NCBI GenBank assembly: GCA_016215605.1
Contig: JACRJB010000069.1
Location: 1 to 53,452 of the forward strand
Length of the DNA stretch: 53,452 nucleotides
Direction: 5' to 3'
From: Rhodopseudomonas palustris
GTDB lineage: Bacteria; Pseudomonadota; Alphaproteobacteria; Rhizobiales; Xanthobacteraceae
Positions within the stretch are counted from its first letter, which is position 1, and every line of letters begins with the position of its first letter. The position numbers were made by a program, and so were the translations under genes. The notes under the pieces are model-generated. The model was not told where the DNA came from. It worked only from the letters and a program-made list of their open reading frames with translations, and ran no database searches. This document shows positions 1 through 53,452 of the stretch, piece by piece.

Positions 1-41
1 AGAAAACAGCTGTTCGCAAGCGCCGACGCAGATGTGTGAAT

Positions 42-142
42 GTCGTAGGGCTTGACCCGGCAATCCATCCTCTTCGCATGATGCAGCTTGTTGGGCGCGC
101 TTTCGCGCGCGATGGATGCGCGGGTCAAGCCCGCGCATGACA
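42..142. repeat. Dispersed palindromic repeat, family B
   Basis: Two inverted arms, one with GGGCTTGACCCGG and the other with CGGGTCAAGCCCG, enclose a short spacer with its own small hairpin (GCGCGCTTTCGCGCGC). The same arm design recurs at 5847-5936, 11986-12016 and 39678-39767, always outside genes. It looks like an intergenic palindromic (REP/BIME-like) element; no coding capacity is apparent. It lies just before the start of the first gene and may contribute to termination of whatever lies left of the window. Confidence 0.7.
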
Positions 143-162
143 CGGTGCATGGGGCAGAGTAA

Positions 163-1155
163 ATGGTCGCCATGATCTCCCCCGCCCTGCCCGCCGATCT
201 CAAAGCTGCGCTGGAGCAACTGCTGTTCGGCACCTCGCGGGCCGACGCCGCGGCGCGGGCGGCGGCGATTTCCCGAACCTATCGCGACGGCGGCACCTCG
301 GCGCCGATCAGAACCGAGACCGACGCGCTGGCCTATGCGGGCGCGCGGATGCCGGCGACTTATGCGGCGGTGGCGGCGAGCCTGAATACGCTGCGCGCGA
401 TCCGGCCCGACTTCGCCCCTCGCACGCTGCTCGATGTCGGCGCCGGGCCGGGCACCGCGAGCTGGGCGGCGGCGCAGGCATTCGAGACGCTGCAGGGCTT
501 CACGTTGCTCGACGCCAATCCGGCGCTGCGCGCGCTGGCGCTGACGCTGGCCCGCGACAGCCGGCTCGCCCAGGCCGATTATCAGCTCGGCGACGCGCCG
601 AAGCTGCTCGCCGCGGCGCCGGCGGCGGCGCTGGTGATCGCCAGCTACGTGATCAACGAACTCGGCGACGACGCGCGCGAGGGTTTCGCCGACGCGCTGT
701 GGCGCGCCACCACCGACACGCTGCTGATCGTCGAACCCGGCACGCCGGCCGGCTATGCGCGCGTGATCCAGTTGCGCGCGCGGCTGATCGCGCAGGGCGC
801 GCAGGTGATCGCGCCGTGCCCGCACGACGCGGCATGTCCGCTCGAAGCGCCGGACTGGTGTCACTTCGTGCAGCGGCTGCCGCGCTCCCGGTTGCATCAA
901 CACCTCAAGGGCGCCGAACTTCCCTACGAGGACGAAAAATTCAGCTACGTCGCGCTGAGCCGCGTCGCGCCGCCGCCGCGGCCGTCGCGCGTGCTGACCC
1001 AGCCGGAGCTGACCAAGGCCGCGATCACCGCGAAACTGTGCACGCCGCAAGGCCTGCGCATCGCCGTCGCGCCGCGCCGCGACAAGCCGGCCTATGCGCA
1101 GTTCCGGCGGCTGGACTGGGGCGACACGATCGCGTCGGATCCATCGGCGGAATAA
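163..1155 (+). CDS. Rsm22-type small-subunit ribosome-associated methyltransferase homologue
   Basis: 330-residue protein of the Rsm22 family (bacterial relatives of mitochondrial Rsm22/METTL17), associated with small ribosomal subunit assembly. A class I SAM-binding motif (LLDVGAGPGTA) sits at about residues 89-99. Four cysteines, C219, C225, C233 and C293, reproduce the C-x5-C-x7-C plus distal Cys pattern in a CPHDxxCPL...DWCHF context; in the mitochondrial family these hold a [4Fe-4S] cluster. The start at 163 has a GGGGCAGAG-like ribosome site; an ATG nine bases downstream (MISPALP) is an alternative. Gene stands alone, with a palindromic repeat upstream. The family assignment is firm; catalytic activity is unproven, since some family members are thought to act as assembly factors. 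Confidence 0.82.
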   Translation: MVAMISPALPADLKAALEQLLFGTSRADAAARAAAISRTYRDGGTSAPIRTETDALAYAGARMPATYAAVAASLNTLRAIRPDFAPRTLLDVGAGPGTASWAAAQAFETLQGFTLLDANPALRALALTLARDSRLAQADYQLGDAPKLLAAAPAAALVIASYVINELGDDAREGFADALWRATTDTLLIVEPGTPAGYARVIQLRARLIAQGAQVIAPCPHDAACPLEAPDWCHFVQRLPRSRLHQHLKGAELPYEDEKFSYVALSRVAPPPRPSRVLTQPELTKAAITAKLCTPQGLRIAVAPRRDKPAYAQFRRLDWGDTIASDPSAE

Positions 1156-1219
1156 TCGGCGCGCGGCGCTGTTGGTGAGGAGGACGCGACCGCGTCGCCC
1201 CGTTCACCAGGAGTCACTC

Positions 1220-1600
1220 ATGTCCCGTTCGCTCACGCTACTCGCCGCCGCCGGCTTCGCGCTGATCGCCTCCGCGGCGTCCGCCCAGATGCTCAAGGCC
1301 GCCGACACCGCCGCCGGCAAGACCTTCGTCGATGCCAAGGGCATGACGCTCTACACCTTCGACAAGGATGCCGGCGGCAAGTCGATGTGCAACGGCCCCT
1401 GCGCCACCAACTGGCCGCCGCTCGCCGCCGAAGCCAGCGCCAAGCCGGCCGGCGACATGACGCTGGTCACCCGCGACGACGGCAGCAAGATGTGGGCCTA
1501 CAAGGGCAAGCCACTCTACACCTTCGCCAAGGACAGCAAGCCCGGCGACGCCACCGGCGACGGCTTCCTCAACGGCGCCTGGCACATCGCCAAGCCGTGA
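1220..1600 (+). CDS. Small secreted COG4315-family protein
   Basis: 126-residue protein starting at the ATG preceded by AGGAG (1208-1212). Residues 1-22 form a Sec signal peptide (hydrophobic core LTLLAAAGFALIASAA, predicted cleavage ASA-Q). The mature part has two copies of the family's repeat, each with a G-x-x-LYTF core (GMTLYTFDKD and GKPLYTFAKD), plus a CNGPC pair followed by WPPL. This matches the predicted periplasmic 'lipoprotein repeat' family, whose function is not established; there is no lipobox here. Longer upstream in-frame starts exist but would bury the signal peptide. Convergent with the next gene. Confidence 0.85.
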   Translation: MSRSLTLLAAAGFALIASAASAQMLKAADTAAGKTFVDAKGMTLYTFDKDAGGKSMCNGPCATNWPPLAAEASAKPAGDMTLVTRDDGSKMWAYKGKPLYTFAKDSKPGDATGDGFLNGAWHIAKP

Positions 1601-1632
1601 GCGCGAACTAACAGCTCTCACGTCGAACGATC

Positions 1633-1660
1633 GGGCGAGGCGCGACGACGCGTCTCGCCC
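1633..1660. terminator. Stem-loop between convergent genes
   Basis: A 12-base-pair stem (GGGCGAGGCGCG against CGCGTCTCGCCC, one G-T pair) with a four-base loop lies between the stop codons of two convergent genes. It could terminate both; neither side has a strong T tract, so termination efficiency is uncertain. Confidence 0.55.
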
Positions 1661-1670
1661 GGCGCCGACG

Positions 1671-2330
1671 CTACGTCGCGGCGCGTTCCTTGAGCCCGTG
1701 CTGCTGCAATCGCCACACCAACAGATCGAGCCGATCCTGGCCGAAGAACGGCTCGCCCTTGAACACGAAGGTCGGCACGCCCCAATGGCCGGACGCGGCG
1801 TGATCGCGTTCGTTGGCCTTGACGACGTCTTCGAATGTGTCGGGATCGCCCGCGATCGCGGCGTCGAGCGCGGCGAGATCGAGCCCGGCGCGCGCCGCGG
1901 CCTGCGCCAGATGATCGCCCTGGTGCCAGTTGTCGACGCTGCCGCCGTACAGCACGGCGCTGACTTCGCGGATGAACGGCAGGCCGCGGCCGGCGAGCTG
2001 CGCCGCCGCGCCGAGCCGCGTCAGCCGGGCGATGTAGGGCTGCTCGGCGGCGACCTCCAGCGTCTGCATGTTCTGCACGATCGGGTCCGGGCGCGGAAAG
2101 CGAAACGGAATGCCCTCCTTCTGCGCGACGCGAAAACTGTCGAGCACCACGTAGCGCGCGAACCGCGGATCGGTGCGCTTGAAGAAGGTCGGATCGCGCA
2201 CCGCCAGCGGATAGACCGGGCGGGCGACGATGGTGAAGTCGTATTGCTCGACCAACTGCACCGCCTTCGGCAGTGCGAGATAACTATAGGGGCTGCGAAA
2301 CGACCAGAACAGATCGACACTGAGCGACAT
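1671..2330 (-). CDS. 2-hydroxychromene-2-carboxylate isomerase family protein (DsbA/GST-kappa fold)
   Basis: 219 residues, the usual length for NahD-like glutathione-dependent isomerases. The N-terminal thioredoxin-type strand leads into FRSPYSYLA, where Ser13 occupies the catalytic position (CxxC is absent, as expected for this subfamily). The cis-proline motif GVPTFVF is near residue 185 and FFGQDRLDLL follows near the C-terminus, both typical. In naphthalene degradation the enzyme interconverts hydroxychromene carboxylate and the benzylidenepyruvate. No other naphthalene genes are nearby, so the true substrate here is unknown; detoxification or another aromatic pathway is possible. Confidence 0.82.
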   Translation of the reverse strand: MSLSVDLFWSFRSPYSYLALPKAVQLVEQYDFTIVARPVYPLAVRDPTFFKRTDPRFARYVVLDSFRVAQKEGIPFRFPRPDPIVQNMQTLEVAAEQPYIARLTRLGAAAQLAGRGLPFIREVSAVLYGGSVDNWHQGDHLAQAAARAGLDLAALDAAIAGDPDTFEDVVKANERDHAASGHWGVPTFVFKGEPFFGQDRLDLLVWRLQQHGLKERAAT

Positions 2331-2456
2331 GGGACCACCGGTTGAGCAAGCGCGGGTGAACTATTCGTAAGGTCGCAGATCGTATTTGCAATTCGTTTTT
2401 GCATCGGATCAGATGCCGACCTTCGCCGACAACGATAAGCGCTGAGGGAGATCCCG

Positions 2457-4403
2457 ATGAGTGACGCCGCACCGCAGGACGATTCCGCGCGCGCGCAAAA
2501 GCCGGCCTCGGCGCCGGTGATCGCCCGCCACGAGGCAGTGCTGAACGAACTGCCGTTTTCCGACACGCGCGATTTCGACGAGGCGCGGCGCGGCTTTCTC
2601 GGCACGATCGATCAGGCGACGATCAGCTCGGCGCAGGGCCGCACGGTGTGGAGTCTGGCGCCCTACGAATTCCTCGCCGAGGAAAAAGCGCCCGCCACCG
2701 TCGATCCCAGCCTGTGGCGGCAGTCGCGGCTCAACATGAATCACGGCCTGTTCGAGGTGGTGCCGGGCGTGTACCAGGTGCGCGGGCTCGACATCGCCAA
2801 CATGACGCTGATCGAGGGCGACAGCGGCGTGATCGTGGTCGACACGCTGACCTCGATCGAAGGCGCCCGCGCGGCGATGCAGCTGTATGTTCAGCATCGC
2901 GGCGCGCGGCCGGTCGTCGCGGTGATCTTCACCCACACGCACACCGATCATTGGGGCGGCGCCCGCGGCGTGCTCGACGACGACACGCTGGCGCGCGGCA
3001 ACGTGCCGATCATCGCGCCGGACCTGTTCATGGAACACGCGGTCTCCGAGAACATCATCGCCGGCCCGGCGATGCTGCGGCGCGCGCAATATCAGTTCGG
3101 GCCGCTGCTCGCCAAGGGGCCGCGCGGCCAGGTCGATTGCGGGCTCGGCAAGTCGATGGCGGTGGGCTCGGTGTCGCTGCTACGGCCGACCGATCTGATC
3201 AAGGCGACCGGCGACACCAGGACGATCGACGGCGTCGATTTCGAATTCCAGATGGCGCCGAATTCCGAAGCGCCGGCCGAGATGCACTTCTACATTCCGC
3301 GCTACAAGGTGCTGAACCTTGCCGAGAACTGCACCCACAACTTCCACAATCTGCTGCCGTTCCGCGGCGCCGACGTGCGCGACGCGCTGGCGTGGTCGAA
3401 ATATCTCGGCGAGGCGCTGCTTCTGTGGGGCGGCAAGGCCGAGGCGATGTGCGGCCAGCATCACTGGCCGGTGTGGGGCACCGAGCGCATCGACGCCATG
3501 ATCCGGCAGCAGCGCGACCTCTACAAATTCGCCCACGACCAGACGCTGCGGCTGATGAACCACGGCCTCACCGCGTCCGAAATCGCCGAGACCATCCGGC
3601 TGCCGAAGAGCCTCGACGGCGCCTGGCACGCCCGCGGCTATTACGGCCACATCCGCCACAATGTGAAGGCGATCTATCAGAAATATCTCGGCTGGTACGA
3701 CGCCAACCCGGCCAATCTCGATCCGCTGCCGCCGACCGAGGCCGGTCGCAAATATGTCGAGTACATGGGCGGCGCCGAGGCGCTGCTGAGCCGCGCCCGC
3801 GCCGATTTCGAGCGCGGCGAATTCCGCTTCGTGGCGCAAGCGCTGAGCCATCTGGTGTTCGCCGAGCCCGACAACCAAGACGGAAGGCTGCTGCTCGCCG
3901 ACACGTTCGAACAATTGGGCTATCAGTCCGAGAGCGCGACCTGGCGCAACGCCTATCTGTTCGGCGCCCAGGAGCTGCGCCACGGCATGCCGAGCCTCCC
4001 CGGCCGCCCGGCGATGCCGCGCGAGACGCTGGCGGCGCTGAAGACCTCGCAGCTGTGGGACGTGCTCGGCGTCCGCCTGAACGGGCCCAAGGCCGAAGGC
4101 AAGCGCATCGTCCTGAACTGGAGCTTCACCGATACCGACGAGCGCTACGTCCTGACGCTGGAGAATTGCGCGCTGACCTATGTCGAAGGCGCGCAGGCCG
4201 ACAAGCCAGACGCCGGCTTCGCGCTGCCGCGCAGCCTGTTCGACGAGGTGATCGCCAAGCAGACCTCGTTCCCCGAGGCGGTGATGGCCGGCAAGATCAA
4301 GGTCAGCGGCAACGCCATGAAACTCGCCGAGCTGATGGCGCTGATGGACGAATTTCCGCGGATGTTCGAGATCGTCGAGCCGAAACGGACGCAAGTGAGC
4401 TGA
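2457..4403 (+). CDS. Alkyl sulfatase, SdsA1/BDS1 type (metallo-beta-lactamase fold)
   Basis: 648 residues, full length for secondary/primary alkyl sulfatases that hydrolyse sulfate esters such as dodecyl sulfate. The N-terminal metallo-beta-lactamase domain carries the dinuclear zinc motif THTHTDHWGG (H160, H162, D164, H165) and further family motifs ENCTHNFHN and QHHWPVWG. A helical dimerisation domain follows, then a C-terminal SCP2-like domain (about residues 525-645) thought to bind the alkyl chain. GGGAG precedes the ATG. Unlike secreted SdsA1 there is no obvious signal peptide, so a cytoplasmic location is inferred. It could release sulfate from organic esters, but the sulfate-assimilation genes are 35 kb away. 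Confidence 0.88.
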   Translation: MSDAAPQDDSARAQKPASAPVIARHEAVLNELPFSDTRDFDEARRGFLGTIDQATISSAQGRTVWSLAPYEFLAEEKAPATVDPSLWRQSRLNMNHGLFEVVPGVYQVRGLDIANMTLIEGDSGVIVVDTLTSIEGARAAMQLYVQHRGARPVVAVIFTHTHTDHWGGARGVLDDDTLARGNVPIIAPDLFMEHAVSENIIAGPAMLRRAQYQFGPLLAKGPRGQVDCGLGKSMAVGSVSLLRPTDLIKATGDTRTIDGVDFEFQMAPNSEAPAEMHFYIPRYKVLNLAENCTHNFHNLLPFRGADVRDALAWSKYLGEALLLWGGKAEAMCGQHHWPVWGTERIDAMIRQQRDLYKFAHDQTLRLMNHGLTASEIAETIRLPKSLDGAWHARGYYGHIRHNVKAIYQKYLGWYDANPANLDPLPPTEAGRKYVEYMGGAEALLSRARADFERGEFRFVAQALSHLVFAEPDNQDGRLLLADTFEQLGYQSESATWRNAYLFGAQELRHGMPSLPGRPAMPRETLAALKTSQLWDVLGVRLNGPKAEGKRIVLNWSFTDTDERYVLTLENCALTYVEGAQADKPDAGFALPRSLFDEVIAKQTSFPEAVMAGKIKVSGNAMKLAELMALMDEFPRMFEIVEPKRTQVS

Positions 4404-4429
4404 GCGTCGGGCTGCCAACTCCGGTTAGA

Positions 4430-4512
4430 CGTCATTGCGAGCGCAGCGAGGCAATCCAGAGGCGCCATCCTCGGCGCTGGATTGCTTCGTCGCTTCGCTC
4501 CTCGCAATGACG
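4430..4512. repeat. Dispersed palindromic repeat, family A
   Basis: Inverted arms CGTCATTGCGAGCG...AATCCAG and CTGGATTGCTTCGT...CTCGCAATGACG around a short spacer. Further copies are at 5741-5821, 33061-33140 and 42650-42731. It fills the gap between the convergent sulfatase and P450 genes. Confidence 0.8.
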
Positions 4513-4515
4513 CGG

Positions 4516-5703
4516 TTAAGCAGCGTTGCGTGTTTCCGCACGCGCGACCGCCATTTCCAGCCGCAGCGGGCTGCGGAAGGTGGAGGACGGCATCCAGTCG
4601 AGCTGCGGCTGCACCCGCGTGTAATCCGGCACCACCTTGTGAAACTCGTCGAACGCGATCTTGATCGCCATCCGGGCGATCGCCGAGCCGAGGCAGGCGT
4701 GGACGCCGCCGCCGAAGCCGAGATGGCCCTTCGGCTTGCGCGCCAGATCGTAGACGTCGGGATTGGGAAACTGCCGCTCGTCGCGATTGGCGGAGCCGTA
4801 GGCGAGGCAGACGAAATCGCCGGCCTTCATGGTGACGCCGTGCAGCGTCAGATCGGTCTGCAGGCAGCGCTTGAACCTTTGAGCCGACGTGTTGTAGCGC
4901 AGCGATTCTTCGACCGCGTCCGGCAGCAGCGCCGGATCGGCCACCACCGCGCGGCGGGCGTCGGCGAAATCGGCGAGGTTCAGCGCCAGCATACTCATGA
5001 AGCCGCCGAGCGATTCGATGCCGGCCATGATCAGCGTCGTGGTGGTCAGCAGCACCTCGCGCTCGTCGAGCCGGTCGCCATCGATCTCGGCCGTGCTGAA
5101 ATGCGAGATCAGATCGTTCTGCGGCTCGGCCCGGCGCTGCGCGATCACCTTGGCGGCGTAGTCCTGCATCCACGCATAGGCGGCGAGATGCTCCGGCCCC
5201 TTGGCGCGGGTCACCGGATCGCTCTGCACCATCAGCACCGCCTTGTCGCGCACCGTCTGCTCGTCGCCGAGCGGCAGGCCCAGCGCGGCGAACAGCACCC
5301 GCACGGTGAATTTCGACGAGAAGTCGGCGATGAACTCGAACTGCTCGCGGCCGCGCAGCGCCTCGGCGGCGTCGCGCGCGATGTCGCGCATCGGCTCGGC
5401 CAGCGCTTCGAGATTGCGCTTCATGAAGGCGTGCTGCACCAGGCCGCGCAGCCGGTCGTGGCGCGGCGGATCGGTGGTGCCGAGCGTCGCGCCGGCGCGG
5501 TTCGGCAGCTCGGTCATCAGATTGCCCTTGGCCGACGAATAGGTCTGCCAATTGGTGCCGGCCTGGGCGACGTCGATGTAGCGCGACAGCACCCACATCT
5601 GGGCCGGCTCGCTCCAGAACGCCGGATGCTCGTCACGCAGCGTCTTGTACAGCGGGAACGGATCGGCATCGACGGCGGGCGAATACGGATCGAAGCTGAA
5701 CAT
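4516..5703 (-). CDS. Cytochrome P450
   Basis: 395-residue soluble bacterial P450. Haem-binding loop FGGGVHACLG with the proximal thiolate Cys337, K-helix ExxR as E266-S-L-R269, and I-helix AGIES at 227-231, where the acid-alcohol pair used for O2 activation is Glu-Ser rather than the common Asp/Glu-Thr. No membrane anchor. Such class I enzymes need a ferredoxin and ferredoxin reductase, and none is encoded next to it. Its neighbour is protocatechuate 4,5-dioxygenase on the same strand, so a role in hydroxylating or O-demethylating an aromatic acid is a reasonable guess, but the CYP subfamily cannot be assigned by eye. Confidence 0.9.
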   Translation of the reverse strand: MFSFDPYSPAVDADPFPLYKTLRDEHPAFWSEPAQMWVLSRYIDVAQAGTNWQTYSSAKGNLMTELPNRAGATLGTTDPPRHDRLRGLVQHAFMKRNLEALAEPMRDIARDAAEALRGREQFEFIADFSSKFTVRVLFAALGLPLGDEQTVRDKAVLMVQSDPVTRAKGPEHLAAYAWMQDYAAKVIAQRRAEPQNDLISHFSTAEIDGDRLDEREVLLTTTTLIMAGIESLGGFMSMLALNLADFADARRAVVADPALLPDAVEESLRYNTSAQRFKRCLQTDLTLHGVTMKAGDFVCLAYGSANRDERQFPNPDVYDLARKPKGHLGFGGGVHACLGSAIARMAIKIAFDEFHKVVPDYTRVQPQLDWMPSSTFRSPLRLEMAVARAETRNAA

Positions 5704-5740
5704 TGCGGTGTTCCTCGGGTGTTGGTGCTTTGCTTGTTGT

Positions 5741-5821
5741 CGTCATTGCGAGCGAAGCGAAGCAATCCAGAGACCGTGCACTGCTCTGGATTGCTTCGTC
5801 GCTTCGCTCCTCGCAATGACG
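5741..5821. repeat. Dispersed palindromic repeat, family A
   Basis: Near-copy of the element at 4430-4512 with the same outer arms (CGTCATTGCGAGCG and CGCTCCTCGCAATGACG). It flanks the other end of the P450 gene, so the gene sits between two copies of one repeat family, followed at once by a family B copy. Confidence 0.8.
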
Positions 5822-5846
5822 GATCGAAAGTTGCGTCACCCCTCCG

Positions 5847-5936
5847 CGTCATGGCCGGGCTCGACCCGGCCATCCACGGCAACAGGCACTGCGCTGCTTG
5901 GCTTCGTGGATGCCCGGGTCGAGCCCGGGCATGACG
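5847..5936. repeat. Dispersed palindromic repeat, family B
   Basis: Arms CGTCATGGCCGGGCTCGACC and GGTCGAGCCCGGGCATGACG bracket a spacer of about 30 bases. Together with the preceding family A copy it occupies nearly the whole gap between ligB and the P450 gene, and the two may act as transcription or mRNA-stability barriers. Confidence 0.8.
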
Positions 5937-5971
5937 GTGTTTGTTGATCGGCGTCGGCAATCCAAACGGCG

Positions 5972-6829
5972 CTACGCCGCCCGCGCCAGCTTCGGCCGGT
6001 TCTCCAGCAGCATGATGCCGGAGGCGGTGTTGGAGATCGGGAGGTGATAGTTGCGGTGCAGTTCGTGGACGTCGCCGAGAAGCGCGCCGCGCATCGCCAC
6101 CCAGTTCATCACTTCGACGCCCTGGCTGCCGGCGAGTTCGACCAGTTCGTGCGGGTCGATGCCGAGGATGCCGTCGATGTCGCCGGTCATCGCGTCCATG
6201 CAGCGGCGGTCGAACGCGGTGTTGATGAAGCCGGCGCGTTCGCCCTCGAGCTGATGCGACAGCCCGCCGGTGCCGATCACCACCACCTTCATATCTTCCG
6301 GGTAGCTCTCGATCGCGCGGCCGATCGCCTGGCCGAGCTTGAAGCAGCGCCGCAGGCTCGGCAGCGGATGCTGCACGGTGTTGACCACCACCGGCACGGT
6401 CGGGATCGAATGCGCGCGGTCGCGGAAGAACAGCTGCATCGGCAGGCTGAAGGCGTGGTCGACCAGCATCTCCTGGCAGGTCACCGGATCGAACTCGTCG
6501 CCGACCAGGGTCTCGATGATGTGCCACGACAATTTGGCATCGCCCGGAAACGGCGCGCTGACCGGGATGCCCCAGCCCTCGTCGTCGTTGCGATATTCCG
6601 GCGCGGCGCCGACCGCGAAGGTCGGCATCTTGTCGAGGAAGAAGTTGAGGCCGTGATCGTTGTAGATCACCACCGCGGCGTCGGGCTTGGCGGCCTCGAG
6701 CCAGCGGCACGGCGCGTTGAAGCCGTCGAAGAACGGCGCCCAATACGGATCCTGCTGCAGGCCCTTGGCCATCGCGCCGCCGATCGCGGGAACGTGGGAG
6801 GCGGCCAGACCGCCGATGATCGTCGCCAT
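5972..6829 (-). CDS. ligB: Protocatechuate 4,5-dioxygenase beta (catalytic) subunit
   Basis: 285-residue class III extradiol dioxygenase that cleaves catecholic acids next to the diol using Fe(II) and O2. The metal site is visible: His12 (ASHVP), His59 (NDHGLN) and Glu239 (GVEVMNW). His192 (GTGGLSHQL) matches the catalytic base and His125 (DHAFSLP) is also conserved. It follows ligA with a 13-base gap, forming a two-gene unit. Products would enter the 4,5-cleavage (2-pyrone-4,6-dicarboxylate) route, whose remaining genes are not in the window. Closely related gallate or other catechol-acid dioxygenases cannot be excluded. Confidence 0.9.
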   Translation of the reverse strand: MATIIGGLAASHVPAIGGAMAKGLQQDPYWAPFFDGFNAPCRWLEAAKPDAAVVIYNDHGLNFFLDKMPTFAVGAAPEYRNDDEGWGIPVSAPFPGDAKLSWHIIETLVGDEFDPVTCQEMLVDHAFSLPMQLFFRDRAHSIPTVPVVVNTVQHPLPSLRRCFKLGQAIGRAIESYPEDMKVVVIGTGGLSHQLEGERAGFINTAFDRRCMDAMTGDIDGILGIDPHELVELAGSQGVEVMNWVAMRGALLGDVHELHRNYHLPISNTASGIMLLENRPKLARAA

Positions 6830-6842
6830 GTCGTCGTCTCCC

Positions 6843-7220
6843 TCAGCTGTCCCGGGCCGCCAGCAGCTTCGCCTTGAACTGCTCGACGCTCATGCCGGTC
6901 TGCAGCGCGCCGATGTCCTGCATGTTGAGGCCCAAAATGCCGGCGAATTTGGCGAGGTAGTAGGCGTTGCCGCCCTGGTCGAGCAGCTTCAGCAGGTCGC
7001 GCTTGAGGATCGCCTCGGTCTGGGCGGCGGTGAGGCCGTAGCGCGCGCAATAGGCGGCCTCGTCGCGGATGAATTCGGCGCGGGCGGCGGCGCTGTTGAA
7101 GGAGAAACACATCTTGTTGAGGGCGTAGCCCTTTTGCGCCGATTCCGGGCCGAAGATCGGCGTGCCGAAAATCTCGCGCTTGGCGCGCGGCGCGGGCTCC
7201 CTCGCCAAAGCCTGGCTCAT
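6843..7220 (-). CDS. ligA: Protocatechuate 4,5-dioxygenase alpha (small) subunit
   Basis: 125-residue helical LigA subunit that caps the active site of LigB. Recognisable stretches include GYALNKMCFSFN, the arginine/tyrosine segment AAYCARYGLT and LLDQGGNAYYLAKFAGILG. The start is set by a strong ribosome site, AGGAGGGG, a few bases upstream of the ATG. It is the first gene of ligA-ligB. The region upstream contains an FNR/FixK-like palindrome centred about 87 bases before the start codon, suggesting oxygen-linked control. Confidence 0.9.
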   Translation of the reverse strand: MSQALAREPAPRAKREIFGTPIFGPESAQKGYALNKMCFSFNSAAARAEFIRDEAAYCARYGLTAAQTEAILKRDLLKLLDQGGNAYYLAKFAGILGLNMQDIGALQTGMSVEQFKAKLLAARDS

Positions 7221-7300
7221 GGCCGTCCCCTCCTGATCGTTTCCACCGGCGGCCGTGCAGCCGCGTTTCGCGAACGATAAGCGCGCGCGGGAACCCGGAA

Positions 7301-7314
7301 TTGAGCTGGATCAA
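7301..7314. promoter_or_regulatory. FNR/FixK/AadR-like box upstream of ligA
   Basis: TTGAGCTGGATCAA matches the CRP/FNR-family consensus TTGAT-N4-ATCAA at nine of the ten defined positions. It lies in the short gap between the Nudix gene's 3' end and ligA, on the promoter side of ligA-ligB. R. palustris uses FNR-type regulators of aromatic metabolism (AadR, HbaR, FixK). Binding here is inferred from sequence only. Confidence 0.5.
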
Positions 7315-7336
7315 ATCGTCCGGCGCGCGGGCTTGG

Positions 7337-7939
7337 TCAGGCGCGGGAGCGGCCGCGCCACCAGCCGCGGAGGCGCTGCAGCAGCGTGAGCCGGGTCTCG
7401 GCCGCGTCACCGGGCTGCTCCAGCGCCAGCGACGGCGCATCGGTCAGTTCGGCGATCGGCCCCTCCTCCGCCGGCGCGGCGGGGGGCGGCAGGCGAGCGG
7501 GCGCGCGCGGCGACGGCCTCGGCATCGTGCGCCCCGCGGCGTCGAGCACCAGCGGACCGACATGGACCAGAAACGCCCGCTCGTAGCTGCGCGACAGCCG
7601 CTCGACCGCTTCGTCCAGCGGCAGCCAGTCGACGGCGCGGATGTCCTTCATCAGCGGATGGGTCTGCACCGGCGCCGCCTCCATCCGCCAGAAATGCACC
7701 ACCTTGGAGCGGCCACCCGACTCGTAGGCGAGCGTGCCGACGAATTCGTGGACCTCGACCAGATGCCCGGTCTCTTCCAGCACCTCGCGCTCGGCGGCGT
7801 CGCGCGGGGTTTCGCCGTCGTCGAGCTTGCCCTTCGGCAGCACCCAGTCGCCCCGCTTGCGCATGCGGACGACGGCGAACAGCGGATCACCGCCGCGCCG
7901 CAACACAATTCCGCCCGCCGCCAGCACAGGTGCCCGCAA
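7337..7939 (-). CDS. Nudix hydrolase with C-terminal basic/proline-rich tail
   Basis: About 200 residues. The Nudix box is complete (GKLDDGETPRDAAEREVLEETG, described as G-x5-E-x7-REVLEETG), giving a Mg-dependent pyrophosphohydrolase of the MutT/ADP-ribose/diadenosine-polyphosphate group. FAVVRMRKRGDWVLPKGK precedes it, as in Ap(n)A-type enzymes. The tail after about residue 140 is Pro/Ala rich and ends in RGWWRGRSRA, not part of the fold. I chose a TTG start at 7939 because GGAGAGGGG sits just upstream and the domain begins right there; an in-frame ATG at 8203 would add 88 residues of low-complexity sequence with no homology look. Confidence 0.75.
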   Translation of the reverse strand: MRAPVLAAGGIVLRRGGDPLFAVVRMRKRGDWVLPKGKLDDGETPRDAAEREVLEETGHLVEVHEFVGTLAYESGGRSKVVHFWRMEAAPVQTHPLMKDIRAVDWLPLDEAVERLSRSYERAFLVHVGPLVLDAAGRTMPRPSPRAPARLPPPAAPAEEGPIAELTDAPSLALEQPGDAAETRLTLLQRLRGWWRGRSRA

Positions 7940-8392
7940 CTCGATCCCCTCTCCAGGCGCTTCATCCCAAGCGCCGTGATGCCGCAGCCCGCGGTCGGAA
8001 CACCGCCGCGCGGTGTCACCGCCGCAATATAGGACGCGCCTCAGCGGGGATCGAGACGCAAGTCCGGCGGCACTCACGACCCAAGCGGCGATGCGGTCCA
8101 ACGATCCGGGCTCGCCGGACAGCATCTCGGACCCGGCGCAGCGACGGATCGCCCGCATTCGCACGCCCCTGACGGCCCCGAGACGCCGTGGTGAGCGGAT
8201 CAAATCGCGATCGTCGCCAAGCGAGGCAAGGACGCCTCGGACCTTCGGGACGCATCGCGATCCAGGGGATCAGCGGCGCCAAGGCCGCGCGAGGCTGCCC
8301 ATCAATTGGGACAGCCTGCACACAATAAGACCACGCTGCATCACTTTAGATATGCAAAACTGTTTTAAGTAGAACCGCCAAAGGGTGGGATG
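7940..8392. other. 453-base non-coding stretch between the Nudix and acyl-CoA dehydrogenase genes
   Basis: Divergent intergenic region. I see no convincing gene; open frames on both strands are Arg/Pro/Ser-rich shadows. The left part is GC-rich. The right 70 bases (about 8320-8385) become AT-rich and hold the palindrome at 8356-8366, so the dehydrogenase promoter most likely lies there. Confidence 0.5.
8356..8366. promoter_or_regulatory. Candidate operator upstream of the first acyl-CoA dehydrogenase gene
   Basis: AAAACTGTTTT is an interrupted perfect palindrome (AAAAC-T-GTTTT) 26 bases before the start codon at 8393. The same core occurs at 10449-10467 in front of the second dehydrogenase gene, next to the HTH regulator gene. 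The AT-rich sequence stands out in a GC-rich region. Proposed as a binding site of the regulator at 9697-10326; inference only. Confidence 0.45.
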
Positions 8393-9733
8393 ATGGCGAT
8401 CGACTTCACGCTGACTTCGTATCAGCGCCGCCTGCAACGGATCGCCCGCGAATTCGCCAACGACATCCTCGCGCCGCTGGTCGACGCCGCCGACGAGGAG
8501 AGCGATCCGCAACGGGCGTTCCAGGCGGTCAAAGGCGCGTATGTCGAAAGCTACAAGCTCGGCTTCGCCACCGGCTTCATCCCGAAGAAATACGGCGGCG
8601 GCGGCATCTCCAACCTCGACCTGCAGATCGTGGTCGAGGAGATCTGCGCCGTCGATCCCGGCTTCGCCACCATCCTGCTCGTCAACGGGCTGGCCTTGAT
8701 GCCGCTGGTGTGGTTCGGCTCCGAAAGCCAGAAACAGAAATGGTTGCCGCAAGCGACCAGCGATCCACGAGGCGAGTATCTGGCCGGATGGACAGTCAGC
8801 GAAGCGCCCGGCAATCCCGGCGGCACGGCCAATTTCGACGGCGCCGCAGCCTTCCCCGCCGGCATCGGACTGACGGCGCAGCACGACCGCAAGAACGGCG
8901 AATACATTCTCAACGGACGCAAGCTGTGGCCGGTGAACGCCGGCGGATGGGATCTGCGCGGCGCGGACGTCAACGTCTGCATCGTGCGAACCGATCCGCA
9001 GGCCGCAGGCTCGCGCGGCCTCAGCGCGATCATCGTGCCGCGCGACACTGCCGGGATCAGCTACGAGCGGCCGATTTCGAAGCTCGGCCACCGGCTGTGC
9101 CAGAACAACTCCGTCGTGTTCTCGGATTGCCGGGTGCCGGAGGAGAATGCGTTTGCGATCGGCGACGGCGATCTGGTGATCAACAAGGCGTTCACCTGGT
9201 CCGGCCCGGTGGCGGCGATCGCATCGGTCGGCGTCGCCCGCTCGGCCTACGAATACGCGCTGAGCTGGGCCAAGACCCACACCGGCGGCGGCGACCAGCC
9301 GATCATCAGTCATCAGGTGGTCGCCTACACGCTCGCCGAAGTCGCCATGAAGGTCGAGGCCGGCCGCGCCTTCGCCTGGAAGGCGGCGCACTATCACGAT
9401 CTGCACAACGCCGACGGCCACGCGATCGGCCCGATGGCGAAGGTGTTCTGCAGCGAGATGCTGTTCACCGCGGTGTTTCAGGCGATGAAGGTGGTCGGCG
9501 TCAACGCGCTCGACCGATCGCTGCCGCTCGAGCGCTATCTGCGCGAGGCCGCGGTGTTCCCGCTGTATGATGCCGGCAATCTCGGCATGCAGATGCGCAA
9601 GATCTGCGCGGTGATGGCCAGCCCCGATTTCGATCCGCGCGCGATCTCACGCTCGGCGGCGACGCCGTTCGGCAAGAAGGCGCCACCGCCGGAGCGTCAG
9701 GCCGTCGGCAAAAACCTGAAGCTGCAGGCCTGA
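8393..9733 (+). CDS. Acyl-CoA dehydrogenase (first paralogue)
   Basis: 446 residues from the second of two adjacent ATGs, chosen because AAGGG lies seven bases upstream and the paralogue also begins MAIDFT. FAD-dependent acyl-CoA dehydrogenase fold: helical N-domain with YGGGGISNLD, middle beta domain with GWTVSEAPGNPGGTANFD and GRKLWPVNAGGW, C-terminal helices with ERYLREAAVFPLYDAGNLG. Where MCAD-type enzymes have the catalytic Glu in YEGT, this protein has YDAG (Asp at about residue 393). It is clearly paralogous to the gene at 10581. Its 3' end overlaps that of the convergent regulator gene by 37 bases. Substrate unknown. Confidence 0.87.
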   Translation: MAIDFTLTSYQRRLQRIAREFANDILAPLVDAADEESDPQRAFQAVKGAYVESYKLGFATGFIPKKYGGGGISNLDLQIVVEEICAVDPGFATILLVNGLALMPLVWFGSESQKQKWLPQATSDPRGEYLAGWTVSEAPGNPGGTANFDGAAAFPAGIGLTAQHDRKNGEYILNGRKLWPVNAGGWDLRGADVNVCIVRTDPQAAGSRGLSAIIVPRDTAGISYERPISKLGHRLCQNNSVVFSDCRVPEENAFAIGDGDLVINKAFTWSGPVAAIASVGVARSAYEYALSWAKTHTGGGDQPIISHQVVAYTLAEVAMKVEAGRAFAWKAAHYHDLHNADGHAIGPMAKVFCSEMLFTAVFQAMKVVGVNALDRSLPLERYLREAAVFPLYDAGNLGMQMRKICAVMASPDFDPRAISRSAATPFGKKAPPPERQAVGKNLKLQA

Positions 9734-10326
9734 CCGCCGCGCTGCATGCACTCCTGATGCTCGATCGGCGCGCCCATCAGCCCGGACAGAAATCCGAGAT
9801 CGAACTGGCAGACCTCGGTGTAGTCCTTCGACAGATCGTGGAACACGCAGTTCTTGCACTCGATGCGGGGCAGCTTCTCGCCCTTGCCGGGCGAGATCAC
9901 CCGCGCCGCGAAGCCGGTCTCGTTCATGATCTTCACGATCTCGACGACCCGCTCGACCCTGGTCTTGCCGACCAGCCGCGGAATCGCGGCCGACGACATG
10001 TCGACGCCGAGTTCGAACATGTAGGCGCCGAATTTCGACGCGCCGATCTTCTTGCGCAGGCTCTCGAACATCACGCGCGAGAACCATGAATAGCGTTTCG
10101 GAAACAGATCGATCCCGCTGTCGGTGAGCGTGTACAGAAAGCGCGGCCGGCCTCCGCTCTTCGACGTGGTGTGCTGCACGTAGCCGGACCGCTCCATCCC
10201 GGCGAGATGCTGCTTCACCGCGCTGCGGGTGAGATCCACCGCGCCCGCCAGTTCGTCGATCGTCAATCCGGCCTTCGCGTCCAGGAGTTTGGCCAGCAGC
10301 TTCTGCTGGGTATCGCCGACTATCAC
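9697..10326 (-). CDS. SufR-like HTH regulator with C-terminal cysteine cluster (putative Fe-S sensor)
   Basis: 209 residues from a GTG start with GGAGG six bases upstream (a TTG three bases earlier is too close to that site). N-terminal winged helix of the DeoR/ArsR-like type: QQKLLAKLLDAKAGLTIDEL, recognition helix LTRSAVKQHLAGMERSGYV and wing GGRPRFLYTLT, then FPKRYSWFS, a signature of the SufR group. The C-terminal half has C157, C160, C173, C193 and C201, arranged as in SufR-type repressors that bind a [4Fe-4S] or [2Fe-2S] cluster. It sits between two acyl-CoA dehydrogenase genes, divergent from the second, and the flanking palindromes suggest it controls both and itself. No suf or isc genes are seen nearby, so it is not an obvious SufR orthologue. 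Confidence 0.78.
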   Translation of the reverse strand: MIVGDTQQKLLAKLLDAKAGLTIDELAGAVDLTRSAVKQHLAGMERSGYVQHTTSKSGGRPRFLYTLTDSGIDLFPKRYSWFSRVMFESLRKKIGASKFGAYMFELGVDMSSAAIPRLVGKTRVERVVEIVKIMNETGFAARVISPGKGEKLPRIECKNCVFHDLSKDYTEVCQFDLGFLSGLMGAPIEHQECMQRGGQACSFRFLPTA

Positions 10327-10448
10327 CAATCGCCTCCGCTCAGCCCCTCGCGCCAGATGTAACCCAAGAACGCCGCCGACGCTGCGTCAATTTCGGCCAC
10401 ATCCTGCCCAAAACCCCGACAGGGTGCACGCGAAAAATGCGATTGACC

Positions 10449-10467
10449 AGTTTAAACAGTTTTAACT
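10449..10467. promoter_or_regulatory. Candidate operator in the regulator/dehydrogenase divergent region
   Basis: AGTTTAAACAGTTTTAACT is a 19-base inverted repeat with one central base and eight of nine arm positions matching. It lies about 120 bases from either gene start in the 254-base divergent region and sits in a locally AT-rich patch. It shares its core with the site at 8356-8366 (AAAC-N-GTTTT), as expected for an autoregulated HTH dimer site. Confidence 0.5.
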
Positions 10468-10580
10468 GCCTAAAACATCTTCTTGTCGTTTGCCGGGTCC
10501 GGCCGATGATGGCGGTGTTGAAGCGGGGCGCCGGGCTCTTCGTCTGCAACGATCAGTAATCAGCACAGTGGAGAACGCGA

Positions 10581-11927
10581 ATGGCGATCGATTTCACGAT
10601 GTCGGCGGAACAGCGCAAGATCCAGAAGATGGCGCGGGACTTCTCCGAAGGAGTCCTGGCGCCGGTGATACCAGCGGCCGACAAAGAGCCTGATCCGATG
10701 TTGGCCTATCAGATGACCAAGGGCGCCTATATCGAGGCCTACAAGGCCGGCATCGCGATGGCGATGCTGCCGAAGGACTACGGCGGCGGCGGGCTGTCCT
10801 GCCTGGATTTCGTGATCGCGGCCGAGGAGATCTGCGCGGTCGATCCCGGCTTCGCCTGCACCGTGCTGTGCAACGGCCTCGGCCTGATGCCCGTCGCCTG
10901 GTACGGCAGCGAGGAACAGAAGAAGCGCTTCATCGGCGCGGCGACCTCCGACCCGACCGGCACCTATCTGAGCGCCTGGACGGCCGGCGAACCGCCCGGC
11001 GGCACCGGCGGCACCGCGAATTTCGACAGCCCCTTGCCGAAGGCCGGCATCGGCATGACCGCGGTGCGCGACGGCGATTACTTCATCCTCAACGGCAAGA
11101 AGAAATGGTCGTCGTCGGCCGGCTGGGACGGGCTCGGCAGCAACACCCAGACCGCGATCATTCGGACCGACAGCAGCGTCGGCGGAACCGAGGGACTCTC
11201 GGCGATCGTCGTCGAACGCGGCACGCCGGGGATCACCTGGAAATTCCTCGACAAGGAAGGCCACCGCACCACCTCCAACGCGCTGGTGATCTTCGACAAC
11301 GCCAAGGTCCCGGTCGACAATCTGCTGCCCGGCGCCAAGGGCAACGGCGACTTCGTGATCAACCGCAACTTCGCCTGGTCCGGCCCGGTGGCCGCCATCG
11401 CCGCCGTCGGCGTGGCGCGCGCCGCCTACGAGGACGCGCTCGCGTTCCTCAAGAAGAACACCGCCGGATCGCTGACGCCGATCATCCGCTTCCAGAACGC
11501 CGGCTACATCATGGGCGACGTCGCGGCGAAGATCGAATCCGCCCGCTACTTCTCCTGGCGTGCGGCGGACTATCTCGACAAGCACGCGCAGCACGCCGAG
11601 CTGCTCGGGGCGATGTGCAAGATCAACGTCACCGAGGCGATGTTCGAGTGCGTCTACAAATGCATGCAGATCGTCGGCGTGAACAGCCTGTCGACCGAGT
11701 ACAAGTTCGGCAAATATCTGCGCGAAGCCGCGGTGCTGCCGATCTATGACGGCGGCAACATGGGCATGCAGCGCCGCCGCGTGCACGGCGTCATCGCCGA
11801 GGAGAGCTTCAACCCGCGCGCGATCATGGACGACGATTTCGTGCCGTTCGAGAAGACCATGGAGGCGATCGACACCGTCGCCGACCCGATCGCGAAGTCC
11901 CGCGGCATTATGCAGGCCGCGGAGTAA
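10581..11927 (+). CDS. Acyl-CoA dehydrogenase (second paralogue)
   Basis: 448-residue acyl-CoA dehydrogenase with the same architecture as the gene at 8393, sharing long blocks such as EEICAVDPGFA, GGTANFD, FAWSGPVAAIA and KYLREAAVLPIYDGGNMGMQ. FAD-contact motif SAWTAGEPPGGTGGTANFD-type loop at about residues 133-150. At the position of the canonical catalytic Glu it has Asp390 (YDGG). GGAGA precedes the ATG by eight bases. A terminator-like hairpin follows. With the acyl-CoA ligase downstream it suggests activation and dehydrogenation of an organic acid; the two paralogues could act as a pair (heteromer) or on successive intermediates. Confidence 0.88.
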   Translation: MAIDFTMSAEQRKIQKMARDFSEGVLAPVIPAADKEPDPMLAYQMTKGAYIEAYKAGIAMAMLPKDYGGGGLSCLDFVIAAEEICAVDPGFACTVLCNGLGLMPVAWYGSEEQKKRFIGAATSDPTGTYLSAWTAGEPPGGTGGTANFDSPLPKAGIGMTAVRDGDYFILNGKKKWSSSAGWDGLGSNTQTAIIRTDSSVGGTEGLSAIVVERGTPGITWKFLDKEGHRTTSNALVIFDNAKVPVDNLLPGAKGNGDFVINRNFAWSGPVAAIAAVGVARAAYEDALAFLKKNTAGSLTPIIRFQNAGYIMGDVAAKIESARYFSWRAADYLDKHAQHAELLGAMCKINVTEAMFECVYKCMQIVGVNSLSTEYKFGKYLREAAVLPIYDGGNMGMQRRRVHGVIAEESFNPRAIMDDDFVPFEKTMEAIDTVADPIAKSRGIMQAAE

Positions 11928-11933
11928 GCTCCC

Positions 11934-11959
11934 GGGACCGGCCGAACAGGGCCGGTCCC
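11934..11959 (+). terminator. Hairpin after the second acyl-CoA dehydrogenase gene
   Basis: A perfect ten-base-pair stem (GGGACCGGCC with GGCCGGTCCC) and six-base loop start seven bases after the stop codon. The following sequence (ACCTTCC) has only a weak T run, so this is terminator-like rather than a textbook intrinsic terminator. It would separate the dehydrogenase from the ligase transcript. Confidence 0.55.
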
Positions 11960-11985
11960 ACCTTCCCGGAGTTGCTCACAAATTT

Positions 11986-12016
11986 CGTCATGGCCGGGCT
12001 TGTCCCGGGCATGACG
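11986..12016. repeat. Short palindromic repeat, family B
   Basis: CGTCATGGCCGGGCTTGTCC followed directly by CGGGCATGACG: the arms of the family B element joined without the usual spacer. It lies in the 333-base gap 11928-12260 with the hairpin at 11934-11959. In the rest of that gap (12017-12260) I see no gene or clear signal. Confidence 0.65.
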
Positions 12017-12260
12017 CGTGGAGACAAAAGTGCCCGAACCGAAAGAGTGCATTTCCGGCCGGCCTCTCAGGATGACGACTCCGCAGTCGAGGCGACGGCT
12101 TCGCTTCAATCCATCGATGGATTGATCGCGCCACTGCACGAGCGGACTGGCGGTGAGCCCATCCGCCGGGATAATCTCTCCCGGCACCGCCGCAGAGCTG
12201 GTGCCGGACCGCAGCGGACACGCCGCGCGGCCGAGAAGAAACGACCACGAGGACACGCGC

Positions 12261-13895
12261 ATGACTTTCTGGGCAGAGCCCGGCATCGGCGGACCGCTGC
12301 GCCGCGAAACCCATTATGGCGACCGGACGATGCTGTGCTTCGCCGAGCGCCCGCCGACGCTGGCCGCGATGTTCGACGATCTGGTCGCCCGGTTCGGCGA
12401 CCGGCCGGCGATCGTCGACGACGGCACGCTGAGCTATTCCGAACTCGACGCGCTGGTGGGCAAGATCGCGGCGGCGCTGACCGGGCTCGGCATCGCGCCG
12501 GGCGATCGCGTCGCGCTGTTCCTCGGCAATTGCTGGGAGTTCCTGGCCGTGACGCTGGCCTGCAACCGGATCGGCGCGCTGCTGGTGCCGATCGGCACGC
12601 GGCAGCGCAAGGCCGAGCTGGAATTCCTGCTCGGCAACAGCGGCGCCAAGCTACTGGTGTTCGAGGCCGAGCTGGCCGACCAGATTCCCTCCGCCGCCGA
12701 AGCGCCGGAGCTGACGCATCGCTTCGTCGCGCACGGCGACGCGATCGGCGCACGGCCGTTCGACGATCTGCTCGCCGCCAACGACGCCGATGCGCCGCGG
12801 GTGGAGATCCACGAGGATGACACCGCGGTGATCCTCTACACCTCGGGCACCACCGGCAAGCCGAAAGGCGCAGAGCTGACGCATCTCAGCATCCTGCATT
12901 CGGCCTACGCCTTCGCCCGCGCGCATGAACTGACCGAGCACGACCGCGGCCTGGTGGCGGTGCCGCTGTCGCACGTCACCGGGCTGGTCGGCGTGTCCTA
13001 CGCGACGCTCGCCGCCGGCGGCTGCGTGGTGCTGATGCGGCAGGCGTTCAAGACTGCGGATTTCCTCGCGCTCGCGTCGCGCGAGACCATCACCTGGTCG
13101 ATCCTGGTGCCGGCGATCTACACGCTGGCGGTGATGCATCCGGAGTTCGACCGCTACGATCTGTCGGCGTGGCGGATCGGCTGCTTCGGCGGCGCGCCGA
13201 TGCCGGTGCCGACCATCGAGATGCTGAGCAAGCGGCTGCCGCAACTGCAGCTCCGCAACGCCTATGGGGCGACCGAAACCACCTCGCCGACCACGATCAT
13301 GCCGCAGGCGCATTGGCGCGATCACATGGACAGCGTCGGCCAGGTGATCCCCTATGCGCAGGTCCGCGTACTCGACGCCGACGACAACGAGGTCGCGCCG
13401 GGCGAGCCCGGCGAGCTGCTGATCGCCGGCCCGATGGTGGTGCCGCGCTATTGGCGGCGGCCGGACGCCAACGCCAAGGAATTCGTGGACGGCTATTGGC
13501 GCAGCGGCGATATCGGCTCGATCGACAAGGACGGCTTCGTCCGGGTGTTCGACCGCAAGAAGGACATGATCAACCGCGGCGGCTTCAAGATCTTCTCGGC
13601 CGAAGTCGAGAACGTGATCTGCGGCCTCGACGGCGTGCTGGAAACCGCGATCATCGGCACCCCCGACCCGGTGCTCGGCGAACGCGTCAACGCCATCGTG
13701 GTGACGGCCGAGGGCGCGTCGGTGAGCGAACGCGACGTCGCCGCCTACTGCGCGGCGCGGATGTCGGACTACAAGGTGCCGGAAAGCATCATCATCCGCA
13801 CCGACCCGCTGCCGCGCAACGCCAACGGCAAGATCCAGAAGACCGTGCTGCGCGAAACGATCGCGGAGCGCGCGGCGCGGCACAGCGCGGCGTAA
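12261..13895 (+). CDS. Acyl-CoA synthetase / AMP-dependent ligase
   Basis: 544 residues from an ATG preceded by GAGG. ANL-superfamily adenylating enzyme that activates a carboxylic acid with ATP and CoA. The P-loop-like motif ILYTSGTTGKPKG is at residues 191-203, the A5-type motif NAYGATET near 338, the hinge region SGDIGSIDKDGFVRVFDRKKDMI follows (about 417-440), and the C-terminal catalytic lysine is in ANGKIQK (about K524). It lies downstream of the acyl-CoA dehydrogenases on the same strand and could supply their substrate. Chain-length or aromatic preference cannot be read by eye. An upstream in-frame start exists but lacks a ribosome site. Confidence 0.88.
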   Translation: MTFWAEPGIGGPLRRETHYGDRTMLCFAERPPTLAAMFDDLVARFGDRPAIVDDGTLSYSELDALVGKIAAALTGLGIAPGDRVALFLGNCWEFLAVTLACNRIGALLVPIGTRQRKAELEFLLGNSGAKLLVFEAELADQIPSAAEAPELTHRFVAHGDAIGARPFDDLLAANDADAPRVEIHEDDTAVILYTSGTTGKPKGAELTHLSILHSAYAFARAHELTEHDRGLVAVPLSHVTGLVGVSYATLAAGGCVVLMRQAFKTADFLALASRETITWSILVPAIYTLAVMHPEFDRYDLSAWRIGCFGGAPMPVPTIEMLSKRLPQLQLRNAYGATETTSPTTIMPQAHWRDHMDSVGQVIPYAQVRVLDADDNEVAPGEPGELLIAGPMVVPRYWRRPDANAKEFVDGYWRSGDIGSIDKDGFVRVFDRKKDMINRGGFKIFSAEVENVICGLDGVLETAIIGTPDPVLGERVNAIVVTAEGASVSERDVAAYCAARMSDYKVPESIIIRTDPLPRNANGKIQKTVLRETIAERAARHSAA

Positions 13896-13959
13896 ATCTG
13901 ATCCGCACGGGCGTCGCGCACGCCGTCGCCCCAGCCGCAGCGCAACCTCACCCCAGCCC

Positions 13960-14276
13960 CGTCATTCCGGGGCGCTCGCGGAGCGAGCGAACCCGGAATC
14001 TCGAAATTGTCGAGCGAGCCGATGCCAGCCGCGAGTCGCCGACTCAGCGCTCGGGGCGCCCTCACCCCAACCCTCTCCCGCAAGCGGGAGAGGGAGCTCG
14101 CCGTGCGCGGAGCACGCCTTCGCCCCCGCCGCAGCGTAGCCTCTCCCGCTTGCGGGGAGCGCGCCGTGCTCTTCTCCCCTCCCCCTTGCGGGGAGGGGTC
14201 GGGGGTGGGGGGGGCCACGCGCACAGTGCCCGCGTCGCCCTCACCCCAGCCCTCTCCCGCAGGCGGGAGAGGGAGC
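13960..14276. repeat. Cluster of palindromic repeats (families C and D)
   Basis: The 438-base gap 13896-14333 is nearly filled by repeats. At 13960-14003 CGTCATTCCGGGGCGCTCGC pairs with GAGCGAACCCGGAAT. At 14059-14095 and 14239-14275 two copies of CTCACCCCA[A/G]CCCTCTCCCGC with complementary GCGGGAGAGGGAG arms. Between them (about 14140-14210) lie two diverged copies with CCTCTCCCGCTTGCGGGGAG and CTCCCCCTTGCGGGGAGGGG. No gene is apparent. The block separates the ligase gene from the convergent modD gene and could stop transcripts from both sides. Confidence 0.75.
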
Positions 14277-14333
14277 GGGCTGCGGTCGGGGCGGGGTTGC
14301 CGCTCGATCGTTAGTTATGACTCCGCATCCAGA

Positions 14334-15179
14334 TTACTTGGTATCTCGCCTGATCTTCACCTGCACATCCCTCGGCTTCGCCATGTAGGGCGACGAGGTC
14401 ACCAGCACTTGGGCGCCCGCTTGCGCATACGCCGCGGCGTTGCTGGCGTTGACGCCGCCGGCGACGGCGATGACCGGGTGATGCGGGGTGGCGGCAAGAC
14501 GCTGGATCAGCGTCGCGACGTCGGGCGGCGTGAACTTCTCCAGTTGCAGCACGTCGAAGCCGGCCTCGGCGGCGGCGAGCGCGGTGTCGATCGCGGCGAC
14601 TTCGGTGATCAGCTTCTTCTCCGGCGCAGCGCTGCGCAGCCGCGCCACGGTGGCGGCGAGCGGTTCGTCCAGAAACGCGCGATGCTCGCCGAACACCAGA
14701 ATGGTCTCGGACAGGCCGAGCCGGTGCATCACGGCGCCGCCGGCCTTCACGGCGGCGACGGCGAAGCGTTTGGTGCCGGGCGTGTTCTTGCGGGTGCAGG
14801 CGATGGCGATGCCAGGCGACACTGCGCGGGCCGCCTCGACGATCTCGCGGGTTGCGGTGGCGACGCCGGACCAGATCTCGATCAGTGTCTGCGCCACCTT
14901 CCAGCCGCGCAGCAGACCGGACGCGGCGCCGTGCGCGCGGAGGATCGGCGCGCCGGCCGCGAGTCGTTCGCCCGAGGACGCGAGCTGTTCGACCTCGCAG
15001 CCGCACAGCCGCAGGATCGCCGCGGCGTCCTCGGCCAGCGCCAGCACCATCGGATCGCGCGCGAAGAAGTCCATCACGCCGGCCTCTCCACCGATGCCGA
15101 GCGCCTCGGTGGTGAGGTCGCCGTGCGGCACGTCGTCGTCGAGCAGGCGCTCCAGTTCGGTGGTGGTGGCGGCGGGCAT
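14334..15179 (-). CDS. modD: ModD, nicotinate-nucleotide pyrophosphorylase-like protein of molybdate loci
   Basis: 281 residues related to quinolinate phosphoribosyltransferase (NadC), of the ModD subgroup found beside molybdate transport genes. N-terminal DDDVPHGDLTTEALG, the phosphoribosyl/quinolinate-site segment ACTRKNTPGTKRFAV (about 127-141), HRLGLSETILVF and the C-terminal AVAGGVNASNAAAYAQAGAQVLV barrel strands are typical. Its reaction in molybdenum metabolism is not established. AAGGA lies nine bases before the ATG. It is divergent from a DUF2478 gene and a NifO-like gene, which supports a molybdenum/nitrogenase context; no modABC genes are in the window. Confidence 0.82.
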   Translation of the reverse strand: MPAATTTELERLLDDDVPHGDLTTEALGIGGEAGVMDFFARDPMVLALAEDAAAILRLCGCEVEQLASSGERLAAGAPILRAHGAASGLLRGWKVAQTLIEIWSGVATATREIVEAARAVSPGIAIACTRKNTPGTKRFAVAAVKAGGAVMHRLGLSETILVFGEHRAFLDEPLAATVARLRSAAPEKKLITEVAAIDTALAAAEAGFDVLQLEKFTPPDVATLIQRLAATPHHPVIAVAGGVNASNAAAYAQAGAQVLVTSSPYMAKPRDVQVKIRRDTK

Positions 15180-15248
15180 TCCGGAAGTCCTTCAGGCTGG
15201 GGATTGACGGTGGTGTGGAACCCGGACCATCCTCGGTCACGACCGTTA

Positions 15249-15264
15249 TGTCCATGACTATACA
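15249..15264. promoter_or_regulatory. NifA upstream activator sequence
   Basis: TGT-CCATGACTAT-ACA is an exact match to the NifA site TGT-N10-ACA. It is embedded in a longer inverted repeat (outer arms CGTT and AACG, 15244-15267). It lies 87 bases upstream of the -24 element of the sigma-54 promoter at 15351-15367, a normal enhancer distance. NifA binding is inferred. Confidence 0.65.
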
Positions 15265-15350
15265 ACGCTGTCGGCTTTGCGACGCCTTCGCGCCGCTCGC
15301 GCCATCGGATAAAGTCCCGCCATATCAGGGCTTTCGGCTTGCGACGGGAC

Positions 15351-15367
15351 CGGCACGGCGCTTGCTC
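15351..15367 (+). promoter_or_regulatory. Sigma-54 (-24/-12) promoter upstream of the DUF2478 gene
   Basis: CGGCACGGCGCTTGCTC matches TGGCACG-N4-TTGCW with one mismatch in the -24 block. The invariant GG (15352-15353) and GC (15364-15365) are separated by exactly ten bases. Transcription would begin near 15377, about 38 bases before the start codon at 15415. Confidence 0.65.
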
Positions 15368-15414
15368 AGCCAGTGCCAAGCACCGATCCGCCACCCGACC
15401 CAAGGATGCAGGCC

Positions 15415-16035
15415 ATGACGCAGACCGTCCCAGAGGCAGACGCTCCGATCGCCGCGATCGTCTACGGCGCGGACGACGACGTCGACAGCCTGCTGGCGGC
15501 GTTCGCCTTCGACCGGCTGCGCGCCGGCGACCGGCTCGGCGGCATCGTGCAGCGGAACATCAAGGACGCCACCGGGCGCCGCATCGACATGCAGCTGATC
15601 GACCTGATGACCGGTGAGGCGATCGGCATCTCGCAGACGCTCGGCGGCGGCGCGGGCTCGTGCAAGCTCGACGCCGCCGGCCTGGCGGATTCGGCACAGG
15701 CGGTCAGCCGCGCCGTCGCGGCCGACGTGGCGCTGGTCGTCATCAACAAATTCTCCAAGCAGGAGGCGACCGGCCACGGGCTGCGCAGCGAATTCGCCGA
15801 GGCGATCGTCGCCGGCCGGCCGCTGCTGACCGCGGTGCCGGAGAAATGCGCCGACGCCTGGCGCGACTTCGTCGGCGAGGCCGGCACCGAGTTGCCGTGC
15901 CGCCGCGACGCGCTCGACGCGTGGTGGCGCGCCGCCGCGCCGGGCGATGCCGCATCGCTGTGCGGCGATCCCGGCAGCCGCAGCACCGACCGGCCGCCGG
16001 ACGATCGCGACTGGCTGTGGCAAACGATCGTCTGA
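15415..16035 (+). CDS. DUF2478 protein of molybdenum/nitrogenase context
   Basis: 206 residues from the ATG at 15415, preceded by AAGGA (in-frame ATGs at 15406 and upstream are less well placed). The domain resembles small NTPase-like proteins: IAAIVYGADDDVDSLLAAFA takes the position of a P-loop strand but lacks a canonical GxxxxGK, LGGGAGSCKLDAAGLA is the family's conserved middle segment and ADVALVVINKFSKQEATGHG a Walker B-like/NK motif. Function is not known; members occur in nif and molybdate loci. Here it follows a NifA/sigma-54 promoter and is co-transcribed with a NifO-like gene 11 bases downstream, so expression under nitrogen-fixing conditions is expected. Confidence 0.8.
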   Translation: MTQTVPEADAPIAAIVYGADDDVDSLLAAFAFDRLRAGDRLGGIVQRNIKDATGRRIDMQLIDLMTGEAIGISQTLGGGAGSCKLDAAGLADSAQAVSRAVAADVALVVINKFSKQEATGHGLRSEFAEAIVAGRPLLTAVPEKCADAWRDFVGEAGTELPCRRDALDAWWRAAAPGDAASLCGDPGSRSTDRPPDDRDWLWQTIV

Positions 16036-16046
16036 CGGAGGAAGCG

Positions 16047-16439
16047 ATGGCCCAGGTGGTGTTCTACGAAAAGCCCGGCTGCGTCGGCAACGCGCGGCAG
16101 AAGGCGCTGCTGATCGCCTCCGGCCACGACCTCGACGTCCGCAATCTGCTGAGTGAGCCCTGGACGCCGGCGACGCTGCGGCCGTTCTTCGGCACCAAGC
16201 CGGTGCCGGAGTGGTTCAACGCGTCGTCGCCGAAAGTGAAGGCCGGCGCGATCGACCTCGCCGCGCTCAGCGAAGCGGCGGCGCTGGCGCTGATGGTCGA
16301 CGACCCGCTGCTGATCCGACGGCCGCTGCTGCAGGCCGGCGAGCGCCGCGAGTCCGGCTTCGATCAAGCCGGCATCGACGCCTGGATCGGCCTCAGGCCG
16401 ACCGCTGAACCTGTGACCGACCGCTGCGCGATGGAGTAG
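16047..16439 (+). CDS. NifO-like nitrogenase-associated protein (ArsC/Spx fold)
   Basis: 130 residues of the nitrogenase-associated ArsC-like family. MAQVVFYEKPGCVGNARQKA places one cysteine (C12) at the thioredoxin-like active-site position, followed by the family signatures LLSEPWTPATLRPFFG, VPEWFNASSPKVKAG and DPLLIRRPLLQ. In Azotobacter, NifO has been linked to molybdenum partitioning between nitrogenase and nitrate reductase; orthology is inferred from motifs. GGAGG precedes the ATG and the gene is 11 bases after the DUF2478 gene, so both share the sigma-54 promoter. Confidence 0.82.
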   Translation: MAQVVFYEKPGCVGNARQKALLIASGHDLDVRNLLSEPWTPATLRPFFGTKPVPEWFNASSPKVKAGAIDLAALSEAAALALMVDDPLLIRRPLLQAGERRESGFDQAGIDAWIGLRPTAEPVTDRCAME

Positions 16440-16455
16440 CGCGCCGCGCCGATGC

Positions 16456-17070
16456 TCAGCGCGGTTTCCACCCGATCAGATCGATCAGCGCCGACATTCC
16501 GGCATGGCCGGCGCCCTCGGTGAGAGCGGTGTCGTGCTCGCGGATCGACAGATTGTCGAAATCGCCGAACGCGTTCTGCAGCAATTCGGTGGTGTAGAGG
16601 TTCTCGGCCCGGCTCGGGCCGCCGGTCTTGTAGATCAGCTGCTTGGGCCGATAGCCTTCGATCAGCAGCAGCCCGCCGGGCTTCAGCGCATCGCGGATCG
16701 CCTGGAAGATGCGGGGGCGGTCCGTGGCCTCGACGAACTGGAAGAAGATCCCGGCGACGACATCGAATTCGCCGGGCCAGTCCCAGCTCAACAGATCGGC
16801 GGTCTGCGTCTCGATCGTCACGCCGCGCGCGGCGGCGAGCCGCTGCGCCTTGTCCTGCGCGGCCGGCGAGAAATCCACCGACAGCACCGACAGTCCGCAT
16901 TCGGCGAGGAACACGCCGTTGCGGCCCTCGCCGTCGGCGATCGACAGCGCCCGGCCCTGTGTCGGCAGCAGATCGCGGCACGAGGCGAGAAACGCGTTCG
17001 GTGCCGTGCCGAACACGTATTCGTCGACCGCGAACCGGCCTTCCCAGCGGTTGAATTCGTCCGATGCCAT
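16456..17070 (-). CDS. SAM-dependent methyltransferase (TehB-like)
   Basis: 204-residue class I methyltransferase. FVFGTAPNAFL-like N-terminus (EYVFGTAPNAFLASC), then the glycine-poor SAM motif LSIADGEGRNGVFLAECG, acidic loop VLSVDFSP and motif DLLSWDWPGEFDVVAGIF. This arrangement is common to TehB-type and thiopurine-type small-molecule methyltransferases in proteobacteria. The start at MASDEF was chosen over a longer frame because the family begins there. It converges on the NifO-like gene, with a 16-base gap, and has no obvious functional partner. Confidence 0.8.
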   Translation of the reverse strand: MASDEFNRWEGRFAVDEYVFGTAPNAFLASCRDLLPTQGRALSIADGEGRNGVFLAECGLSVLSVDFSPAAQDKAQRLAAARGVTIETQTADLLSWDWPGEFDVVAGIFFQFVEATDRPRIFQAIRDALKPGGLLLIEGYRPKQLIYKTGGPSRAENLYTTELLQNAFGDFDNLSIREHDTALTEGAGHAGMSALIDLIGWKPR

Positions 17071-17292
17071 CAGCGTCCCGACTTTCCATTCAGGCGAGTG
17101 CGCAGCGCGCGGCCACCTGTCCACGGCGCCAAGCTTGGCCGCGCCCGCGGCCGTGCGCAATCCCCGGCCCGCTGATAGCAGCCATCGCGTGCCGCCGCGG
17201 TGACATCGTCACAGACGCGCCGGCACGGCCGTGCGACCGGGGCGACGGCGCAGGCTGCCGCAACCGGTCTGCGATGACGAGAGGCCAACGGC

Positions 17293-17661
17293 ATGAGTGT
17301 GAAGACGATCTCGCCGATCGAGGCGCAGAGGATGCTCGGCGACGGCGCGGTGCTGGTCGATATCCGCGAACGCAATGAGATCGATCGCGAGCGGATCGAC
17401 GGCGCGATCGAACTGCCGCTGACCGGGTTCAGGACCGGCGATCTGCAGGCGGCGCGCGGGCGCAAGGCGATCTTCTTCTGCCACTCCGGCGGGCGGACGC
17501 GGATGTATGCCGGCCAGATCGCCGCCAAGGCGGACGGCGTGTGCGACGCCTATGTGCTCGGCGGCGGCGTCCTGGCGTGGCGCAAGGCCGGCTTCGCCAC
17601 CGTGAAGGGACCGCAGCCGCCGAGCCTGTTCAAGCGGCTGTTCGGCGGCAACACGGACTGA
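17293..17661 (+). CDS. Rhodanese-domain protein
   Basis: 122-residue single-domain rhodanese (sulfurtransferase). The active-site loop CHSGGRTR carries the catalytic Cys63, which would hold a persulfide; LVDIRERNE near residue 21 is the other conserved patch. Short C-terminal tail after the fold. GAGG lies seven bases before the ATG. It ends six bases from the stop of an ArsR-family regulator with a persulfide-sensor cysteine pair on the opposite strand, which makes a sulfide or polysulfide handling role plausible. No export signal, so cytoplasmic. Confidence 0.88.
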   Translation: MSVKTISPIEAQRMLGDGAVLVDIRERNEIDRERIDGAIELPLTGFRTGDLQAARGRKAIFFCHSGGRTRMYAGQIAAKADGVCDAYVLGGGVLAWRKAGFATVKGPQPPSLFKRLFGGNTD

Positions 17662-17667
17662 TCGCCG

Positions 17668-18087
17668 TCAGCCGCGCGCGCCGGTCTTCTTCGCGCCGGC
17701 TTTCACCGGCCGCAGCAGCGTCACCTTGGATTTGCTGCGCGGCTTGGCGCAGAAGATCGCATGCAGCGCGACGATCAGGCTGCGGACCTCCTCGCTCGCC
17801 AGCGAATAGAACATCTGCTGGCCGTCGCGGCGGGTCTGCACCAGCCGCTCGCTGCGCAGCCGGGCGAGCTGCTGCGACACCGTCGGCTGGCGCTCGTCGA
17901 GCAGCGACGCGAGTTCCGACACCGACTTCTCGCCCTCCGCGAGCTGACACAGGATCACCAACCGCGAGGTGTTCGACAGCGTCTTGAGAAATTCGCTGGC
18001 GACCGCCGCGTTGTCGCGCAATTCGCGGGTGTCGACCCGCGCCAGACCGTCAGGCGACGGCTTCCGGGCTCGGCTGGGCACGGCCAT
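17668..18087 (-). CDS. ArsR-family repressor with SqrR/BigR-type cysteine pair
   Basis: 139 residues from the ATG preceded by AGAGG; a longer in-frame start at 18297 has an unconvincing Arg-rich extension. Winged-helix ArsR fold: ASEFLKTLSNTSRLVILCQL, recognition helix DERQPTVSQQLARLRSERLV, wing TRRDGQQMFYSL. Cys47 and Cys113 are 66 residues apart, the same separation as the redox pair in SqrR and BigR, persulfide-responsive repressors that form a tetrasulfide link. The metal-binding CxC of ArsR/SmtB is missing. Neighbouring rhodanese supports sulfide/persulfide sensing. The C-terminus is Lys/Arg rich. Confidence 0.83.
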   Translation of the reverse strand: MAVPSRARKPSPDGLARVDTRELRDNAAVASEFLKTLSNTSRLVILCQLAEGEKSVSELASLLDERQPTVSQQLARLRSERLVQTRRDGQQMFYSLASEEVRSLIVALHAIFCAKPRSKSKVTLLRPVKAGAKKTGARG

Positions 18088-18295
18088 CAATTTGCCTCTT
18101 GCAGGAATGGGCGAGCAACGCCTTGGACCAGGCGCGCGCGTGCCCCTTGGAAAACTTGCGCCGGCAGGATACTCCAACGACCGATCCGATGTTGCAACAC
18201 ATTGTCGACTGATCAGGCCTGTTGTTGCGGCACCATGACGCGTCACCGAGCGCCACCACCCGCCGGACCGCCACGGTCTGTCTCCGCGAGAAGCC

Positions 18296-19153
18296 ATGCA
18301 AAATCCGGAAAGCCGGTTCTATCGCTCACACGGGCTGCGGCTGCACTACGCCGATTGGGGCAACGAGACCGCGCCGCCGCTGCTGCTGATCCACGGCGGC
18401 CGCGATCACGGCCGGAGCTGGGATCATCTGGCGCGCGCGCTGCGGCCGGACTTCCACGTCGTCGCGCCGGATCTGCGCGGCCACGGCGATTCCGACTGGA
18501 CGCTCGGCGGCAGCTACAGCCTGCCGGAATACGTCTACGACCTGACGCGCCTGCCGGCGTTCGCGGGCCGCGGGCCGATCACGGTGATCGGCCATTCGAT
18601 GGGCGGCATGGTGAGCCTGATCTATGCGGGCACCTTTCCGAAGCAGGTCGCCAAACTGGTCGTGCTCGACGGCGTCACCGTGCTGCCGAACGCCGCCAAG
18701 CCGCCGGCGGATGAACGCACCCGCAAATGGATCGGCCAGCTCGAGGCGCTGGAACAGCGCGAGCCGCGGCGCTATCGCGACATCGCCGAGGCCGCCGCGC
18801 AGATGCAGGCGCACAACAAGCGGCTGGCGCCGGAGCTGGCGCTGCATCTCGCCACCCACGGCGTCAAGCGCAACGACGACGGCAGCTACGCGTGGAAGTT
18901 CGACCCGTATCAGCGGGTGATGGCGCCGCACCGGCTGTGGCCGGACGATCATGTCGCGCTGTGGGGCCGGATCAGTTGCCCGACGCTGCTGCTGTTCGCC
19001 GGCGAAAGCTTCCTCGGCGACGCGGCGGCGGCGGGCATCGCCGATTACTTCCCCCAAGCCCGCGCCGAAACCGTCGCCGGCGCCGGCCACTGGCTGCACC
19101 ACGACCGGCCGGACGAAGTGCTGCGGCTGATCCGGGAGTTCTTGTTGGGGTGA
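18296..19153 (+). CDS. Alpha/beta hydrolase
   Basis: 285 residues with a complete alpha/beta hydrolase core: oxyanion region LLLIHGGRDHGRSWDHLA, DLRGHGDSD, nucleophile elbow GHSMGG with Ser101, a late acid after the strand PTLLLFAGES, and catalytic His in GAGHWLHHD. This could be an esterase, a C-C hydrolase or an epoxide/haloalkane-type enzyme; the sequence does not decide. Divergent from the ArsR regulator across about 208 bases, so it may share that control region. Confidence 0.85.
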   Translation: MQNPESRFYRSHGLRLHYADWGNETAPPLLLIHGGRDHGRSWDHLARALRPDFHVVAPDLRGHGDSDWTLGGSYSLPEYVYDLTRLPAFAGRGPITVIGHSMGGMVSLIYAGTFPKQVAKLVVLDGVTVLPNAAKPPADERTRKWIGQLEALEQREPRRYRDIAEAAAQMQAHNKRLAPELALHLATHGVKRNDDGSYAWKFDPYQRVMAPHRLWPDDHVALWGRISCPTLLLFAGESFLGDAAAAGIADYFPQARAETVAGAGHWLHHDRPDEVLRLIREFLLG

Positions 19154-19212
19154 TGGGACTGGGCTTTGGCGACGTTCAACGATCGCGCGGCCCGGTGATC
19201 AGAACTCGCGGC

Positions 19213-19347
19213 ACATCCTTCGAGACGGCCGCTGCGCGGCCTCCTCAGGATGAGGTCTTTGTGTTGCGCGCTATGCAGAACGCACCGCGCAACATGCCTA
19301 ACCCCTCATGGTGAGGAGGCGCGCAGCGCCGTCTCGAACCATGAGGC
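19213..19347. repeat. Dispersed palindromic repeat, family E
   Basis: CATCCTTCGAGACGGCCGCT...CCTCCTCAGGATGAGG, then, after a 45-base spacer, CCTCATGGTGAGGAGGCGCG...GCCGTCTCGAACCATGAGG. The same element is at 53181-53287. It fills the gap between the hydrolase gene and hupT, at the distal end of the hydrogenase transcript, and may act as a terminator for both convergent units. Confidence 0.75.
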
Positions 19348-19377
19348 GGCACGGCGGTGCTACATCGACGCGAGCCG

Positions 19378-20730
19378 CTACGCCGCCGCCAGCGTCAGCG
19401 TGAACAGGGCGCCGCCGCCGGGCTTGTTGCCAGCCGCCAGGGTGCCGCCGTGCTCGCGGGCGATGCCGTAGCTGATCCACAGGCCGAGGCCGGTGCCCTC
19501 GCCGACTGGCTTGGTGGTGAAGAACGGCTCGAAGATCTTGTCGATCAGCCCGTCGGCAAGGCCCGGGCCGTTGTCGGCGACCGCGATCACCACCTCGTCG
19601 CCGTGCCGCTGCGCCGAGATATCGATGCGCGGCTCGGTCTGGCCGCGCACCGCGTCGATGGCGTTGTCAACCAGATTGACGATGATCTGGTGGAACTGGC
19701 CTTCATTGCCGACGATCGCCACCTCGGGCGCGATGTCGAAGGTCAGTTCGACATGGCCGGGCTTGGCGCGGGCCGCCCAGCGCGCCGCGGTGCGCACGAT
19801 GCGATCGACGTCGATCGGCTGGGTCTCGCCGCTGCGCGGGAAGCTGAGGCGACGCAGATTCTTGACGACGTCGGAGACGCGCATCGCGCCCTCCAGCGTG
19901 CCCTCGATCAGCGACGCGTAGTCGGCGAGCAGCGCGTCGATCTTCAACTCGCGGCGCAGCGTCTCGATTTCGGCCGGGTCGGCGCCGTGGTGGATCGCCT
20001 TCAGATAGGTCGCCATCCGCTCGCGGTAGCGCTCCAGCGTGTGGATGTTGCCGTAGATGAAGCTGATCGGATTGTTGAGTTCGTGCGCGACGCCGGCGAC
20101 GAGGCGGCCGAGCGACGCCATCTTCTCCTGCTCGACGAGCTGGCGCTGGGCGCGCTGCAATTCGCCGTGCGCGGTGTGCAGCGCCTCGTAGGCGCGGCGC
20201 AGCTCGCCGATCGGCCGCCCGGTCAGCACCGTGCCGACGCGGGCGCCGGCGGGATCGCAGCGCGTCGCGCCGTTGACGGCGTAGAGATCGGACAGGCCGC
20301 GCGCGGTGACGAAGCGGATCTCCAGCGCGATCTCGGACGATGACGACGCGCGCAGCAGTTCCTCGATCCGCACCCGATCGGCGGGGTCGACCAGTTCGCC
20401 GAGCGACTGCTCGACGACGGCGTCGGCCGGCGTGCCGAGCAGCCGCACCGCCGCGGGATTGACCTGCAGCACGATGCCGTTGCGATCGCAGACGATCAGG
20501 ATGTCGGAGACCGATTCGATGACGCTAGAGATGAACGCCTGCGCTTCCTCCAGCGCGGTGTTCTTCTCCTCAAGATCGGTCTCGTAGCGCAGCAGGTCGG
20601 CGTAGACCTCGTCCATCTTGCGGATCACTTCGATCCACGCCGCCTCCTGATCGCCTTCGAACGGCGACAGCAGATGCGGACCGACGCGGTCGATCAGGCT
20701 TTCGCCGGGCGCTGCGCGATCAGACCTCAT
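19378..20730 (-). CDS. hupT: HupT, sensor histidine kinase of H2 signalling
   Basis: 450 residues from the ATG (MRSDRAAPG) that overlaps the end of hoxA by 11 bases. No membrane segments, so cytoplasmic. Coiled-coil-like N-terminus (LRYETDLEEKNTALEEAQ), PAS domain at about 65-180 (SVSDILIVCDRNG...NPAAVRLLG), HisKA with the phosphorylated His216 in VAGVAHELNNP, and an HATPase domain with N, G1 (DNGPGLADG), F (FEPFFTTK) and G2 (GTGLGLWIS) boxes. In the known system, HupUV represses or releases HupT kinase activity according to H2, and HupT phosphorylates HoxA/HupR, inactivating it. Last gene of the locus. Confidence 0.92.
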   Translation of the reverse strand: MRSDRAAPGESLIDRVGPHLLSPFEGDQEAAWIEVIRKMDEVYADLLRYETDLEEKNTALEEAQAFISSVIESVSDILIVCDRNGIVLQVNPAAVRLLGTPADAVVEQSLGELVDPADRVRIEELLRASSSSEIALEIRFVTARGLSDLYAVNGATRCDPAGARVGTVLTGRPIGELRRAYEALHTAHGELQRAQRQLVEQEKMASLGRLVAGVAHELNNPISFIYGNIHTLERYRERMATYLKAIHHGADPAEIETLRRELKIDALLADYASLIEGTLEGAMRVSDVVKNLRRLSFPRSGETQPIDVDRIVRTAARWAARAKPGHVELTFDIAPEVAIVGNEGQFHQIIVNLVDNAIDAVRGQTEPRIDISAQRHGDEVVIAVADNGPGLADGLIDKIFEPFFTTKPVGEGTGLGLWISYGIAREHGGTLAAGNKPGGGALFTLTLAAA

Positions 20731-22168
20731 CGCTGAGGCCCTTGCGCAGATCGTAGCGGCCGAGCTTGTTGCGCAGGCCGACGCGCGACAGACCGAGTTC
20801 GCCGGCGACGCGGCTGATATTGCCGCCATGGCGATCCAGCGCCTCGACGATCATGTGCCGCTCCAGCGCCTCGATATTGGTCTTCAGCGTCGCGCTGCCG
20901 TGATGCGACGGCCGCAGCTGGATCGGCTCGCCGCCCTGCCGGATCCGCTCCGACAGATCCTGCTCCTGCAGCCAGCCGTCCTTGGTCAGCACCACCATGC
21001 GCTGGATCTCATTCTGCAGTTCGCGGACGTTGCCCGGCCAGTCGTAGTGCCGCATCCGCGCCAGCGCGCCCGGGGTGAAGCCGTTGACGGCGCGGCCGTA
21101 GGATTTGGTGACGTCGGCCAGCACCTTGGCGGCGATCAGCGGCACGTCCATCGGCCGCTCGCGCAGCGTCGGCATGTGCAACGGGAACGCCGCGAGCCGG
21201 TAGAACAAATCGCGGCGGAAACGGCCGGCGCGGACTTCGGCCTCGAGGTCGCGGTTGGTGGCGGCGACGATGCGAACGTCGACCTTGCGCACGCGCTGCG
21301 CGCCGAGCGGGCGGATCTCGCTCTCCTGCAGCACCCGCAGCAGCTTGACCTGAAACGCCGGCGAGGTCTCGCCGATCTCGTCGAGGAAGATTGTGCCGCC
21401 GTCGGCGACCTCGAACAGCCCGATGCGATCCTGATAGGCGCCGGTGAAAGCGCCTTTCTTGCAGCCGAACAATTCGCTTTCCAGAAGCTCATCGGGCAGC
21501 GCACCGCAATTCTCGACCACGAAGGCTTTGCTGCTGCGCGCCGAGCCGTAGTGGATCGCCCGCGCCAGCAATTCCTTGCCGGTGCCCGACTCGCCGGTGA
21601 TCAGCACCGAAATGTCGAACTCGGCGGCGCGCTTGCCGAGCTCGATGACGTCGCCGAGCGGACTGTCCGGCGCGTGCACGATGCGGTCGAAATCGTACAG
21701 CTTGCGCGCGACGCCGCGCTTCTCGGTGACGACGCGCTGCACCCGCTCCGGCGTCAGCTTGACGTCGACCCCGGCCGTCTCGGTCTCCTTCTGCAGCCGG
21801 AACAGCTCGACCGCGCCGCGCACGGTATCGAGCAACTTGTCCGGATGCCACGGCTTGGCGATGTACTGATAGATCCCGGCCTCGTTGATGCCGGCGATGA
21901 TGTCTTCCGAGTCCGAATAGCCCGAGATGATCATCCGCACCGGATCGGGCCAGGTCTCGCGCACGTGCTTGAGGAAATCGACGCCGGTCTCGTACTGCAT
22001 CCGCTGGTCGCACAGGATGGCGTGGACGATCTCGCTTTCCAGCACGCGCCGCGCCTCGGCGGCGTCGCGGGCGCAGATCACCTCGAACTCGTCGCTGAGC
22101 ACCCGCTTCAGCGATTCGAGCGAGCGGATCTCGTCGTCGACCACCAGGACTGTCGCCTGACCACTCAT
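20720..22168 (-). CDS. hoxA: HoxA/HupR, sigma-54-type response regulator of hydrogenase genes
   Basis: 482-residue NtrC-family activator. Receiver domain with acid pocket D11-D12 and phosphoacceptor Asp54 (LCDQRM); AAA+ domain with Walker A GESGTGKE (192-199), the sigma-54 contact loop GAFTGA (239-244), GGTIFLDEIGE Walker B and DWPGNVRELQN; C-terminal Fis-type HTH (NISRVAGELGLSRVGLRNKL). In this family the unphosphorylated form activates hydrogenase transcription. The intact GAFTGA fits the sigma-54 promoters found before hupS and hupG. It lies 37 bases downstream of hypE and overlaps hupT. Confidence 0.93.
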   Translation of the reverse strand: MSGQATVLVVDDEIRSLESLKRVLSDEFEVICARDAAEARRVLESEIVHAILCDQRMQYETGVDFLKHVRETWPDPVRMIISGYSDSEDIIAGINEAGIYQYIAKPWHPDKLLDTVRGAVELFRLQKETETAGVDVKLTPERVQRVVTEKRGVARKLYDFDRIVHAPDSPLGDVIELGKRAAEFDISVLITGESGTGKELLARAIHYGSARSSKAFVVENCGALPDELLESELFGCKKGAFTGAYQDRIGLFEVADGGTIFLDEIGETSPAFQVKLLRVLQESEIRPLGAQRVRKVDVRIVAATNRDLEAEVRAGRFRRDLFYRLAAFPLHMPTLRERPMDVPLIAAKVLADVTKSYGRAVNGFTPGALARMRHYDWPGNVRELQNEIQRMVVLTKDGWLQEQDLSERIRQGGEPIQLRPSHHGSATLKTNIEALERHMIVEALDRHGGNISRVAGELGLSRVGLRNKLGRYDLRKGLSDEV

Positions 22169-22205
22169 CGCATCCGTCCCATCACGCCCACACAGTCTAA
22201 CGCCG

Positions 22206-23252
22206 TCAGCAAATCCGCGGCAATTGCTCGCCCGACAGCCAGTCGACGATCCGCCCGCCGCCGAACGAGGTCGTCATCTGGACGAAATGATGATCGTCGG
22301 CGATCACCTCGCCGATCAGCGCGGCGTCGCGGCCGAGCGGATGCGCCCGCATCGCCGCCAGCAGCGTCTCCGCCGCCTCGGGGGCGACGATCGCGATCAG
22401 CTTGCCTTCGTTGGCGACGTAGAGCGGGTCGAGCCCGAGCAACTCGCACGCCGCCGCGACCTCCGGCCGGATCGGCACCGCATCCTCGTCGAGCCGGAAG
22501 CCGACGCCGGATTGCTGCGCCAGCTCGTTGAGCGTCGCCGCGAGCCCGCCGCGGGTCGGATCGCGCATGACCCGCAGGCCCTGCGGTGCGACCGCGACCA
22601 TCGCGGCGACGAGGTCGTGCAGCGCGGCCGAGTCGGACACGATCGAGGTTTCGAACGCGAGGTTCTGCCGCTGCGACATCACCGCGACGCCGTGATCGCC
22701 GATGTAGCCGGAGAGGAGCACCTTGTCGCCCGGCCGCGCCAGCTCGGACGACAGCACCAGATCGGCCGGCGCGACGCCGACCCCGGTCGTCGTAATGAAC
22801 ACGCCGTCGGCCTTGCCGCGTTCGACCACTTTGGTGTCGCCGGTGACGATCGGCACGCCGGCGGCGCGCGACGCCGCGCCCATGCTGTCGGCGATCCGCT
22901 TCAGATCGGCGAAGGCAAACCCCTCCTCGATGATGAAGCCGGCCGACAGATACAGCGGCGTCGCGCCCGCCATCGCGACGTCGTTGATGGTGCCGTGCAC
23001 CGCCAGCGAGCCGATGTCGCCGCCGGGGAAGAACAGCGGCGACACCACATAGCCGTCGGTGGTCATCACCATCCGTCCGCCATCGATCGCGAACGCAGCC
23101 TGATCGTTGCCGGCGCGGAGCAGCGCGTTGTCGAACGCGGCGTGAAAGATCTCGTCGATTAGATGCGCCATCGCGCGGCCGCCGGCGCCGTGCGACAGAT
23201 CCACCCGGCCGCTTTTCAGATCGAGCCTGCGCCGCCTGATCGTGCTGCTCAT
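22206..23252 (-). CDS. hypE: HypE, carbamoyl-dehydratase making the hydrogenase CN ligand
   Basis: 348 residues of the PurM-like fold. Starts GKxHGAGG-type motif SHGAGGRAMAHLI, ATP-binding TTDGYVVSPLFFPGGDIG, MRDPTRGGLAATLNE, and ends in PRIC: the C-terminal Cys accepts the carbamoyl group from HypF and is dehydrated with ATP to thiocyanate, donating CN to Fe on HypCD. ATGA overlap with hypD. The terminal cysteine is intact, so the protein should be functional. Serves both HupSL and, likely, HupUV. Confidence 0.94.
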   Translation of the reverse strand: MSSTIRRRRLDLKSGRVDLSHGAGGRAMAHLIDEIFHAAFDNALLRAGNDQAAFAIDGGRMVMTTDGYVVSPLFFPGGDIGSLAVHGTINDVAMAGATPLYLSAGFIIEEGFAFADLKRIADSMGAASRAAGVPIVTGDTKVVERGKADGVFITTTGVGVAPADLVLSSELARPGDKVLLSGYIGDHGVAVMSQRQNLAFETSIVSDSAALHDLVAAMVAVAPQGLRVMRDPTRGGLAATLNELAQQSGVGFRLDEDAVPIRPEVAAACELLGLDPLYVANEGKLIAIVAPEAAETLLAAMRAHPLGRDAALIGEVIADDHHFVQMTTSFGGGRIVDWLSGEQLPRIC

Positions 23253-24391
23253 GCCACCGCCCTCCGCGCATGGTCGCGGAAGCGGCCATAGGTCCAGTGC
23301 GCCGCGCAGGCGCCTTCCGACGACACCATGCAGGAGCCCATCGGCGTCTCCGGCGTGCACAGCGTGCCGAACAGCTTGCAGTCGGTCGGCCGCTTGATGC
23401 CGCGCAGGATGGTGCCGCATTCGCACGCCGGATTGTCGGCGGCGGAGATCTCCGGCATCGTGAAGCGGCGCTCGGCATCGAACGCCGCATAGCTTTCGCG
23501 CAACTTCAGGCCGCTTGCCGGCACCGCGCCGAAGCCGCGCCACTCGAAACTGTCGCGCAGCTCGAACACCTCGGCCACTTCCGCCTGCGCCCGCCGGTTG
23601 CCTTCGCCAGTCACCGCGCGGATGTACTGGTTCTCGACCTGATGGCGGCCGTCATTGACCTGGCGGATCAGCATCAGGATCGCCTGGATCACGTCGAGCG
23701 GCTCGAAGCCGGCGACGACCACGGGCTTGGCGAATTCCTGCGCAAAGCCCGCGAAGGCGTCGCTGCCGATCACCGCGCTGACATGCGCCGGGCCGACGAA
23801 GCCGTCGAGCGCGACCGCCGCGGCGTCGCCGGTTTGCGGCGCCTCGAGAATGCCGCGGATCGCCGGCGGCGTCAGCACGTGGTTGCAGAACACGGTGAAG
23901 TTGGTGAGGCCTTTGGCGCGTGCCAGCTTGACCGCGAGCGCGGTCGGCGGCGTCGTGGTCTCGAAGCCGATGGCGAAGAACACCACCTCGCGCGCCGGCT
24001 CGGCCTCGGCGATCGCGATCGCATCCAGCGTCGAATACACCATGCGGATGTCGGCGCCGGCGGCTTTGGCGCGGAGCAATGACGCGCCGTGCGAGCCGGG
24101 CACGCGCATCAGATCGCCGTAAGTACACAGCGTCACCTCCGGCCGTTGCGCCAGGCGGATCGCCATGTCGATGCGGCCGATCGGCAGCACGCAGACCGGG
24201 CAGCCCGGCCCGTGCACCATGCGGACGTTGGGGGGCAGCAGATCCTCGAGCCCGTAGCGCGAGATCGCATGGGTGTGGCCGCCGCAGAATTCCATGAAGT
24301 GATAGAGGCGAGCCGGATCGGCGGCTTCGGCGATCGCCGCCGCGATCTGGCGCGCGACTTTGCCGTCGCGATATTCGTCGACGTATTTCAT
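23249..24391 (-). CDS. hypD: HypD, scaffold for Fe(CN)2CO assembly
   Basis: 380 residues. Conserved FCGGHTH (Cys36), GPGCPVC (Cys64, Cys67), the GFETTTP loop and the C-terminal [4Fe-4S] ligands in NPACECG, CKLFGTLCTP and GSCMVSSEGACAAHW are all present. HypD with HypC holds the Fe while HypE delivers cyanide. Overlaps hypC and hypE by four bases each, indicating translational coupling. Confidence 0.95.
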   Translation of the reverse strand: MKYVDEYRDGKVARQIAAAIAEAADPARLYHFMEFCGGHTHAISRYGLEDLLPPNVRMVHGPGCPVCVLPIGRIDMAIRLAQRPEVTLCTYGDLMRVPGSHGASLLRAKAAGADIRMVYSTLDAIAIAEAEPAREVVFFAIGFETTTPPTALAVKLARAKGLTNFTVFCNHVLTPPAIRGILEAPQTGDAAAVALDGFVGPAHVSAVIGSDAFAGFAQEFAKPVVVAGFEPLDVIQAILMLIRQVNDGRHQVENQYIRAVTGEGNRRAQAEVAEVFELRDSFEWRGFGAVPASGLKLRESYAAFDAERRFTMPEISAADNPACECGTILRGIKRPTDCKLFGTLCTPETPMGSCMVSSEGACAAHWTYGRFRDHARRAVA

Positions 24392-24624
24392 GACACCGTC
24401 TCCGCCGAGATCTGCCCCATCTCCCGCAGCAGCGCCAGCGTCTGCAGCGCCTCCTCGGGATCGATCCGGGTCAGCGCGAAGCCGACATGGACGACGACGT
24501 AGTCGCCGACCGCGACGCCCTCGACCAGCGCCACGGAGACGATCTTGCCGACGCCGTCGAGCGACACCCGCGCCATCTGCTCGGGCAGCAATTCGATTAC
24601 TTCAGCCGGAATGGCGAGGCACAT
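24388..24624 (-). CDS. hypC: HypC, hydrogenase assembly chaperone
   Basis: 78 residues beginning MCLAIPAEV; Cys2, after Met removal, binds the Fe(CN)2CO unit and contacts the large subunit precursor. The start lies inside hypF (28-base overlap) with AGGAGG as ribosome site. The paralogue HupF is encoded at 31512-31814; the two probably serve different steps or O2 conditions. Confidence 0.94.
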   Translation of the reverse strand: MCLAIPAEVIELLPEQMARVSLDGVGKIVSVALVEGVAVGDYVVVHVGFALTRIDPEEALQTLALLREMGQISAETVS

Positions 24625-26903
24625 CGGCGCTCCTCCTGTGGTGTGTCGGTCGCGATCGCCTGACCGGCGATCCAGGCCTGGCCGAGACTGAGGCCGCCGT
24701 CGTTGGGCGGCAGCTGCCGCGCCAGCAACGGCGACAATCCGCGCGCGCGCAGATGCGCAGCGAGAGTTTCGCTCAGCACGCGATTGAGGAAACAACCGCC
24801 GCCGAGCGCGATGGTGGAAAGCCGGGCCTGTGCCGCCGCCTGCGCGGCCCAGTCGGCGAGCGCGGCGGCGAGCGTGCCGTGAAACAATTCGGCGCCATCG
24901 CGCCGGTCGAGGCCGGGCGTCGCGAGATGTCGAAGCAGCGGCGACAGGTCGAGCGTACCACGATCGATCCGCCAGCCATCATCTTGCACGCGCGGCGTCC
25001 GCACCAACGCCTCGAGCTGCATCGCCGCCTGGCCCTCATAGGCCTGCATTGCGCAGACGCCGAGCAGGCCGGCCGCGGCGTCGAACAGCCGGCCGGCGCT
25101 GGTGGTGGTGGCGCAGCCGTGGTTCGCCAGCATCGCGGCGAGCGCGGCTGCGCGCGGCTGATCGGCGAAGCGCGCGGCGATCTCGTCACCCTGCCCGATC
25201 GCCGCCAATGCCGCCGCCGCCATCCGCCACGGCTCGCGCGCCGCGGCGTCGCCGCCCGGCAGGGCGAGCGGCGCGAGATGACCGAGCCGGGTGAAGCGGG
25301 CTCCGTCGACGCGCAGCAATTCGCCGCCCCAAGCGCCGCCGTCGCTGCCGACGCCGTGGCCGTCGAGCACCAGGCCGAGCAGCGGCGCGTCGACGCCGTG
25401 CTCGGCGGCGATCGATGCGACATGGGCGTGGTGATGCTGCACGGCGATCAGCGGCAGGTCGAGAGCTTCCGCAAAGCGCGTCGAAGCGAAGTCGGCATGC
25501 AGATCATGTGCGACCGCGACCGGCGCGGCGCCGACGAGGCGGATCAGGTGATCGATCGTCTGTTCGAAGAACCGCACGCTGTCGGCCGTCGACAGATCGC
25601 CGATGTGCTGCGAGACGAACGCTTCGCGGCCGCGCGTCAGCGTCACGGTGTTCTTCAAGTAAGCGCCGACCGCCAGCACCGGCGGCATCTCCCGCGGCAG
25701 CAGGATCGGCCGCGGGGCGAAGCCGCGGGCGCGGCGGATGAAGCTCGGACCGCCGTTGTTGATCGCCATCACGCTGTCGTCCGCCCGCACCACGATGGCG
25801 CGGTCGTGGCTGACGATCAGATCGGCGATGCCGGCGAGCCGACGCTCCGCATCGTCGATCACGATCGGATCGCCGCCGATGTTCGCGCTGGTGGCGACCA
25901 GCACCAGATCGACCGGCGCGCGCTGCCAGGCGCGGCCAGGCGGCGCGCCGGCGGCTTCGTGGAACAGCAGATGATGCAGCGGCGTGTAGGGCAGCATTAC
26001 GCCGAGCGCGCCGAGGCCCGGCGCCACCGACGGCGCCAGCGCGCCGAGGCTGTGCATCAGCACGATCGGGCGCTCGATGGAATTCAGCAGCGCGCGTTCG
26101 GCATCGCTCGCCGTGACAATGCGATCGAGCGACGCGTCCGAGGCGACCATCACGGCGAACGGCTTGGCGTCGCGGCCCTTGCGGCGGCGCAGCTCGACGA
26201 CGCTGGCCTCGTTTGTGGCGTCGCACAGCAGATGATAGCCGCCGAGACTCTTCAGCGCGACGATGGCGCCGGCGCGCAGCCGCGTCACGACGGTCTCGAT
26301 CGGATGGCTGAGCCGCGGGCCGCAGGCCGGGCAGGCGATCGGCTCCGCGTGGAAGCGGCGGTCGCGCGGGTCCTGATAATCGCGGCGGCAATCGTCGCAC
26401 AGCGCGAAGCCGGCCATCGAGGTGTGGGCGCGGTCGTAGGGCAATTGCCGGGTCAGCGTGTAGCGCGGGCCGCAATGGGTGCAGTTGACGAACGGATACA
26501 GATGGAAGCGGCTGTTGGGATCGAACAGATCGTCGAGGCACGCCTCGCAGGTCGCCGCATCGGCGCCGATCCGGGTGGCGACGCGGCCGGGCCGGCTCGC
26601 GGCGATGTCGAAGCCGCGCTGGCCCTGCGGATGCAGCGGCTCGGTCTCGATCGCATCGACCCGCGCCAGCGGCGGCGCTTCCTCGCGCAGGGCTGCGACG
26701 AAATCGTCGAGCGCCGCGCCTTCGACTTCGATCAGCACACCCTCGGCATCGTTGGCGACGAAGCCGCCGAGCGCGTAGCGCTGCGCCAGCCGGTAGACGA
26801 ACGGGCGGAAGCCGACGCCCTGCACCGCGCCGCGCACCCGGACGCGCAGCCTTGCGCCGGCGCGTCCGACGCTTGGTGCAACGCTGGCGCGGGCTAGTTC
26901 CAT
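24597..26903 (-). CDS. hypF: HypF, carbamoyltransferase for hydrogenase maturation
   Basis: 768 residues, the normal full length. Domain order: acylphosphatase (VRGAVQGVGFRPFVYRLA, about 24-41), two zinc-finger units (CEACLDDLF..CTHCG and CDDC..CPACG, about 118-195), YrdC-like domain (LKSLGGYHLLCDATN onward), and the C-terminal Kae1-like carbamoyltransferase with the metal motif VQHHHAHVAS and GGGCFLN. It converts carbamoyl phosphate and ATP to carbamoyl-AMP and transfers the carbamoyl group to HypE's C-terminal Cys. Placed four bases after hypB. Confidence 0.95.
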   Translation of the reverse strand: MELARASVAPSVGRAGARLRVRVRGAVQGVGFRPFVYRLAQRYALGGFVANDAEGVLIEVEGAALDDFVAALREEAPPLARVDAIETEPLHPQGQRGFDIAASRPGRVATRIGADAATCEACLDDLFDPNSRFHLYPFVNCTHCGPRYTLTRQLPYDRAHTSMAGFALCDDCRRDYQDPRDRRFHAEPIACPACGPRLSHPIETVVTRLRAGAIVALKSLGGYHLLCDATNEASVVELRRRKGRDAKPFAVMVASDASLDRIVTASDAERALLNSIERPIVLMHSLGALAPSVAPGLGALGVMLPYTPLHHLLFHEAAGAPPGRAWQRAPVDLVLVATSANIGGDPIVIDDAERRLAGIADLIVSHDRAIVVRADDSVMAINNGGPSFIRRARGFAPRPILLPREMPPVLAVGAYLKNTVTLTRGREAFVSQHIGDLSTADSVRFFEQTIDHLIRLVGAAPVAVAHDLHADFASTRFAEALDLPLIAVQHHHAHVASIAAEHGVDAPLLGLVLDGHGVGSDGGAWGGELLRVDGARFTRLGHLAPLALPGGDAAAREPWRMAAAALAAIGQGDEIAARFADQPRAAALAAMLANHGCATTTSAGRLFDAAAGLLGVCAMQAYEGQAAMQLEALVRTPRVQDDGWRIDRGTLDLSPLLRHLATPGLDRRDGAELFHGTLAAALADWAAQAAAQARLSTIALGGGCFLNRVLSETLAAHLRARGLSPLLARQLPPNDGGLSLGQAWIAGQAIATDTPQEERRCASPFRLK

Positions 26904-26907
26904 CCGG

Positions 26908-27849
26908 CTACTCGGCCGCCTTGGCGGCGGCGCGCGCGGCCGCGGCGCGCCTGGCGATCCAGGCGTAGAACGCCGGCATCCCCTCGCCGCTCTTCGCCGA
27001 CACCGTCAGCACCTCGATCTTCGGATTGACGCGGCGGGCGTATTCGATGGTCGCGGCGAGATCGAAATCGAGATGCGGCAACAGGTCGATCTTGTTCAGC
27101 AGCAGCAGATCGGACGCCGCGAACATATGCGGATATTTCAGCGGCTTGTCCTCGCCCTCGGTGATCGACAGCACAACCACCTTGTGCGCTTCGCCGAGAT
27201 CGAACGCCGCGGGACAGACCAGATTGCCGACGTTCTCGATGAACAGCAGGCCGTCGGTGGTGTTCGGCAGCTGATCGAGCGCGTGGCCGACCATATGGGC
27301 GTCGAGGTGACAGCCCTTGCCGGTGTTGATCTGGATCGCCGGGGCGCCGGTGGCGCGGATCCGCTGCGCGTCATTGGCGGTCTGCTGATCGCCCTCGATC
27401 ACCGCGATCGGAAACTGCGCCTTGAGATCGGTGATGGTCTTGACCAGCAGCGTGGTCTTGCCGGAGCCCGGGCTGGAGACGACATTCAGCACGAAGGTGC
27501 CGGAGGCGGCGAAGCGGGCGCGGTTCTCGTCGGCGTAGCTGTCGTTCTTGGCCAAGATATCGCGCTCGATCTGCACCACGCGGGCTTGCGTCAGGCCGGG
27601 CACGTGCACGCCGGCGATGCCGCCGCCGAAATCAATGCTGCCCGCCGGCGGATGCGCGTGGTCGTGATCGTGCTGATGATCATGATGGTCGTGGTGATGA
27701 TGCGCGTGACCATGGGCGTGGTCGTGCGGGTGAGGATGAGCGTGATCGTGGGGATGAGCGTGATCATGCGGGTGATCATGCTCGTGGCTGTGTCCGTGCG
27801 CCTGGCCGGGGTCCACGCTGGTATCTCCGCATCCACAAACCGTACACAT
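26908..27849 (-). CDS. hypB: HypB, nickel-binding GTPase with long His-rich region
   Basis: 313 residues; the ATG shares one base with the hypA stop. N-terminal MCTVCGCG is the high-affinity nickel motif. Residues 18-66 contain 27 histidines alternating with Asp, Pro and Ala, a nickel-storage tract as in other rhizobial/Rhodopseudomonas HypB. The SIMIBI GTPase domain follows: Walker [10 protein letters not shown] (125-133), [21 protein letters not shown]. It inserts nickel into the large subunit with HypA and may buffer nickel. Confidence 0.95.
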
Positions 27850-28190
27850 CAATCGACCTCCAATTCCTTGACTCGCAATTCGTCGCCTGCGGTGACCTGC
27901 AGCTGATAACCGCCGCAATGCGGACACGGCTCGCTGCGCTGCGCCAGCGGCACGGTCGTGCTGCAGCTCATGCACCAGGCTTCGCCCGGCAGGCTGACAA
28001 TCTCGAACCGCGCATCCGCGGCGATGCCGCCATGGGCGACCGCGGAGAAGCAGAACCGCATCGCCTCGGCGTCGACATGGCTGAGCGCGCCGATCTCGAC
28101 CCACACCGCGCGCACCCGCGCGAACTGCTGCGCGCGCGCCTCGCGCTCGATTATCTCGATCATGCTCTCGCACAGCGCCATCTCATGCAT
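27849..28190 (-). CDS. hypA: HypA, nickel delivery protein
   Basis: 113 residues starting [14 protein letters not shown], where His2 (with the N-terminus) binds nickel. The zinc-finger cysteines are in WCMSC and CPHCG. Works with HypB to load nickel. Overlaps hupK by eight bases and hypB by one base. Confidence 0.94.
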
Positions 28191-29295
28191 CGGCAGCCTC
28201 GCGCCAATGCAGGTCGAAGCCGACGCAGGGATCGAACGCCGCGACCAGATGCGCGACGCGTCCGCGGTCGGCCTCGGTGTCGCGTAGCGCCCGGCCGATC
28301 AGCGCGCGGGCGAGCGGGCCTTGCGGGTGGAAATTCCATTCGGTGGGCGCCAGGATCTCGAACTGCCGGATCAGCCCGTTCCGGTCCAAAGCGACCAGAT
28401 GATGCAGCCGGCCGCGCGCGCATTCGACCGCGGCGAGGCCGATTCCATCGCCGAGCGGGATCGACCGAACAACGTCGCCGATCTCGGCATCGCCGCGGCG
28501 CAGCGCGCGCAGGCGCGCCGGGGTCGCAGCGACCTCGACCAGCCGCGCCAGCAGCCGACCGGCCAGCCCGGCGCCGGTGTTCTGTATCAGCGGATGCGTC
28601 ATCAGCCGCGCCAGCGCGCCGGTCTCAGGCACGCGGCCGACCAGGTCGGGACGCGACGCGAAGGCCGCACCGCGGCGCGCGAGCTGATCGCCGATCGCGG
28701 CATCGTCGTGCGCCGTGAGGGCGTCGATCACGCTCGCGCCGAACGCAGCGTCGGCACTCAGCAGCGGCCGATGCAGAACGGCGAGCGGCGCAGCGGAAGC
28801 GAGCCAGGCGCCGCAGGCATCGGCATCGTCGAGGCATCCCGCCGGCAGGCCGAGCGCCGCGAGGCCGCGTTCAATCTCATCGATCGCGTCGGCCGCGACC
28901 AGGCCATGCTGATCGACCCGCCGCGCCGCGGCGATGACGTCGCGCAGAAGCGGCGCCCAGCTCGGCAGCGCCGGGCCGGCCAGCGTGGTGATCGTTCCGC
29001 GCAGCAGCTCGACCAGCCGTTCGGCCAGCACGGCGCTCGCCTGGGCCGCGGCAACGGCGGCGGAGACGCGCTCGCCACGCGCCGCGGACAGCGCCGTCGC
29101 CGCCGCGACGCCTTGCGCAGCCGCGCACAGCGCGAACAGCCGCGGCACCAGCGCTGTGACGGCTTCGCCGGAGCGGCCCTGCGCCAGCCGGCCGACGCCG
29201 GTGGGGCGGCGCGCGGTGATCTCGACCCCGGCAACGCGGCCGCCGCTCAGCACGATGCCGATGGCGATGCGATCGTCGCGCGGGACGGCGTTCAT
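28183..29295 (-). CDS. hupK: HupK, hydrogenase maturation factor resembling the large subunit
   Basis: 370 residues. Distant relative of NiFe large subunits: near the C-terminus DPCVGFDLHW (355-364) echoes the L2 motif DPCxxCxxH, but the second cysteine is Phe360 and no N-terminal CxxC is present, so it cannot hold the NiFe centre. HupK/HoxV proteins are proposed scaffolds carrying the Fe(CN)2CO unit during aerobic maturation. It overlaps hupJ by four and hypA by eight bases. Confidence 0.86.
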   Translation of the reverse strand: MNAVPRDDRIAIGIVLSGGRVAGVEITARRPTGVGRLAQGRSGEAVTALVPRLFALCAAAQGVAAATALSAARGERVSAAVAAAQASAVLAERLVELLRGTITTLAGPALPSWAPLLRDVIAAARRVDQHGLVAADAIDEIERGLAALGLPAGCLDDADACGAWLASAAPLAVLHRPLLSADAAFGASVIDALTAHDDAAIGDQLARRGAAFASRPDLVGRVPETGALARLMTHPLIQNTGAGLAGRLLARLVEVAATPARLRALRRGDAEIGDVVRSIPLGDGIGLAAVECARGRLHHLVALDRNGLIRQFEILAPTEWNFHPQGPLARALIGRALRDTEADRGRVAHLVAAFDPCVGFDLHWREAADA

Positions 29296-29822
29296 GGCCG
29301 CCGCTCCGTCAATGCGCCACGCAGAAACCGGCGGCGATCGAGCGTCGCAGCACTGGCGGCAGGCTTGGGTGCGACAGCCTCGGAGGTGGCTTCCGCTTCG
29401 AAGTTCGGATCGAGCACCGCCGCCAGTGCCGCCGCGGCGGCGGATTCGGCGGCCTGCTGATCGGCGAAGCCGAACATCGGCGAGAACAGCGAGCAGCTTT
29501 CCAGCCGGCCGAAACCATCGAGCACGCCGACGGTGAAATCGAGCGCGCCGGCCGGCAGCGCGCGCGTCACCACGGCGCCGGGCTGCGTCTCGTCGTCGCC
29601 CGCGGCCGGAATCCTCACCAGGTTCATGAACCACGGCGTCACCACCACGCCGAGCCCATCGTCTCCGACGGCGTGGAAGCCGATCGCGGCGACCTGCAGC
29701 GCGGGATTGAAGACCGGCAGATCGCGCATCGCGCGCTCGACGCCGCGATACACCGCTGCCAGCGCCTCGCCGGCGGCGCGGGCCTGGGCATTGCGGTCGA
29801 GGCCGGCCTCAGCGGTCATCAT
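29292..29822 (-). CDS. hupJ: HupJ, HybE-type hydrogenase assembly chaperone
   Basis: 176 residues of the HybE/HoxT family. [15 protein letters not shown] and [13 protein letters not shown] are the family's conserved segments; [11 protein letters not shown] follows. HybE-like proteins bind the small subunit and check its assembly before Tat export. The C-terminal 40 residues are Ala-rich with RRRFLRG at the end, as in other HupJ proteins. The start overlaps hupI by 14 bases. Confidence 0.88.
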
Positions 29823-30021
29823 CGACCCTCATGAATTTGCTCGGCGGCGCGTCGCAGGTCGGGCAGCACCAGTCGTCCGGCAGTTCGGCGAACGGCGTGC
29901 CCGGTTCGGCGCGGCCGCGCGGATCGCCCTCGGCCGGATCGTACACCGTCCAGCACACGCCGCATTCCATCCGCAGCAGCGGATCGGCCTCGACGCGCCC
30001 GACATTCTCGAAGCCCGTCAT
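29809..30021 (-). CDS. hupI: HupI, rubredoxin
   Basis: 70-residue rubredoxin with both iron-binding knuckles, [12 protein letters not shown] and [14 protein letters not shown], giving an Fe(Cys)4 centre. Hydrogenase-linked rubredoxins are thought to protect or donate electrons during small-subunit maturation in air. ATGA overlap with hupH. A longer in-frame reading exists but the rubredoxin starts at MTGFENV. Confidence 0.93.
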
Positions 30022-30884
30022 GCGAAGTAAGCCTCGATGATCTCGCCGAGCCGTTCGGACGAATCCTGAAAATCCTCGTCGGCGGCGCGGACGGCGGCCG
30101 GCACGTCGCCGATCTCGATGGTGTCGAGCACCGGCGTGTCCATCGCGTTGAGAAACTGCACCGACCAGACGTAACGCGCGCCGGTCGCCAGCACCCGGCA
30201 ACTGCCGTAACCGCGCGAGTAGAGCTGGATCGGCCCATTGCCGAGCGTCGCCGTGAGATGCTCCATGTCGGCCGGGTTCATCGGCAGCAAAGTGAAGTTG
30301 ATGACGTGCGACGCGTCGCCGGCGCGATGCGCCGCCATCCGCTGGCGGATTTCGGCGAGCACCGGCATCACGTTCATCGCGCCCTCGGGCGGCGAAGTGA
30401 TCGCGATCTCCGGGCTGGGAAAATCCAGCGCTGCGCGCGCGGCGATCTCCGGGACCGCGCCGATCTCCAGATAGTCGTGCGCGCGCGCACCGGCCTCGCC
30501 CTCGATCCGCACCCGCCACAGCCCGGCGAACACCGATTCCTGGATCTGCGCGACGCGGCGATCCGGCAGCGCGACGATGCCGGAGACCTCGCCTTCGCCG
30601 AGCACGTCGCCGAGCAGGCTGCGCTCGGCGTCGTCGAGGCGGTCGAGCCGGAACAGCGTCGGCGGCGCATCGGCGCGCTGCGCGGCGAGCGCCGTCTGCA
30701 ATTGCGCCAGCAGATCGGCGAGGCGCGGACATTGCGCCAGCAGTTCGGCGCCGCTGCGGGTGGCGAGCGCCGCGATGGTGCCGGCGCCGGTCAGGCCACG
30801 GCGGTCGGTGCTGTCGTGGCCGAGCGGCAAGACGTGCATCTCGACGTCGTCGCTGTCGGCGACGCTGGTGTACCCCACTCTCAT
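30018..30884 (-). CDS. hupH: HupH, HyaF-type hydrogenase maturation protein
   Basis: 288 residues of the HupH/HyaF family. Characteristic stretches are [38 protein letters not shown] and the [10 protein letters not shown] motif containing a conserved cysteine. Needed for small-subunit maturation in rhizobia. Four-base overlaps with hupG and hupI. Confidence 0.9.
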
Positions 30885-31282
30885 GCCGAGGCCTCCTGCC
30901 GGGTGACGGCGTCGTCGTCGGCCAGCATCGCGCGGATCCGCGCCACATAGGCCGACCAGTCCTGGATCTTGGCGATCACGCCGAGGGTGCGGCCGGGCCG
31001 GGCCAGCACCAGCGCCGGACAGACCAGCACACCGAAGCGGGGCATCAGCGCGCGCTCGGCGGCGGGGTCGATCTCGGCCGCGATCAGGCGGCCCGGAAAC
31101 GCCGCGATCAGTTCGGGGAGGATGACGGCGACATCGGCGGCTTCGGGAAAGCGCGTAGGGTCGCCGCGAAAGAACAGCACACTGATCCGGCCGGCGGCCG
31201 CGATGAAATCGTCGACAGTCGCGGCGTCGACGACCGGCAGCACGTCCCGGCGCGCAGCGGCGCGCGTGAGCGGAGAGCCCAT
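30881..31282 (-). CDS. hupG: HupG, HyaE-type thioredoxin-fold chaperone
   Basis: 133 residues from the ATG preceded by GGGAGGAAA. Thioredoxin fold of the HupG/HyaE family: [47 protein letters not shown]. The redox CxxC is absent, as usual, so the role is as a Tat-substrate chaperone for HupS. It is the first gene after a 229-base non-coding gap containing its own sigma-54 promoter (31331-31348). A longer in-frame start would run into that promoter. Confidence 0.88.
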
Positions 31283-31330
31283 GTTTCCTCCCAGTCCCGA
31301 TTTATCTTCTTGTCGGTCGTGGCTCTGATT

Positions 31331-31348
31331 GAGCAAGCCACGTGCCAA
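31331..31348 (-). promoter_or_regulatory. Sigma-54 (-24/-12) promoter upstream of hupG
   Basis: Read on the minus strand, TTGGCACGTGGCTTGCTC matches the full consensus TGGCACG-N4-TTGCW, with GG and GC ten bases apart. Transcription would start near 31322, about 40 bases before the hupG ATG. No NifA site (TGT-N10-ACA) is present upstream, so HoxA is the likeliest activator. The gap 31283-31511 contains no gene that I can support. Confidence 0.7.
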
Positions 31349-31511
31349 TCGGTCTCAGCCGGAAACGGCAGCAAAATTACCGCCAAACTGGTCAATTCGG
31401 GACCAAACCGGACGACACCTCGGGACCCATGGAAACATATTTGCCGACGACTGGATAGTAGACTTCCAGTGGGCTTGGCCGACCGAAAATGATGCGAACT
31501 ACTTGCAACAA

Positions 31512-31814
31512 TCAGTGGCGCTCGGGGCGCAGATGCGCGGGCAGTTCCGGCTCGCGATCGATCAGATCGGCGAACAGATGCTCGAACGGCCGCCCCTCCA
31601 TCGCCGCGGCCAGACCATCGAGTGCGTCGTCGATCTGCTGCGCCTCGTCCGGATCGAGCAGCCGCACCGCGCTGTCGATGAACACCAGCACCTGAGCGCC
31701 GACCGCGACCTCGCCGACCAGCGCGGTCGAGACCCGCCGCTGCTCGCCGCGGCGCTCGCACAACGCGGTCGCGCCGTCGCTGCTGATCACGGTCATCGGC
31801 ACACCGACGCACAT
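31512..31814 (-). CDS. hupF: HupF, HypC-family chaperone
   Basis: 100 residues starting MCVGVPM, with Cys2 in the HypC position. The C-terminal extension (EGRPFEHLFADLIDREPELP) distinguishes HupF from HypC. In Rhizobium HupF protects and stabilises HupL during maturation in oxygen. GGGGAT precedes the ATG; 16 bases after hupE. Last gene of the hupSLCDEF block before the internal gap. Confidence 0.9.
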   Translation of the reverse strand: MCVGVPMTVISSDGATALCERRGEQRRVSTALVGEVAVGAQVLVFIDSAVRLLDPDEAQQIDDALDGLAAAMEGRPFEHLFADLIDREPELPAHLRPERH

Positions 31815-31830
31815 CGCCCGATCCCCGGCG

Positions 31831-32412
31831 CTAGAGAGGCAGCGCCAGGGCGACGCCAGCGGCGGCGATGGCGCCGCCGGCCAGCCGCAGCGGCGCATGC
31901 GCGCGCAGACCGCCGAGCGCGAGACCGACGCCGTGCAGCAGCGCGGTCGCGGCGATGAAGCCGAGCCCGTAGGCCAGCGGCGAAGCCAGCGCCGGCATCT
32001 CCGCGCCGTGGGCGGCGCCGTGGAACAGGCCGAACAGCGCCACCAGCGCGGCGGCAGCGATCGTCGGCACACGCAGCGACAACGCGACCAGCGCGCCGAG
32101 CGCGATCACCGACAGCGCGACCATCGGCTCGACCGCGGGCAGCGCGACGCCGTCGGCACCGAGCGCCGCGCCGAGCGTCATCAGCGCGACGAAACTCGCC
32201 GGCACCAGCCAACGCGCACGGCCGCCGAGCGACGCCGCCCACAGGCCGACCGCGACCATCGCCAGCAGATGATCGGCGCCGAGGAACGGATGCGCGAAGC
32301 CGGCCGCGGCACCGTCCGCCGCCACCAGGTGGACGCCGGTGTGCGCCTCGGCGAGGCCGGGCACACAAAGCGTGAAGCTCGCGAGCGCAGCGGCGCGGAT
32401 CAATCGGGTCAT
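31831..32412 (-). CDS. hupE: HupE, nickel permease (HupE/UreJ family)
   Basis: 193 residues from an ATG with a strong GGAGGAG site. Signal peptide to AEA, so the mature protein would begin HTGVH; then six hydrophobic segments. The metal motif HPFLGADHLLAM (H-x4-5-DH) and FHGAAHG are the histidines required for nickel transport in Rhizobium HupE. Supplies nickel to HypA/HypB. The UreJ relatives differ mainly by context; here the context is hup. Confidence 0.9.
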   Translation of the reverse strand: MTRLIRAAALASFTLCVPGLAEAHTGVHLVAADGAAAGFAHPFLGADHLLAMVAVGLWAASLGGRARWLVPASFVALMTLGAALGADGVALPAVEPMVALSVIALGALVALSLRVPTIAAAALVALFGLFHGAAHGAEMPALASPLAYGLGFIAATALLHGVGLALGGLRAHAPLRLAGGAIAAAGVALALPL

Positions 32413-32425
32413 GGCGTCTCCTCCC

Positions 32426-33043
32426 TCATCCATGGACTGCGGCGCTCGCCGGATCGGCGCGCCGTTCGTAGCTGTCGTGATCGATGTCGTGACCGAGCAG
32501 GCCTTCGGCCGGCGGCACCGCGCGCGGCGCAAGCGCCACGCCCCATTCGCCGAGAATGTCGCGCGCCAGCGCCAGCGCATCGGCGATCCGCGCCGCGACC
32601 GGCGGCGTCAGCGCGCCGCCCCAATCCTCGAGGTCCTGCGGCTGGCAGCCGATCAGCACCAGCCGTTTTGGCGCGGCACCGAGCAGATCGGCGGCGCTCA
32701 GCACTTCCTGAAAGCCGGTCTGATGCAGGCTCATCTTCTTGGCGCCGGTGAATTTCGGCACCTCGTCGCCGTCGATGCGCTTCAGCGTGCCCGGTGGCAG
32801 GCCGTAATCGATCGCGTCGAACACCAGCAGATGATCGTGGTCCTGCAGGAAGTTGACCAGATACAGCCCCTGGGTGCCGCCATCCAGCACGGTGACGTTG
32901 TCCGGCACCTCGAAGGCGCGGTGAAACGCCTCCACGGCCCGCACACCGAAGCCCTCGTCGGCCCACAGGATGTTGCCGATGCCGAGGATGAGGATGCGGG
33001 GGGATTCTACACTGCTGTCAGTTCGAGCCATGGCATCATTCAT
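32426..33043 (-). CDS. hupD: HupD, maturation endopeptidase of the large subunit
   Basis: 205 residues. GIGNILWADEGFG with Glu30, Asp76 (VFDAIDYG) and His107 (SLHQTG) match the three nickel-sensing ligands of HybD. It removes the 15-residue tail of HupL after nickel insertion. AGAGG precedes MNDAM. A family A palindromic repeat separates it from hupC. The C-terminal 30 residues are longer than in HybD. Confidence 0.92.
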   Translation of the reverse strand: MNDAMARTDSSVESPRILILGIGNILWADEGFGVRAVEAFHRAFEVPDNVTVLDGGTQGLYLVNFLQDHDHLLVFDAIDYGLPPGTLKRIDGDEVPKFTGAKKMSLHQTGFQEVLSAADLLGAAPKRLVLIGCQPQDLEDWGGALTPPVAARIADALALARDILGEWGVALAPRAVPPAEGLLGHDIDHDSYERRADPASAAVHG

Positions 33044-33060
33044 GTATCAGCCTCTCAGTC

Positions 33061-33140
33061 CGTCATTGCGAGGAGCGAAGCGACGAAGCAATCCAGCTCA
33101 CTGTACTGGGCTGGATTGCTTCGCTCCGCTCGCAATGACG
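33061..33140. repeat. Dispersed palindromic repeat, family A, inside the hup operon
   Basis: Arms CGTCATTGCGAGGAGCGAAG and GCTCCGCTCGCAATGACG with the AATCCAG/CTGGATT inner pair. It occupies the 120-base gap between hupC and hupD, the only repeat found inside the otherwise tightly packed locus, and may influence mRNA stability or read-through into hupD. Confidence 0.8.
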
Positions 33141-33163
33141 GGGTGAGGACACGACGTGTAACC

Positions 33164-33889
33164 TCAATCCGGCAGGTCGTCGCGGAACAGGCGTTCGCCG
33201 GAGACGATCGAGGAGATCATGCTCTGGCGGCTGAGGATGTCCTCGCGCACCGCGGCGTAGATGTGGACGACGACGAACACCACGATCGCCCACATGCCGA
33301 GATGATGCAGCGTGTGCAGCGTCTGGCTGGTGAACAGCGAGAACATGAAGCCGAACAGCCGGTACTGCCAGCTGTCGATGCCCTGCCCCTCGGAATACAG
33401 CGCCATGCCGCTGACCATCATCAGCACCAGGAATACCATGAAGGAGAACATCGCGACGTGCGCCAGCGGGTTGTGGCCGATGTACTTCTTCGGATCCTTG
33501 ACCAGGAACGCGTACCATTTGAATTCGTACAGCATCCCCCACCACCAGGTCTTGTTGGCGAGCGGCAGCCAGAAGATCTGCCTGGAATATTTGTTGCCGA
33601 CGAACGCCCAGTACACCCGCAGCAGGAAGAACACGATCAGCGTCTGCCCCGCGGCGAAATGCACGAAGCGGATGTAGCCCATCTGGAAGCTGGCGGAGGC
33701 TTCGCCCTGCACCGACGGCAGCGGCGAGCCGATGAAATAGCCGGTGACGCACAGCGCCACGATCAGGAGCGCGTTGACCCAGTGCCACAGCCGCACCGGC
33801 GCTTCGTAGACGTAGACGGTCTGTAGCGAACGGGCGCGTTCGCCGGCCGAATCGAGCGCGCCCTGAACCCGTGCGATCTCCGTGGTCAT
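33164..33889 (-). CDS. hupC: HupC, di-haem cytochrome b subunit of uptake hydrogenase
   Basis: 241 residues with four membrane helices (about 35-55, 75-100, 140-165, 195-215). Histidine ligands appear in RLWHWVNAL, RFVHFAAGQ and HTLHHLGMWAIVVFVVVHIY. It anchors HupSL to the periplasmic face and passes electrons to quinone. Lies 22 bases after hupL; the REP element follows it. Confidence 0.93.
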   Translation of the reverse strand: MTTEIARVQGALDSAGERARSLQTVYVYEAPVRLWHWVNALLIVALCVTGYFIGSPLPSVQGEASASFQMGYIRFVHFAAGQTLIVFFLLRVYWAFVGNKYSRQIFWLPLANKTWWWGMLYEFKWYAFLVKDPKKYIGHNPLAHVAMFSFMVFLVLMMVSGMALYSEGQGIDSWQYRLFGFMFSLFTSQTLHTLHHLGMWAIVVFVVVHIYAAVREDILSRQSMISSIVSGERLFRDDLPD

Positions 33890-33911
33890 CGTCTCGTCCT
33901 CCGGGTGGCGC

Positions 33912-35705
33912 TCAGCGCACGGTGACCTTGCTCATTTCCTGGCCGTCCTCGCTCATCACGTGGGTCGAGCAGGCGAGGCACGGATCGAACGAATGCAGCG
34001 TCCGCAGGATCTCCAGCGGCTTGTTCGGATCGGCCATCGGGGTGTCGAGCAGCGAGGCCTCGAACGCGCCGATGCCGCCCTTGGGATCGCGCGGACTGCC
34101 GTTCCAGGTGGTCGGCACCACCGCCTGATAATTGTCGATCTTGCCGTCCTTGATCTTGACCCAGTGGCCGAGCGCGCCGCGCGGCGCCTCGGTGAAGCCG
34201 ACGCCCTTGACGTCCTTGGCCCAGGTCTCCGGCTTCCATTTGTCGACATTGGCGGTGTTGCTGTCGCCGGCCTTCAGCGCCGCCATCAGCTTGTCCTGGA
34301 AGTAGCGCAGCTCGCGCGCCGCCCATTGCGCCTCCAGCGCGCGGGCCGCGGTGCGGCCGAGCGTCGAGAACAAAGCGGTGACCGGCAGGCCGAGATCCTT
34401 CAGCAGTTTTTCGGTCGGCTCCTTGAACTCGGGCTTGTTCTGGGCGTAGCCGATGATGTAGCGCGCCAGCGGGCCGACCTCGACGGCGTTGCCCTTCCAG
34501 CGCGGCGATTTGATCCAGGAGTACTTCGCCTCCTCGTCGAGCGCTTCGATCCGGGTCTTGGTGCCCTTGGCTTTCGGGCCGAGCTCGTAATGCGGAACGG
34601 TGACGCCGTCCCACGGATGCAGGCCCTTGGTCTCGTCGGGATATTTGTACCAGGAGTGGGTGACGAACTCCTGGACCTGGCTGGGATCGGCGAGATCGAT
34701 CGGCAGCACCTCGTTGAGATTGCCGTTGAGGATCACGCCGCGCGGCAGCTTCAGCGACGCCGCCGAGTAGTCGTTGGCGCGTTCCGGGATGTCGCCGTAG
34801 CTCATCACCGACTTGCCCGACAGCCCGCCGCCGAAGGTCCAGTCCTTGTAGAACGAGGCGATCGCCTGCAGATCCGGCAGATAGACCTGATCGACGAAGG
34901 TCACCATCTGATCGATGATCGAGGAGATCAGATTGAGCCGTTCCATGTTGATGGCGCCGACCGCGCCGGTGCCGTCGATGTTGATCGCGCACGGCACGCC
35001 GCCGACCAGCCAGTTCGGATGCGGGTTCTTGCCGCCGTAGATGGTGTGGATCTTCACCATCTCCTTCTGGAAATCGAGCGCTTCGAGAGAATGCGCCACC
35101 GCCATCAGATTGGCTTCCGGCGGCAGCTTGTAGGCCGGATGGCCCCAATAGCCGTTCTTGAACGGGCCGAGCTGCCCCGACTCGACGAATTTCTTCAGAC
35201 GGGTCTGCAGATCCTTGAAGTAGCCCGGGCTCGACAGCGGCCACGGCGAGATGCTCTGCGCCAGCGTCGAGGTCGCCTTCGGATCGGCCGACAGCGCCGA
35301 GACGACGTCGACCCAGTCGAGCGCGTGCAGATGATAGAAATGCACGACGTGGTCGTGCACCTGCAGCGTCAACTGCATGATGTTGCGGATGGTGTTGGCG
35401 TTCTCGGGAATCTTGATGTCGAGCGCGTTCTCGACCGCGCGCACCGAGGTCAGCGCGTGGGTGCCGGTGCAGACGCCGCAGATCCGCTCGGTGAACGCCC
35501 AGGCGTCGCGCGGATCGCGATTCTTCAGGATCACTTCGATGCCGCGCCACATGGTGCCGGTCGACACCGCGTTGCGGATGACGTTGTTGCTATCGACATT
35601 GACCTCGACGCGCAGATGGCCCTCGATCCGGGTCACCGGATCGACGACGACGCGGCGGCCGGCATTGTCGAGCTTGAAGCCGTTGGGTGTGGTGACGTTG
35701 GTCAT
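33912..35705 (-). CDS. hupL: HupL, large (NiFe) subunit of membrane-bound uptake hydrogenase
   Basis: 597 residues. L1 motif [10 protein letters not shown] (Cys76, Cys79, His83) and L2 motif DPCLACSTH (Cys576, Cys579, His582) bind the NiFe centre. A 15-residue tail after His582 ([15 protein letters not shown]) is the extension removed by Hup[10 protein letters not shown] near the N-terminus is typical of group 1. The protein is exported with HupS via its Tat signal. 18 bases after hupS. Confidence 0.96.
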
Positions 35706-35723
35706 GATGCTGCTTTCCCGGGC

Positions 35724-36860
35724 TTACGCCGACGTGCCGTTCGTGGTGCCGTTGGACTTGCCGTTCGATCCGCCGTTGCCGTTCGGCACCTCCTTGCGGC
35801 GCGACAGGTTGCGCACGGTGGTGACCGCGGCGTGCGCGGCGATCGCCGCGCCGACCACGCCGGCGGCCGTGGCGCCGATCTTGTCGGCGTTGGCCTCGAC
35901 GCCGAACTGATTGATGTTGGTGAGGCGTTCGTAGAACGGGCCCTGATCCCAGAAGCCGTCTTCCGAGCAGCCGATGCAGCCGTGGCCCGACTGGATCGGG
36001 AACGACACGCCGCCGTTCCAGCGCACCGTCGAGCAGGCGTTGTAAGTGGTCGGGCCCTTGCAGCCCATCTTGTACAGGCAGAAGCCTTTTCGCGCGGCGT
36101 CGTCGTCCCATTCCTCGACGAACTGGCCGGCGTCGAAATGCGGCCGGCGATAGCATTTGTCGTGGATGCGCTGCGAGTAGAACATCTTCGGCCGGCCTTG
36201 GCGGTCGAGCTCGGGCAGCCGGCCGAAGGTGGTGACGAAGGTGACGACGCCGGTCATCACTTCGGCGATCGGCGGACAGCCCGGCACCTTGATGATCGGC
36301 TTGTTCTTGATCACCTTGTCGATCGGCGTGGCCTGGGTCGGATTCGGCTTGGCGGCCTGCACGCAGCCCCACGAGGCGCACGCGCCCCAGGCGATCACCG
36401 CCATCGAATCGTCGGCCATTTCCTTGAGCTTCTCGACGAACGGGCGACCGCCGTCGATGCAGAACATGCCGTCCTCGTTGAGCGGCGGATTGCCTTCGAC
36501 GGCGAGGATGTACTGGCCTTTGTACTTCTGGCGGGTCTCCTGCAGGATCGCTTCGGCCTGATGGCCGGCGGCCGCCATGATGGTGTCGTCGTAGTCGAGC
36601 GAGATCATCGACAGGATGGCATCCTTGACCAGCGGATGCGCCGAGCGGATGAAGCTCTCCGAGCAGCAGGTGCACTCCAGCCCGTGCATCCAGATCACCG
36701 GGACGCGCGGCTTGGTCTCCAGCGCCTGCGCGATCTGGCTGGTGCCGATCGGTCCGAGTCCGAGACTGGTCGCCGTGAGGCTGCAGAACTTGATGAAGCT
36801 GCGCCGGGTGATGCCCTGCCGCCTGATCACCTCGTAGAAGGTTTCGGTCGCTGCGCCCAT
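35724..36860 (-). CDS. hupS: HupS, small (Fe-S) subunit of membrane-bound uptake hydrogenase
   Basis: 378 residues. Tat signal with [10 protein letters not shown] (twin Arg19-Arg20) and hydrophobic core to about residue 47. Proximal-cluster cysteines: C63, C65, C66, C161, C166 and C195. This includes both extra cysteines (C65, C166) that define the [4Fe-3S] cluster of O2-tolerant group 1d enzymes; all six sit at a constant offset of 46 from E. coli HyaA numbering. A C-terminal hydrophobic helix (about 336-352) anchors it next to HupC. GAGGAG precedes the ATG. Transcription is expected from the sigma-54 promoter at 36924-36940. Confidence 0.96.
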
Positions 36861-36923
36861 GATGGCTCCTCGGTGTCCTCGCCGCGTGCGAAGTCTGTTT
36901 CAGCTTCGCGTTCAGCCTGAGAT

Positions 36924-36940
36924 CGCAAGAACCGTGCCAG
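36924..36940 (-). promoter_or_regulatory. Sigma-54 (-24/-12) promoter upstream of hupS
   Basis: On the minus strand CTGGCACGGTTCTTGCG fits TGGCACG-N4-TTGC, with GG and GC ten bases apart. Predicted start of transcription near 36912, about 50 bases before hupS. Matches HoxA control of hupSL in Bradyrhizobium-type systems. No TGT-N10-ACA NifA site is seen in the 239-base hupV-hupS gap. Confidence 0.7.
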
Positions 36941-37099
36941 CGATGCAGCGCGGATGGCGCTACCGCTCAAGTCATTGAAAGCTCCCGGTAAACATACTAA
37001 TGCTGCGGCGCACGCAGTCGGCGTGTCGCGCGCACGCGGGTGATAACTCGGTTGCTGTGCTGATAAGCGCGTGACCGCAGGCGACGCGCGCCGACGCGA

Positions 37100-38545
37100 T
37101 CAGTGCGCGGTGCACACCATGCACGGATCGAACGAGCGGACGACGTGCTGGACCGCGACCGAACGCGCACCCTCGTCGCCGACCTCGGTGCCGGCCAGCG
37201 CCTGCTCCAGCGGACCGGCGACGCCGTCGCGGTCGCGCGGCGAGAAATTCCAGGTGGTCGGCGCGATGATCTGGTAGCGGCGGATCCTGTCGTCGCCGAG
37301 TTCGATCCAGTGGCCGAGGCTGCCGCGCGCGGCTTCGATCAGGCCGATGCCGGCGCCGGCGCCACGCCGCGCCGCGCGGTCGAGAAACGGCGCGCGCAGA
37401 TCGAGCCGGCGCGCCCAATCGTGCATCGCGACCACCACCTTCGCGGTCTCGAGCAGCCGCGCGATCACCCGGTTGGCGACGTTCGGCCCGCTCCGCGCAA
37501 CGAGATCGCGAACCAGCGGATTGCCATCCACCGCCTGCCGCGCCAGCGCGCCGACCTCGACCGGGCGCCCCGCGAGCCGCGGCGCCTTGCACCAGCTGTA
37601 GCCGGCCGGCTTGTCGGCATCCGGATCGGTGTCGGCCTCGGCCGGGCGCAGCGCGGTGTCGCGCATCCAGGCATGGGCGACGTCTTCGGAAATATCATCG
37701 GGATCCAGCGCCGCGACGCCGGCGGTCACCGGATCGTAGACGCCGCGCGCAAACAGCGGCGCGTCGAGGCCGTGATAGGCGCCGTAGCTCATCAGCGGCA
37801 GCGCGATGCGGCCGAGCCGGTCCAGCGCAAGATCGTCGGCGACGCCGAGGAAGCGGGCGAAATCGCCGCCGCGGCCGTCGCGCCACGTCGCCAGCGCCGC
37901 GGCGCTGTCCAGCGCCAGCACATTGTCGAGACTGTCGGCGAACACGCTGCGTTCGAGAAAATCGCGGACGTCGCCGATGATCGACAGCAGTTGCACGCGC
38001 TCGCCGAGATCGATCGCGCGGGTGGTGCCGCCCGGCTGAAACGCGAGCGAATGCGGCCATTTGCCGGCGAGCAGGCCCATGATCTGTAAGAGCCGCGCCC
38101 GCGCCGGCAGCATCGCCTGCGCGGCGCTGCCCTGCACCGCCTTGAACCGCGCCGCGACGTCGCCGTGCCACGGCCGGCCGGAATACACATCACGGGCGAA
38201 ATCGGGCATGAAGAACAGATAGAAGTGCGTCAGATGATCGGCGACGTTCTCCGCCGCATGAGCCAGGTTCGCCGCCAGCACGCCGTTGTCCGCGGCGCGC
38301 AGGCCATCGACCGCGCGCAGCGCCGCCACCGCGGCGAGCGACTGCGACACCGAGCAGATGCCGCAGATCCGCGGCGCCAGCGTCAGCGCGTCCATAGCGG
38401 GACGGCCGCGCAAAATCTGCTCGAAGCCGCGATACAGCGGCGCGGTGACTTCCGCCGAACTCACGACGCCGTCGTCGATGTCGAGCCGGACTTCGAGATC
38501 GCCCTCGACGCGGTTGAACGGGCCGACGGTGACGCGCCGCGTCAT
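37100..38545 (-). CDS. hupV: HupV, large subunit of the H2-sensing regulatory hydrogenase
   Basis: 481 residues, one uninterrupted frame. The L1 motif is RICGICSVSQ (Cys61, Cys64) with Gln68 instead of the usual His, a mark of regulatory hydrogenases. The protein ends exactly at the L2 motif DPCMVCTAH, so there is no C-terminal peptide to cleave and HupD is not needed. It pairs with HupU to sense H2 and signal to HupT. ATGA overlap with hupU. A frameshift in hupV is known in R. palustris CGA009; here the gene is intact. Confidence 0.94.
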   Translation of the reverse strand: MTRRVTVGPFNRVEGDLEVRLDIDDGVVSSAEVTAPLYRGFEQILRGRPAMDALTLAPRICGICSVSQSLAAVAALRAVDGLRAADNGVLAANLAHAAENVADHLTHFYLFFMPDFARDVYSGRPWHGDVAARFKAVQGSAAQAMLPARARLLQIMGLLAGKWPHSLAFQPGGTTRAIDLGERVQLLSIIGDVRDFLERSVFADSLDNVLALDSAAALATWRDGRGGDFARFLGVADDLALDRLGRIALPLMSYGAYHGLDAPLFARGVYDPVTAGVAALDPDDISEDVAHAWMRDTALRPAEADTDPDADKPAGYSWCKAPRLAGRPVEVGALARQAVDGNPLVRDLVARSGPNVANRVIARLLETAKVVVAMHDWARRLDLRAPFLDRAARRGAGAGIGLIEAARGSLGHWIELGDDRIRRYQIIAPTTWNFSPRDRDGVAGPLEQALAGTEVGDEGARSVAVQHVVRSFDPCMVCTAH

Positions 38546-39543
38546 TTGCGTCGCCCGCTGTCGGTGCGCGGCGGCACGATGACGTGATCGGAGGTGGCGT
38601 TGGCGCGGACCCGTTTGGGCGTCGCCGATTTCGACAGCGCCGCCAGCGCGACGAACCACGCCTTCGGCATGTCGAGCGGTAGGCCGACCGGGATGCCGCC
38701 CAGCTTGGCGGTCTCGAGGAAGTTCTGCGAGGTCTCGAAGCCCGGCGAGGTGCAGGCAATGCAGGCGTAGCCGCCGCTGGTGCAGGAGCCGTTGCCGTTC
38801 CAGCCGCGCTGGTTGCAGTCGCCGACCGCCTGGGTCGCCTTGCAGCCGAGATGCTCCATCATGCAGCCCTGCTGCGACATCTCCTCGGCGCTGGCCTTGA
38901 ATTCGTAATACTCGTTGCGGGCGCAGCCGTGATGGGCGAGGTGATCGGCGTAGAACCGCGGCCGGCCGAAACTGTCGAGCGCGTCGGCCTCGACGCCGCC
39001 GAGCGCCAGCGCCGCCAGCGTCTCCGAGATCCATCCCGGGTGCGGCGCGCAGCCGGCGATGTTGATCACCGGCAGCCCGGCACGGGAGCGAAACGCCGCG
39101 CCGAGCGCGCCGCCCGCTTCGCTGCCGGCGAATTGCAGGCCGCTGGCGTCGGTCGGATTGCTGCCGGCCATCGGCACGCCGCCGAACGCGGCGCAACTGC
39201 CGGCGGCGACGACGTAGTTCGCACAGGGCGCCAGCGTGCGGACCCAGTGCAGCATCGACCGCTGCGTGCCGCCGAGCATGTTGAAGCGGCCGGTGCCGTT
39301 CGGACCGCGCAGCACCGAGCCTTCCAGCACCAGTGCGTCGAGCCGCTGCGTGCCGTGCGCGATGCGCTCGAAGATCGCGACCGCCTCGTCGGCGGTCGCC
39401 TCGCTCAGCGACGGATGCCAGATCAGATCGATGCCGAAGCGGGCGAGCTCGGCGAACCAGCCGGCATGGCCGTTGTCGAGCGCCGCCATGGTGCATCCGC
39501 CGCAGCTGGCGGCCTGCAGCCACAGCACATTGAACCGCTCCAT
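38542..39543 (-). CDS. hupU: HupU, small subunit of the H2-sensing regulatory hydrogenase
   Basis: 333 residues without a Tat signal or membrane anchor, so cytoplasmic. Starts MERFNVLWLQAASCGGCTM: the proximal-cluster motif is CGGC, not CTCC as in HupS. Further cluster ligands are in AAGSCAAFGGVP, AGCAPHP, HHGCARNEYYEF, and CMMEHLGCKA/NGSCTSGGYACIACTSP. First gene of the hydrogenase locus; GGGAGG precedes its ATG. Likely expressed at low constitutive level from its own promoter in the 39544-39677 region. Confidence 0.94.
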   Translation of the reverse strand: MERFNVLWLQAASCGGCTMAALDNGHAGWFAELARFGIDLIWHPSLSEATADEAVAIFERIAHGTQRLDALVLEGSVLRGPNGTGRFNMLGGTQRSMLHWVRTLAPCANYVVAAGSCAAFGGVPMAGSNPTDASGLQFAGSEAGGALGAAFRSRAGLPVINIAGCAPHPGWISETLAALALGGVEADALDSFGRPRFYADHLAHHGCARNEYYEFKASAEEMSQQGCMMEHLGCKATQAVGDCNQRGWNGNGSCTSGGYACIACTSPGFETSQNFLETAKLGGIPVGLPLDMPKAWFVALAALSKSATPKRVRANATSDHVIVPPRTDSGRRK

Positions 39544-39677
39544 GCCCGCGGCCTCCCGCCTGTCTCGTCTCGCTTTGCGCGAGCGCCGACTTAAGCGAGT
39601 TTCATCCGGCGCCGCAAGCGACGCCTTGGGAGGAGCTCAGAGACGGAGGAGCAGAAACTGAGGCGTACTGATGACAC

Positions 39678-39767
39678 CGTCATGGCCGGGCTTGTCCCGG
39701 CCATCCACGACTTTACGACGTCGCCGGCCCAAAAACGTGGATGGCCGGGACGAGCCCGGCCATGACG
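39678..39767. repeat. Dispersed palindromic repeat, family B
   Basis: Arms CGTCATGGCCGGGCTTGTCC and GGACGAGCCCGGCCATGACG, with a small inner pair (CATCCACG and CGTGGATG). Lies downstream of cysA, between the sulfate transport operon and hupU. Confidence 0.8.
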
Positions 39768-39799
39768 ACGTGGCGAATGCAGCGCCAACAATAACCGAC

Positions 39800-40846
39800 T
39801 CAATGGTCCGCGAAAATCCGGTAGCGCTGCGGCTGCAGGCCGATGCGGTCGCCCACCTTCAGCGAGTGATCGCGCGGCGCGTCGATCTCGACCAGCGTGT
39901 CGCCGTTCGCGCCTTGCAGCACGATATCGGCGCGCTGCATCGGGCCGAAGGCGCGCACCGACTTCACCGCGCCCTCGAACACGCCGCTGCCGCTCGGGCC
40001 GACCGCGATGTCGTGGCGACGGACGAACAGTTTCGACGGACCGGACGCGGTGTCGGTCGGCGCGAGGTCGAGCAAACGCTCGCCGAGCCGGACCCGGCCG
40101 TCGCGCACCTCGACCGGCAGCACGATGGATTCGCCGATGAAGCCGTGCACGAAGGCGGAGGCCGGCCGCTCGTAGACGTCGCCGGGCGAGCCGATCTGCT
40201 CGATCCGGCCCTTGTCCATCACCACGACGCGGTTGGCAACTTCGAGCGCCTCTTCCTGATCGTGGGTGACGAAGATCGAGGTGACGTGGATTTCCTCGTG
40301 CAGATTGCGCAGCCAGGCGCGCAGCTCCTTGCGGACCTTGGCGTCGAGCGCGCCGAACGGCTCGTCGAGCAGCAGGATGCGCGGCTCGATCGCCAGCGCG
40401 CGGGCCAGCGCGATGCGCTGACGCTGACCGCCGGACAGCTGGTTCGGATAGCGATCGGCGAGCCAGCCGAGCTGCACCAGATCGAGCAGATCGCCGACCC
40501 GCTTGCGGATCTGCGGTTCGGTCTTGCGGATCTTGCGCGGCTGCACCCGCAGCCCGAAGGCGACGTTCTCGAACACGCTCATGTGCCGGAACAGCGCGTA
40601 GTGCTGGAACACGAAGCCGACGTGACGCTCCGCGGCGCCGCGCGCCAGCGCATCCTCGCCGTCGAACGCGATCGAGCCGGCGTCGGGCCATTCCAGCCCG
40701 GCGATGATCCGCAGCAGTGTGGTCTTGCCGGAGCCGCTTGGGCCGAGCAGCGCCATCAGCTCGCCGGTCTCGACCCGCAGGTCGACATTGTCGAGCGCGC
40801 GGAAGCTGCCGAATTCCTTGACGATGTTGCGAACTTCAATGGTCAT
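39800..40846 (-). CDS. cysA: CysA, sulfate/thiosulfate ABC transporter ATPase
   Basis: 348 residues. Walker [10 protein letters not shown] (about 35-43), Q-loop FVFQHYALF, signature [16 protein letters not shown], Walker [13 protein letters not shown], and H-loop [10 protein letters not shown]. The C-terminal domain (from about 240) is the regulatory TOBE region found in CysA, with [10 protein letters not shown]. Energises CysTW import of sulfate. Overlaps cysW by 11 bases. Confidence 0.93.
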
Positions 40847-41753
40847 CGGGATGCAGCCCTTCCTCGATACGGCCTTCCAGCACGGTCTTCACGACCAGCG
40901 TCACCAGCGCGAGCAGCGCCAGCAGCGAGGCGATCGCGAAGGCGGCGGCCATCTGATACTCGTTGTAGAGAATTTCCACCAGCAGCGGCATGGTGTTGGT
41001 TTCGCCGCGGATGTGGCCGGAGACCACCGACACCGCGCCGAATTCGCCCATCGCGCGGGCATTGCACAGCAGCACGCCGTACAGCAGGCCCCATTTGATG
41101 TTGGGCAGCGTTACCCGCCAGAACGTCGTCCAGCCGCCGGCGCCGAGCGAGATCGCGGCTTCTTCTTCGAGCTGACCTTGCTCCTGCATCAGCGGGATCA
41201 GTTCGCGCGCGACGAACGGGAAGGTCACGAAGGTGGTCGCCAGCACGATCGCCGGCACCGCGAACAGGATTTGCACGCCGTGCGCCATCAGCCACGGCCC
41301 GAAATAGCCCTGCGCGCCGAACAGCAGCACGAACACCAGGCCGGAGATCACCGGCGACACCGAGAACGGCAGGTCGATCAGCGTGATCAGCAGCGTCTTG
41401 CCTTTGAACTCGAACTTCGCGATCGCCCACGCGGCGATCACGCCGAACACCAGATTGAGCCCGACCGAGATCGCCGCCGCGACCAGCGTCAGCCGGATCG
41501 CCGACAGCGCTTCGGAATCCGCCAGCGCCGAGAGATAGAAGCCGACGCCCTTCGACAGCGCTTCCGAGAACACCAGCACCAGCGGCAGCACCACGAACAA
41601 AGTGAGGAAGCCGACCGCGAAGCCGATGATCAGCAGCCGCACCCAGGCCGGCTCGGTATGCGCCGGGCGTCGCACGGCCGCAGCCTCGCCTCCGATCGCG
41701 GGGACGGATTTGTGAGCGGATCGCCGGATGCTGGTTGTCGCCACCAAGGTCAT
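40836..41753 (-). CDS. cysW: CysW, sulfate ABC transporter permease
   Basis: 305 residues with six predicted membrane helices and the permease coupling loop [27 protein letters not shown] (described; about residues 205-230). [16 protein letters not shown] is a CysW signature. The N-terminal 35 residues are polar. Follows cysT by four bases. Confidence 0.92.
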
Positions 41754-41757
41754 GGCG

Positions 41758-42594
41758 TCACGCCACAGCCAGCGACCGGGTCTGCGCCCAGTGCTGGATC
41801 CGGTTCAAGGCGAAGATGATGAGGAAGGAGAAGATCAGCATCACCACCGCGATCGCGGTGGCGTCGGAATAGCGGAATTCCGACAGCCGGATCACGATCA
41901 GCAGGGGCGCGATCTCCGAGACGTTGGGCAGATTGCCGGCGATGAAGATCACCGAGCCGTATTCGCCGACGGCGCGGGCGAAGGCAAGCGCGAAGCCGGT
42001 CAGTGCCGCGGGCGCCAGCGACGGCAGGATGACGCGGCGGATGGTCTGCCAGCGCGAGGCGCCGAGGCACTCCGCCGCCTCCTCGATCTCGACGTCGAGA
42101 TCGAGGAGCACCGGCTGCACGGTACGGACCACGAACGGAATGCCGATGAAGATCATCGCCAGGAAGATGCCGAGCGGCGTGAACGCCACCTTGATGCCGA
42201 GTTCGGCGAGCGGCGCGCCGAGCCAGCCCTTCTGGGCGAACAGCGCCGTGAGCGCGATGCCCGCCACCGCGGTCGGCAGCGCGAACGGGATGTCGACGAT
42301 GGCGTCGAAGATCCGCCGCCCGGGAAAGCGGTAGCGCACCAGCGCCCAGACGATGATCAGCCCGGCGACCAGGTTGACGATCGCGGCGGCGAAGGCGAGG
42401 CCGAATGAAATCTTCAGCGCGTGCAATGTCCGCGGCGCAGTCACCGTCGCGAAGAATTCGGACGGACTGAGTTCGGCCGTCTTGACGAACAGCCCGCCCA
42501 GCGGAATCAGGATCATCAGCGACAACCAGAAGATCGTCAGCCCCATGGTGAGGCCGAAGCCGGGCAAGGAGCGGCGCCGGGAGAGGGCAGTCAC
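41758..42594 (-). CDS. cysT: CysT, sulfate ABC transporter permease
   Basis: 278 residues from a GTG start with AGGTGA just upstream. Six membrane helices; coupling loop EEAAECLGASRWQTIRRVIL and the family stretch FARAVGEYGSVIFIAGN. Partner of CysW in the CysTWA importer. Separated from sbp by a repeat-containing gap, but same strand and direction. Confidence 0.92.
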   Translation of the reverse strand: MTALSRRRSLPGFGLTMGLTIFWLSLMILIPLGGLFVKTAELSPSEFFATVTAPRTLHALKISFGLAFAAAIVNLVAGLIIVWALVRYRFPGRRIFDAIVDIPFALPTAVAGIALTALFAQKGWLGAPLAELGIKVAFTPLGIFLAMIFIGIPFVVRTVQPVLLDLDVEIEEAAECLGASRWQTIRRVILPSLAPAALTGFALAFARAVGEYGSVIFIAGNLPNVSEIAPLLIVIRLSEFRYSDATAIAVVMLIFSFLIIFALNRIQHWAQTRSLAVA

Positions 42595-42649
42595 GGGGTC
42601 ACCTGTGAGGCACCTTCGCGGAAAGCAACATGCGCCGCCACACCGCCAG

Positions 42650-42820
42650 CGTCATTGCGAGGAGCGAAGCGACGAAGCAATCCAGCTCCGTGCACGGCGC
42701 TCTGGATTGCTTCGCTTCGCTCGCAATGACGCGAGGAGAGGTGGGGAATCATATGCGAAAGCTCGGCGGCGTTGCGACGCCCCCTCACCCCGGCCCTCTC
42801 CCCGCGCGCGGGGAGAGGGA
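42650..42820. repeat. Palindromic repeats (family A and family C) between sbp and cysT
   Basis: The 307-base gap 42595-42901 holds a family A copy at 42650-42731 (GTCATTGCGAGGAGCGAAGC and CTTCGCTCGCAATGACG arms) and a family C copy at 42783-42820 (CTCACCCCGGCCCTCTCCCC with GGGGAGAGGGAG). No gene is seen. These may lower read-through from the abundant binding-protein gene into the permease genes. Confidence 0.75.
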
Positions 42821-42901
42821 GCGCGCTGTCTTCGCTGCTAAGCATACTGTCCCCAACTCTGCGGATCGCCACCACGGTGGACGGATCGCGACCCGCGCCG
42901 C

Positions 42902-43891
42902 TCAGTTCTTGTAGATCTTGTCGAACACCCCACCGTCGGTGAAGTGCGTGGTCTGCGCCTTGGTCCAGCCCCCGAACACCTCGTCGATCGTGAACAGATC
43001 GACCTTGGCGAACGAATCGGCGTGCTTCTCGGCGACGTCCGGATCGCGCGGACGATAGAAGTTCCGTGCGGCAATTTCCTGACCGTCCTTGGTGTACCAG
43101 TGCTTCAGATAGGCTTCGGCCACCGCCCGGGTGCCCTTCTTCTCGACCATGGTGTCGACCACCGCGATCGGCGGCTCGGCGAGGATCGAGATCGACGGCG
43201 CGACGATCTCGAACTTGTCCTTGCCGAACTCCTTGACGGCGAGAAACGCCTCGTTTTCCCAGGCCAGCAACACGTCGCCGACGCCGCGCTCGACGAAGCT
43301 CACGGTCGAGCCGCGCGCGCCGGTATCCAGCACCGGCACGTTCTTGTAGATGTTGCCGACGAATTCCCGCGCCTTGTCTTCCGAGCCGTATTTCTTCAGC
43401 GCGTAGCCCCAGGCCGCGAGATAGTTCCAGCGCGCGCCGCCGGAAGTCTTTGGATTCGGCGTGATCACGCTGACGCCGGGCTTGATCAGATCGTCCCAGT
43501 CCTTGATGCCCTTGGGATTGCCCTTGCGCACCAGGAACACGATCGTCGAGGTGTAGGGCGACGCATTCTGCGGCAGACGCTTCTGCCAATCCTTCGCCAG
43601 CAGTCCCTTGCCCGCGATCGCGTCGATGTCGTAGGCGAGCGCCAGCGTGACGACGTCGGCCTGCAGCCCGTCGATCACCGAACGCGCCTGCGCGCCAGAA
43701 CCACCATGGGACTGCTTGATCTCGACGCTCTTGCCGGACTCCTTCTGATAGGCGGCGGCGAACGACTTGTTGAAGTCGCTGTAGAGTTCGCGGGTCGGAT
43801 CGTACGAGACGTTGAGCAGCGTCACGTCGGCAGCGTGCGCGGACGTCGCGACCACGAGGCCTGCGAGCAGAGGAATCAGTCGGCGAAGCAT
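42902..43891 (-). CDS. sbp: Sulfate-binding periplasmic protein
   Basis: 329 residues from the ATG preceded by GGAGA. Signal peptide 1-20 ([20 protein letters not shown]). Mature start [17 protein letters not shown], the conserved sulfate-binding N-terminus; [44 protein letters not shown] and [18 protein letters not shown] are ligand-loop segments shared by Sbp and CysP. Sulfate versus thiosulfate preference cannot be settled by eye. A longer in-frame start upstream lacks a signal peptide at its N-terminus. Confidence 0.9.
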
Positions 43892-44015
43892 TTCAGATCT
43901 CCATTGTCCGGACGACGCCCTTGTCGTCTGCGGCGGAGCTTCGAAACTCCAGAACAAACCCGATCAAGTCAACGAAACCGCATTTCAATGTTCGCTTCGT
44001 CGCGACAGCAATCTG

Positions 44016-44747
44016 CTACGACGTCTTCATCGTGTGAATGCCGCATTCCGTCTTGCCTCGGCCCTGCCAACGGCCGGAGCGCGTATCCTGTTCCGACTCG
44101 GCGCGGCTGGTGCACGGCATGCAGCCGACCGACAGAAAGCCCGAGGCCAGCAGCGGATGCGGCGGCAGTTTGCCGAGCGCGTAGATCGCGTTGATGTCGT
44201 CGCGCGACACGTTGGCGAACGGATTGAACTTCAGCCGCACGCCGTCGGCTTCGACCACCGGAATCTCTGCGCGCACGCCGCCCTGGAAGCGCTTGCGGCC
44301 GTTGAGCCAGGCGTCGAACGGCGCCAGCGCGCGCTTCAACGGCTCGACCTTGCGGATGAAGCAGCATTTGTCCGGATCGGAGAACCACAATTCGTGCGCC
44401 GGATCGTCGCGATCGAGATCGGCGGCCAGCGGTTTGACCGAGCGCACGTCGGTGAGACCGAGTTGATCGATCAGCGTGTCGCGATAGGCCAGCGTCTCGG
44501 CGAACAGCCAGCCGGTGTCGAGAAAGATCACCGGGATCGCCGGATCGACGTCGGCCATCACCTTGAGCAGCGCCGCCGACTCGGTGCCGAACGACGACAC
44601 CAGCGCGAGCCTGTCGCGGCCGACTTCGCGCAGCGCCGCGGCGATGATCTCCGGCGGCGACGCAGTGCGTAGCGCCGCGTCGAGATCGCGCGCCCGCGCA
44701 TCGGGCTGGTTCGCCGACGGGGACGGAGACTGCGCCAGTTCACTCAT
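44016..44747 (-). CDS. cysH: CysH, APS-type sulfonucleotide reductase
   Basis: 243 residues from MSELAQ, preceded by AGGACG. The cysteines C128-C129 (DKCCFIRK) and C209/C212 (GCMPC) form the [4Fe-4S] site that marks adenylyl-sulfate (APS) reductases rather than the PAPS enzymes of enterics. ECGIH near the C-terminus carries the catalytic Cys235. SSFGTESAALL is the nucleotide-binding PP-motif. Reduces APS to sulfite with thioredoxin. Likely first gene of cysH-sbp-cysTWA (124 bases before sbp) and divergent from cysD. Confidence 0.93.
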   Translation of the reverse strand: MSELAQSPSPSANQPDARARDLDAALRTASPPEIIAAALREVGRDRLALVSSFGTESAALLKVMADVDPAIPVIFLDTGWLFAETLAYRDTLIDQLGLTDVRSVKPLAADLDRDDPAHELWFSDPDKCCFIRKVEPLKRALAPFDAWLNGRKRFQGGVRAEIPVVEADGVRLKFNPFANVSRDDINAIYALGKLPPHPLLASGFLSVGCMPCTSRAESEQDTRSGRWQGRGKTECGIHTMKTS

Positions 44748-44832
44748 GCTCGTTACGTCCTGATCGCGGCAGTGAGTCCTGCACCATGAAAACCCAAGCT
44801 GCCGACACCAAATCATCCGAAGAAGGATTGAC

Positions 44833-44921
44833 TAGAATTATTTTCTATCTAAGTATCTTTCAAGCCGGATGGATAGAAAATTATTTCTTCTCTTGCTGGC
44901 TTCCGTTGTAGAAATTCTATC
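44833..44921. promoter_or_regulatory. Three GATAGAA palindromes in the cysH-cysD divergent region
   Basis: TAGAATTATTTTCTATC (44833-44849), GATAGAAAATTATTTCT (44872-44888) and TAGAAATTCTATC (44909-44921) share a GATAGAA/TTCTATC half-site with a second TAGAA or TTTCT arm. The stretch is strikingly AT-rich for this genome and lies in the 288-base region between divergent cysH and cysD. This arrangement suggests an operator array for a regulator of sulfate assimilation. The regulator is unknown. Confidence 0.5.
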
Positions 44922-45035
44922 CCTTACCAGCGCACGGCAGAGATGTTCGTTCTCCTCAGCAGTCAAGCGACGTCGCGGCCACGCCATCACGACCGATCCG
45001 GAGCGATCCGGACCAGCCATTTCCGGGAGCTGTGA

Positions 45036-45911
45036 ATGACCCTCGCCGCCCGCGACCCCCTCGCCTCCAAGCCGGTGGCGCTCGCCGATCTCGACCTCCG
45101 CGAACAGCTCCGTCCGATGGATCATCTCGACGCGCTGGAAGCGCAGAGCATCTACATCCTGCGCGAGGCGTTCGCGCGGCTGAAGAAGCTGGCGCTGCTG
45201 TGGTCGCTCGGCAAAGACTCCAACGTGATGATCTGGCTGGCCCGCAAGGCGTTCTTCGGCAAGGTGCCGTTCCCGGCGCTGCACGTCGACACCGGCAAGA
45301 AATTTCCCGAGATGTACGCGTTTCGCGAACATTACGCGAAGGAATGGGATCTCGACCTGCGCGTCGATCCGTGCCCGCCGATCGACAGCGTCGATCCGAC
45401 CCTGCCGCCGGCCGCACGCTCGGCCGCGCGCAAGACCGAAGGCTTGAAGCTCGCGCTCGCCAAATACGGCTTCGACGGGCTGATCGCCGGCATCCGCCGC
45501 GACGAGGAAGCAACCCGCGCCAAGGAGCGCGTGTTTTCGCCGCGCGGCACCGAAGGCGGATGGGACGTGCGCGATCAGCCGCCGGAATTCTGGGATCAGT
45601 TCAACGCCTCGCCGCCGCCCGGCGCGCATCTGCGCATCCATCCGATCCTGCATTGGACCGAGGCCGACATCTGGGCCTACACCAAGCGCGAGAACATCCC
45701 GATCATCCCGCTGTATCTGGCCAAGGACGGCAAGCGCTATCGCTCGCTCGGCGACCAGGACATCACCTTCCCGGTGGCGTCGCATGCGTCGTCGATCGAC
45801 GAGATCCTGCACGAATTGCAGACCACCAAGGTGCCGGAGCGCGCAGGCCGCGCGCTCGACCACGAGACCGAGGACGCGTTCGAGCGGCTTCGCGTCGCCG
45901 GCTATCTGTGA
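45036..45911 (+). CDS. cysD: CysD, ATP sulfurylase small subunit
   Basis: 291 residues. PP-loop SLGKDSNVMIWLARKAFFG (about 57-75), LHVDTGKKFPEMYAFRE, GIRRDEEATRAKER and HPILHWTEADIWAYTKRE identify the catalytic subunit forming APS from sulfate and ATP. GGGAG precedes the ATG. Co-transcribed with cysNC 46 bases downstream. Confidence 0.95.
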   Translation: MTLAARDPLASKPVALADLDLREQLRPMDHLDALEAQSIYILREAFARLKKLALLWSLGKDSNVMIWLARKAFFGKVPFPALHVDTGKKFPEMYAFREHYAKEWDLDLRVDPCPPIDSVDPTLPPAARSAARKTEGLKLALAKYGFDGLIAGIRRDEEATRAKERVFSPRGTEGGWDVRDQPPEFWDQFNASPPPGAHLRIHPILHWTEADIWAYTKRENIPIIPLYLAKDGKRYRSLGDQDITFPVASHASSIDEILHELQTTKVPERAGRALDHETEDAFERLRVAGYL

Positions 45912-45957
45912 CCCGCACCTCCGAGCCGAGTAATTCCCGACCAAGTGATTCCCGACA

Positions 45958-47886
45958 ATGAGTGACGCCATGACCATCGCCGTCCCGCCCGCCACACTCG
46001 CCACGCCGAACGGTACCACACGTCCGCTGGTCCGCATCGTCATCGTCGGCCATGTCGACCATGGCAAATCGACGCTGGTCGGCCGCCTGCTGCACGAGAC
46101 CGGCTCGCTGCCCGACGGCAAGCTGGAAATGCTGAAGGCGGTCAGCGCCCGGCGCGGCATGCCGTTCGAATGGTCGTTTCTGCTCGACGCGCTGCAGACC
46201 GAGCGCGATCAGGGCATCACCATCGACACCACGCAGATCAGCTTCCGCACCCGTTCGCGCGACGTGGTGCTGATCGACGCGCCCGGCCACGCCGAGTTCC
46301 TGCGCAACATGATCACCGGCGCCTCGCAGGCCGACGGCGCGGTGCTGATCATCGACGCGCTGGAAGGCGTGCGCGATCAGACGCGGCGCCACGGCTATCT
46401 GCTGCAACTGCTCGGCATCAAGCAGGTCGCGGTGGTGGTCAACAAGATGGACCGCGTCGATTTCTCGGCCGAGCGCTTCCAATCGATCAGCGACGAGATC
46501 AGCGCGCATCTGATCGGGCTCGGCGTCACCCCGACCGCGGTGATCCCGATTTCGGCCCGCGATGGCGACGGCGTCGCCGAGCGTACCGCGAACATCGCAT
46601 GGTACAACGGCCCGACCGTGGTCGAGGCGCTGGATTCGCTGACGCCGTCGCAGCCGCTCGATCTGTTGCCGCTGCGGCTGCCGGTGCAGGCGATCTACAA
46701 ATTCGACGACCGCCGCATCGTCGCCGGCCGGATCGAGTCTGGCCAGTTGCAGGCGGGCGACGACATCGTGATCATGCCGGCCGGCAAGATCGCCAAGATC
46801 AAATCGGTCGAGAGCTGGCCGGTCACGCCGGTGGCGGGGCCGCAAGGCGCCGGGCGCTCGGTCGGCATCACGCTCGACCGCGAATTGTTCATCGAACGCG
46901 GCGACGTCATCGGCCATGTCGGCGCCGCGCCGCGCGATACGCGGCGGCTGCGCGCGCGGATCTTCTGGCTGCACGACCAGCCGCTGACCGCCGGCGCCAC
47001 GCTGCTGGTGCGGCTCGGCACCCGCGAGACCCGCGCCACCGTAGTGGCGATCGAGAAGGCGGTCGATCCAGGCGATCTCGCCAGCGAGGCGGCGACCGCG
47101 ATCAAGCGCAATCATGTCGGCGAGATCGATTTGTCGCTGGCGCAGCCGGTCGCGGCCGATCCGGCGGAGGACTTCCCGCGCACCGGACGGCTGGTGATCG
47201 AAGTCGGCGGCCGCATCGCCGGCGGCGGGCTGGTGCTCAGCGTCGAAAGCGGCCAGCGCGCCGCCACCGCCGACATCGTGCCGGTGGAATCCGCGCTGAA
47301 GCCCGAGGAGCGCGCGGCGCGCTTCCGCCACACCGGCGCGGTGCTGTGGTTCACCGGCCTGCCCGGCTCCGGCAAGTCGACGCTGGCCAAGGCGGTCGAG
47401 CGACGGCTGTTCGATCGCGGTGGCTCGCCGATCCTGCTCGACGGCGACACGCTGCGCGCCGGGCTCAACAGCGATCTCGGCTTCACGCCGCAGGACCGCG
47501 CCGAGAACATCCGCCGGCTCGCCGAGATCGCCGCGCATCTGGCGGCCAACGGCCACATCGCCATCGTCGCCGCGGTGTCGCCGGCGCTGGCCGATCGCGC
47601 CGCCGCGCGTCGCATCGCCGGCGACCGCTTCCGCGAAATCCACGTCGCGACGCCGGCCGAAATCTGCGAGCAGCGCGATCCGAAGGGCCACTACGCCAAG
47701 GCCCGCGCCGGCGCGCTGCAGAACTTCACCGGGATCGGACAGGACTATCAACCGCCGACCGCGAGCGAGCTGGTGATCGACACCTCGGCGCAGAGCGTGG
47801 CCGAGGCGACCGATACGATCGAGTCAATGCTCGCACGCAGCGGCGTGCTGGTCGACGAACTGATCGATCTCGCCGCCCACATCTGA
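45958..47886 (+). CDS. cysNC: CysN-CysC fusion: ATP sulfurylase GTPase subunit with APS kinase
   Basis: 642 residues. N-terminal EF-Tu-like GTPase: G1 GHVDHGKST (about 30-38), G3 DAPGH, G4 NKMD, then beta-barrel domains to about 440. APS kinase begins near 455 with P-loop GLPGSGKST (467-475), [15 protein letters not shown], and the [22 protein letters not shown] substrate loop. NodQ-type fusion. No clear ribosome site precedes MSDAM; the preceding bases repeat the word ATTCCCGAC twice. Because CysH is of the APS type, the kinase product PAPS probably serves sulfation rather than sulfite production. Confidence 0.94.
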
Positions 47887-47932
47887 GTGCGGGCCCGTAC
47901 CGCGCGCAACCAACCGTTCGTCATCGCCGCTT

Positions 47933-47953
47933 CCGGCAGCACAATGCTGCCGG
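47933..47953 (+). terminator. Hairpin after cysNC
   Basis: CCGGCAGCA-CAA-TGCTGCCGG forms a perfect nine-base-pair stem about 46 bases after the cysNC stop codon. No T tract follows immediately, so rho-independent termination is uncertain. Confidence 0.45.
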
Positions 47954-48045
47954 GGCGCTTCCCAATTAGAAATGGCTTGATCGGCGGCGGTCTCGTATCG
48001 TCTTATGGTTCAGTCCCGCATTGCAGCATCACGCCAGGAGACCGC

Positions 48046-49662
48046 ATGGCCCTTTCGCGCTTCGAGATCAACCGCCGGACCGTCCTGCTGACGTCGGCCG
48101 CCATCGCCGCCAACGTGCTGAACCCGATGCGGGCGTTCGCGCAGGAGACGCCGCGCAAGGGCGGCGTGTTCAACGTGCATTACGGCGCCGAGCAGCGCCA
48201 GCTCAACCCGAGCCTGCAGGCCTCGACCGGCGTCTACATCATCGGCGGCAAGATCCAGGAGCCGCTGGTCGATCTCGACGCCGCCGGCAATCCGGTCGGC
48301 GTGCTGGCCGAGAGCTGGGAATCGACGCCGGACGGCAAGACCATCACGTTCAAGCTGCGCAAGGGCGTCGTCTGGCACGACGGCAAGCCGTTCACCTCCG
48401 AGGACGTCGCCTTCACGGCGCTGAACATGTGGAAGAAGATCCTCAACTACGGATCGACGCTGCAGCTGTTCCTCACCGCGGTCGACACCCCCGATCCTCA
48501 GACCGCGATCTTCCGCTACGAGCGGCCGATGCCGCTCAACCTGTTGCTACGCGCGCTGCCGGACCTCGGCTACATCTCGCCGAAGCACATCTACGAGACC
48601 GGCGACATCCGCCAGAACCCGGTCAACCTCGCGCCGATCGGCACCGGCCCGTTCAAGTTCAACAAATACGAGCGCGGCCAGTACATCATCGCCGACCGTA
48701 ACGACAATTACTGGCGGCCGAATGCGCCGTATCTCGACCGCATCGTCTGGCGGGTGATCACCGACCGCGCCGCCGCGGCGGCGCAGCTCGAGGCCGGCAG
48801 CCTGCATCTCAGCCCGTTCTCCGGCCTGACGATCTCGGACATGGCGCGGCTCGGCAAGGACAAGCGCTTCATCGTCTCGACCAAGGGCAACGAGGGCAAC
48901 GCCCGCACCAACACCATCGAGTTCAATTTCCGCCGCAAGGAGCTGTCGGACATCCGCGTCCGCCGCGCCATCGCGCACGCCATCAACGTGCCGTTCTTCA
49001 TCGAGAACTTCCTCGGCGATTTCGCCAAGCTCGGCACCGGCCCGATCCCCTCGACCTCGACGGATTTCTATCCGGGCCCGAACACGCCGCAATACGCTTA
49101 CGACAAGAAAAAGGCGATCGCGCTGCTCGACGAGGCCGGGCTGAAGCCCGCCGCCGGCGGCAACCGGCTGTCGCTGCGGCTGTTGCCCGCGCCGTGGGGC
49201 GAGGACATCTCGCTGTGGGCGACCTTCATTCAGCAGTCGCTGGGCGAAGTCGGTATCCAGGTCGAGGTGGTCCGCAACGACGGCGGCGGCTTCCTCAAGC
49301 AGGTCTATGACGAGCACGCCTTCGACCTCGCCACCGGCTGGCACCAGTATCGCAACGACCCTGCGGTCTCGACCACGGTGTGGTATCGCTCCGGTCAGCC
49401 GAAGGGCGCGCCGTGGACCAACCAATGGGGCTGGGAGGACGCGACGATCGACAAGATCATCGACGACGCCGCGACCGAGGTCGATCCGGTCAAGCGCAAG
49501 GCGCTGTATGCCGACTTCGTCACCCGCGCCAACACCGAGCTGCCGATCTGGATGCCGATCGAGCAATTGTTCGTCACGGTGATCTCGGCGAAGGCCCGCA
49601 ATCATTCCAATACGCCGCGCTGGGCGTCGTCGACCTGGCACGATCTTTGGCTGGCCGAATAG
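48046..49662 (+). CDS. ABC transporter substrate-binding protein, family 5 (dipeptide/oligopeptide type)
   Basis: 538 residues from an ATG with AGGAG seven bases upstream. Signal peptide with INRRTVLLTSAAIAANVL (Tat-like twin Arg) ending AFA-QET at about residue 31. Family 5 motifs: VGVLAESWESTPDGKTITFKLRKGV-type segment at about 84-108, FTSEDVAFT, PIGTGPFKF, DIRVRRAIAHAIN and LPIWMPIEQ. Substrates of this family include peptides, nickel and glutathione; the sequence alone does not settle which. First gene of a four-gene importer operon. An earlier in-frame start would add 53 residues before the signal. Confidence 0.9.
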   Translation: MALSRFEINRRTVLLTSAAIAANVLNPMRAFAQETPRKGGVFNVHYGAEQRQLNPSLQASTGVYIIGGKIQEPLVDLDAAGNPVGVLAESWESTPDGKTITFKLRKGVVWHDGKPFTSEDVAFTALNMWKKILNYGSTLQLFLTAVDTPDPQTAIFRYERPMPLNLLLRALPDLGYISPKHIYETGDIRQNPVNLAPIGTGPFKFNKYERGQYIIADRNDNYWRPNAPYLDRIVWRVITDRAAAAAQLEAGSLHLSPFSGLTISDMARLGKDKRFIVSTKGNEGNARTNTIEFNFRRKELSDIRVRRAIAHAINVPFFIENFLGDFAKLGTGPIPSTSTDFYPGPNTPQYAYDKKKAIALLDEAGLKPAAGGNRLSLRLLPAPWGEDISLWATFIQQSLGEVGIQVEVVRNDGGGFLKQVYDEHAFDLATGWHQYRNDPAVSTTVWYRSGQPKGAPWTNQWGWEDATIDKIIDDAATEVDPVKRKALYADFVTRANTELPIWMPIEQLFVTVISAKARNHSNTPRWASSTWHDLWLAE

Positions 49663-49686
49663 CGCCAACTCCGCCAAGATGATCGC

Positions 49687-50664
49687 ATGCGTATCCTGAG
49701 CCTCGCGGGGCGGCGGCTCGCCGCCTCGATCCCGACCCTGCTGCTGATCCTGATCGGCATCTTTCTGCTGCTGCAATTCGCGCCCGGCGACACCGTCGAT
49801 GCGATGATGGCGCAGATGGGCGGCGGCGACGCCGCGACCGCGCGCGAACTGCGCAAGTTCTACGGGCTCGATCTGTCGATCCCGCTGCAGCTCGGCAACT
49901 ATCTGTGGCGGCTGGTGCGGTTCGATCTCGGCTTCTCGTCGATCTACGGCAAGCCGGTCGCCACCGTGATCCTGGAACGGCTGCCGCCGACGCTGCTCTT
50001 AATGACCGCGTCGCTGTCGTTCGCGTTCTTCGCCGGGCTGGTGCTCGGCGTGATCGCCGCGCGCGGCGTCAACAAATGGCCGGACACGCTGATCTCGACG
50101 CTCGGCCTGATCTTCTACGCCACGCCGTCGTTCTGGTTCGGGCTGATGGCGATCGTGGTGTTCTCGGTCTATCTGCAATGGCTGCCGGCCGGCGGCTTCG
50201 AGGACATCGGCGCGGCCGCGACCGGGCTCGCGCGCACGCTCGACATCGCCAGCCATCTGGTGCTGCCGACGCTGACGCTCGGGCTGATCTTCCTCGCCAT
50301 CTACTTGCGCATCATGCGCGCCTCGATGCTGGAAGTGCTCAATCTCGATTTCGTCCGCACCGCGCGCGCCAAGGGACTCGACGAGACCCGCATCGTCGTC
50401 CGCCACGTGCTGCGCAACGCGCTGTTGCCGATGGTGACGCTGATCGGCCTGCAGGCCGGCACCATGCTGGGCGGCTCGGTGGTGGTCGAAAGCGTATTCT
50501 CGCTGCCCGGCCTCGGCCGGCTCGCCTACGAATCCGTGGTGCAGCGCGACCTCAACACCTTGCTCGGCATCGTGTTCGTCTCGGCGCTGCTGGTGATCGC
50601 CGTCAACTTCCTGGTCGACCTGTTGTATGCGCGGCTCGACCCGCGCATCACCGCCGGGACGTAG
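49687..50664 (+). CDS. ABC transporter permease, DppB type
   Basis: 325 residues with an N-terminal helix (SIPTLLLILIGIFLLLQFAPGD, 21-mer region at about 14-34) and five further membrane helices. Conserved loop RTARAKGLDETRIVVRHVLRN and LGGSVVVESVFSLPGLGRLAYES are diagnostic of DppB/OppB-type permeases. Starts 24 bases after the binding-protein gene; only a weak ribosome site. Confidence 0.92.
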   Translation: MRILSLAGRRLAASIPTLLLILIGIFLLLQFAPGDTVDAMMAQMGGGDAATARELRKFYGLDLSIPLQLGNYLWRLVRFDLGFSSIYGKPVATVILERLPPTLLLMTASLSFAFFAGLVLGVIAARGVNKWPDTLISTLGLIFYATPSFWFGLMAIVVFSVYLQWLPAGGFEDIGAAATGLARTLDIASHLVLPTLTLGLIFLAIYLRIMRASMLEVLNLDFVRTARAKGLDETRIVVRHVLRNALLPMVTLIGLQAGTMLGGSVVVESVFSLPGLGRLAYESVVQRDLNTLLGIVFVSALLVIAVNFLVDLLYARLDPRITAGT

Positions 50665-50668
50665 CGCG

Positions 50669-51499
50669 ATGGATGCGGTCAAGCGCTACTTCCGCAGTCC
50701 CGCCGCCGTGGTCGGCCTGCTGCTGCTGCTCGCGGTGATCGCGATGGCGATCAGCGCCGGCTGGCTGTATCCGCGCGATCCGCTGTCGCTCGCCGGCCGG
50801 CCGCTGATCTGGCCGTTCAGCAATCCGCGCTTCCTGCTCGGCACCGACAATTCGGGCCGCGACATCGCAGCCCAAATCTTCCACGGCGCGCGGATCGCGC
50901 TGCTGATCGGCGGCGCCGCCACCGTGATCGCGGTGGTGATCGGCGTGCTGATCGGCGCTTTCGCCGGTTACTTCGGCGGTTGGGTCGACACCGTGCTGAT
51001 GCGGATCACCGAGGCGTTCCAGATCCTGCCGAACTTCGTGCTGCTGCTGGTGCTGGTCGCGGTGTTCGGCTCGACGCTGACCACGGTAACGATCGCGGTC
51101 GGCATCGTGTCGTGGCCGGCGCCGGCGCGGCTGACGCGCGCCGAATTCCTCAGCTTGCGCAACCGCGAATTCGTCCAGGCCGGTCGCACGCTGGGGATGA
51201 AGGATCTGCAATTGATCCTCGGCGAGATACTGCCCAACGCGCTGCCGCCGGTGATCGTCTATGCCAGCGTGGTGATGGCGGTGGCGATCCTACTCGAAAG
51301 CGCGCTGGCCTTCCTGCGGCTGTCCGATCCCAACGTCGCCTCCTGGGGCAATCTGATCGGGCTCGGCCGCGACGTGCTGCGCGTGCAGTGGTACGTCGCC
51401 GCGATCCCGGGCATCGCCATTCTACTCACCGTGCTAGCGGTGTCGCTGGTCGGCCAGGGCCTCAATGACGCGCTCAATCCGAGGCTGAAGGGACGATGA
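50669..51499 (+). CDS. ABC transporter permease, DppC type
   Basis: 276 residues from the ATG four bases after the DppB stop; a 14-residue longer in-frame start overlaps the upstream gene and is less likely. N-terminal helix VVGLLLLLAVIAMAISAG, then FLLGTDNSGRDIAAQIFHGAR, the coupling loop FVQAGRTLGMKDLQLILGEILPN and LRLSDPNVASWGNLI, typical of DppC. Overlaps the ATPase gene by four bases. Confidence 0.92.
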   Translation: MDAVKRYFRSPAAVVGLLLLLAVIAMAISAGWLYPRDPLSLAGRPLIWPFSNPRFLLGTDNSGRDIAAQIFHGARIALLIGGAATVIAVVIGVLIGAFAGYFGGWVDTVLMRITEAFQILPNFVLLLVLVAVFGSTLTTVTIAVGIVSWPAPARLTRAEFLSLRNREFVQAGRTLGMKDLQLILGEILPNALPPVIVYASVVMAVAILLESALAFLRLSDPNVASWGNLIGLGRDVLRVQWYVAAIPGIAILLTVLAVSLVGQGLNDALNPRLKGR

Positions 51500-53133
51500 C
51501 GGAGACCAGGCCCGCCGTCCTGACGCTCGACAAGCTCAGCGTCCGCCTGCCCAAGGGCGCCGACCGCAGCCACGCCGTGCGCGATGCGTCGCTGACGATC
51601 GCCGCCGATGAAATTCTCTGCGTGGTCGGCGAATCCGGCTCCGGCAAGTCGATCATGGCGAACGCCGTGATGCAGCTGTTGCCCGGCGGCGTCGCGCTCG
51701 ACGGCGGCCGCGTGCTGTTCGAGGGCCGCGACCTCGCCCAGGCCAGCGCCGCCGAGATGCGCGCGGTGCGCGGCGCCGGCATCGCGATGGTGTTTCAGGA
51801 GCCGATGACGGCGCTCAACCCGCTGCGCCCGATCGGCGACCAGATCGGCGAGATGTTCCGCATCCACACCGATCTGTCGAAGAAACAGATCCGCGCCAAG
51901 GTCCTCGCGCTGCTCGCCGACGTCCGGATTCCCGATCCGGCGCGCGCCGCCGATGCCTATCCGCACGAACTCTCCGGCGGACAGCGCCAGCGCGCGATGA
52001 TCGCGATGGCGCTGGCGCTCGATCCGAAGCTCTTGATCGCCGACGAGCCGACCACCGCGCTCGACGTGACGACGCAGGCGCAGATCCTGACGCTGATCCG
52101 CGAATTGCAGCATCGCAAGAACACCGCGGTGCTGTTCATCACCCATGATTTCGGCGTGGTCGCCGAGATCGCCGACCGCGTCGTGGTGATGCAGCACGGC
52201 GCCATCGTCGAGCAGGGCGCGGCCGACGACGTGTTGCACCGGCCGCAGCATCCTTATACGCGGCAACTGATCGCCGCGGTGCCGCCGCTGACCGCGCCGC
52301 CGCCGCGCCCGATCGCGGCCGAAACCATCCTGACGATCGACAACGTCTCCAAGACCTTCCGCACCGGCGGCTTCCTCGGCCGCGGCGCGCGCGTCACCCA
52401 CGCGGTCAAGGACGTATCACTGACACTGCCGAAAGGCGCCACGCTCGGCATCGTCGGCGAATCCGGCTCCGGCAAGTCGACCCTGGCACGCTGCATCATC
52501 CGGCTGCTCGATCCCGACGGGGGCTCGATCCTGCTCGACGGCCGCGACTGGGCGACGATGCCGCGCGAAGACGTGCGCCGCGAGACCCGGCATATGCAGA
52601 TGGTGTTTCAGGACCCGTTCGCCTCGCTCAACCCGCGCCACAAGGCCGAGGAATTAGTCGCGCAGGGCCCGATCATCCACGGCACGCCGCGCAAACAAGC
52701 GATCGCCGAGGCGCGCGAGCTGTTCGCGCTGGTCGGCCTCGATCCCGCCGCCGGCGACCGGCTGCCGCACGAATTCTCCGGCGGCCAGCGCCAGCGCATC
52801 GGCCTCGCCCGTGCACTCGCGCTGAAGCCCGACGTGCTGATCGCCGACGAAGCGGTGTCGGCGCTCGACGTCTCCGTGCAGGCGCAGGTGCTGAAGCTGC
52901 TCGCCGATTTGCGCGAGCGGCTCGGCCTGTCGATCATCTTCATCACCCACGACCTCCGCGTCGCCGCGCAGATCTGCGACCTGGTCGCGGTGATGAAGAA
53001 CGGCGAAGTGGTCGAGCACGGCCCGGCCGGCGAGGTGTTCAACGCGCCGAAGCATCCCTATACGCAAGCGCTGCTGGCCTCGATCCCCGGCGGAGATTTT
53101 GCGCGGAGTCATACGGTGGAGACGGCAGAATAG
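51496..53133 (+). CDS. Fused dipeptide-type ABC ATPase (DppD-DppF in one chain)
   Basis: 545 residues containing two complete nucleotide-binding domains. First: Walker A GESGSGKS (45-52), [16 protein letters not shown] signature, Walker B LLIADEPTTALD. Second: Walker A GESGSGKS (321-328), [37 protein letters not shown]. Both have the C-terminal PYTRQL/PYTQAL oligopeptide-family stretch. Separate genes in E. coli dpp are joined here, as in GsiA/YejF-type systems. Last gene of the operon; ATGA overlap with the permease. Confidence 0.93.
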   Translation: MTETRPAVLTLDKLSVRLPKGADRSHAVRDASLTIAADEILCVVGESGSGKSIMANAVMQLLPGGVALDGGRVLFEGRDLAQASAAEMRAVRGAGIAMVFQEPMTALNPLRPIGDQIGEMFRIHTDLSKKQIRAKVLALLADVRIPDPARAADAYPHELSGGQRQRAMIAMALALDPKLLIADEPTTALDVTTQAQILTLIRELQHRKNTAVLFITHDFGVVAEIADRVVVMQHGAIVEQGAADDVLHRPQHPYTRQLIAAVPPLTAPPPRPIAAETILTIDNVSKTFRTGGFLGRGARVTHAVKDVSLTLPKGATLGIVGESGSGKSTLARCIIRLLDPDGGSILLDGRDWATMPREDVRRETRHMQMVFQDPFASLNPRHKAEELVAQGPIIHGTPRKQAIAEARELFALVGLDPAAGDRLPHEFSGGQRQRIGLARALALKPDVLIADEAVSALDVSVQAQVLKLLADLRERLGLSIIFITHDLRVAAQICDLVAVMKNGEVVEHGPAGEVFNAPKHPYTQALLASIPGGDFARSHTVETAE

Positions 53134-53180
53134 CGCTTAATGTCTCATCCGAACTAGATGACGTTTCCGAACGCACTGAG

Positions 53181-53287
53181 TCCTCATCCTGAGGAGCCCG
53201 GCGCAGCCGGGCGTCTCGAAGGATGGGGCAACGCACACCTGGCGGCCCATGGTTCGAGACGGCGCTGCGCGCCTCCTCACCATGAGG
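53181..53287. repeat. Dispersed palindromic repeat, family E
   Basis: TCCTCATCCTGAGGAGCCCG...GGGCGTCTCGAAGGATG and GGTTCGAGACGGCGCTGCGC...CCTCACCATGAGG: the same element as at 19213-19347. Between the ABC operon and the insertion element at the window's right edge. Confidence 0.75.
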
Positions 53288-53314
53288 TTGTACGCGTTGT
53301 GAGTGATAAAACTA

Positions 53315-53452
53315 GAGCGGTTCATCGCTTAATTGAATCGGAGGGGATTCCGTCGAGTGGCGGTTTGTGATTCAAGATGCTGGCTGGATCGGAGGCCAGC
53401 ATGGATGGTCCGACCTCTTTCGAACGATCTGCGTCAACGGGCTGTGGCGGCG
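53315..53452 (+). mobile_element. Left end of an IS630-family insertion sequence (truncated by window)
   Basis: GAGCGGTTCATC begins directly after a TA dinucleotide (53313-53314), the target used by IS630/Tc1 elements, and the transposase start lies 90 bases further in. An eight-base inverted repeat (ATGCTGGC at 53377-53384, GCCAGCAT at 53395-53402) overlaps the transposase ribosome site. The other end is outside the window, so size and intactness are unknown. Confidence 0.55.
53405..53452 (+). CDS. IS630-family transposase, N-terminal fragment
   Basis: Sixteen codons, MVRPLSNDLRQRAVAA, running off the window. The phrase PLSNDLRQRAVAA is the usual opening of the HTH region of IS630-type transposases in this bacterial group. 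GGAGG at 53391-53395 serves as ribosome site. An ATG four bases earlier (53401) is in a different frame and gives no recognisable protein. Confidence 0.6.
   Translation, partial: MVRPLSNDLRQRAVAA

Follow-up and report, generated by a model that had tools for sequence, protein, structure and literature searches.

SufR-type regulators are known for the control of Fe-S assembly genes and, as ArnR, of nitrate respiration. The M. tuberculosis SufR (Rv1460) is described as binding a cluster in vitro, its cysteines being C203, C216, and C244 (PMC6034842). In the same account, a reporter in M. smegmatis remained repressed by cysteine variants of SufR (PMC6034842), so repression may be independent of the cluster. 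ArnR of Corynebacterium is presented as a SufR-like winged-helix protein with a [4Fe-4S] cluster that responds to NO and controls narKGHJI and hmp; its DNA binding is lost with NO and not with nitrite, and a conserved His lies near the cluster (PMC12343034). The clusters of both SufR and ArnR are reported to be attacked by NO (sources among PMC6034842, PMC12343034, and PMC10848736).

The locus described here belongs to a 53,452-nucleotide stretch of Rhodopseudomonas palustris DNA, referred to as the window. As the original prediction had it, a regulator gene is flanked by two paralogous genes of the acyl-CoA dehydrogenase (ACAD) superfamily, on which the gene calls and the 50% identity between acd1 and acd2 agree. 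The 3' ends of the regulator gene and of acd1 overlap by 37 bp, and the regulator start used here lies one codon downstream of the TTG given in the ORF list. The candidate operator O2 is separated by 124 bp from the start of the regulator gene and by 106 bp from that of acd2.

Features of the acd1-regulator-acd2 locus (window positions)
Feature	Position	Strand	Description
acd1	8390..9733	+	ACAD-superfamily flavoprotein, 447 aa, nitroalkane-oxidase-like
regulator	9697..10326	-	SufR-like winged helix, 209 aa
acd2	10581..11927	+	acd1 paralogue, 448 aa, same active-site pattern as acd1
AMP-binding ligase	12261..13895	+	start set by the analysts at the ATG at 12261
candidate operator O1	8345..8368	+	TTTAGATATGCAAAACTGTTTTAA; ends 21 bp before the acd1 ATG
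candidate operator O2	10451..10474	-	TTTAGGCAGTTAAAACTGTTTAAA on the minus strand; regulator/acd2 divergent gap

When loci are compared by eye, the flanks vary and the acd1-regulator-acd2 core stays together. Among 41 genomes searched with acd2, five have a match at 1e-90, and these are the same five that have a strong regulator match. It is somewhat probable, in our judgment, that the locus is a horizontally moving, self-contained cassette of photosynthetic and soil bacteria, in which an Fe-S regulator acting on two operators controls a pair of nitroalkane-oxidase-like enzymes; such a cassette would consist of acd1, its dedicated winged-helix regulator, and acd2. The ligase, considered as a fourth member, had to be left out: besides the window, it follows acd2 only in the close relatives L010 and L016 among the first set of loci compared (the sequence ends too soon to show its position in L011, in L012, and in the G loci, which are short), and it has no close operator match upstream. 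Paraburkholderia sp. PGU19 possesses the regulator and the acd1 type, with no acd2 type at the cut-off. In the genomes G1130 and G1370, acd1 homologues have no regulator nearby. In other families, the pair search returned at least one of 327 genomes (G1370) and at least one of 181 (G1130, the centre of that set), both with a lone acd1 type, in searches that scored few candidates per genome, so that these counts may be low.

Regarding the enzymes, their assignment to the ACAD superfamily stands, the Pfam N-terminal, middle, and C-terminal ACAD domains all scoring above cut-off in both acd1 and acd2, whereas the acyl-CoA oxidation proposed for them has become doubtful, nitroalkane oxidase (NAO) being closest and an Asp replacing the catalytic Glu. 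The nearest solved structure to acd1, to acd2, and to a profile of 12 family sequences is NAO, over nearly the full length, the fungal enzymes (2c0u and 3mkh) being the best solved relatives. The profile reports NAO at 3e-75 and the best ACAD at 3e-58, a lead of 17 orders of magnitude in E-value, while for acd2 alone NAO is ahead only about tenfold. In NAO, the catalytic Asp acts together with a Ser partner. Alignment to NAO puts acd1 Asp394 and Ser271 at the positions of Asp402 and Ser276, with Asp found in 12/12 family sequences and Ser in 11/12. In contrast, the equivalent of NAO Arg409 is Gln in all 12; the present enzymes further differ from them in being bacterial, paired, and in one case close to an ETF beta gene. 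Ordinary ACADs carry their catalytic Glu in a YEG motif, and this Glu is replaced by Asp in 12/12 sequences.

It is a serious possibility, if short of an even chance, that the pair are ordinary ETF-linked acyl-CoA dehydrogenases acting on an unusual acid, the regulator then tying catabolism to the iron or redox state, as originally proposed. Such enzymes would have the ACAD domains found here, and in Sulfitobacter the ETF beta gene adjoins the enzyme pair, which speaks for a dehydrogenase. A CoA ligase after acd2, as in the window and in L010 and L016, would also suit them, but it is not conserved, and the best ACAD, close behind NAO for acd2 alone, falls far back with the family profile. The Asp in the place of the usual Glu also argues against ordinary ACADs, although some cyclohexane-carboxyl-CoA dehydrogenases use Asp as well.

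The regulator was predicted to be a SufR-like winged-helix protein with five cysteines, and these are where they were placed (C157-x2-C160-x12-C173-x19-C193-x7-C201, 209-aa numbering); they are invariant in 12/12 sequences, comprising the window regulator and 11 orthologues of 54-96% identity. The FPKRYSWFS segment covers residues 75-83. The best NCBIfam match is SufR (E 1.9e-15), with 57.1 bits versus an equivalog cut-off of 178.8 bits for TIGR02702, a strict threshold that a cyanobacterial relative also misses (L109, 127.2); the orthologues L080 and L081 score 59.5 and 61.3 bits. C160, C173, and C201 are spaced by 13 and 28 residues, matching the three cysteines of the M. tuberculosis SufR. 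Counted on raw sequences, this spacing occurs in 9/12 family members, the other three being one residue longer, and the distant SufR-like relatives (33/33) range from 13/28 to 13/30, mostly 13/30; it therefore marks a wider family, not SufR itself. The resemblance to SufR thus comprises the winged helix, the C-terminal cysteine region with its spacing, and a neighboring target, with a site placed between the divergent genes, an arrangement known from Synechocystis (PMC6034842). Unlike SufR, the protein has additional cysteines at 157 and 193 and two local sites. Control of Suf genes was rejected: sufB lies on a contig other than that of the cassette (C33, 10159-11574), and the 24-bp genome search, which presumes that the regulator binds this palindrome, reports no operator match there. 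No suf genes are annotated around L080 and L081, and none were recognized by eye near the cassette at other loci. Given the low SufR score and the separate location of sufB, the regulator is not SufR itself, but its mode of action may be SufR/ArnR-like.

ArnR, taken from its description, shares the SufR-like winged helix, but its Cys179, Cys193, and Cys223 are spaced by 14 and 30 residues (PMC12343034) instead of 13 and 28, and the genes at the sites of the present locus are not nar or hmp. Its conserved His possibly occupies the place of Cys193. A His lies eight residues before the last Cys in 33/33 distant SufR-like relatives, where 9/12 family members have a Cys. MAFFT leaves Cys193 unpaired with this His, while the two are paired by the profile alignment and by their distance to the last Cys. 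In that profile alignment, L036 is present twice, one of its rows being a short false fragment. An alternative, CxxC-anchored alignment places C157 first, with a 3-residue insertion.

We consider it unlikely that the regulator is a V4R/MsvR-like ligand or zinc binder, in which the cysteines would hold a structural zinc or form disulfides and the signal would be a small molecule, for example the substrate of the enzymes. Catabolic genes are commonly paired with local regulators that sense the substrate, and the C-terminal half of the protein returns weak hits with MsvR (E 2.4e-4, 20.9 bits for a cut-off of 220) and V4R (E 0.09, 13.3 bits for a cut-off of 31), the MsvR match being stronger in the Paraburkholderia orthologue (E 3.8e-8). 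However, SufR outscores MsvR in all three family members scanned (window, L080, and L081), and the three-cysteine spacing is that of a protein described as holding a cluster in vitro (PMC6034842).

The palindromes with an AAAC-N-GTTTT core announced before both dehydrogenase genes (8356-8366, AAAACTGTTTT; 10449-10467, AGTTTAAACAGTTTTAACT) are indeed related and AT-rich, their patches having 33-34% GC in a window of 68% GC, but this core is mostly spacer. The conserved element is longer (O1 and O2 in the table), with its arms outside the core, and conservation across loci refines it to TTTHGRCA-N8-TGYCDAAA. Since AAACNGTTTTAA, allowing at most one mismatch, matches the window three times and only at these two sites, versus 0.03 matches expected, the palindromes are not due to chance. 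With the refined motif, derived after inspection of the same loci that it scores, the regulator/acd2 gap site is found in 17/17 loci, window included, with at most two mismatches (0/200 shuffles as good in each), and the site before acd1 in 15/17; these loci are distinct yet include near relatives, L011 and L086 having identical sites. Conservation upstream of orthologous dehydrogenases, the lack of which was to refute the original prediction, thus holds at the sequence level, and so does one operator family before both genes. In the site alignment, 13 sequences represent nine distinct loci (doubles L002/L016, L003/L010, L004/L014, and L005/L015). O1 in the window has three mismatches to the refined motif (2/200 shuffles as good) and one to the 24-bp genome-search pattern. 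Both sites are kept in Rhodopseudomonas, Bradyrhizobium, and further genera of the same family, and the gap site extends to Shinella and Paraburkholderia, for which the refined-motif scan of the 17 loci reports no site before acd1. Outside these 17, no site was found before the regulator of Acidisphaera L017 (regulator and acd1 only), at the Rrf2-type locus L090, or in the gap upstream of the regulator in Paraburkholderia (L081b).

Across the 5.8-Mb genome, the 24-bp pattern with up to three mismatches matches the two sites (one on both strands) and one further place, with three mismatches. As only two places match well, the regulator looks local in its action, as far as such a search can tell. 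A wider regulon in this genome was rejected at the tested stringency: five other places of the 10-mer, which by eye fall within or next to unrelated ORFs, fail the longer site. The sigma-70 scan reports no promoter beside the candidate operators, so position alone cannot tell a repressor from an activator, and the closeness of the acd1 site to its ATG favors repression. That the palindromes are AT-rich promoter elements for a general factor, the regulator acting elsewhere, would fit their expected promoter places and the absence of any other promoter in that scan, but is very improbable given two good copies in the whole genome, acd1 and gap sites that drift together within lineages (L083 has TTTTGGCATATAAATTGCTCAAAA with TTTCGGCATAAAAAACTGTCAAAA), and the Rrf2-type locus L090 without a site.

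In the self-contained cassette, a regulator dimer would carry an Fe-S cluster on C160, C173, C201, and probably C193. The cluster-bound form is predicted to occupy both operators, whereby acd1 and acd2, and perhaps the regulator gene, would be repressed; the regulator would come off the DNA once its cluster is lost or nitrosylated. The best guess for the substrate is a nitro compound, converted to an aldehyde or ketone plus nitrite. If the enzymes release nitrite in this way, an NO-responsive Fe-S switch would make sense, and the regulator is perhaps such a switch on a nitro-compound module. More tentatively, and rather doubtfully as a whole, the pair would oxidize nitroalkanes or nitronates, a four-cysteine SufR/ArnR-type sensor would read NO arising from the released nitrite, and a SufR-like regulator would have been exchanged in evolution for one of the Rrf2 family beside the same enzymes.

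A two-site SufR-like regulon on NAO-like enzymes would, if true, bring Fe-S sensing into a catabolic cassette, supply an exactly defined operator for laboratory work, and suggest a bacterial route for nitro compounds. Searches of a literature collection with a minority of the subscription journals listed no paper linking SufR with acyl-CoA dehydrogenase and none tying nitroalkane oxidase to NsrR; no paper linking nitroalkane oxidase, nitrite reductase, and Rrf2 was among the matches listed, and queries on SufR with COG2345 and on nitroalkane oxidase with the ACAD superfamily gave none connecting a SufR-like regulator to an NAO-like cassette.

Gene content bears on the proposed NO signal. Against it, NirB has no match at the cut-off in this genome (0/1), although this strict cut-off is reached by only 2/14 control genomes and contig C43 carries two partial matches at a short distance from each other. 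For it, at one locus only, a SufR-type copy in Shinella, ribA-nirB-nirD-cysG directly follow acd2. Also in its favor, distant enzyme pairs in Rhodococcus and Sulfitobacter stand beside a regulator with three cysteines from Rrf2, the family of the Fe-S regulators NsrR and RirA and a different one from that of the window regulator; both proteins score below the RirA and NsrR cut-offs. A truncated haemoglobin lies about 3 kb from one of the two pairs. By comparison with the window, these related pairs offer a natural experiment for asking which signal is the relevant one.

Two genes of the acyl-CoA dehydrogenase (ACAD) superfamily, acd1 and acd2, whose products share 50% identity, are arranged around the gene of a winged-helix regulator on contig C53 (the window) of a 5.79 Mb genome whose closest named relatives in the comparison belong to Rhodopseudomonas. 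The regulator and acd1 genes overlap by 37 bp at their 3' ends. This arrangement, together with conserved palindromes, confirms and sharpens the observation behind the original prediction.

Features of the window and of a related plasmid locus
Feature	Coordinates	Strand	Description
Palindrome site	8345-8368		before acd1
acd1	8390-9733	+	acyl-CoA-dehydrogenase superfamily
Regulator	9697-10326	-	winged helix, 209 aa, between acd1 and acd2
Palindrome site	10451-10474		in regulator/acd2 gap
acd2	10581-11927	+	acyl-CoA-dehydrogenase superfamily
Ligase gene	end at 13895		downstream of acd2
Sulfitobacter sp. S190 plasmid	L090:5701-15536		related pair, Rrf2 regulator, group III truncated haemoglobin, (2Fe-2S) ferredoxin-domain protein, ETF beta, FAD-binding protein

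The locus is a cassette, not a pathway fragment: acd1, the regulator and acd2 are kept together, and the flanks, compared by eye, vary between loci. In a search of 41 relatives with acd2, the five matches at 1e-90 are the five genomes with a strong regulator match; one more of the 41 (G041) contains a weak regulator relative only (E 1.3e-5) and is devoid of acd2. The cassette is rare, the regulator being found at 1e-20 in 13 of 391 family genomes and the acd1 type at 1e-100 in 3 of the 398 phylum-wide genomes, the window's own among them. The ligase, originally predicted to be part of the module, is rejected as a cassette member, as it follows acd2 in the window and, among the loci compared, otherwise only in L010 and L016, close relatives of the window. 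Acidisphaera possesses the regulator and acd1 without acd2, on a 7.4-kb contig, PGU19 also lacks acd2, and two genomes harbour a lone acd1 type with no regulator nearby. A lone acd1-type gene from another bacterial family (L100:4145-7359, 68% identical) adjoins, by eye, an aldehyde-dehydrogenase-like gene. Upstream of the cassette, visual inspection of window positions 4516-8203 reveals a P450-like gene, LigA/LigB-like dioxygenase genes and a Nudix-like gene, portions of which stretch again adjoin the cassette in L010 and L016.

The palindromes predicted before both enzyme genes are real and conserved in related loci. With at most one mismatch, AAACNGTTTTAA returns three matches in the window, all at two sites, for 0.03 expected. 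Alignment of the upstream sequences (13 sequences, nine distinct loci) reports conserved islands at the palindromes within diverged DNA, and more distant loci delineate two outer arms and an 8-bp spacer, TTTHGRCA-N8-TGYCDAAA. This site occurs in the regulator/acd2 gap of 17/17 loci, window included, with at most 2 mismatches (0/200 shuffles as good at each locus), and before acd1 in 15/17 with 2-4 mismatches (equalled or bettered by 0-9 of 200 shuffles), these shuffle figures being flattering since the pattern was derived after inspecting the same loci. Before acd1, the same search found no site in Shinella or Paraburkholderia, the latter having acd1 positioned behind acd2 and pointing the same way. 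Less biased are the originally predicted core and the genome-wide search, in which a 24-bp version with at most 3 mismatches returned both cassette places and one 3-mismatch match elsewhere.

The prediction of a SufR-like regulator, putatively of the Fe-S type, is largely supported in form. SufR is the best NCBIfam model (E 1.9e-15), but the protein does not qualify as SufR proper by that model (57 bits for a cut-off of 178.8). A cyanobacterial relative, L109, likewise falls below this cut-off (127 bits). Orthologues are found in Rhodopseudomonas, Bradyrhizobium, further genera of the same family, Acidisphaera, Shinella and Paraburkholderia. The window's genome encodes a single regulator of this kind (E <= 0.001), and its sufB is located on another contig. 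All five cysteines (157, 160, 173, 193 and 201) are invariant across 12 sequences, those of the window regulator and of 11 orthologues. The spacing of C160, C173 and C201 (13 and 28) is that of C203, C216 and C244 of Mycobacterium tuberculosis SufR, residues proposed as ligands and shown to be required for function (PMC6034842). The same text reports that the reconstituted protein bound a cluster interpreted as 2Fe-2S, that its Cys variants retained reporter repression in M. smegmatis, and that cyanobacterial SufR binds a 4Fe-4S cluster (PMC6034842). The last cysteine spacing is longer by one residue in L006, L080 and L084 (3/12 sequences), and an alternative CxxC-anchored alignment would assign the first ligand to C157 at the cost of inserting three residues; C157 and C160 are both invariant. 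A widespread SufR-like family of distant relatives (L007-L009, L031-L059 and L109; 32 from genomes plus L109) exhibits in 33/33 members three cysteines, with a first spacing of 13 and a second of 30 (27 members), 29 (5) or 28 (1), and an invariant His eight residues ahead of the last Cys, a candidate fourth cluster ligand. Cys193 occupies this place in the window regulator family, eight residues before the last Cys in 9/12 sequences and nine before in 3/12, and is paired with the His by profile alignment, not by MAFFT. For ArnR, the published account notes a conserved His close to the cluster and mentions neither a fourth Cys nor an experiment that establishes the fourth ligand (PMC12343034). 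We infer that Cys193 is the fourth ligand of the proposed cluster in the window regulator. Three distant alphaproteobacterial SufR-like regulators (L038, L039, L041) adjoin, by eye, a gene encoding a Rieske-type CNNRCPHEGYPLxEGTL motif, possibly another Fe-S regulator link.

Regarding the enzymes, the predicted acyl-CoA oxidation is doubtful, nitroalkane oxidase (NAO) being the best match among all solved structures for acd1 (E 4e-52; best ACAD 3e-43), for acd2 by a slim margin (4e-48; best ACAD 4e-47) and for a 12-member profile (3e-75; best ACAD 3e-58). The acd1 alignment to the fungal NAO structure 2c0u continues beyond the usual ACAD end and places Asp394 opposite NAO Asp402, and Ser271 and Gln401 at the positions of Ser276 and Arg409. 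The Asp is retained in 12/12 members and the Ser in 11/12, but Gln replaces Arg in 12/12; by sequence, the enzymes therefore belong to the NAO side of the superfamily and are not plain NAOs.

NO attack on the SufR and ArnR clusters is reported to cause loss of repression or DNA binding (for ArnR, PMC12343034). By analogy, we propose that a cluster-bound dimer would repress acd1 and acd2, the shared gap would also let the regulator control its own gene, and NO or another cluster-damaging signal would lead to derepression. ArnR DNA binding is reported to be abolished by NO, not by nitrite (PMC12343034), and nitrite would therefore need to act via NO. The end of the acd1 site is just 21 bp ahead of the start codon (ATG), a position supporting repression; the acd2 site, at 106 bp, does not decide. 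A scan at the operator regions found no sigma-70 consensus.

Two observations hint at the signal. On Shinella plasmid p2 (L080:1246-7775), the strand of acd2 continues downstream with ribA, nirB, nirD and cysG, which, at this one locus, agrees with nitrite-releasing flavoenzymes. NirB returned no match in the window's genome above a cut-off met by just 2/14 control genomes; two partial matches are close together on its contig C43. A related enzyme pair (rhod_A is 72% identical to acd2) is present on plasmids of Sulfitobacter and Rhodococcus, in both cases adjoining an Rrf2-family regulator. Both Rrf2 proteins contain C-x6-C-x5-C; the RirA and NsrR models fit them to a similar degree, and neither cut-off is reached. 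In Sulfitobacter, the truncated haemoglobin gene precedes that of the regulator by ~3 kb; the ETF beta and FAD-binding-protein genes follow the pair. In Rhodococcus, the regulator lies between the two enzyme genes, the first of which is preceded by a distinct 25-bp palindrome, AAATCGGTATTTGTAATACTGATTT (L091:9790-9990).
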